From: a virus
Strand: one strand, 5' to 3'
Length of the DNA stretch: 24,242 nucleotides
Virus record (IMG/VR): IMGVR_UViG_3300022856_000037
Location: 1 to 24,242 of that record
Shown here: in pieces, positions 1 through 24,242 of the stretch
Position numbering within the stretch: position 1 is the stretch's first letter
Layout of the letters: each line of letters starts with the position of its first letter
Notes under the pieces: generated by a model
Told to the model about the DNA's origin: nothing
Database searches by the model: none
Seen by the model: the letters and a program-made list of their open reading frames with translations, nothing else
Translations under genes and position numbers: made by a program

Positions 1-910
1 TCATCTTATAAGTATCAGTAACCAAGATTTGGTCAGCTGTACTTAAAGCAACTTGAGTTGCACTTGTATCTCCAGGGTTATTAATTAATGCAGTTAAGTT
101 AGTCAATGAAGCTGCAGCATCTGCTCCCATTAAGAAGTTTCCTGCTGTAGTTCCAATAGAAGTAACTGATGTGAAAGTAACGCCGTTAATAACTACAGTT
201 TGAGTATTAGCAAATACTCCTGCTGCGGTTAATACTGCTTCACCTGTTAAGTTCTCTGAAACAAATACTTCTGCGTTTGAGATAGCACCTGCATAACCAT
301 TTTTGAATACTGAATTAACAATATCAAACTGTTTACCTAACAAATACTGCTCAATGTCTGAAACTCCATAAGCATCAAGAACAAAAGCCATGTTAGTCAA
401 TAACTGGTTATTCTTTTTCAACTTAGCTGGCATCCTTGTTACCATCTGTGGAACAGTTGTCGTACTTTGGGTAATAGGAACATCAGTTGATACTAAAGTT
501 GTTAAATCTCCTGTATCAAAGGTGTTTTCTGCATTCTCTACTTCTGCAAATACTCTAGCATCTAAATCAGTTGCTACTTTCTTTGCTACTTCTCCACCGA
601 TTACTTCGCCTGGACTTAGTGGTCCAGCTTGAGTAACTTCTCCATCTGAAAGATGGAATGCTGCTTCTTTCTCTAAATTAATAGTTAGTAATTCAGTTGA
701 ATCAGTAACGGTATCAATAGTTGAGGCACTTCCTCTTGAAACTGTTCTAACTCTTACGTTTGACATGTCAAAGATAAATCTTTCAACACTTTCACCAAAC
801 TTTAATTTAGGTTCGAATCGCATGTTAGCAATACTTTTTGCTACTAAGATTTTGCTAAATACTTCTTGATAAGTATTATCAGCAACTTCTTGAAAATCAT
901 TTAAAGCCAT
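1..910 (-). CDS. Major capsid protein (N-terminal part, runs off left edge)
   Basis: The frame is open from the ATG at 908-910 to the window edge, so roughly 300 N-terminal residues are present and the C-terminus is missing. The protein starts MALNDFQEVADNTYQ and is a soluble, mixed alpha/beta sequence. A Thr/Val/Gly/Ala-rich stretch near residues 220-290 (VVINGVTFTSV, NNPGDTSATQ) looks like an inserted beta-rich domain, as in P22-type coat proteins. It lies directly downstream of the scaffold-like gene and in the same direction as portal and terminase, which is the standard place for an HK97-fold capsid gene. The assignment rests on order, length and composition; no short catalytic motif exists for this family. 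Confidence 0.8.
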   Translation of the reverse strand, partial: MALNDFQEVADNTYQEVFSKILVAKSIANMRFEPKLKFGESVERFIFDMSNVRVRTVSRGSASTIDTVTDSTELLTINLEKEAAFHLSDGEVTQAGPLSPGEVIGGEVAKKVATDLDARVFAEVENAENTFDTGDLTTLVSTDVPITQSTTTVPQMVTRMPAKLKKNNQLLTNMAFVLDAYGVSDIEQYLLGKQFDIVNSVFKNGYAGAISNAEVFVSENLTGEAVLTAAGVFANTQTVVINGVTFTSVTSIGTTAGNFLMGADAAASLTNLTALINNPGDTSATQVALSTADQILVTDTYKM

Positions 911-929
911 TTTCTTTTATAGTTTATCC

Positions 930-1655
930 CTATAAGTTGAGTCGTTTGATTAATCCCTCGTTGTACTCTTTTTTGAGTTCTGGGTCTGCTAAAACTTTCT
1001 TCATATAAACTGGGTCTTTTAGTTTTGCCTTGTCTAAGGTTTCACCTTCGCTCTTACTATTAGGGGTAGAAGATTCTATCGTCTTTTTTCCTTGGATAAG
1101 GTGACCATAAGCCTCTTCAATAATTTTAGTAAAAGTTTTATTTTTGTTGGCTGGGTCAAGAGCAAGAGTTTTAATAACAGCTTTATTGGCAACGTCTTTA
1201 AATTCAGGCAAGTTTTCTAATACCCTGTCAAAATTCTTATTAAAGATGTCGTCAACTTTCTTAGCATTATCCTCATCTTGCATAGGCTTTAGCTTTTCAG
1301 CTATCTTTGCATCTATTTCTTTTTCAGCTTGAGCTTTGACTGTAGAAGCAAACTCGTTTAAAAAGTTTTCATCCACATTATGCTCGTCGGCTATTTCCTT
1401 AATACCTTTCGAAATGTCCTGTTTAGAAGCGCCATCTTCAATTTGTTTCTTTAAATCGTTGATTTCTTGTTTCGCTTCTTTGCTTTCGTTCTTAATTTCT
1501 AAGAACTTAGACAATGGAACACTTTCCTGTTTATTAAGTTGTTCGCCGATTGTTTTCTCCTCTACCACTGGCTCCACTGTTTCCTCTTTAACTGGAACAG
1601 CTTCAACAGGTTTAGTTTCTTTAGGAACCTCTACAGGTTCGATAACTTCTACCAT
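930..1655 (-). CDS. Putative capsid scaffolding protein
   Basis: 241 residues from ATG 1653-1655 (MVEVIEPVEVPKE). An in-frame ATG at 1668-1670 would add five residues; I prefer the downstream start because it has the TATATG context usual in this phage. The first 45 residues are Val/Pro/Glu/Lys-rich and disordered, residues about 48-90 are a heptad-like Glu/Lys coiled coil, and the rest is charged and helical with a basic C-terminus (EGLIKRLNL). Highly charged helical proteins just upstream of the capsid gene are normally scaffolds that direct procapsid assembly and are then removed. No protease motif was seen. Function is inferred from position and composition. Confidence 0.7.
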   Translation of the reverse strand: MVEVIEPVEVPKETKPVEAVPVKEETVEPVVEEKTIGEQLNKQESVPLSKFLEIKNESKEAKQEINDLKKQIEDGASKQDISKGIKEIADEHNVDENFLNEFASTVKAQAEKEIDAKIAEKLKPMQDEDNAKKVDDIFNKNFDRVLENLPEFKDVANKAVIKTLALDPANKNKTFTKIIEEAYGHLIQGKKTIESSTPNSKSEGETLDKAKLKDPVYMKKVLADPELKKEYNEGLIKRLNL

Positions 1656-1770
1656 ATAGTTAAAACACATTTAGCGTCTATGTCTGACGGGATTTTATAA
1701 CTCCATCCAGAAGCGAAACAGATTAATTCTGCTGTTTGCCTATTAACCTTTAATAAGCAAGTAAGCGAAA

Positions 1771-1947
1771 TTATTCCTTTATTTCTGTAAGTGTTCCACC
1801 AAACTTTTCAGCAGTTGCTTTCGCAATATCTTTATATTCATCCCCATGAACATCTTTTGAGTAAACTACTTTCTCTCCTGTTTTTTCAACAGTTAATAAA
1901 AGATTTACGTTCTTTTCTTCTCTTTTAACTTCTTTTTTATTTCCCAT
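1771..1947 (-). CDS. Small hypothetical protein (58 aa)
   Basis: 58 residues, ATG 1945-1947, stop TAA. It begins with a Lys/Glu-rich tail (MGNKKEVKREEKN) followed by a compact alternating segment (LLLTVEKTGEKVVYSKDVHG) and an alpha-helical end. It starts one base after the stop of the 93-residue gene upstream, so it belongs to the morphogenesis operon between portal and scaffold. I do not recognise the family; a minor head or head-completion role would fit the position. Confidence 0.6.
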   Translation of the reverse strand: MGNKKEVKREEKNVNLLLTVEKTGEKVVYSKDVHGDEYKDIAKATAEKFGGTLTEIKE

Positions 1948-1948
1948 A

Positions 1949-2230
1949 TTATTCAGTTAATATTAATTCTAATTGTTCTTTTGCTAATTTCTTATTCTTA
2001 GCCGACCTTTTAATTGCCTTGAATACTCCGAATTTAGCCTCTAATTGTGATATTATCGCTATCATCTCAATGTGAGATAAAGTTTTATATCCTATTATTA
2101 ATTCATCTACTGAATTTACTATATCGCTACTCAATCCTTTAGTAAGTAACTTTCCACCCTCGCTAAGTCCTACTGCTTCTAACTTTGCATACTTAGATAT
2201 ATCATCTTCAATTATTTCTTTGTCTCCCAT
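1949..2230 (-). CDS. Hypothetical protein between portal and scaffold (93 aa)
   Basis: 93 residues, acidic and helical at the N-terminus (MGDKEIIEDDISKYAKLEA), with a basic stretch (KAIKRSAKNKKLAKEQ) near the C-terminus. It overlaps the end of the upstream 123-residue gene by 19 bp, which suggests translational coupling. No cysteines, membrane segment or known motif. It lies in the head-morphogenesis block; I do not recognise it. Confidence 0.65.
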   Translation of the reverse strand: MGDKEIIEDDISKYAKLEAVGLSEGGKLLTKGLSSDIVNSVDELIIGYKTLSHIEMIAIISQLEAKFGVFKAIKRSAKNKKLAKEQLELILTE

Positions 2231-2583
2231 ATTTTTATACCTGTTTGCTCTTCTAGTAAGTCAATTTCTTTCTCGTATTCTTTCATTGAACCTTTTAATT
2301 CATCAAGTTTCTCCTGTGCTGGTAGAATAGCAAGCTTTGATTTAGTTAATAAGTAACAAGCTTGGATTAATGTTTCATCAAGGTTTTGTAACTCTTTATG
2401 ATTTCTTTCAATATTAATAATCATTGCTTCTTCAAGCTTTATCTTTGCACCTAACTCTTTGATAGTCTTTTTGACTGCTTCACAATGGTTTTTAACATTG
2501 ATTACTTCAAATTGTGTTGGTTCGTGTTCTGATTTCTCAATAGTTGCTTTTAGTCCTTCGCCTTTAATGATTTTAAACTTCAT
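2212..2583 (-). CDS. Hypothetical coiled-coil protein downstream of portal (123 aa)
   Basis: 123 residues starting MKFKIIKGEGLKATIEK. Residues about 30-115 are nearly continuous Lys/Glu/Leu heptads (IKELGAKIKLEEAMIINIE, KYEKEI-like repeats), predicting a long helical coiled coil. It starts 5 bp after the portal stop and overlaps the next gene. Small coiled-coil proteins next to portals may be scaffold accessory or head-completion factors, but nothing specific identifies it. Confidence 0.65.
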   Translation of the reverse strand: MKFKIIKGEGLKATIEKSEHEPTQFEVINVKNHCEAVKKTIKELGAKIKLEEAMIINIERNHKELQNLDETLIQACYLLTKSKLAILPAQEKLDELKGSMKEYEKEIDLLEEQTGIKIWETKK

Positions 2584-2588
2584 ATTTA

Positions 2589-4454
2589 TTATTGAGCAGG
2601 TGGAGAAGCTCCATCTACTGGCATATTATTTAATAAGTCTTGCTTTTGTTTCTCTAAAGCTCTCGCTTCGTTTCTCATTACTATTTGCTCTAGTGATTGA
2701 AAATAAACTGCGAACCTTTGGAATACTTCCATTTTAATATCTTCTTCGTGGTCAGTCATATAGTCTAAAATTCTCTGCCTATAAGCGTTGTTAGCGTTCC
2801 TGTTTGGTTTAAGGACTTCCCCATCAAGTATGTTCTCAATATCTCTCTCTGCCTCGCTCATAAGCTCCTGATTGCCGAATGCTGATGTGTCTTGCATTTC
2901 TTTAATCTCATCTTCTGTGAATCCAACTATCTTAGCCTGTAGTTCAAATACTTTCTTTTGATTTACTTCTGGGTTTAATGCTTGCGATACTAGGAATTGG
3001 TTTTTGATTGTTTGTTCTTGAATGTCATTTGCGACATCATTAGCAGAACTTTCAACTAATACGCCATACTTGTCATCTTTCTTAAACAAATCTCTCTTAC
3101 TAATCTTTGTAACTTCTACTCCACTGGTTCCAACAATGTCAACTGCTACCTTTTTATTAAGATGTTCTCTAACTCCTGCTTCATATAGTTTTGCAAATCT
3201 ATCATAACCGAATGAATAAGATTTATTTAGTAGTCCGAACTTATCCGCCGCCGCCGCTTGATTACCCTCATAGATTGCAACTCTTCCGTCTGTATCTTCA
3301 ACTCCTTTGCCTCCTGCTGTAACTCCTGAAGCTTTTTCTTGTATAACTTCTAACTTATCAAATACTATCATCGGTGTATCTATACTCGGTGTTTGTATTA
3401 TCTGTATCGCCTTGTCTGCATCAAAATTGCCTTTAGTCGGTATATATCCATCTCTTCTATATTTAAGCTGTGAGAGGTCTTCTATAGCTCCTGTGTTGAC
3501 TACTTTCATCGGCTTGTTGATAGCTTCTGCATTGTCTAGCATTTGATTAATGCTAACATCTTGAGCCATAAATATCTCTCTAGCATAATCGCAATAAGAG
3601 GGAGTCCAGAACTCTGTTAAGTCTGGGAAAGATGCCCAAGTCCAGTAAGGATATAAGTTAGATGCAAATACATCGCTCATCTTCTCTACTTTAATCCAGT
3701 GTCCTTTGTTGTCCATTAAAACATAATATCTAACACCCTCAAAAGTTTCATACCATCGCCAAAACTTAAACTGGTCTGTTTTATTCTCTACTTCCTTAGA
3801 AACAATTCCTGTATCAATAGTTCTATTTACTTTGTTTTGTTCTTCTATTGTCTTATCGTCTTTATTCCCGTTACCAGTTGTTAATTCTTTTACTTGGACT
3901 TTGTCGTATTCTTTGTTTTTAACTCCTGCTTCTAACTGTTTTTTGTTAAGAATTACACTATAATCGCCCATATAGTTCGCTCTTTCAATATCAATACCAC
4001 CTGCACTAGGGTCAATTAAGAAGTCATAAACATCAACATTCTCTAAGTGTGCCTTGTATCCATTAAGACTTTCTGCAAAGAAATTATTGACACATCTACC
4101 GTAGATTATTCCTTGTTTCTTTCCTACTAAATCCTTTATATCCCAATAATCATCATTAGCATCTGATTGTCTTAGTGAATTTAATAGATTTACTCGCTTT
4201 AGTTGGCTTTCTTTTCTTTTAGTAAACTTAAATATTAGAGGATTATCAATCTTGCTCCATAAAGTATGAACAAATTCTTGCATTCTTCCTAAAGAAACGT
4301 TAGCCCTGTTAGCTACAGTCGGCTTTTTCTTTTGGTAATACATCTCTTCGTTCTTTTGCCAATTAGATATTTTACCTGCTTTATGTCTTCTAGCAAAAGC
4401 AATGCTTGTTAAAGCCTGTTTTGCTATTTCATCTTTTAAGTTTCTTTTTATCAT
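2589..4454 (-). CDS. Portal protein, P22-like
   Basis: 621 residues, the usual size for P22-type portals. The portal is a dodecameric ring at one capsid vertex through which DNA is packaged and ejected. Typical traits are a basic N-terminus (FARRHKAGKISNWQKNEEMY), a conserved-looking turn in the wing region (ENVDVYDFLIDPSAGGIDIE), a central portion mentioning membrane-free Trp-rich strands (FKFWRWYETFEGVRYY), and a long helical C-terminal region (EREDIENILDGE-like charges) ending in a Gln/Pro-rich tail. It starts 4 bp after the terminase large-subunit stop. Genome order terminase-portal-scaffold-capsid supports the call strongly. Confidence 0.88.
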   Translation of the reverse strand: MIKRNLKDEIAKQALTSIAFARRHKAGKISNWQKNEEMYYQKKKPTVANRANVSLGRMQEFVHTLWSKIDNPLIFKFTKRKESQLKRVNLLNSLRQSDANDDYWDIKDLVGKKQGIIYGRCVNNFFAESLNGYKAHLENVDVYDFLIDPSAGGIDIERANYMGDYSVILNKKQLEAGVKNKEYDKVQVKELTTGNGNKDDKTIEEQNKVNRTIDTGIVSKEVENKTDQFKFWRWYETFEGVRYYVLMDNKGHWIKVEKMSDVFASNLYPYWTWASFPDLTEFWTPSYCDYAREIFMAQDVSINQMLDNAEAINKPMKVVNTGAIEDLSQLKYRRDGYIPTKGNFDADKAIQIIQTPSIDTPMIVFDKLEVIQEKASGVTAGGKGVEDTDGRVAIYEGNQAAAADKFGLLNKSYSFGYDRFAKLYEAGVREHLNKKVAVDIVGTSGVEVTKISKRDLFKKDDKYGVLVESSANDVANDIQEQTIKNQFLVSQALNPEVNQKKVFELQAKIVGFTEDEIKEMQDTSAFGNQELMSEAERDIENILDGEVLKPNRNANNAYRQRILDYMTDHEEDIKMEVFQRFAVYFQSLEQIVMRNEARALEKQKQDLLNNMPVDGASPPAQ

Positions 4455-4458
4455 ATAT

Positions 4459-6012
4459 TTATATTCCTATATCGCTATATAATGGTTTTGTTTCTTCTTG
4501 ATGATATATTTTTGTTACTTTTAGTGTTGCAAAGTCTTTCATCATCCAAGCTATTGCACAAGCCATCAATAAATCGAAATGTCTAGTTGTAAGTCTAGGG
4601 TCTTTTACTGTTTCAATCAAATCATTTCTTGTATAGCTTTTAAGCTCTCTAATCAAATCTATGTCATTTAGGTCTAATAGCCCATCTTCTATCGCTTTGT
4701 TCAATGCTGATAGCATTTTAGGCTTTGAGAGGGCTGTTGTCTTCCATCCGTACTCTGTTGGCTGTGTTTCTGATAGTCTGGTTTCTTTGGGTTGTGTTGT
4801 ATATAAATTAGCGTTGCTCTGTTTTAAAACTAAGATTGCTTCTGCTCCGTAGTTATTTTCTACTCCTGCGATACTTCCCGGGAATAGTTCTTGTTCTCTT
4901 AGTATCTCGTGTCCGAATGCTTCGGGCTTTATTAAATCGCTTCTGAATGTTCCGACTACTCTTGCTGGGACTGTATCAAAGTCTATAAATACTGATGTGG
5001 AGCTATCTAGCCCTACGCCTCCTGCAATATCGTGTCCGCTTCCGTATCTGTGGCTAGGGTCAAACTCGTGGAATATCTTAAAGTCTGCTGTTTCTCTTAT
5101 CGGTTCAAGTTTTATCTGTTTGTTTAATTGCTCTCTATTAAAGTAAACATTCTTTTGTGATGATGGGTTGCACATCCTTTCTCCCTCAAAGTCATCATCA
5201 TCTTTCTTCATTTGTTCTATGTCTGCCATTGTGTATCGCTCCCAGCTTATTATTCCATCTTTTATAATCGGAACGATTGTTACTATATTTAAACTATCTT
5301 CTTTTTCTACTATCTTGTGTACGTTTCCTGCTTCTGATAAATAGTTGCAAGTATAAACACAAGCTCCGTCTTTACTTAGTCCTGTTCTGGCTTCTTCCAT
5401 ATTATCCCAGATTGATATTGTCTGGACTGCACTTCTTAAAGTCTTTCTGTTCTCGAAGTCTTCAAACCATATAAAGTCAGGTCTAGCTTCTTCCTGTAAT
5501 GCTCCACGCTGTTCAACTCCTACGGTGTCAGCTATTAGTTTAACTCCTGTGCTTGTAGTGAACGAACTCATTGTTTCTTCTCTCTTAGCAGTTGTCTTCT
5601 CAAATATTTCAGGGTAAAGATCTGCTATTGTTATCAGCATATTGTAAACGTCTGTAACTATCTGCTTACTGTTTACTCCATCGGTTGCTAATACTTTAAA
5701 ATACTTTCTTTTATGGTCTAGGTCATTGGCTATACAGAATGCTACGAAAAGCTTTGTCCTTGCTGTTTTGGCACCTCCACGATATGCAATGTCAGCGTAA
5801 CTGTTTATTTCTCCCCTGTAAGCTTTCAGATTGTTTTCATCTATATCATTATGAAAGGGAGCGTCTTTGCTAGTAAAGTATTTACTTAGGTAGTATCTAG
5901 CCCATAGATTGAATTTCAGGATTACTGTTTCGTTGCTTGCATCGCTATCAAAAACAAACAATGCTTTCTTTTCTCCTTTATTCTCCCCCTGTAGTATTTC
6001 TTGTATTGTCAT
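4459..6012 (-). CDS. terL: Terminase large subunit (packaging ATPase/nuclease)
   Basis: 517 residues. The N-terminal ATPase has a Walker A-like loop at about 77-87 (YRGGAKTARTK) and a Walker B with catalytic Glu at about 180-185 (FIWFED). The C-terminal RNase H-like nuclease shows its acidic residues at about D328 (GHDIAGGVGLDSS), E385 (VENNYGA) and in RHFDLLMACAIAW near 480. It drives DNA into the procapsid through the portal and cuts the concatemer. The start overlaps the small-subunit gene by 35 bp, and it is followed after 4 bp by the portal. All key motifs are present, so the gene looks intact. Confidence 0.95.
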   Translation of the reverse strand: MTIQEILQGENKGEKKALFVFDSDASNETVILKFNLWARYYLSKYFTSKDAPFHNDIDENNLKAYRGEINSYADIAYRGGAKTARTKLFVAFCIANDLDHKRKYFKVLATDGVNSKQIVTDVYNMLITIADLYPEIFEKTTAKREETMSSFTTSTGVKLIADTVGVEQRGALQEEARPDFIWFEDFENRKTLRSAVQTISIWDNMEEARTGLSKDGACVYTCNYLSEAGNVHKIVEKEDSLNIVTIVPIIKDGIISWERYTMADIEQMKKDDDDFEGERMCNPSSQKNVYFNREQLNKQIKLEPIRETADFKIFHEFDPSHRYGSGHDIAGGVGLDSSTSVFIDFDTVPARVVGTFRSDLIKPEAFGHEILREQELFPGSIAGVENNYGAEAILVLKQSNANLYTTQPKETRLSETQPTEYGWKTTALSKPKMLSALNKAIEDGLLDLNDIDLIRELKSYTRNDLIETVKDPRLTTRHFDLLMACAIAWMMKDFATLKVTKIYHQEETKPLYSDIGI

Positions 6013-6424
6013 TTAGATAATCGTTTAAAATATTCTTAGCTTTATCTTTATCTTCTGTCTTTATAATAATAGTTTCCGTTGGGTTCTTTCCTTTAAGTTT
6101 ATAGTAACTATCTATAGCTTTCATCTTAGCTGGAACATTAACGTGTTGGTTAAGAATAAAGAGGTGTTGCTTTTCAACATTCTCATCGTTAAATCCTTGC
6201 TGTTCTAGCAATTCATTGATTCTATTCGTAACCTCAAGATTACTTAAGATTTGTGAAGAAGTAGAACAAGCTGTTTTATACCAGTTAGGTTTTGATGTAT
6301 CTGGGTTATAAGCTTCTATATAACTCTGTACTCCGTTGCCGAACATTTCCCTGTCGTTGCTAGTGTAAAGGTTGCAAAATAACTCTCTTCTAGGGCTTAA
6401 CTTTTCTTCTTTCTTATTTGGCAT
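5978..6424 (-). CDS. terS: Terminase small subunit
   Basis: 148 residues with the features of phage small terminases: an N-terminal RRELFCNLY helix, then NGVQSYIEAYNPDTSK, an Ala/Ser-rich second helix (ACSTSSQILSN), the turn LEVTNRINELLEQQG, and a central oligomerisation region (LNQHVNVPAKMKAIDSYYKL). The first half forms the DNA-binding helix-turn-helix that recognises the packaging site. The 3' end overlaps terL by 35 bp, implying coupled translation. Confidence 0.92.
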   Translation of the reverse strand: MPNKKEEKLSPRRELFCNLYTSNDREMFGNGVQSYIEAYNPDTSKPNWYKTACSTSSQILSNLEVTNRINELLEQQGFNDENVEKQHLFILNQHVNVPAKMKAIDSYYKLKGKNPTETIIIKTEDKDKAKNILNDYLNDNTRNTTGGE

Positions 6425-6497
6425 ATAACTTTGTTATTTTCTTTATGTCCTTGATAGTCTTTTTAGGTTTCTTCTTTTTATCTGCTTTTAGTTTCAT
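6414..6497 (-). CDS. Very small basic protein (27 aa)
   Basis: A 27-residue frame, MKLKADKKKKPKKTIKDIKK then ITKLYAK, almost half lysine. Its stop codon lies 11 bp inside the terminase small-subunit gene (TATATGCCAAATAA), a coupling arrangement used elsewhere here. It may be a real DNA-binding micro-protein or only a translated leader. Its start region abuts the left arm of the 22-bp inverted repeat. Moderate to low confidence because of length. Confidence 0.4.
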   Translation of the reverse strand: MKLKADKKKKPKKTIKDIKKITKLYAK

Positions 6498-6499
6498 AT

Positions 6500-6521
6500 A
6501 AATACAATTTAGTAAAGTCAA
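6500..6521. repeat. 22-bp inverted repeat, left arm
   Basis: Exact reverse complement of 6874-6895. The two arms enclose the 107-residue gene. The core is AATTTAGTAAAGTCAA on the plus strand. Confidence 0.9.
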
Positions 6522-6535
6522 ATTATATTAATTTA

Positions 6536-6859
6536 TTAAAATAATTCTTGTTCGAAAGGTTCCGATGGTGTTAGTTCTCTGCACATAAAAGCAGATTCTT
6601 CTTCGTTTGTTTTTGGTTCTAAGTCTTTACAATATTTCTTAGAAAACTCTAAGATAATTTTTCTAGAAAACTCTTCTAAATGAAAATCTCTGTAAAATTC
6701 ATTTTGTATTAAATCTTTAATGCCTTTTCTTTGTTGTGAATCTGTGATTGAGGCATCAATAATTGTTAATACTTTTCCTAAAAAGTTTTTGTTTTGACTA
6801 CGCTGATTGTCGAGAATGTAATCTCTCAATTTAAACAATGGACTTAACTCTTTTGACAT
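6536..6859 (-). CDS. Hypothetical protein inside a 22-bp inverted repeat (107 aa)
   Basis: 107 residues starting MSKELSPLFKLRDYILDNQRS; helical, mixed charge, with a C-terminal acidic segment (NEEESAFMCRELTPSEPFE). I do not recognise it. The gene is exactly framed by the arms at 6500-6521 and 6874-6895, so the unit could be a small cassette or an invertible segment. It lies between the frameshifted 42-residue gene and the terminase genes. There is no Shine-Dalgarno site; the leader reads TCAAAATTATG. Confidence 0.65.
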   Translation of the reverse strand: MSKELSPLFKLRDYILDNQRSQNKNFLGKVLTIIDASITDSQQRKGIKDLIQNEFYRDFHLEEFSRKIILEFSKKYCKDLEPKTNEEESAFMCRELTPSEPFEQELF

Positions 6860-6873
6860 AATTTTGACTAAAC

Positions 6874-6895
6874 TTGACTTTACTAAATTGTATTT
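6874..6895. repeat. 22-bp inverted repeat, right arm
   Basis: Exact reverse complement of 6500-6521. It overlaps the last bases of the frameshifted gene (stop at 6894-6896) and contains TTGACTTTAC, which also resembles a -35 box. A related TTGACTAAAC lies beside it at 6864-6873. Confidence 0.9.
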
Positions 6896-7023
6896 AATCT
6901 TCGTTATTATAAACTTGAAAACCTATTGCACTCGCTCCGTTTTCTGTCTTATCTTCTTTATCTTCGTGCCAAACATCTGTTTTATCTGCTTTAGGTTCTT
7001 TTTTTAAAATAGTATATTTTCAT
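6894..7023 (-). pseudogene. Small acidic protein gene (42 aa) with +1 frameshift at an A7 run
   Basis: From ATG 7021-7023 the frame reads MKIYYFKK and meets TAA two codons later (RT-stop). Removing one A from the run of seven (6999-7005 on the plus strand) joins it to a fluent second frame, KEPKADKTDVWHEDKED then TENGASAIGFQVYNNED and TAA, a 42-residue acidic soluble protein. The downstream half looks like genuine coding sequence. Options are a sequencing error in the homopolymer, a real inactivating insertion, or programmed slippage on A AAA AAA. I cannot separate these from one sequence. Confidence 0.6.
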
Positions 7024-7289
7024 ATAACAAAAAAGACAACAGCAAAAATTAGCCTGTTATCTCTTTAAGATTTAAGTCTATTGTATTCATAGTTCAAAGG
7101 TTACGTAAGCCTTTCAACAGTATTCAGTTGTTCTCTTTGAATGAGCTATTGTTTGCTAAGCCCTCGCCAATAGCTTTTTCTGGTCATACATAGCTATTAA
7201 TCCCACCCATTGGATACAATATTCATTATACCCAAGCCAGGGGGAGACGAAGACTTAATAAACAATATTTAGTTGTGTGATTAAAGAAC

Positions 7290-7434
7290 ATTGTTTGCTA
7301 AGAAGAAAGATGCTTAAAGTTTTGGAATAGTCTGCTTAGCTCGCATCTTTTATTTATATGTTTAGAGCTTCTAGTATGATTATCTAAAGTGCGTTACCTT
7401 AAATATTCCTAAAAACTTCTTCTTAATAAACAAT
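7290..7434 (-). ncRNA. Pseudoknotted RNA element
   Basis: Outer stem of 16 positions (7290-7305 with 7419-7434; 14 canonical pairs). Inside is P2, AAAGATGC (7306-7313) with GCATCTTT (7343-7350). The P2 loop carries GTTTTGGAATA (7319-7329), which is complementary to TATTCC-t-AAAA(A)C (7404-7416) between P2 and the outer stem, giving a pseudoknot of about 10 bp with one bulge. A third hairpin, TTTAGA/TCTAAA, lies near 7360-7388. Strand inferred from the promoter at 7650. Confidence 0.55.
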
Positions 7435-7459
7435 TATTCTATTGTATTCCTTTAATGAG

Positions 7460-7570
7460 CTTTAATTCACAAACAACTACCACCGATAAGTACCTAGTAA
7501 TCCCAATCAAGTTATCAACTCTTTCACTATTACATATAGTCTAAATCAGAAGTATGTGTTTGTATTAAAG
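7460..7570 (-). ncRNA. Second structured element in the same leader
   Basis: Outer stem CTTTAAT-tc-ACAAACA (7460-7475) with TGTTTGTATTAAAG (7557-7570). Inside, GATAA (7485-7489) pairs with TTATC (7512-7516), and the loop segment GTAAT (7497-7501) can pair with ATTAC (7529-7533) outside that hairpin, again a pseudoknot topology. The outer stem shares AAAG with the hairpin at 7567-7595, so the two are mutually exclusive. Confidence 0.4.
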
Positions 7571-7638
7571 TTCTCTTGTAATTACAAGGGACTTTTAATC
7601 CCTTTCACTTAAAGATATTATTTATTTAATATCTTAAG

Positions 7639-7659
7639 GTGCTATCTATATTATAGCAC
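7639..7659. promoter_or_regulatory. Dyad overlapping the -10 box (possible operator)
   Basis: Perfect 7-bp inverted repeat GTGCTAT / ATAGCAC with a 7-base spacer, centred on the -10 hexamer of the promoter at 7650-7677. This is where a dimeric repressor would block polymerase. The small HTH protein at 15572-15754 is one candidate ligand, by inference only. Confidence 0.45.
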
Positions 7660-7677
7660 GACTGTATCTTATGTCAA
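7650..7677 (-). promoter_or_regulatory. Consensus sigma-70 promoter for the packaging/capsid operon
   Basis: On the minus strand TTGACA (7672-7677), a 16-base spacer, then TATAAT (7650-7655): both hexamers match the consensus exactly. The start point would be near 7643, at the head of the structured region and upstream of the terminase, portal and capsid genes. The -35 box lies within the 3' end of the 26-residue membrane peptide gene. Confidence 0.8.
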
Positions 7678-7754
7678 TACCAAAGTATGAAACCAATGAA
7701 ACAACCGAACATATACAAGGCTATTGCTGTTAGTAGTAATATTAGTTTATTCAT
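7674..7754 (-). CDS. 26-residue membrane peptide
   Basis: MNKLILLLTAIALYMFGCFI followed by GFILWY and TGA: one uninterrupted hydrophobic segment. It follows a likely terminator (7774-7807) and its 3' end overlaps the -35 box of the next promoter. It may be a small membrane toxin or holin-like peptide, or a lipoprotein-like signal (FGC at residues 16-18). Too short for firm support. Confidence 0.4.
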   Translation of the reverse strand: MNKLILLLTAIALYMFGCFIGFILWY

Positions 7755-7773
7755 ATATTTTAATTATTAATCT

Positions 7774-7807
7774 TTAAAAATAGAGAGCAAGTTTTTTATT
7801 ACTCTCT
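7774..7807 (-). terminator. Rho-independent terminator after the 71-aa gene
   Basis: On the minus strand AGAGAGTAA pairs with TTGCTCTCT (9 bp, one U-G pair) around an 8-base A-rich loop, followed by ATTTTT. It lies about 5 bp after the stop of the gene at 7813-8028 and upstream of the next promoter, marking a transcription-unit border. Confidence 0.65.
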
Positions 7808-7812
7808 GTGTG

Positions 7813-8028
7813 TTAAACATACTTTACCAGCATGTTATTCCCAATTGATTCAGCGAATCGCACAAACTCACAAGGTTTAAACTTCCAAACCGTACTTGTG
7901 TTGACCTTACATCGTACGTATCCTCCATACTTAGGTGTCCATTCAATAGTATAACTGTAATGCTTTTTTGGTGTTATACCCCACCACTCTTTGTCAGGAA
8001 GCCTTACTACTTTAGATGCCTTATCCAT
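7813..8028 (-). CDS. Hypothetical protein with strong Shine-Dalgarno (71 aa)
   Basis: 71 residues, MDKASKVVRLPDKEWWGITP, then a Tyr/Trp-rich beta-type region (YSYTIEWTPKYGGYVRCKV) and a short helical end. It is preceded by AAAGGAGGTAACAAA-ATG (AGGAGG at 8035-8042 on the opposite strand), one of only a few good ribosome-binding sites here. It is the last gene before the terminator at 7774-7807. Family not recognised. Confidence 0.65.
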   Translation of the reverse strand: MDKASKVVRLPDKEWWGITPKKHYSYTIEWTPKYGGYVRCKVNTSTVWKFKPCEFVRFAESIGNNMLVKYV

Positions 8029-8046
8029 TTTGTTACCTCCTTTATG

Positions 8047-8130
8047 TTATTTTACTAATAACTTAGTCAACAATTTTATTGTTTCAGGACTTTGCCCGCC
8101 TAGGTCTTCTTTAAGATTCCATACAATTAT
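8047..8130 (-). pseudogene. C-terminal remnant of a paralogue of the 10345-10767 protein
   Basis: Directly in frame after the stop of the 8131-8418 gene the sequence reads IIVWNLKEDLGGQSPET then IKLLTKLLVK and TAA. This matches the last 26 residues of the 10345-10767 protein (VWNLKETLDGQKEETKEALK, KLLVK). No start codon precedes it. The similarity continues past the stop into TAAAGGAGGTA, so the fragment marks an old duplication with loss of the 5' part. Confidence 0.7.
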
Positions 8131-8418
8131 TTATCTTTTAAGTTTGTATTTAGTAGCTTCCCACAAAGCGTCTATTAGTTCTTTCTCTTTAAATAGTTCA
8201 TTACATACAACGCTCCAATCTCCTTTATACTCACAGCCTTTAATTCCTCTTGAAATATCATACAAGTCAACTTCTAGAAATTCTATCATTATCCCAATAC
8301 TAATAAACTCCCAATAAACTATATCGCCATATTTTCCCCACTTCATATCTATTGTAAACTTTTCTACTTCTACTTTATTCAATTCTTTCCATTGTTCTCT
8401 TGTTATGTGTTGTTTCAT
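8131..8418 (-). CDS. Conserved phage protein, MIEFL/ALWEA type (95 aa)
   Basis: 95 residues starting MKQHITREQWKELNKVEVEK, with IGIMIEFLEVDLYD in the middle and KELIDALWEATKYKL at the end. I recall this layout from uncharacterised proteins of low-GC phages, usually next to homologues of the 10345 protein; here a remnant of that partner follows immediately. Soluble and helical. Function unknown. Confidence 0.65.
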   Translation of the reverse strand: MKQHITREQWKELNKVEVEKFTIDMKWGKYGDIVYWEFISIGIMIEFLEVDLYDISRGIKGCEYKGDWSVVCNELFKEKELIDALWEATKYKLKR

Positions 8419-8439
8419 ATATTTATCCTTTAGATATTC

Positions 8440-8613
8440 TTATTTTTTATTAAGCCCCTCGTGCGTTTCTATTAATCCAATAGCAGTACTCATTCCTATT
8501 ATTATTCCAGACATTTTAGATTCTTCTTCATCAGTAATCTTACCAGTTTCTTTAGCCCATTCTTCTTCTATTGTTTTTTTAAATTCTTTTAGCTCTTTTA
8601 TTAAATTATCCAT
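8440..8613 (-). CDS. Small hypothetical protein (57 aa)
   Basis: 57 residues, MDNLIKELKEFKKTIEEEWA; a charged N-terminal helix of Lys/Glu heptads followed by a Gly/Ile-rich segment (MSGIIIGMSTAIGLIE) and a Lys-rich end. Located 17 bp downstream of the 72-residue gene in a run of small genes. Not recognised. Confidence 0.6.
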   Translation of the reverse strand: MDNLIKELKEFKKTIEEEWAKETGKITDEEESKMSGIIIGMSTAIGLIETHEGLNKK

Positions 8614-8629
8614 AGTTATTTTATATTAG

Positions 8630-8848
8630 TTATTTATCTTTTAATTTTTTTAATAATCTCATCCAGCTTGCCTTATCGCAACCATGTCCATAATCTTTGC
8701 ATTCTTCAATATCTCTTATCATCACTTTTTTACAAGCATCTGATAATTCCTGTACTAAAAGATAATCTGATATTACTCCAGTTATATAGGTTCTTCTTCC
8801 TAACCCATATCTTAATGCACATAAATAAATTTGTTCTAAGTGTGTCAT
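8630..8848 (-). CDS. Conserved small phage protein (72 aa)
   Basis: 72 residues: LEQIYLCALRYGLGRRTYIT, GVISDYLL, then CKKVMIRDIEECKDYGHGCDK and SWMRLLKKLK. The RxTYIT...VMIRDIEE...CD..W pattern is one I associate with a widespread phage hypothetical family of unknown function. It looks complete. Part of the small accessory gene cluster. Confidence 0.7.
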   Translation of the reverse strand: MTHLEQIYLCALRYGLGRRTYITGVISDYLLVQELSDACKKVMIRDIEECKDYGHGCDKASWMRLLKKLKDK

Positions 8849-8865
8849 ATGTTCTTTTATATTAG

Positions 8866-9036
8866 TTATTTATATTTAGGTTTATCATATCTATGCCTAT
8901 CAAATTCTTGGCATACTTCTGAATCACAAGATTCATTAGCTTCTGACATAGTGAAACAAAACAATCCATATCCTTTAATTCTTTCTTCTGTTTCGCCACA
9001 GTTTAAGCATTTTCTATTTTTTGTTAAATTTTTCAT
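8866..9036 (-). CDS. Small cysteine-rich protein (56 aa)
   Basis: 56 residues with CLNCGE at 10-15, further Cys at about 27, 37 and 42 (LFCF, ESCDSEVCQ), consistent with a zinc-binding fold. ATG 9034-9036, stop TAA 8866-8868. One of several zinc-ribbon-like mini-proteins in this region; these often regulate transcription or bind nucleic acid, but none is assigned. Confidence 0.6.
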   Translation of the reverse strand: MKNLTKNRKCLNCGETEERIKGYGLFCFTMSEANESCDSEVCQEFDRHRYDKPKYK

Positions 9037-9073
9037 ATATTTCTTTTTTTTCGCAACGCTTATAAGATGTTCT

Positions 9074-9211
9074 CTAGGTGTTTATATTAGGTTTTTTTGG
9101 CTTTTCTTCTGAATTTCCACAATCAATACAATATAATTCGTGCATACTATCATAATATCCAGAATTATCTTTTATATTACTACTACCACATTTATCACAT
9201 TTCCAATTCAT
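9074..9211 (-). CDS. Zinc-ribbon mini-protein (45 aa)
   Basis: 45 residues: MNWKCDKCGSSNIKDNSGYY, then ELYCIDCGNSEEK. Two CxxC knuckles about 23 residues apart are a textbook zinc ribbon. The start codon is the last base triplet before the 52-bp intergenic repeat, so the repeat forms its leader. Function unknown. Confidence 0.65.
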   Translation of the reverse strand: MNWKCDKCGSSNIKDNSGYYDSMHELYCIDCGNSEEKPKKPNINT

Positions 9212-9213
9212 AT

Positions 9214-9265
9214 TTTTATAATTATTTATGACCGTCTATTCTTTGGTCTGTTGGGGGTTATTTAA
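9214..9265. repeat. 52-bp intergenic repeat, copy A
   Basis: Identical over 52 bp to 11060-11111. In the direction of transcription it begins with the stop codon of the 9258-9704 gene (TTAAATAACCCCCAACAG), continues AAGAATAGACGGTC, and ends in an AT-rich leader next to the next ATG. Partial copies lie at 9974-10003 and 10129-10162. Confidence 0.9.
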
Positions 9266-9704
9266 GTTTCTTTAATTCTTTTTCATACTCCCAATATTTA
9301 TATGTTTTTCCTTTATACTTTTTTATGAGTTTATTAAATTTGTCTATATTAGCTTCATATCCGCAAAAAACATAACATTTTTTTAAATCTTTTTTAGTTC
9401 TAATAGTAACCCTGTCTATATTACAACCCACTAAATCTTCTACGTTTTTAAATCCTCCGTTCCACCATTGCCCATTACATTTTACAATTTCACCGTTATC
9501 TAGTTTTATTTCAAACTTCCTGCCAGCAAACGCTTTAAACCTTCCCTCTGGTTCTTCATACTGATAACAATCATAAAATAATCCATCTGTACCATAAATA
9601 ATATTATCAACTTTTTTAAATATAAGTTTTGGTTTTCTATCTATTACATAAGCAAACCTATTGTTAAATATCACTTTAGCAATTATCTTTATTTCTTTTT
9701 CCAT
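9258..9704 (-). CDS. Hypothetical protein (148 aa)
   Basis: 148 residues, MEKEIKIIAKVIFNNRFAYV, beta-rich and basic, with conserved-looking aromatic runs (CYQYEEPEGRFKAFAGRKFE, NGQWWNGGF) and a Lys-rich C-terminus (YWEYEKELKKLK). The stop codon lies inside repeat copy A. No motif recognised. Structured RNA lies directly upstream (9726-9873). Confidence 0.65.
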   Translation of the reverse strand: MEKEIKIIAKVIFNNRFAYVIDRKPKLIFKKVDNIIYGTDGLFYDCYQYEEPEGRFKAFAGRKFEIKLDNGEIVKCNGQWWNGGFKNVEDLVGCNIDRVTIRTKKDLKKCYVFCGYEANIDKFNKLIKKYKGKTYKYWEYEKELKKLK

Positions 9705-9725
9705 ATTATATATATTTATTATTTA

Positions 9726-9873
9726 CTAAATTGCCAACTATCGCCAGTCTCCGCTATTTTCTACTAGGTTTTGGTGGTAGGGATGCTTCATAGAGTATAT
9801 GGGCGTATATCCACTAAACTTTCGCATCGGGGGCTACCCTAATAGCAATGACTGGAGGTAATAAACAATTTAG
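9726..9873. ncRNA. Multi-stem pseudoknotted element
   Basis: Nested stems: CTAAATTG/CAATTTAG (9726-9733, 9866-9873), CCAGTC/GACTGG (9744-9749, 9850-9855), GCTATT/AATAGC (9753-9758, 9841-9846), then GGTAG-g-GATGC (9776-9786) with GCATC-CTACC (9824-9838). The loop of the last hairpin holds CACTAAA (within 9811-9818), complementary to TTTGGTG (9770-9776) outside it, forming a pseudoknot with a G-U pair on the plus strand. Between the 9258-9704 gene and a 21-codon frame. Strand uncertain. Confidence 0.55.
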
Positions 9874-9905
9874 AAAAGTTAATCTTCCTTTTGTTTTCGT
9901 AATTT

Positions 9906-9971
9906 TTAATCACCTAATTCTTGCCATTCTTTTATTGCTGTAATCGAAATTTGTATTGTTTCTTTATCCAT
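9906..9971 (-). CDS. Possible 21-residue peptide
   Basis: MDKETIQISITAIKEWQELG plus D and TAA. The start has the same TTATAAAAATATG leader as the genes behind the 52-bp repeat, so it is probably translated, but it is very short and may be the relic of a longer gene whose body was replaced by the structured element at 9726-9873. Confidence 0.3.
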   Translation of the reverse strand: MDKETIQISITAIKEWQELGD

Positions 9972-9973
9972 AT

Positions 9974-10003
9974 TTTTATAATTATTTATAACCGTCTATT
10001 CTT
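9974..10003. repeat. 52-bp repeat, partial copy B1
   Basis: 30 bp matching the start of copy A with one change (TTATAACCG for TTATGACCG). It abuts the stem of the tRNA-like element; the rest of the repeat resumes on the other side (10129-10162), so ACCGTCTATTCTT is duplicated on both flanks. Confidence 0.85.
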
Positions 10004-10135
10004 AGTCGGCATAGTTATAAGAAGATAAATTTGGAGGTCGGATTTGAACCAACATCGCATATACAACAGATTTCTCTGGTATGTGTTTTACCAATTAAAC
10101 CACTTCGCATTTATCTCCTTGTAACTAAACCGTCT
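10004..10135 (-). ncRNA. tRNA-like RNA on a long stem, no normal anticodon loop
   Basis: On the minus strand a 27-position stem (10109-10135 with 10004-10030; 24 pairs including two G-U that pair only on this strand, mismatches A-A, U-U and C-A) carries a tRNA-like head. D-arm: GTTT-AATTGGTA-AAAC. T-arm: GTTGG-TTCAAAT-CCGAC, a canonical T-loop. The anticodon position instead holds CATAC, CAGA-GAAA-TCTG and GTATATG: a stem closed by a GNRA tetraloop rather than a 7-base loop. The acceptor segment GCGAAG/CTCCAA is only half paired. It is flanked by repeat halves B1 and B2. It could be a decayed tRNA or a dedicated tRNA mimic. Confidence 0.6.
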
Positions 10136-10162
10136 ATTCTTTGGTCTGTTGGGGGTTATTTA
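10129..10162. repeat. 52-bp repeat, partial copy B2
   Basis: 34 bp identical to the distal part of copies A and C (ACCGTCTATTCTTTGG through GTTATTTA). As in copy A it starts with the stop codon of a small gene (10156-10293). Confidence 0.9.
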
Positions 10163-10293
10163 CATATAGGACAATACCAAGCACCATTTTCATCCATTTC
10201 AAAAGTGTCTGTTAAATGAGTGCATTCTTTTTCAATTTTTTTGATTTTAGCATCAATCCCTTGCTTTGGTCTTAATTTCTCGCTGTAATTCAT
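10156..10293 (-). CDS. Small protein with CPIC end (45 aa)
   Basis: 45 residues, MNYSEKLRPKQGIDAKIKKI, then ECTHLTDTFEMDENGAWYCP and ICK. One Cys-Thr-His and one CPIC pair suggest a single zinc site. The stop TAA is the first codon of repeat B2. It is preceded at 35 bp by an orphan AGGAGG (10323-10330), too far to act on this ATG. Confidence 0.55.
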   Translation of the reverse strand: MNYSEKLRPKQGIDAKIKKIEKECTHLTDTFEMDENGAWYCPICK

Positions 10294-10322
10294 ATATCTA
10301 AATTTATTATTAAATATTTTGT

Positions 10323-10330
10323 ACCTCCTT
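10323..10330 (-). promoter_or_regulatory. Orphan Shine-Dalgarno site
   Basis: AAGGAGGT followed by ACAAAATATTT where an ATG is expected. The same block with an intact start, AAGGAGGTAACAAAATG, precedes the gene at 7813-8028, so the gene that this site served appears to have been lost or replaced. Confidence 0.55.
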
Positions 10331-10344
10331 TAATGAGTGTTATG

Positions 10345-10767
10345 TTATTTTACTAATAGTTTTTTAAGTGCTTCTTTGGTTTCTTCTTTTTGCCCGTCTA
10401 GGGTTTCTTTAAGATTCCATACTGCCAATAATCTTCCGCCTTCTTCAAATTGTAAACTATGCGGATAATAATTTCTAAATGATATAGTTTTATTCCCTGC
10501 TTCAGAATTGTATTCACCTAAAGCAATAAGAACATCTGCTAGGGTTATTGGTCTTCCTATTATTTCCTTTATGTCTTTAATATATAATCTCAAAGGTGAA
10601 GTTAAAAGATTATTTGATTTATTTACTCCTGTATAAGTATCTTCTTCTTCATTATTTTTTCCCATAAAAATAACTTCAAGTCCTGTGTTCTCTAAAATCA
10701 CACACCCAAATTCCAAATTCATTATTGAAGGGTTTGCTTTTTGTATTGCTTCTTTTAGTTTTTTCAT
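10345..10767 (-). CDS. Conserved phage hypothetical protein (140 aa)
   Basis: 140 residues: MKKLKEAIQKANPSIMNLEF, GCVILE, then IIGRPITLADVLIALGEY and a C-terminal LLAVWNLKETLDGQKEE plus ALKKLLVK. The ANP.IM.L.FGC start and GRPITLADVLIA middle are familiar from uncharacterised phage proteins in metagenomic and low-GC phages. It appears complete. A C-terminal remnant of a second copy is at 8047-8130. Function unknown. Confidence 0.75.
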   Translation of the reverse strand: MKKLKEAIQKANPSIMNLEFGCVILENTGLEVIFMGKNNEEEDTYTGVNKSNNLLTSPLRLYIKDIKEIIGRPITLADVLIALGEYNSEAGNKTISFRNYYPHSLQFEEGGRLLAVWNLKETLDGQKEETKEALKKLLVK

Positions 10768-10806
10768 ATTTTTAAACCTATCTATTATTTAAGTTAAACC
10801 TATACA

Positions 10807-10986
10807 TTATTTTATGTTTTCTATTATATCGGCTATTGTTAATTTATAGTTTTCATATAATTTCTGATTTGCTTTGTGTTCCATCGGAAGTAATTTTGGT
10901 AAATTATATTTTATTATCCAGATACTGAGTAATTTTTTACTTTTCATTATCACCTCTAAAGGTAAATATGTATTAAGTTTTGTCAT
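10807..10986 (-). CDS. Small hypothetical protein (59 aa)
   Basis: 59 residues from ATG 10984-10986 (MTKLNTYLPLEVIMKSKKLL) with stop TAA 10807-10809. Mixed hydrophobic and basic; second half NLPKLLPMEHKANQKLYENY. Starts 4 bp after the stop of the 20-residue frame upstream. An internal Met at about residue 14 (MKSKKLLS) is an alternative start. Not recognised. Confidence 0.5.
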   Translation of the reverse strand: MTKLNTYLPLEVIMKSKKLLSIWIIKYNLPKLLPMEHKANQKLYENYKLTIADIIENIK

Positions 10987-10990
10987 ATAT

Positions 10991-11053
10991 TTATACGCCC
11001 AAATTATTTAGTTTTTTGGGCTTGTTGTTAGTATTAGACCTTTTAGTGGTCAT
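10991..11053 (-). CDS. Possible 20-residue basic peptide
   Basis: MTTKRSNTNNKPKKLNNLGV then TAA, starting at the edge of repeat copy C (leader TTATAAAAGAATATATG). It sits in the position of a gene but may be only a short leader peptide or remnant. Confidence 0.3.
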   Translation of the reverse strand: MTTKRSNTNNKPKKLNNLGV

Positions 11054-11059
11054 ATATTC

Positions 11060-11111
11060 TTTTATAATTATTTATGACCGTCTATTCTTTGGTCTGTTGG
11101 GGGTTATTTAA
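11060..11111. repeat. 52-bp intergenic repeat, copy C
   Basis: Identical to 9214-9265. Here the upstream gene reads through in a different frame: its last residues NNPQQTKE and the stop TAG (11082-11084) are encoded by the repeat itself. Confidence 0.9.
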
Positions 11112-11408
11112 TTTGAATATATATTTTTCTACTTGTTTGTATTTTCCCTTTATCATCTTTAAATTAGATAGACCATTAATATTTAAAGATTTACCATTTT
11201 TAGATAATGTAAACTGGCTACCTTCAATAATTTTTATAAAACCATTCTCTTCATCAATAAATAAGTCAATTTTTTTAATATCTTTATAGTCTTTAGATGC
11301 CTCCATGTTTATATATATAGCCCTGTTATTAAAACTTATGTATGGCTTTATATTAAGTCTTGCAAACTTTTTTCCTATAGTTTTAAATTGTATAAACTTA
11401 TATTCCAT
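11082..11408 (-). CDS. Hypothetical protein with a repeat-encoded tail (108 aa)
   Basis: 108 residues from ATG 11406-11408 (MEYKFIQFKTIGKKFARLNI). A longer frame begins at 11504, but it overlaps the zinc-ribbon gene and lacks the usual ATATATG context, so I chose the inner start. Beta-rich, with SFNNRAIYINMEAS and FTLSKNGKSLNINGL. The C-terminal eight residues come from repeat copy C. Family not recognised. Confidence 0.6.
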   Translation of the reverse strand: MEYKFIQFKTIGKKFARLNIKPYISFNNRAIYINMEASKDYKDIKKIDLFIDEENGFIKIIEGSQFTLSKNGKSLNINGLSNLKMIKGKYKQVEKYIFKLNNPQQTKE

Positions 11409-11467
11409 ATATCTAAATTTATTATTAGTAAAATTACAGGCTTTTTTAGAGTGCCTGTTTAACTCTT

Positions 11468-11647
11468 TTAGTCTTCTGGCACAAAATACGAATGGTGGGT
11501 GCATCTGTAGACTCCGTCAACTCCTACCATAATTCTATTACATCCCTTAACAGGGCAGAAGTAAGCATCTTCAATCTTCTCAATCTTCCTTAACCTAGTT
11601 TTTTCTGCTGTGGTCTTTCTTCCCATTATCGTTACTTCTACTTTCAT
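11468..11647 (-). CDS. Zinc-finger-like small protein (59 aa)
   Basis: 59 residues: MKVEVTIMGRKTTAEKTRLR, KIEKIEDAYFCPVKGC, NRIMVGVDGVYRCTHHSYFV. The C-x4-C and C-x-H-H pattern suggests a zinc knuckle; the N-terminus is basic. Coupled by an ATGA overlap to the 38-residue gene upstream. An internal ATG at residue 8 (MGRKTTAEK) is an alternative start. Probable nucleic-acid binding, by inference. Confidence 0.6.
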   Translation of the reverse strand: MKVEVTIMGRKTTAEKTRLRKIEKIEDAYFCPVKGCNRIMVGVDGVYRCTHHSYFVPED

Positions 11648-11760
11648 TTTTCAATCTCCTCAACTAATTCTTTCTGTTGTTTGTTTGCTTGCCTGATTGC
11701 TTTCCGAACTATCTCCTCCTTTTGTTTCTTTGACATTTTTTCGTAAATTGATTTGTTCAT
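11644..11760 (-). CDS. Small helical protein (38 aa)
   Basis: 38 residues, MNKSIYEKMSKKQKEEIVRK then AIRQANKQQKELVEEIEK: a single charged amphipathic helix. The stop TGA overlaps the next ATG (ATGA), and the start lies 1 bp after the stop of the 118-residue gene upstream. Coupling on both sides argues that it is real. Confidence 0.6.
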   Translation of the reverse strand: MNKSIYEKMSKKQKEEIVRKAIRQANKQQKELVEEIEK

Positions 11761-11761
11761 A

Positions 11762-12118
11762 TTATTCTAATTGACTTTTTTCATTATCTATTATCTTTTC
11801 CATTTCTTCTTCTCGCCAAGTATTAAAGTTTCCCTTACCGTCTGTTTGTTTATTCCATTTAACAAATAATACTGCGTATAATCTTTTAGATGGTGTCTTT
11901 ACATTCTGGTCTATCTTGGCTGTTTCAGTTGGTATGTCTTTTGTTTGGAAAGTGTTCTCCGAGAATAAAAACCAGCCTTCCTTCTGCTCCAAATCGAACA
12001 ACTTAGCTTTTTCTTCTCCTGCTAGTTCTTTGGCTATATAAACAGTTAGCTTTAAAGTTTTATCACGGAGCGTACTTATTCCCTGTATAAAAGCAGGAGC
12101 TTGGAATTTATTTGTCAT
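11762..12118 (-). CDS. Conserved phage protein, KFQAPAFIQ type (118 aa)
   Basis: 118 residues from ATG 12116-12118 (MTNKFQAPAFIQGISTLRD). A longer frame adds ten Ile/Lys residues from AT-rich spacer and is unlikely. Further features are KELAGEEKAKLFDLEQ, a GWFLFSEN strand, and KTPSKRLYAVLFVKW. Proteins of this layout are common beside phage ssDNA-binding proteins and probably take part in replication or recombination, but function is unknown. Its 5' end overlaps the homing endonuclease gene by 11 bp, and the first ten residues are repeated in that enzyme. Confidence 0.7.
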   Translation of the reverse strand: MTNKFQAPAFIQGISTLRDKTLKLTVYIAKELAGEEKAKLFDLEQKEGWFLFSENTFQTKDIPTETAKIDQNVKTPSKRLYAVLFVKWNKQTDGKGNFNTWREEEMEKIIDNEKSQLE

Positions 12119-12569
12119 AGTTTTTATAATTATTATTTTTAATATCAAATTGTCTATGGCAACGCCTACAACGTGGTGTATAATCTTCTTCTTTTCTTTT
12201 ATATTTATGGTCTATATTAGACCAATCCATAGCTTGCTTTCCACATTCGCATTTATGCAACTTAGCTTTCCCATTAATTTTTACTATCCATTGATGTTTC
12301 GGTTTTATACCAGCATTTTCTCCTTTCCAATTTTTGCTTTTCTCGCCTATTAATCCTTGTTTAGATTTAGTATTACTTATTTTTAATTTAGTTTCTTCTG
12401 TATGTTCTTTCCCATAAAAAGGATGCTTGTTGCCAATCCTGCTATCACTCATTTTCTTTTTAGTTTCTTCTGGCAGTTTTCTACCCTTTAAAGCTAAAGA
12501 TATTTTTTCCCTATGCTCTTTTGTAAAAGTTCTTTTCTGTATGAATGATGGTGCTTGAAATTTACTCAT
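12108..12569 (-). CDS. NUMOD3/HNH homing endonuclease
   Basis: 153 residues. Residues about 17-70 carry two NUMOD3 DNA-binding repeats (TKEHREKISLALKGRK and TEETKLKISNTKSKQG, with GNKHPFYGKEH between). Residues 105-145 form a small HNH nuclease with zinc ligands CECG (107-110) and CRRCH (134-138) and the catalytic-type WSNIDHKYKR. Such enzymes cut one DNA site and spread their own gene. The N-terminus MSKFQAPSFIQ copies that of the following gene (MTNKFQAPAFIQ). The start overlaps the preceding stop as ATGA, so it uses the neighbours' translation signals. Confidence 0.85.
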   Translation of the reverse strand: MSKFQAPSFIQKRTFTKEHREKISLALKGRKLPEETKKKMSDSRIGNKHPFYGKEHTEETKLKISNTKSKQGLIGEKSKNWKGENAGIKPKHQWIVKINGKAKLHKCECGKQAMDWSNIDHKYKRKEEDYTPRCRRCHRQFDIKNNNYKNYDK

Positions 12570-12985
12570 ATTTTTGGTTTATAAGGTTTTAATAATAAAA
12601 GTTTATTATACATTTCTCTGTAATAAACATATCCTGCTGTCATTCCTATTCCTTGTTTCTTTAGTGCAAGTATTTCCTCTACCCATGCTGCGCCTTTGAT
12701 TATATCTATTCTAGCGTGTACTGTGCTGTCTTTGTGCTGATGGTGGTTTGTGTGGCATCTTCCGCATATAGGGATTAAATTCTTCCAGTTATATCTAAGG
12801 AATGTACTGTGGCTTTTAAGCACGTAGTGATGGCAACAAGAATAGTCATTACCGCATACTAAACATCCATCATCTCCGTACATTTCCCTAGCTATATCCT
12901 GCATTAAAGCGTCTGCCTTTCGTTGCCAATATCCTAAAGTTTGGTTTCTTTTCTTCTTAGGTTTTGCTATTGGTTTTATTTTCAT
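12566..12985 (-). CDS. HNH nuclease, NinG/Rap-like
   Basis: 139 residues with a basic N-terminus (MKIKPIAKPKKKRNQTLGYW), then GCLVCGNDYSCCHHYVLKSH at 40-59 and LIPICGRCHTNHHQH at 70-84. The two CxxC pairs bracket an HH...N...H arrangement typical of HNH folds such as lambda NinG (Rap), a recombination endonuclease acting on branched DNA. Its position between the ssDNA-binding protein and small replication genes fits. A free-standing HNH enzyme of other function is the alternative. Confidence 0.7.
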   Translation of the reverse strand: MKIKPIAKPKKKRNQTLGYWQRKADALMQDIAREMYGDDGCLVCGNDYSCCHHYVLKSHSTFLRYNWKNLIPICGRCHTNHHQHKDSTVHARIDIIKGAAWVEEILALKKQGIGMTAGYVYYREMYNKLLLLKPYKPKI

Positions 12986-13283
12986 TTATTTTTTCGCTTA
13001 AATTATCAATATCTTCAAATAATACTATTATGTTGCTATCCATTGCTTCTACTTTGTCATTTATATTTTTATATTTCTGTATTGATAAAAGTTTTCCTAC
13101 TTCTACAAATATTTCTGACCAAGATGGTTCCTCTAATTTTGGTTCATTTTCATAATGTTCTTTCTTTTTATACCAACAAAAAGCCTTAGCAAATTCTTTT
13201 CTTAATCCTAATTCTCCTTCTTGTGACGTTTTAAGCTCTTGCTCTAATTCAGTGTTTTTGATTATTAATTCTTCTTTTGTCAT
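12957..13283 (-). CDS. Hypothetical coiled-coil protein (108 aa)
   Basis: 108 residues starting MTKEELIIKNTELEQELKTS; a Glu/Leu/Lys coiled coil, a Trp-containing middle (EEPSWSEIFVEVGKLLS), and a second helical coil. It starts 13 bp after the ssDNA-binding protein gene and its end overlaps the NinG-like gene by 29 bp. Not recognised; possibly a replication accessory factor by position only. Confidence 0.6.
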   Translation of the reverse strand: MTKEELIIKNTELEQELKTSQEGELGLRKEFAKAFCWYKKKEHYENEPKLEEPSWSEIFVEVGKLLSIQKYKNINDKVEAMDSNIIVLFEDIDNLSEKINENKTNSKT

Positions 13284-13296
13284 ATTTTTATGTTAG

Positions 13297-13851
13297 TTAA
13301 TTAAGTGGCATTTCGTTAATGGCATCATCTACATTAATATCATCTCCAAAAGTTTCTTTAGCTTCTTTCAACTGGCTATCGAATGGATTTGCTCCGTCAA
13401 ATAATGCTTCAAGATTGATATTAGCTTCTTTATATTCTGTTTTTGTTTCTTCGTCTAATTCACTATGAGGTGATGGGATAACTGAATATTTAGTTTCCAT
13501 TTTTTCGCCTGTTTTATTTACAGCTAAATCGTAAGATTTTGGGTCTCCCCATTTTACATTTTTAGTTAATGCGAAGATTGAACCTTGAATAGTTGATTGA
13601 GTAATTTCCATAATCTTAATTTCTCCGTCATCTAAATCTTTTACAATAAAAGCCCAAAAGTGTTTTGGTTGTCTCTCTGCATTAATAGCCTCTTGTCTCT
13701 CTTTAGTTCTTACTGGCTTTTTTTCGTTGCTCCAGTCAAGCCAACCGATAATCGCTGATGATAAAATACGAAAGTTATTATCGCCTTGTTTGAATCTGTA
13801 ATAATTTCCCCCTTGTTTAGGTGCTTCATAATTGTTTGGTAAAAATGTCAT
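13297..13851 (-). CDS. Phage single-stranded DNA-binding protein
   Basis: 184 residues. The N-terminus FLPNNYEAPKQGGNYYRF, then FRILSSAIIGWLDW, KKPVRTKERQ and PKHFWAFIVKDL, is the pattern of a widespread phage ssDNA-binding family with an OB-type fold. A YSVIPSPH segment follows, and the C-terminus is acidic (FGDDINVDDAINEM), the usual docking tail for replication partners. It coats ssDNA during replication and recombination. Adjacent recombination-type genes support this. Confidence 0.82.
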   Translation of the reverse strand: MTFLPNNYEAPKQGGNYYRFKQGDNNFRILSSAIIGWLDWSNEKKPVRTKERQEAINAERQPKHFWAFIVKDLDDGEIKIMEITQSTIQGSIFALTKNVKWGDPKSYDLAVNKTGEKMETKYSVIPSPHSELDEETKTEYKEANINLEALFDGANPFDSQLKEAKETFGDDINVDDAINEMPLN

Positions 13852-13898
13852 AGTTTTTTTTGTGCCGTTGAACCTTTAAAGGCTACTGTTGGCTTATA

Positions 13899-14003
13899 TT
13901 AATTATTATCTCTTATCCATCTATCTTTGTTTGATGTGTAATTTGCCCATTTAGTCCATTGTTTTTTTGTTGGCTCAATGTTTTTCTTATCTTCTTTTTT
14001 CAT
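13899..14003 (-). CDS. Small hypothetical protein (34 aa)
   Basis: 34 residues, MKKEDKKNIEPTKKQWTKWA then NYTSNKDRWIRDNN. Basic and Trp-rich. Coupled to the upstream zinc-ribbon gene by an ATGA overlap, which supports translation. Function unknown. Confidence 0.55.
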   Translation of the reverse strand: MKKEDKKNIEPTKKQWTKWANYTSNKDRWIRDNN

Positions 14004-14131
14004 ATTATTTTTTTGCATTTATTACATTTATATTTGTTGTCTTTCGTTCTTTTAAGAATACCCCCACAATTTTTATGCCATAAGGTGTCGTTAAAACTTG
14101 TTCTTTCTTTGCTTATTCTTATTCTTTCCAT
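14000..14131 (-). CDS. Zinc-binding mini-protein (43 aa)
   Basis: 43 residues: MERIRISKERTSFNDTLWHK, NCGGILKRTKDNKYKCNKCK, KII. HKNC and CNKC supply a likely HC/CC zinc site, and the body is very basic, as in nucleic-acid-binding ribbons. TGA stop overlaps the next ATG. Confidence 0.6.
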   Translation of the reverse strand: MERIRISKERTSFNDTLWHKNCGGILKRTKDNKYKCNKCKKII

Positions 14132-14135
14132 ATTA

Positions 14136-14273
14136 TTATTTATTAAATTCTCTATTAAACATATTCTCAATCATTCTTTCAATCATTGATTTTCTATTTA
14201 CTTTCCACTCTAAAGGTTTTGCTACTTCTGTTACTTTGTTTTTTAAATCTATTGCTAAGTTTTTATACATCAT
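14136..14273 (-). CDS. Small hypothetical protein, possibly ribbon-helix-helix-like (45 aa)
   Basis: 45 residues, MMYKNLAIDLKNKVTEVAKP then RKSMIERMIENMFNREF. A short strand followed by two helices with a KSMIERMI turn recalls Arc/MetJ-type repressors, but the match is loose. Two consecutive ATG codons (14268-14273) are possible starts. Confidence 0.5.
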   Translation of the reverse strand: MMYKNLAIDLKNKVTEVAKPLEWKVNRKSMIERMIENMFNREFNK

Positions 14274-14277
14274 ATAA

Positions 14278-14571
14278 TTATTTTAGTAAGTTTTTAATTT
14301 TCTTTTTTTCTACTAATGTAAATTCTTTCTCTTCAAACCAAGCTACGACTTTTCTTTCTTCCCATTCCTTGTCAAGGTCTTTTGTTGCTAATTGTGCTTG
14401 TCTATGGTCAAAAGGAGATCTACCTTTTATTCTTATTCCGCAATTATACTCTAAATTAAATCTGTAAGTCTTAGCAACAGCCATAGTTTTAGTTGTTTTC
14501 AAAATAGTTTCAAAAGATACTAAATCATCCCAACTTCTTATATATATTTTATCTCCTACTTTTAATTTCAT
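14278..14571 (-). CDS. Hypothetical protein (97 aa)
   Basis: 97 residues, MKLKVGDKIYIRSWDDLVSF; a basic beta-rich start with a KVGDKIYIRS strand (SH3- or KOW-like in look), a middle ATKDLDKEWEERKVVAWFEE and a Lys-rich end. Starts 2 bp after the 66-residue gene upstream. Not recognised. Confidence 0.6.
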   Translation of the reverse strand: MKLKVGDKIYIRSWDDLVSFETILKTTKTMAVAKTYRFNLEYNCGIRIKGRSPFDHRQAQLATKDLDKEWEERKVVAWFEEKEFTLVEKKKIKNLLK

Positions 14572-14573
14572 AT

Positions 14574-14774
14574 TTATATTCTTTCTAATTTAAGTATTTT
14601 ATTAGATTCGCTTTTAGTTATATTTGGATGATAAAGTGTTTGGTCTACATGCCCTTCCATCTTTACACCAAGCTTTGTAGCCCAAGTCAATGTATTAAGT
14701 TCTTGTTTAGCTGTTTTTTGTTTGTTTACTTTTATTCCCTTTTGAGAATAGTAAAGTTTGTCTTTTAGTTTCAT
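14574..14774 (-). CDS. Hypothetical protein (66 aa)
   Basis: 66 residues, MKLKDKLYYSQKGIKVNKQK, basic, with LNTLTWATKLGVKMEGHVDQ in the centre. It follows the structured element at 14791-14892. No known motif. Confidence 0.55.
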   Translation of the reverse strand: MKLKDKLYYSQKGIKVNKQKTAKQELNTLTWATKLGVKMEGHVDQTLYHPNITKSESNKILKLERI

Positions 14775-14777
14775 ATT

Positions 14778-14789
14778 ATTATTGGATTA
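14778..14789. repeat. 12-bp direct repeat, left
   Basis: ATTATTGGATTA, repeated exactly at 14898-14909. The pair flanks the structured element like a target-site duplication. Confidence 0.7.
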
Positions 14790-14894
14790 TTTATTATCGC
14801 CTATACACTGCTCGTCAGCCAATTACACGGGTATTTATACCGAAATGCATTCAACCTCTTGTAATCAAGTGGTTTAATGTATAGGTGGTAATAA
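14789..14894. ncRNA. Cloverleaf-like structured element flanked by direct repeats
   Basis: A terminal stem of about 17-21 bp joins TTATTATCGCCTATACA to TGTATAGGTGGTAATAA. It is continuous only on the plus strand, where two positions are G-U pairs. Inside are CTG-CTCGT-CAG, CGGGTAT/ATACCG, and AACC-t-CTTG-TAAT-CAAG-t-GGTT. ATTAC near 14822 can pair with GTAAT in the last hairpin. It lies between the transglycosylase gene and a 66-residue gene. Possibly a mobile palindromic element; strand and function unproven. Confidence 0.55.
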
Positions 14895-14897
14895 ATA

Positions 14898-14909
14898 ATT
14901 ATTGGATTA
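14898..14909. repeat. 12-bp direct repeat, right
   Basis: ATTATTGGATTA, identical to 14778-14789, 120 bp away. Confidence 0.7.
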
Positions 14910-14910
14910 G

Positions 14911-14953
14911 TGGAGAGTTCAAGATAATTCCTAGTGTTATCCTAAACTCCCAC
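14911..14953 (-). other. Bulged hairpin downstream of the transglycosylase gene
   Basis: GTGG-a-GAGTT pairs with AACTC-CCAC, and inside GATAA pairs with TTATC around CTAG-containing loop sequence. It lies between the terminator-like hairpin at 14961-14980 and the right direct repeat. Confidence 0.45.
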
Positions 14954-14960
14954 CTTTCCA

Positions 14961-14980
14961 TTTAAAAGCTATTGCTAGCT
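14961..14980 (-). terminator. Terminator-like hairpin after the transglycosylase
   Basis: On the minus strand AGCTA-GCAA-TAGCT (a GNRA tetraloop) followed by TTTTAAA, starting 3 bp after the stop codon at 14984. The stem is short and AT-containing, so termination may be weak. Confidence 0.5.
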
Positions 14981-14983
14981 GAT

Positions 14984-15451
14984 TTATTTACAATTATTAG
15001 TATACCCATACCATGCCTCCCAATTCCTATCTCTTATTCTTTTCTCTATTGCTTTTTTAGTGGCACATTTATAATCCCATCTACATTCTACTGATACTGT
15101 TGCTTTATTCACGCTATTCCACTGCCAGAGACCAAAATCCGTAGAGCCATTAGTATTTATTCCATACTTCCAGTTATCCCAACCACTTTCATTTTGTATA
15201 AGACAATTTACTTCTTCCCAGCTTAATCCTGCTTTTTCTATTTCTAGTTTTACATATTCTTTCATACTCGGCTCTGCATGTACGCTAGGCACTAATACTT
15301 CTGCTATCATTTCTTGCTTTATAGGGTCTGTTACAAAGCTATATACTTCTATTAAGCCTGTAAGTGTAATCATTAAGATTAAATAAGATGTTAAAATGTA
15401 AGATGCTAGTTTTAGTTGGTTTTTGATTTTTAGTAATTTTTTAAGTTTCAT
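14984..15451 (-). CDS. Membrane-anchored or secreted transglycosylase/lysozyme-like enzyme
   Basis: 155 residues. A basic N-terminus and one hydrophobic segment (about 15-39) end near VPSVHA-EP, a possible signal-peptidase site at 59-60. The catalytic domain has NCLIQNESGWDNW with the likely catalytic Glu88, STDFGLWQWNS (103-113) in the place of the lysozyme DxGLxQIN motif, and a NWEAWYGYTNNCK end. Cys83, 123, 129 and 154 may form disulphides, fitting an extracytoplasmic enzyme. It would cut peptidoglycan during entry or lysis, or act as a virion protein. The short SLT-like domain is familiar from candidate-phylum and low-GC genomes. Confidence 0.75.
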   Translation of the reverse strand: MKLKKLLKIKNQLKLASYILTSYLILMITLTGLIEVYSFVTDPIKQEMIAEVLVPSVHAEPSMKEYVKLEIEKAGLSWEEVNCLIQNESGWDNWKYGINTNGSTDFGLWQWNSVNKATVSVECRWDYKCATKKAIEKRIRDRNWEAWYGYTNNCK

Positions 15452-15499
15452 ATTTTTGTTTCTTTTTTTATTTTTAGTATTTCATTGGCTTTTCGTTTG

Positions 15500-15560
15500 A
15501 TTCTCGATTACTTACTCTTTACGTCTGGATACTTGTAAGGTCGAGTTATGGATTGCCTTT
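15500..15560. other. Stem-loop between HTH gene and transglycosylase
   Basis: The 120-bp gap holds CTCGA-tta-CTTAC pairing with GTAAG-g-TCGAG around a 19-base loop, enclosed by CATTGGC and GCC-tttt-AATG. This resembles the other structured gaps but is smaller; no pseudoknot was found. Confidence 0.4.
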
Positions 15561-15571
15561 TAATGGTGTAT

Positions 15572-15754
15572 TTAAACTTCTAAATAATCTTTTATTGATA
15601 GTCCTGTTTCTTCAAAAATTCTTTGGCATGTACTTGCTCTAGTGTTCGGTGATTTATCTCTCAATAGGTTATCTAGTGCTACTGGGGTTATTCCTATCTT
15701 CCTTGCAAACTTTGCTTTATTAATGCAGTTGTCTTCTAAGTATTTTTTTAACAT
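15572..15754 (-). CDS. Small Cro/XRE-type helix-turn-helix protein (60 aa)
   Basis: 60 residues: NCINKAKFARKIGITPVALD then LLRDKSPNTRASTCQRIFEE. KFARKIGI-TPVALDNLL is a good HTH, and TRASTCQRIFEETGLS matches the following helices of XRE repressors. It is about the minimal size for a Cro-like dimeric repressor. It could act on a phage promoter such as the dyad at 7639-7659, which is inference. Its leader reads AAACAAAAATATG, without Shine-Dalgarno. Confidence 0.75.
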   Translation of the reverse strand: MLKKYLEDNCINKAKFARKIGITPVALDNLLRDKSPNTRASTCQRIFEETGLSIKDYLEV

Positions 15755-15815
15755 ATTTTTGTTTAATAATTATTTCTATTAAGCCCTTAAGTCTTTTAAG
15801 AGCTTTAAGATGTAA

Positions 15816-16085
15816 TTACTGATTATATTTTGATACTTTAGCTCTCATTTCTCCTACTCTATAACCGTTATCTTCTTTATACGCTTTTAATCTGAAGTCC
15901 ATTCTTGCCATCCCATTATTGTAAAATGCTATATCTTCGTCTTTCATTCCTGGTCCTGTATGACTGTTTAATTCAAGTCCTATGTCATATGTCTGGTAAT
16001 CATCGCTTAAGTTTAACATTATGTTGTCTTCGTCTTTGAATTTTGATAATGCTTGTCTTAGTTGACCTACTGTTGTAATTTTCAT
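15816..16085 (-). CDS. Hypothetical protein (89 aa)
   Basis: 89 residues, MKITTVGQLRQALSKFKDED then NIMLNLSDDYQTYDIGLELN and a basic C-terminus. The TVGQLRQALSKFKDEDNIML opening is a pattern I have seen in small phage and bacterial proteins of unknown function. It is the first gene after the promoter at 16116-16143. Confidence 0.65.
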   Translation of the reverse strand: MKITTVGQLRQALSKFKDEDNIMLNLSDDYQTYDIGLELNSHTGPGMKDEDIAFYNNGMARMDFRLKAYKEDNGYRVGEMRAKVSKYNQ

Positions 16086-16115
16086 ATGTTTGTTTGTTTA
16101 GTTTCTTATGCTTTA

Positions 16116-16143
16116 ACTATACCATAGTATAAGAATATTACAA
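16116..16143 (-). promoter_or_regulatory. Probable sigma-70 promoter
   Basis: On the minus strand TTGTAA (16138-16143), 16 bases, TATAGT (16116-16121). Transcription would begin about 25 bp upstream of the ATG at 16083-16085. Upstream lies GGGGGG and then the long AT-rich stem at 16172-16256. Confidence 0.55.
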
Positions 16144-16171
16144 CCCCCCTATAATATAACTAACATTAGCC

Positions 16172-16256
16172 ATATTAAAAAGTTACTAACAGGCAATTTA
16201 AAAAACTAATATTTTTTTTACGAAACTTTACTTGCTATGTGTATAACTTTTTATAT
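16172..16256 (-). other. Long AT-rich stem after the 16251-16589 gene
   Basis: AAAAAGTTA (16177-16185) pairs with TAACTTTTT (16244-16252); ATAT on both outer sides extends it with a bulge. The loop is 58 bp and contains A8 and T6 tracts. It overlaps the 3' end of the upstream gene and precedes a promoter, so it may be a terminator or insulating structure. Confidence 0.4.
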
Positions 16257-16589
16257 TAAAACTCCCTGTTTACTTTCTGCTTCCCCTATAGCTTTCTGCT
16301 CTTCTTTTGTTACATACAAGGGTTTTATCGTTTCATTCCATTTAAGCTCTGTATCGCCCATTTTTGGCGTTTTTAGCGATAAGATTGAAGGAGTAGCGAC
16401 AGGCTCATACCCTATTATATACTTGCCCTTCCATACTCTCTTAATTTTACCTTCTCTAGTAAGATGACGAAGTTGCCTTCCTGTATTTTCTGCGTCAAAT
16501 CCTAAGTACTCTCCATAATTTCTAAGTTCCTCTCTAGGCTTGTAAGAAGTAATGTAGTTTTTAAGATTTTCTTTTAGAGATGTTTTCAT
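16251..16589 (-). CDS. Putative winged-helix protein (112 aa)
   Basis: 112 residues from ATG 16587-16589 (MKTSLKENLKNYITSYKPRE); an upstream in-frame ATG at 16656-16658 lies within the methyltransferase gene and is less likely. NYGEYLGFDAENTGRQLRHL then REGKIKRVWKGKYIIGYEPV looks like a winged-helix DNA-binding domain with the recognition helix followed by a basic wing. It follows the methyltransferase after 4 bp, so the two are probably co-translated. Confidence 0.6.
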   Translation of the reverse strand: MKTSLKENLKNYITSYKPREELRNYGEYLGFDAENTGRQLRHLTREGKIKRVWKGKYIIGYEPVATPSILSLKTPKMGDTELKWNETIKPLYVTKEEQKAIGEAESKQGVLI

Positions 16590-16593
16590 ATTA

Positions 16594-17181
16594 TTAAAAT
16601 AATGTTTTTTGTCTAAGTCTATCTCTGCCAACGGAACAATATTGTTCATCCTTTTCACATCCTATAAAGTTTCTTTTAAGGTTTTGACAAGCTACTGCTG
16701 TAGTCCAACTTCCCATGAAAGGGTCTAGAATTAATTTTGCATCAGGATAAAATAGTAAACACCATTCCATTAAATCAACTGGTTTTGTAGTAGGATGATA
16801 TTTAGTTATTCCAACTACTCTTTTTTTATACATCTTAGCTGGCGATTGTTTACTACACCAAGCCATTTCGCACATAGCAGAAGAAAAGTTTTGTGGTTGG
16901 TGTTTATCCCATATTAGAAAACCTTGTGATGGTGGTAAATCAAAATAGTTTCCTCCCCAAAATATTTGCTCTTTACTAACTCTTAATATTTCTTTTAATA
17001 TATCATCGCTCATTGGTTTATTATCCCAATCTTGCTTTTTATACTTCTGTCTAAAAGGATTGCTAGATATACCTATTCCATACGGGGGGTCAGTCAAACA
17101 TAAATCTACTCCATTATCAGGTATCTGCTTTAAAAGCTCCATAGCATCCATGCAATTTACTTTATTTATTAAATCTTTCAT
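16594..17181 (-). CDS. DNA methyltransferase, beta-type order, altered motif I
   Basis: 195 residues, small for the N6-adenine/N4-cytosine family. The catalytic motif IV TDPPYG is at 30-35, the target region lies in the middle, HPTTKPVDLMEW is at 129-140, and the SAM-binding motif I is at 153-161: permuted (beta) order. Motif I reads DPFMGSWTT, with Trp159 where the family has Gly (FxGxG). This could weaken SAM binding or tolerate change. It presumably modifies phage DNA against restriction. No restriction enzyme gene is adjacent, so it is an orphan methyltransferase. Confidence 0.82.
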   Translation of the reverse strand: MKDLINKVNCMDAMELLKQIPDNGVDLCLTDPPYGIGISSNPFRQKYKKQDWDNKPMSDDILKEILRVSKEQIFWGGNYFDLPPSQGFLIWDKHQPQNFSSAMCEMAWCSKQSPAKMYKKRVVGITKYHPTTKPVDLMEWCLLFYPDAKLILDPFMGSWTTAVACQNLKRNFIGCEKDEQYCSVGRDRLRQKTLF

Positions 17182-17182
17182 A

Positions 17183-17401
17183 TTATGAAAATACTATATT
17201 AAGTCTTTTTCTAAGCTTGTGTGAGGTCTTATCCAAATCAGACACTATATTACTATAAGCTAAATCACTAGTAAGCTTTTCCTTAGTGCCTATACAGAAG
17301 TTTTTTCTTAGTCTGGCTTTGCTTATTAGGAAGTTGTATCTTCTATAAAGGTTTATTATAGGTTCTTTGTTGTATGTTTCGCTGTATTTTGTGAGGTTCA
17401 T
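17183..17401 (-). CDS. Hypothetical basic protein (72 aa)
   Basis: 72 residues, MNLTKYSETYNKEPIINLYR then FLISKARLRKNFCIGTKEKL and a basic end. Coupled by ATGA to the 42-residue gene upstream and 1 bp from the methyltransferase gene downstream. Family not recognised. Confidence 0.6.
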   Translation of the reverse strand: MNLTKYSETYNKEPIINLYRRYNFLISKARLRKNFCIGTKEKLTSDLAYSNIVSDLDKTSHKLRKRLNIVFS

Positions 17402-17526
17402 ATTTCTTTTTTAAAGTTTCTAATTAAAGTTTCTACACGAAGTATCTCCTCTGTGTTTTGCTTATGTACCCAGAAAGCTAACTCTACAATTAAGCCCTGC
17501 TTAGTTTTAGTGTTAAATTTATTCAT
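17398..17526 (-). CDS. Small hypothetical protein (42 aa)
   Basis: 42 residues: MNKFNTKTKQGLIVELAFWV then HKQNTEEILRVETLIRNFKK. Helical, amphipathic. Its ATG overlaps the previous stop (ATGAATAA) and its TGA overlaps the next ATG, so it is coupled on both sides. Confidence 0.6.
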   Translation of the reverse strand: MNKFNTKTKQGLIVELAFWVHKQNTEEILRVETLIRNFKKEI

Positions 17527-17689
17527 ATTTCTTTAATCTTCTTAATTTATTTGCTTCTACTGTTTTTCTCTGTTCTTCTTTAAAATCATCGCTAATATTG
17601 AAATCAGGTTTATCTTGCAGTTCTTCTCTGTTCTCTATATACTTGCTTTTTCCTTTTACCCAATATTTCTTTTTTAGTTTGTTTTTCAT
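17519..17689 (-). CDS. Small basic protein (56 aa)
   Basis: 56 residues, MKNKLKKK-YWVKGKSKY then a charged helical body (FKEEQRKTVEANKLRRLKKY). Overlaps the following 42-residue gene by 8 bp. Highly basic at both ends; possibly nucleic-acid binding. Confidence 0.55.
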   Translation of the reverse strand: MKNKLKKKYWVKGKSKYIENREELQDKPDFNISDDFKEEQRKTVEANKLRRLKKYE

Positions 17690-17716
17690 ATTTATATATT
17701 TAGTTAGTAATTTCTT

Positions 17717-17854
17717 TTATTTCATATTTTTAATTCCATCAAAAAATTCCTTCATATCAAATTCATCCTCAAATTTATCTTCTCCTTTAAGCACTTTGTT
17801 TAAGAAATTTATTTTATCAGCTGGTGTTAAGTTTTCAAATTGTTCTTTTATCAT
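17717..17854 (-). CDS. Small acidic protein (45 aa)
   Basis: 45 residues: MIKEQFENLTPADKINFLNK then VLKGEDKFEDEFDMKEFFDG. Acidic and Phe-rich, helical. Part of the coupled small-gene run between 18.9 and 16.6 kb. Not recognised. Confidence 0.55.
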   Translation of the reverse strand: MIKEQFENLTPADKINFLNKVLKGEDKFEDEFDMKEFFDGIKNMK

Positions 17855-17869
17855 ATTTATATATTTAAG

Positions 17870-18022
17870 TTATTTTAAAAAGCTCATATCTGTTATATAT
17901 ATATTTTTATGACCTTTTACTTTTTTAATAAAGCCGTCTTCTAAATCTCTTTTAGTTTGTTTTTCTGACATATAGGTTATAAAAATACCAGTGTCATATA
18001 GTTTGTTTATTTCTTTCTTCAT
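17870..18022 (-). CDS. Small hypothetical protein (50 aa)
   Basis: 50 residues: MKKEINKLYDTGIFITYMSE, KQTKRDLEDGFIKKVKGH, then KNIYITDMSFLK. Alternating beta and helix. Spaced 15 bp from the next gene. Not recognised. Confidence 0.55.
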   Translation of the reverse strand: MKKEINKLYDTGIFITYMSEKQTKRDLEDGFIKKVKGHKNIYITDMSFLK

Positions 18023-18031
18023 AGTTATTTT

Positions 18032-18268
18032 TTAGTTAGTCTTTAAGTTATCAATTATTTTGAAATGACTTCTTAATGCTGTTGAAGAGTGCATCCCACT
18101 ATATTCCATTAAAAGCATTTTTCCTCTTTTATTTGTTTTGCTATCACACTCCCAAACAATAGTTTCAAAATACCAAACTTCTTGAGGTGTACTAGCACTT
18201 CTGTAGGCTGTGCTTATAAAATATTTTCTTAGTAAGTAAGATTGTATTAGATTAAATTCTTTTTTCAT
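18032..18268 (-). CDS. Hypothetical protein (78 aa)
   Basis: 78 residues, MKKEFNLIQSYLLRKYFIST, with STPQEVWYFETIVWECDSKT and a Ser/His-rich segment (YSGMHSSTALRSHFKII). Probably a small alpha/beta protein. Located 6 bp after the stop of the 99-residue gene. Not recognised. Confidence 0.6.
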   Translation of the reverse strand: MKKEFNLIQSYLLRKYFISTAYRSASTPQEVWYFETIVWECDSKTNKRGKMLLMEYSGMHSSTALRSHFKIIDNLKTN

Positions 18269-18274
18269 ATATTT

Positions 18275-18574
18275 TTAAGTTTTATTAATTGTTCTAAAGG
18301 TTTCTTTTATTAGTAATACTGCTTCTGACCTAAAATTTGCTCTATATTCTTTGTTGGAATAATATTTAATATCTTCATCTAATTTGTTTATCCCACTTTC
18401 AAGCTCTTCTAGTTTCTTTTGGTGTTCTTGTTCTTGGGCTTTTAGGGCTTTTATTATGAAGGCTTCTAAATCTTTTTTTAACTTTAAGGGCAACGGAACT
18501 GGAACTCCATGTAAAAATTCAGCTTCTGTAAACTTTTTATTAAACTCTTCTATTGTTTTAATTATGTTTGTCAT
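18275..18574 (-). CDS. Hypothetical coiled-coil protein (99 aa)
   Basis: 99 residues; a short N-terminal part (MTNIIKTIEEFNKKFTEAEF, VPVPLPLKLKKDLEAF) then a long Glu/Lys/Gln coiled coil (KAQEQEHQKKLEELESGINK) and a basic end. Its start overlaps the preceding 52-residue gene by 17 bp. Confidence 0.6.
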   Translation of the reverse strand: MTNIIKTIEEFNKKFTEAEFLHGVPVPLPLKLKKDLEAFIIKALKAQEQEHQKKLEELESGINKLDEDIKYYSNKEYRANFRSEAVLLIKETFRTINKT

Positions 18575-18716
18575 ATTGTTGTTTAGTTTTTTTGTTTATT
18601 TCTTCTTGTCTTACTAATTCTTGTGCTTTTTTTATTCCCTGTCTTATGCTAAATCCTTGCTCATCATAAATTGTGCTTGTAGTGTAAAGTATTTTTTCTT
18701 TCATATCTTTTTTCAT
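18558..18716 (-). CDS. Small hypothetical protein (52 aa)
   Basis: 52 residues: MKKDMKEKILYTTSTIYDEQ then GFSIRQGIKKAQELVRQEEI. Its ATG overlaps the TGA of the ribbon-helix-helix-like gene. An internal Met at residue 5 is an alternative start. Function unknown. Confidence 0.55.
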   Translation of the reverse strand: MKKDMKEKILYTTSTIYDEQGFSIRQGIKKAQELVRQEEINKKTKQQYDKHN

Positions 18717-18889
18717 AGTTCTTTAAGATTAATCTTGCCATTAATTATTAAGTCATTATTTATTCTTGCCATTGATTTTCCTTTGCCTAATTTTTTAAGT
18801 CTTTTCTTTTCTTCTTTTAAGATTGAGTGTGCTTCTCTAGTTAGCCAAATTTGTTTGTATTGTTCTAGCTCTGGTTCTCTGAATTTCAT
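18713..18889 (-). CDS. Putative ribbon-helix-helix DNA-binding protein (58 aa)
   Basis: 58 residues. KQIWLTREAHSILKEEKKRL followed by GKGKSMARINNDLIINGKI matches the strand-helix-helix layout of Arc/CopG repressors, where the strand enters the DNA major groove. It is the first gene of the run downstream of the promoter at 19298-19326, a good place for an autoregulator. ATGA overlap with the next gene. Confidence 0.6.
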   Translation of the reverse strand: MKFREPELEQYKQIWLTREAHSILKEEKKRLKKLGKGKSMARINNDLIINGKINLKEL

Positions 18890-19155
18890 ATGTATTATAA
18901 TGTATAAATTACTAACCTATCTGAGCCTCCCCTTTTAGTTAATATAGCGTATGGGTTTAACTATGTGTTATGTATGTATCAATATAAGAATAAACTAAGT
19001 AATACTATCCCCTTATAAGTATTATATGTCTATTGTTTAGAATGAGAGAGGGTATGGCTCAGTTAGAAGAAAACAATAAATTAAAATTAGAAAAAATTAT
19101 TTACTTTTAACTAAACTCTCATTCCCGTTCCCTTTGTATTTATAGTCGCAAGGCA
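18890..19155 (-). ncRNA. Structured leader, distal part
   Basis: No gene here. GAATGAGAG (19040-19048) pairs with CTCTCATTC (19116-19124); inside, GTTAGAAG (19062-19069) pairs with CTTTTAAC (19104-19111); AGAGGG near 19046 could also pair with CCCTTT near 19130 as a pseudoknot. A second hairpin, TAATACT (19000-19006) with AGTATTA (19018-19024), lies closer to the operon. The rest is AT-rich spacer. Confidence 0.45.
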
Positions 19156-19291
19156 ACAACCTCGACTTAATATTGAATTGTCAATTAAAAAATCATTATT
19201 TTGACAACTGGCTGGACTTCTTGGAAAAAGCTGTGCTTACGCACACCAGCCATCAAAATAATGATTTCTTTCCAAGAATCCAGTAGGTTGT
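19156..19291 (-). ncRNA. Pseudoknotted leader RNA next to promoter
   Basis: Closing stem ACAACCT/AGGTTGT (19156-19162, 19285-19291); a perfect 14-bp stem (19190-19203 with 19254-19267); GGCTG/CAGCC (19210-19214, 19247-19251); and TGTGC/GCACA closed on the minus strand by the GNRA loop GTAA. GGA-c-TTCTTGGAAA (19214-19227) inside the 14-bp stem is complementary to TTTCCAAGAATCC (19269-19281) outside it: 13 bp with one bulge, a long pseudoknot. The RNA would begin within a few bases of the start point set by the promoter at 19298-19326. Confidence 0.7.
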
Positions 19292-19297
19292 ATCTAT

Positions 19298-19326
19298 ATA
19301 CTAGCATAGGTAAATTGTAAAGTCAA
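19298..19326 (-). promoter_or_regulatory. Sigma-70 promoter, extended -10
   Basis: On the minus strand TTGACT (19321-19326), 17 bases, TAGTAT (19298-19303), preceded by TGC, an extended -10. It points into the pseudoknotted RNA and then the 18.9-16.2 kb gene run. Confidence 0.6.
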
Positions 19327-19394
19327 CCTTTTTTACTTGTCCTATATTAACCTCAATTTCTTAAGGTTAAAAAGGGTAAATAAAATTGGCGATT

Positions 19395-19610
19395 TTAGTC
19401 ATTTATTTTTGAGCATTCACCACTTGGATGAATCAAGTTATCTGCCCACTTATCACTTGGGTCTTTTAACTTATTTGTTTTACAAAACTCATTAACAAGG
19501 TCTGCAATTTTAGCAGAATCATTACTTGATGACATGATAGTCTTTTCTTTTCTTGTTGTGAGCCATGCACAGAATCCGCATACAGCTTCACTACCACTTA
19601 GTTTGTCCAT
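19395..19610 (-). CDS. Conserved phage hypothetical protein, CGFCAWLTTR type (71 aa)
   Basis: 71 residues: MDKLSGSEAVCGFCAWLTTR, then SSSNDSAKIADLVNEFCKTN and KWADNLIHPSGECSK. The CGFCAWLT start, central ..LVNEFCK and WADNL..P ending are, as I recall, typical of a conserved uncharacterised phage protein. Four cysteines suggest metal binding. Its start region and leader lie in the 77-bp repeat. Transcription continues towards 19.3 kb, where a new promoter starts. Confidence 0.7.
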   Translation of the reverse strand: MDKLSGSEAVCGFCAWLTTRKEKTIMSSSNDSAKIADLVNEFCKTNKLKDPSDKWADNLIHPSGECSKIND

Positions 19611-19678
19611 ACTCTTATATTTTAATTAATTAGTTTAACTGTTAGGTTGGGGTGCTTTTATATAATTAATTCTTATTT
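19602..19678. repeat. 77-bp direct repeat, copy 1
   Basis: Identical to 21082-21158. It covers the first codons (ATGGACAAA) and about 68 bp of leader of the 19395-19610 gene, including GCACCCCAACC. Confidence 0.95.
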
Positions 19679-19691
19679 GCTTTTAGGTTGG

Positions 19692-19797
19692 TTGTTTACT
19701 AAGGGAGGAGCTAGAAATAATTGGGAGCACCACGTTCTCTTATTTTCCAATTATTGTTTCTAGACTTGTGGTATTATCCCCCTCCCTCAATAAACAA
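19692..19797 (-). ncRNA. Pseudoknotted element inside a broken methyltransferase
   Basis: TTGTTTA/TAAACAA (19692-19698, 19791-19797), then AGGGAGG/CCTCCCT (19702-19708, 19781-19787), then a 14-bp stem with a 3-base bulge (19711-19724 with 19747-19763). The hairpin loop contains ACCAC (19729-19733), complementary to GTGGT (19768-19772) outside, a short pseudoknot. AGCACC in the same loop could instead pair with GGTGCT in the 77-bp leader. It lies between the methyltransferase remnant and the repeat leader. Confidence 0.55.
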
Positions 19798-19893
19798 ATT
19801 ATTTACTATCGCCAACTCATAATAGTTATCTTCTATATCTTTCATTAAATCCATACAATCGCCTAAATGAAATGTACCTTTGTTTATTTTCAT
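19774..19893 (-). pseudogene. N-terminal remnant of a DNA methyltransferase
   Basis: MKINKGTFHLGDCMDLMKDI followed by EDNYYELAIV matches the start of N6-adenine methyltransferases (LGDCMDLMKxIPDxYYELAIVDPPY). Where DPPY should follow, the frame reads NNLFIEGGG and stops at 19774-19776. The junction coincides with the outer stem of the structured element (19692-19797). The catalytic motif and all SAM-binding parts are lost. A functional short peptide cannot be excluded. Confidence 0.7.
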
Positions 19894-19905
19894 ATATTTA
19901 TTTAC

Positions 19906-19965
19906 TATAAGCTAGCAATTAATACCCCATGTTTGTCGCTTAAGAATACTAACTACTAGCTTATA
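19906..19965 (-). promoter_or_regulatory. 22-bp intergenic hairpin with G-U pairs
   Basis: 19906-19927 pairs with 19944-19965 without interruption if read as minus-strand RNA; five of the pairs are G-U and would be A-C mismatches on the other strand. The loop is about 16 bases (TTAAGCGACAAACATG). It starts just after the stop of the 19967-20200 gene and lies upstream of the methyltransferase remnant. Confidence 0.6.
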
Positions 19966-19966
19966 A

Positions 19967-20200
19967 TTAATTAATAGGAGGAAATAATTTACTTATCTTT
20001 TGTGCTGTTTCGTAGTCGAATATTAAAAGCTCTTTATCCTTTAAAGATATTCTAGGTGGTTGCTTACCATGACCGCAACAACAAGCCATAGTTTTAAATC
20101 CGTTATCGTTTAATACTTTTACTGACTTAACAAGACACTTATCTATATTAACTGTTTTTCCGTTTATGTTTAGTTTTTCCCATTGTCCATATTTGCACAT
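19967..20200 (-). CDS. Conserved phage protein with CCGHG motif (77 aa)
   Basis: 77 residues: VNIDKCLVKSVKVLNDNGFK, TMACCCGHGKQPPRISL, then FDYETAQKISKLF. The NIDxCL..V..LN..GxxT.ACCCGHG core is typical of a widespread small phage protein; Cys and His could bind a metal. Function unknown. The start as given overlaps the metalloprotein gene by 53 bp, so a later start is possible, though no good ATG follows. Confidence 0.7.
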   Translation of the reverse strand: MCKYGQWEKLNINGKTVNIDKCLVKSVKVLNDNGFKTMACCCGHGKQPPRISLKDKELLIFDYETAQKISKLFPPIN

Positions 20201-20531
20201 ATTTTAATGTATGCCTTAGAACAGATGATATTCCATGAGCATGAAATTCTCCATTAATATCTTTAATATTTAGATAATCCTTTATATCATCCATAGCGTG
20301 TGATGCTTCGTGGGCTATAGTTGATATACAAGAAATATAATCATAATCTCCATTTATTAAGATTAGAGGTGGTTCTCCGTTTCTTAAAGTATCTAAACAA
20401 ATTCCTCTTTTGTTATCTAAATATTTAGCATCTACTTTCCCTTTAACTGCTTTCTTTAATTCTTCTAAGTTTCCTATTATTACTATAATAAAATATTCTT
20501 CTGTAAATATTGGTACTTTTATTCTTTTCAT
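20148..20531 (-). CDS. Putative zinc metallopeptidase-like protein, HEASH motif (127 aa)
   Basis: 127 residues. STIAHEASHAMDDI contains an HExxH motif (HEASH), and GEFHAHGISSVL about 20 residues later supplies the Glu/His typical of a third zinc ligand. The rest is beta-rich (NGEPPLILINGDYDYISC). The layout fits small phage zincins, which may be antirepressor-type proteases or anti-defence proteins; the target is unknown. Leader ATAATATG without Shine-Dalgarno. Confidence 0.68.
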   Translation of the reverse strand: MKRIKVPIFTEEYFIIVIIGNLEELKKAVKGKVDAKYLDNKRGICLDTLRNGEPPLILINGDYDYISCISTIAHEASHAMDDIKDYLNIKDINGEFHAHGISSVLRHTLKYVQIWTMGKTKHKRKNS

Positions 20532-20552
20532 ATTATTTTATTTATTATATTT

Positions 20553-20609
20553 TATACTGGGACAGTATAGAATTAACTTGCAACAGCGACAGAAAAAACT
20601 GTCTTTCGC
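20553..20609. promoter_or_regulatory. Palindrome and hairpin between two early genes
   Basis: TATACTG/CAGTATA with a 3-base spacer (20553-20569) is a perfect dyad that could be an operator or very tight hairpin. Next to it, GACAG-A6-CTGTC with outer AGC/GCT (20585-20610) follows the stop of the 20611-21090 gene and may be a terminator, though its U-run is in the loop. Confidence 0.4.
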
Positions 20610-20610
20610 T

Positions 20611-21090
20611 TTAAACTTTATTTTTTTCTACAAACATATTACAGCCATCTTTTTCTCCTGTTTCGTCATAGTTCTTATTGTCATTCATTTCTGGGATATT
20701 ATCACAATATATCCAAGCTCCACCTTCTTCACATTCTTTTCCTATTCCTTTACAAGAACAACATGATTTTTCTCTGTCTCTTATTCTTTTTATCTTTCCT
20801 CTTCCCTTATTATTTTTTAATTTATTGTAAAGACCAACATCAATTCCTAAAGGTGGTTTTTTACAATAAACACAAATTGCTGTACTAATATCATGCGGCA
20901 CTGATAAATGACTAACAACACATGAACAAAAATTTTCTCTTGTTGTACCTTTTTTAATATCTTTCTCATAATGCCCTACTAGACTTTTAAGAGATTTTTC
21001 TAAAACCTCGAATTGGTCTGGGCTTCTTGAAGTTATTGCAAATTCAAGAATAGCGTCTACTAAGTGTTTTAATGTTTTTACTTTGTCCAT
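20611..21090 (-). CDS. Cysteine-rich protein (159 aa)
   Basis: 159 residues. The N-terminal half is helical (MDKVKTLKHLVDAILEFAIT). The C-terminal half holds many cysteines: FCSCVVSH, ICVYCKKPPLG, CCSCKGIGKECEEGG and a final CNM, enough for two zinc sites. ICVYCKKPPLGIDVGLYNKL looks like a zinc ribbon. First gene downstream of the 77-bp leader and two structured RNAs. Not assigned. Confidence 0.65.
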   Translation of the reverse strand: MDKVKTLKHLVDAILEFAITSRSPDQFEVLEKSLKSLVGHYEKDIKKGTTRENFCSCVVSHLSVPHDISTAICVYCKKPPLGIDVGLYNKLKNNKGRGKIKRIRDREKSCCSCKGIGKECEEGGAWIYCDNIPEMNDNKNYDETGEKDGCNMFVEKNKV

Positions 21091-21158
21091 ACTCTTATAT
21101 TTTAATTAATTAGTTTAACTGTTAGGTTGGGGTGCTTTTATATAATTAATTCTTATTT
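21082..21158. repeat. 77-bp direct repeat, copy 2
   Basis: Identical to 19602-19678; covers the first codons and leader of the 20611-21090 gene. In both copies a structured RNA lies immediately upstream in the transcription direction. Confidence 0.95.
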
Positions 21159-21159
21159 T

Positions 21160-21272
21160 TTAACAGTGGGGGATAATTACTAGCCACAACATTATCAAGA
21201 GGTCGCCAGCACATTGTAATTACCTATCTTGGTATTTAAGTACTAGTTATTTCCAAGAACCCACCCTGTTAA
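21160..21272 (-). ncRNA. Structured RNA with competing pairings
   Basis: Closing stem TTAACAG-TGGG with CCCA-cc-CTGTTAA (21160-21170, 21260-21272). Inside, AATTACTAG (21175-21183) pairs with CTAGTTATT (21243-21251), 8 of 9. TCTTGG (21227-21232) can pair either with ATCAAGA (21194-21200) or with CCAAGA (21253-21258); AATTAC can also pair with GTAATT. Mutually exclusive helices of this type are the hallmark of attenuators and riboswitches. It ends 1 bp from the 77-bp leader. Confidence 0.55.
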
Positions 21273-21279
21273 TCAACAA

Positions 21280-21385
21280 AAAAACTTATAGCAAAGAATT
21301 GGCTTTAAAAGACCTACGGCTAGGTGAGGTCAATTAAATCGGCAGTTGCCTACCAATTCTTCAATATAAGTTTTTACCTAGCCGT
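21280..21385 (-). ncRNA. Pseudoknotted leader RNA with 10-bp pseudoknot
   Basis: Outer stem 21280-21290 with 21365-21375 (11 bp, perfect). Inner stem AGAATTGG/CCAATTCT (21295-21302, 21353-21360). Within it, hairpin GACC/GGTC (21311-21314, 21328-21331) has loop ACGGCTAGGT (21316-21325), perfectly complementary to ACCTAGCCGT (21376-21385), which directly abuts the outer stem. A small GGC-AACT-GCC hairpin is also inside. The 10-bp pseudoknot is GC-rich in an AT-rich region, so chance is unlikely. It lies about 25 bp downstream of the promoter at 21414-21442. Confidence 0.75.
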
Positions 21386-21564
21386 CTTTATATAATTGTA
21401 AATGTCTATCTAAAGTATATATTATAATTTTCTATCTGTCAACCCTTTCGGGAAATACCGTCTTATGGAATGAAATCGTTGTATCACCAATAAGATATAT
21501 TAATTGAGTCATTAATATCGGTCGGTGTTTTGCTTGTCTATTTAATCTTAAATTAGTTTTTATG
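21386..21564 (-). other. Non-coding stretch upstream of the leader RNAs
   Basis: Apart from the promoter at 21414-21442, it holds only CCC-GAAA-GGG just upstream of the -35 box and AT-rich sequence following the peptidase stop (21565). No gene was seen. Confidence 0.5.
21414..21442 (-). promoter_or_regulatory. Strong sigma-70 promoter
   Basis: On the minus strand TTGACA (21437-21442), 17 bases, TATACT (21414-21419): consensus -35 and 5 of 6 at -10. It drives the two structured RNAs and then the 21.1 kb genes. Confidence 0.75.
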
Positions 21565-22695
21565 TTATGTCAAGAATTTGCTAAAGTCTTTCCCGTTGAT
21601 GCCGATTAATCTTCCTTCTTTTGATAATTGTTTAATCCAATCATTTACAGCAGTTGGAGTTTCTATTTTATTTAAGCTACTATTTTCTATTTTATACATT
21701 CCAGGAGTAAAGTTTTTGTAGTTTTCAACAAGCAAAACATAATCAACTTTTCTTTTATCTTTAAAATTAATTATTTCTTTTTCATTAAATACACTAAACT
21801 TTTTCTTTAATCCAAAACTTATTAACATTCCATTTCCTAAACTATAATTAAGAGCTAGTTTTTTAACAAAAGGTTGGTACGAATCGCCAATAGTTTTAAA
21901 TTCTTTTTCACTCTTTTTAAATTTATAAACAGCGTGATTTTTATTTAGATTTACTCTTTGATATATTCCGTCAGCGTTAGGATAATGCCAGGCGAAAACA
22001 GAAGTCCCTAAAACGCCTTTTTCCATTACAGAGTCCATATTATAAGGAGAAACCCATTCGTAAGTAAAGTCTATGTACTCACATAGCTTTTTACCTTGTT
22101 CTAAGAGCCGTGGTGGGACTTTATTGCCATTAATGTATATTCCACCATTTGGATAATAAAGTTCGTTCCAGGTGGCATATTTTGGATAATCTCCTTTAGG
22201 TATTAATCCGTAGTTTCTAATAAATCCTGCTACTGAATTAAAAGAATTTCCTCTTCTTGTAGTTCCAGAACCACTAGCGACATATTCTGTATCTAGTAAA
22301 CACTTATCGCCCTTGATCAACCCGAAGTATTTAAAAATTTTTACAAGTTCTTGTATTTCTTCATTTGCCTCTCCATTATTAACAAGATGAATAAAGTAAT
22401 TAAAATTAGCTTCTATTGAGTTACAGGCTCCATTTTCACTAACACAGAACATTTTTTCAAATGGCTTATTCTGTTGCTCTCCGACTGGTATAAACTTTTC
22501 AAAGTTTCCGTCTTTTTTAATTGTTTTACTATTAGTAGAGCCTAGCTTCCCGTAAACATAATCTTTATTCTTTTTTATTTGTTTATCTGATACCTCAATA
22601 AGTCCATTCTTAATATTAGGTCTGTCTAGCATCTTATCTAAATGTACTAGAATATAATTGTCTATTTTGTTTTTTAAAATTTGTAGTAATTTCAT
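21565..22695 (-). CDS. Putative papain-like cysteine peptidase (376 aa)
   Basis: 376 residues from ATG 22693-22695 (MKLLQILKNKIDNYILVHLD), preceded by GGGAG and overlapping the previous stop as ATGA; a longer frame from 22725 is less likely. MFCVSENGACNSIEANFNYF carries the probable catalytic Cys, followed by SGSGTTRRGNSFNSVAGFIR, YATWNELYYPNG, then NKNHAVYKF (His) and IGDSYQPFVKKLA (Asp). This Cys-His-Asp order and the ATWNELYY segment match a family of phage-encoded C1-like proteins found near structural and lysis genes. It may cut peptide cross-links or process virion proteins. Confidence 0.65.
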   Translation of the reverse strand: MKLLQILKNKIDNYILVHLDKMLDRPNIKNGLIEVSDKQIKKNKDYVYGKLGSTNSKTIKKDGNFEKFIPVGEQQNKPFEKMFCVSENGACNSIEANFNYFIHLVNNGEANEEIQELVKIFKYFGLIKGDKCLLDTEYVASGSGTTRRGNSFNSVAGFIRNYGLIPKGDYPKYATWNELYYPNGGIYINGNKVPPRLLEQGKKLCEYIDFTYEWVSPYNMDSVMEKGVLGTSVFAWHYPNADGIYQRVNLNKNHAVYKFKKSEKEFKTIGDSYQPFVKKLALNYSLGNGMLISFGLKKKFSVFNEKEIINFKDKRKVDYVLLVENYKNFTPGMYKIENSSLNKIETPTAVNDWIKQLSKEGRLIGINGKDFSKFLT

Positions 22696-22781
22696 AAAGA
22701 GAAAACTCCCTGCGTAGTCCACCATAGGAATACTATAAAGGATAATGTTATTAATATAAATAATACTTCTTCTGAATCCAT
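22692..22781 (-). CDS. Small membrane protein (29 aa)
   Basis: MDSEEVLFILITLSFIVFLW then WTTQGVFSL-type end: one transmembrane helix after a short acidic N-terminus. Its TGA overlaps the ATG of the peptidase gene, so translation is coupled. It could help in lysis or anchor the peptidase, which is inference. Confidence 0.55.
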   Translation of the reverse strand: MDSEEVLFILITLSFIVFLWWTTQGVFSL

Positions 22782-22794
22782 ATTATATAAAATG

Positions 22795-22892
22795 TTAATT
22801 GTTAGGACTTAGAAAATAGAGCGTTATATCTCAAATTCTAAGCCTATATGTAAAGCCTTAACCGAGCTTTCCTGCCTAGATAAGGCTGGGTG
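22795..22892. other. Two hairpins in the gap before the HNH gene
   Basis: TAGG-a-CTTAGAA pairs with TTCTAAG-CCTA (about 22803-22852), and AGCCTTA pairs with TAAGGCT (about 22856-22890). The 129-bp gap has no gene. Confidence 0.45.
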
Positions 22893-22910
22893 ATAAAAAT
22901 GGGGTTTTGA

Positions 22911-23204
22911 TTACTGTTTAACCCCTTGATTTCTTTTAGAAAGAGCGTTATAAACGTGTTCAGTCTGTCCTCTCCAGAAATAGTCTATCAAATAGTTGAT
23001 AATCTCTTCTGGGGTCTTGTTGTCAAATAATTTATGATAGTCCCGATGAAGATACATATCAACATAAGCGATATTCTTGGGTGTGTCGTCATTAGAGCGA
23101 CTTTGAGGAACGATATGATGTTTGTTTATGTTCTCTCCTTTGCTCCGTTTCTTGTCAATTCTTCTTTTCTCCTTGCGAAGTTTACGCTTGTCTTTTGGAT
23201 TCAT
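22911..23204 (-). CDS. Small HNH-like protein (97 aa)
   Basis: 97 residues: a very basic N-terminus (MNPKDKRKLRKEKRRIDKKR), then HHIVPQSRSNDDTPKN and HRDYHKLFDNKTPEEIINYL. HHIVP..R..D.P.N......HR..H is the HNH pattern of small phage proteins. Some cut DNA at packaging, others are homing-type or of unknown use. It has a strong AAGGAGG 7 bp upstream of the ATG. It sits inside the lysis-like block. Confidence 0.72.
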   Translation of the reverse strand: MNPKDKRKLRKEKRRIDKKRSKGENINKHHIVPQSRSNDDTPKNIAYVDMYLHRDYHKLFDNKTPEEIINYLIDYFWRGQTEHVYNALSKRNQGVKQ

Positions 23205-23228
23205 GATAAACCTCCTTGTAAAGAGCGA

Positions 23229-23339
23229 TTATAATGCTTTATGATTCTCTAATATTTCCCTTAATTCTTTTAAGTCAATTCTATTTTCTATTGCCTTATA
23301 TTCTATTTCTTTCCATAGTCTATTAGTTTTATTTTTCAT
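23229..23339 (-). CDS. Small charged protein (36 aa)
   Basis: MKNKTNRLWKEIEYKAIENR then IDLKELREILENHKAL, helical and charged. The ATG overlaps the TGA of the preceding gene (ATGA), which is also good evidence that TGA is a stop here. Function unknown. Confidence 0.6.
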   Translation of the reverse strand: MKNKTNRLWKEIEYKAIENRIDLKELREILENHKAL

Positions 23340-23689
23340 AAAAATTTAGCTACTAATAATAATATTGTTGATGTGATTCCCCAAGCAAGCCATTGATAGT
23401 TTCTTTCTTCTTTTTTATCTCTTAACTCCTTAACTTCTTTTTCAATCCTTTTCTCTGCGTATTTATTATCACATTTGTCGTAAAACTTTTGTGGCAAGCC
23501 AGCGATTAAGACTTCTAAGTTTGTCATTTTAGAAGTTAGCTCATCTTTTAAGTTGTCAAATTTATCTTCCATGCGTTTGATTAAGTTAATAGTGTTAGGT
23601 GCTGTGTCAAGATGTTGTTTCATTTTTTTATCATGTTCTTTTAATAAAGAATCTAGCTCGTCAGGAGTATACGATATTTTATTTTCCAT
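23336..23689 (-). CDS. Coiled-coil protein with C-terminal membrane anchor (117 aa)
   Basis: 117 residues from ATG 23687-23689 (MENKISYTPDELDSLLKEHD); a start at 23710 is possible but overlaps the upstream gene. A long Lys/Glu coiled coil (FDNLKDELTSKMTNLEVLIA; EKRIEKEVKELRDKKEE) ends in one membrane helix (YQWLAWGITSTILLLVAKFL). This N-in coiled-coil plus C-terminal helix layout is like XhlA-type hemolysin/holin accessory proteins. Next to a second membrane protein, it probably belongs to the lysis module. Confidence 0.6.
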   Translation of the reverse strand: MENKISYTPDELDSLLKEHDKKMKQHLDTAPNTINLIKRMEDKFDNLKDELTSKMTNLEVLIAGLPQKFYDKCDNKYAEKRIEKEVKELRDKKEERNYQWLAWGITSTILLLVAKFL

Positions 23690-23690
23690 A

Positions 23691-23915
23691 CTATACTCTA
23701 AATTGACCATAGATAGTTCCTGAATAACTAACTATAAAAAATACTGAATTAATAAGCTGAATTAAGTCATTCTCAACTAAATCAAATTGAAATAATTGCC
23801 CTATTGCAATAATCGCTGGTACAAGCATTAGTGCCATTGATTTAACTCTAAAGCTAATTTTTTGTGGGTCTTGTGAACTCCCTAATTGTGGGTACTTCCT
23901 AATTAAGTTTTTCAT
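23691..23915 (-). CDS. Small membrane protein, possible holin (74 aa)
   Basis: 74 residues with a polar N-terminus (MKNLIRKYPQLGSSQDPQKI) and two hydrophobic segments (SMALMLVPAIIAIGQLF and LINSVFFIVSYSGTIYG). Size and topology suit a class II-type holin, which makes lesions in the inner membrane so that lytic enzymes can pass. It is adjacent to the coiled-coil membrane protein and upstream of the peptidase. The assignment is by topology and position. Confidence 0.55.
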   Translation of the reverse strand: MKNLIRKYPQLGSSQDPQKISFRVKSMALMLVPAIIAIGQLFQFDLVENDLIQLINSVFFIVSYSGTIYGQFRV

Positions 23916-23932
23916 ATTATTTTTTATATTAA

Positions 23933-24242
23933 TTATTCAATATTTATAATTCTTCTTGAAACTGCTTCTGAATGTTCTACTACTAATTTAGGGTCTGATG
24001 TTGTTCCTGTCTGGTCTGACATATAAACAGCAACACTATTAGTTGTATTGGGTGAAGAAGAAGTAATTGCACTATTTAATATATCGTGTCCCTCTCTTGT
24101 CCCTAACTTCGTAATTGATGTTTTTGAAATCCACCCAAGCCCTGTTGCATTAAGGTCAAAACCTAAGTAAGCAGAAGTTGATATAGATGTGATGTCAGCC
24201 CTGTCGCCACTGTCAATTCCTTCTGTTGGATTAGATATAGAA
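23933..24242 (-). CDS. C-terminal end of a phage structural protein (partial)
   Basis: The last 103 codons of a gene that enters from the right edge. Features: a Gly/Asp-rich start (EGIDSGDRADITSISTS), TGLGWISKTSITKLGTREG, then SVAVYMSDQTGTTSDPKLVV and EHSEAVSRRIINIE. The W-I-S..ITKLGTREGHD and DQTGT..DPKLVVE phrases are typical of beta-sandwich (carbohydrate-binding, DNRLRE-like) C-termini of phage tail or fibre proteins. Likely a tail or capsid-surface protein; the identity depends on sequence outside the window. Confidence 0.6.
   Translation of the reverse strand, partial: SISNPTEGIDSGDRADITSISTSAYLGFDLNATGLGWISKTSITKLGTREGHDILNSAITSSSPNTTNSVAVYMSDQTGTTSDPKLVVEHSEAVSRRIINIE

Follow-up and report, generated by a model that had tools for sequence, protein, structure and literature searches.

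A self-complementary leader RNA behind an early phage promoter suggests an RNA brake on early transcription

What does an RNA that folds back on itself directly behind an early phage promoter do for the operon it leads? The window analysed here is a 24,242-base IMG/VR virus record whose minus strand holds nearly all of its likely genes, and the element in question sits between the late genes (a 386-aa protein with its end at 21565) and an early block that runs from 21090. A sequence-only reading of this DNA had described a promoter-proximal RNA containing a perfect 10-bp pseudoknot and had likened it to the put RNAs of phage HK022. We found the structure where that reading had placed it, with the minus strand as the RNA-bearing one. 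In transcript order the element consists of strand A, P1, an inner hairpin, the A' hairpin, P1' and U7, and strand A (ACGGCUAGGU) is the perfect complement of A', a loop within the long P1/P2 hairpin. The coordinates of these features, and of a second copy in the same window, are given in Table 1.

Table 1. Features of the two leader elements and their surroundings, in coordinates of the window.
Feature	Position	Strand	Remarks
Predicted sigma70-like promoter TTGACA-17-TATACT, early transcription unit	21414..21442	-	11/12 consensus, top score of the region scanned
Promoter hexamers	TTGACA 21442-21437; TATACT 21419-21414	-	
Strand A ACGGCTAGGT	21376..21385	-	about +23 of the inferred transcript; 28 nt beyond the -10 hexamer
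P1, 11 bp, AAAAACTTATA with TATAAGTTTTT	21375-21365 with 21290-21280	-	
P2, about 10 bp, AAGAATTGGT/GCCAATTCTT	21361-21352 with 21303-21294	-	
P1/P2 5' arm AAAAACTTATA-TTG-AAGAATTGGT	21352..21375	-	directly 3' of A
Inner hairpin GGCAACTGCC (GGC-AACT-GCC)	21341..21350	-	from the fold
A'-bearing hairpin GACCT[C-ACCTAGCCGT]AGGTC, loop as CACCTAGCCGT	21311..21331	-	A' = 21325-21316
P2/P1 3' arm GCCAATTCTTTGCTATAAGTTTTT, leading into U7 (21284-21278)	21278..21303	-	terminator-like
Second leader domain, long hairpin TTAACAGgGTGGG / CCCCCACTGTTAA	21160..21272	-	
74-nt leader segment	21085..21158	-	exact repeat at 19605-19678, just before gene starts
First gene 3' of the leader, 159 aa	20611..21090	-	no family found
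Second-copy promoter TTGACT-17-TAGTAT	19298..19326	-	
Second copy: A TTCTTGGAAA, hairpin TGTGCGTAAGCACA, A' TTTCCAAGAA	19187..19278	-	A 19278-19269; A' about 19227-19218
Second-copy P1	19270-19245 with 19212-19187	-	26-nt arms, U6 end

The sequence-only reading had judged GC-rich complementarity of this kind improbable by chance, and our measurements agree. The best 120-nt fold on the minus strand has z = -5.5, one of the three lowest values in 1,208 windows, and the complementarity of A with A' has a shuffle p of 0.0005. It is the sole inverted complement of 10 bp with at least 6 GC within 80 nt in the whole window, where 0.02 are expected from shuffles. The promoter that had been placed close upstream was likewise confirmed. 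A search against Rfam 15, at the gathering threshold and at E<=10, returned no family at the element. The final descriptor, which requires A followed by a U-tailed hairpin with a loop complementary to A, was run on both strands of the window and matched only the two promoter-proximal sites. The second of these folds with z = -6.9, and there is no evident sequence common to the two. Known sites score 49-78 with this descriptor; the lower of the two window copies, at 49, is inside the range of the best reversed-sequence matches (about 51), and the other sites lie well above it.

A search of viral_contigs gave no protein relatives of the flanking genes, which left the window copy with no close homologue to build a covariance model from, and a search of phage records gave no DNA similarity to the early region. 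Relatives were recognized by layout. The distant relative G010 (L031/L032), reached via its terminase at 71% identity, has its strongest early-region fold exactly at the boundary of late and early genes, where a promoter (TTGATT-17-TATAAT) is followed by A/A' (CAACAAGAA / TTCTTGTTG) and a 22-bp P1 leading into U7; a gene start lies about 18 nt further on. Relatives of the G010 replication-initiator-like gene match HTH_36 and DnaD-like families, and in three loci reached via this gene (L040, L044 and L047) the element stands directly before it, the inferred transcription start of L044 being the first base of A.

We then took a census of 142 loci carrying a relative of the replication-initiator gene, from viral contigs and bacterial genomes (Firmicutes, Bacteroidetes, Treponema and others), using a detector that anchors on a U-run, takes the best hairpin ending there and tests its loop for complementarity to the 60 nt upstream. 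A candidate hairpin was present in 54 loci and none at all in 88, and about 31 of the 142 showed upstream complementarity with shuffle p <= 0.015; these loci include identical and near-identical records, so independent elements are fewer, and 28 distinct ones were folded. Among U-tailed hairpins with P>=30 in the 142 loci, A>=18 was found upstream in 24/36, against 6/36 in a downstream-flank control, and hairpins with P>=40 numbered 21 in real sequence and 0 in reversed or shuffled sequence. When 127 loci were scanned over 5 kb each on both strands, 20 of the 31 strong matches fell 0-100 nt before the replication-initiator gene on its own strand, compared with 4 anywhere on the opposite strand. 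No element was found close upstream of the Bacteroides/Parabacteroides phage replication genes (L248-L250). A preponderance of G.U over A.C (53:3) was discarded as a sign of RNA-level action, since the detector favours G.U (46:6 in reversed controls).

The element sequences are unrelated across distant phages and the layout is common to them, in two forms. In type I (the window, G010, L040, L044, L047, L160 and L167) A is a single strand ahead of P1. In type II (L123, L142, L150, L187 and Flavobacterium phages) A is displayed by the loop of a 5' hairpin and A' by that of the terminator-like hairpin, an arrangement that may be read as in kissing loops. Cultivated carriers are the Flavobacterium phages FCV-1, FCOV-S1, snusmum9-1 and morran9-1.

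Between the loci L049 and L051 the terminator arms are identical and the flanks nearly so, but A (GTGGAACTC versus GTAGAGAG) and A' (GAGTTCCAC versus CTCTCTAC) differ. L051 finds its match in the FCV-1 group of Flavobacterium columnare phages, with 67 records at >=99%, and related forms are present in FCOV-S1/S2, snusmum9-1 and morran9-1; in FCL-2, inspection by eye finds CATCCAC in the loop of the 5' hairpin and GTGGATG in that of the terminator. In an alignment of six Flavobacterium-type elements (A3), 6/8 A:A' pairs have changed on both sides with the neighbourhood constant, and of the 48 cells all but one (97.9%) are paired. Covariation over the whole structure scores 0.513, compared with 0.246 in shuffles and 0.03-0.12 with slid partners, for a structure defined from the same six sequences and with shuffles that ignore relatedness; the compensating changes are direct. 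A further alignment (A4: L187; L184/L188; L237) adds two more double changes. The conservation and compensatory change in related phages that the sequence-only reading had proposed as a check are there, but it is the layout that is conserved, not the sequence, and the covariation is that of architectural relatives, not of close homologues of the window copy. For the window itself, the predicted A:A' pairing draws its support from complementarity, from folding and from analogy.

Folding the RNA sequentially changes what the pseudoknot can be taken to mean. In the first window element the probability of A:A' is 0.98 when the RNA ends at A' and 0.01 when it is complete, and in the second copy it falls from 0.93 to 0.0 on completion. 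Among the 28 elements, A:A' exceeds 0.5 in 21 when the RNA ends just past A', and in one in the full RNA. The complementarity described as a perfect 10-bp pseudoknot is real, but with A:A' and P1 replacing one another as the RNA lengthens, it is better read as a pair of competing helices than as a static pseudoknot. Several type I elements have a linker of 1-9 nt beside the closed hairpin and a P1 of 22-27 bp, so on geometric grounds the two states would be mutually exclusive; the linker looks too short for full P1 and A:A' together in L032, L040, L044, L047 and the second copy (window site 3), and in the first window element it may be long enough for both to coexist. Nested folding gives no A:A' before the terminator in 7/28 elements (L123, L130, L142, L150, L187, L066 and L172), mostly since A is inside another hairpin; we would read most of these leaders as kissing loops, an interpretation that is unproven.

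The locus has the traits of an attenuator in that a promoter is followed by a leader with a U-tailed hairpin ahead of the first gene, and in that an alternative helix is predicted by thermodynamics to form earlier. What holds from the sequence-only reading is that the early operon has a structured leader RNA close to its promoter, one that probably bears on termination. We lean, with modest confidence, towards a self-complementary leader attenuator in which A:A' is the antiterminator and P1-U7 the terminator, perhaps tuned in trans by released leader. Since A' is transcribed before the 3' arm of P1, A would pair with A', and this helix would hold the outer, U-tract-proximal P1 open so that polymerase reads into the early operon. 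Were A unavailable, P1 would close onto U7 as an intrinsic-type terminator and a leader RNA of about 110-130 nt would be released. Such a leader, with A' in its loop, could occupy A on new transcripts, and its dosage would then act as a brake on early and replication-gene transcription, limiting copy number or superinfection. The computation supports the anatomy, the promoter position, the recurrence before replication genes, the covariation between A and A' among relatives and the refolding predicted for the growing RNA; actual termination and readthrough, any action in trans, and the biological purpose are inferred. P1 in the window is AU-rich beside U7 and may be a poor terminator, and a simple terminator scan with a loop limit of 8 nt did not call the P1-U7 hairpin.

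Several other explanations were weighed against leader attenuation. The element could be a self-contained small RNA, a folded body between a promoter and an intrinsic terminator; A and A' would then be seeds that find other targets or allow dimerisation, with separate expression of the downstream gene. The promoter and U-tailed hairpin would indeed make a complete gene of about 110-130 nt, with A' shown in a loop and A as a free 5' tail, but most members have their start codon 13-45 nt beyond the U-run, which leaves little room for another promoter, so that the downstream gene seems to need readthrough; moreover A and A' covary together, as expected if each is the other's partner. We regard a self-contained small RNA as unlikely. 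The final state, a near-perfect helix of 20-27 bp near the 5' end, would also suit an element of mRNA stability or processing, in which the long P1 helix serves either to shield the 5' end or as a site for RNase III, and further long hairpins do lie between genes of this phage. Such a role leaves both the recurrent U-run and the covarying, perfect complementarity of the loop to the upstream strand unexplained, and we consider it quite improbable.

The put RNAs are about 70 nt long, with two stem-loops and sequence common to putL and putR, and contact the zinc-binding domain of the RNA polymerase beta' subunit (PMC9378689). Like putL (PMC9378689), the present element is promoter-proximal in early operons, and its two copies in two operons recall putL and putR, which are also structured RNAs of phage early operons bearing on termination. 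A put-like RNA would bind RNA polymerase and make it resistant to termination downstream. The elements here instead have alternative helices and their own U-run, the main hairpin being U-tailed like an intrinsic terminator in place of the two stem-loops of a ~70-nt RNA, and no sequence is common to the window copies or to their relatives, unlike putL and putR with their shared sequence and conserved residues. The descriptor had no match in a scan of 11 kb of HK022. Because put RNAs have two stem-loops, sequence shared between copies and specific polymerase contacts, we do not place the element in the put family, the resemblance that the sequence-only reading had drawn is not supported, and a put-like action has very little probability. 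Least probable of all is an element acting as DNA, such as a replication origin or protein-binding inverted repeats; it would fit the adjoining replication-initiator genes, and it accords poorly with a feature found repeatedly behind promoters, with a U-run at the 3' arm of the transcript and the strand bias given above.

Leader attenuation by a self-complementary RNA would be a known kind of control in a new variant form. In phage P4, CI RNA derived from the leader pairs with its own leader and stops the replication operon by premature termination, and seqB is complementary to the upstream seqA of the same transcript (PMC4825925). Complementarity of seqB to sequences on both sides is visible in the P4 genome. 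Both systems have an early or replication-operon leader in which a loop segment is complementary to an upstream leader segment, and the P4 CI RNA is the closest in logic. P4 differs in its downstream seqC, its processed CI RNA and a seqA about 200 nt away, whereas here A is within 60 nt and A' is presented by the loop of a U-tailed hairpin, for which P4 has no counterpart; the descriptor did not pick out the seqA/seqB pair of P4. In the second leader domain of the window there is a further, partial match to A', the third (TTGTGGCTAG at 21189-21180), with p = 0.0085 when only the A' loop is considered and 0.127 for the whole loop; a seqC-like third copy of the A complement is at best marginal and unproven.

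The rep-leader attenuators of plasmids pT181 and pIP501 employ a separate convergent antisense RNA. They too work by attenuation in a replication-initiator leader with specificity set by loop complementarity, but here the complementarity is inside the sense leader and an antisense transcript is not needed. HDV-like ribozymes have the strand order P1, P2, P3, P1', P2', which the order A, P, hairpin, A', P' resembles; A here is 7-18 bp rather than 7, and A' is in a hairpin loop or apart from the inner hairpin. An HDV-like ribozyme topology was rejected, as none of the HDV models in Rfam matches at a threshold as lax as E 10. In the open-licence literature we found nothing relevant as a prior description of such an element.

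Loops that change in concert while stems stay fixed are typical of recognition loops in antisense copy-control systems. Given this concerted change and the P4 precedent for a leader-derived RNA, feedback in trans by released leader is plausible by analogy; a switch acting in cis only and drifting through compensatory change is possible. The same-layout RNAs before the replication genes of many distant phages suggest an undescribed RNA brake on phage early transcription. More tentatively, and with doubt outweighing belief, we suggest a widespread system in which A/A' is a barcode for each phage: the terminated leader would recognise identical leaders in trans and shut off early and replication transcription, whether in its own phage or in co-infecting phages that bear this barcode, amounting to RNA-coded copy control and superinfection exclusion with a specificity that diversifies by concerted loop changes. 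An RNA brake of the proposed kind would add a large class of regulatory RNA, unconserved in sequence and invisible to family models, at the replication-start switch of phages spread over several bacterial phyla. The A/A' pairs of cultivated Flavobacterium columnare phages differ between the FCV-1 type and FCL-2, so that the use of RNA barcodes for copy control or superinfection exclusion is directly testable.

Other features of the window were recorded along the way. The exact 74-nt repeat (19605-19678 and 21085-21158, minus strand) comprises the leader end and the start of two different early genes, and each copy is preceded by a different long hairpin, TTAACAG..CTGTTAA and TTGTTTATTGAGGGAGG..CCTCCCTTAGTAAACAA. 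The start of a DNA methyltransferase-like reading frame (MKINKGTFHLGDCMDLMKDIEDNYYELAIV, about 19780-19892, minus strand) stops at the point where a long hairpin and the 74-nt repeat set in, which gives the impression that the block of hairpin, leader and gene was inserted there. Between two early genes at 19880-20000 (minus strand) there is a hairpin with arms of about 25 nt (ATTATAAGCTAGTAGTTAGTATTCT / GGGGTATTAATTGCTAGCTTATAGT; z -5.5) and no U-run. A strongly folded intergenic region at 14786-15000 (minus strand; z -5.2) has a 15-bp hairpin and then a domain of about 110 nt closed by ATTATTTATTA..TAATAAATAAT.

A 55-nt repeat occurs four times (9214-9268, 9974-10028, 10112-10166 and 11060-11114), and two of its copies flank a tRNA-like sequence (Rfam RF00005, 10035-10104, minus strand, 30.5 bits) for which ARAGORN made no call. 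Almost 1 kb at 6860-7812 is without ORFs of 50 aa, and contigs L004 and L006, elsewhere about 99-100% identical, differ there by insertions, deletions and replaced stretches. NUMOD3 and HNH-type proteins are encoded at 12108-12985 and 22911-23204 and are suggestive of homing endonucleases.
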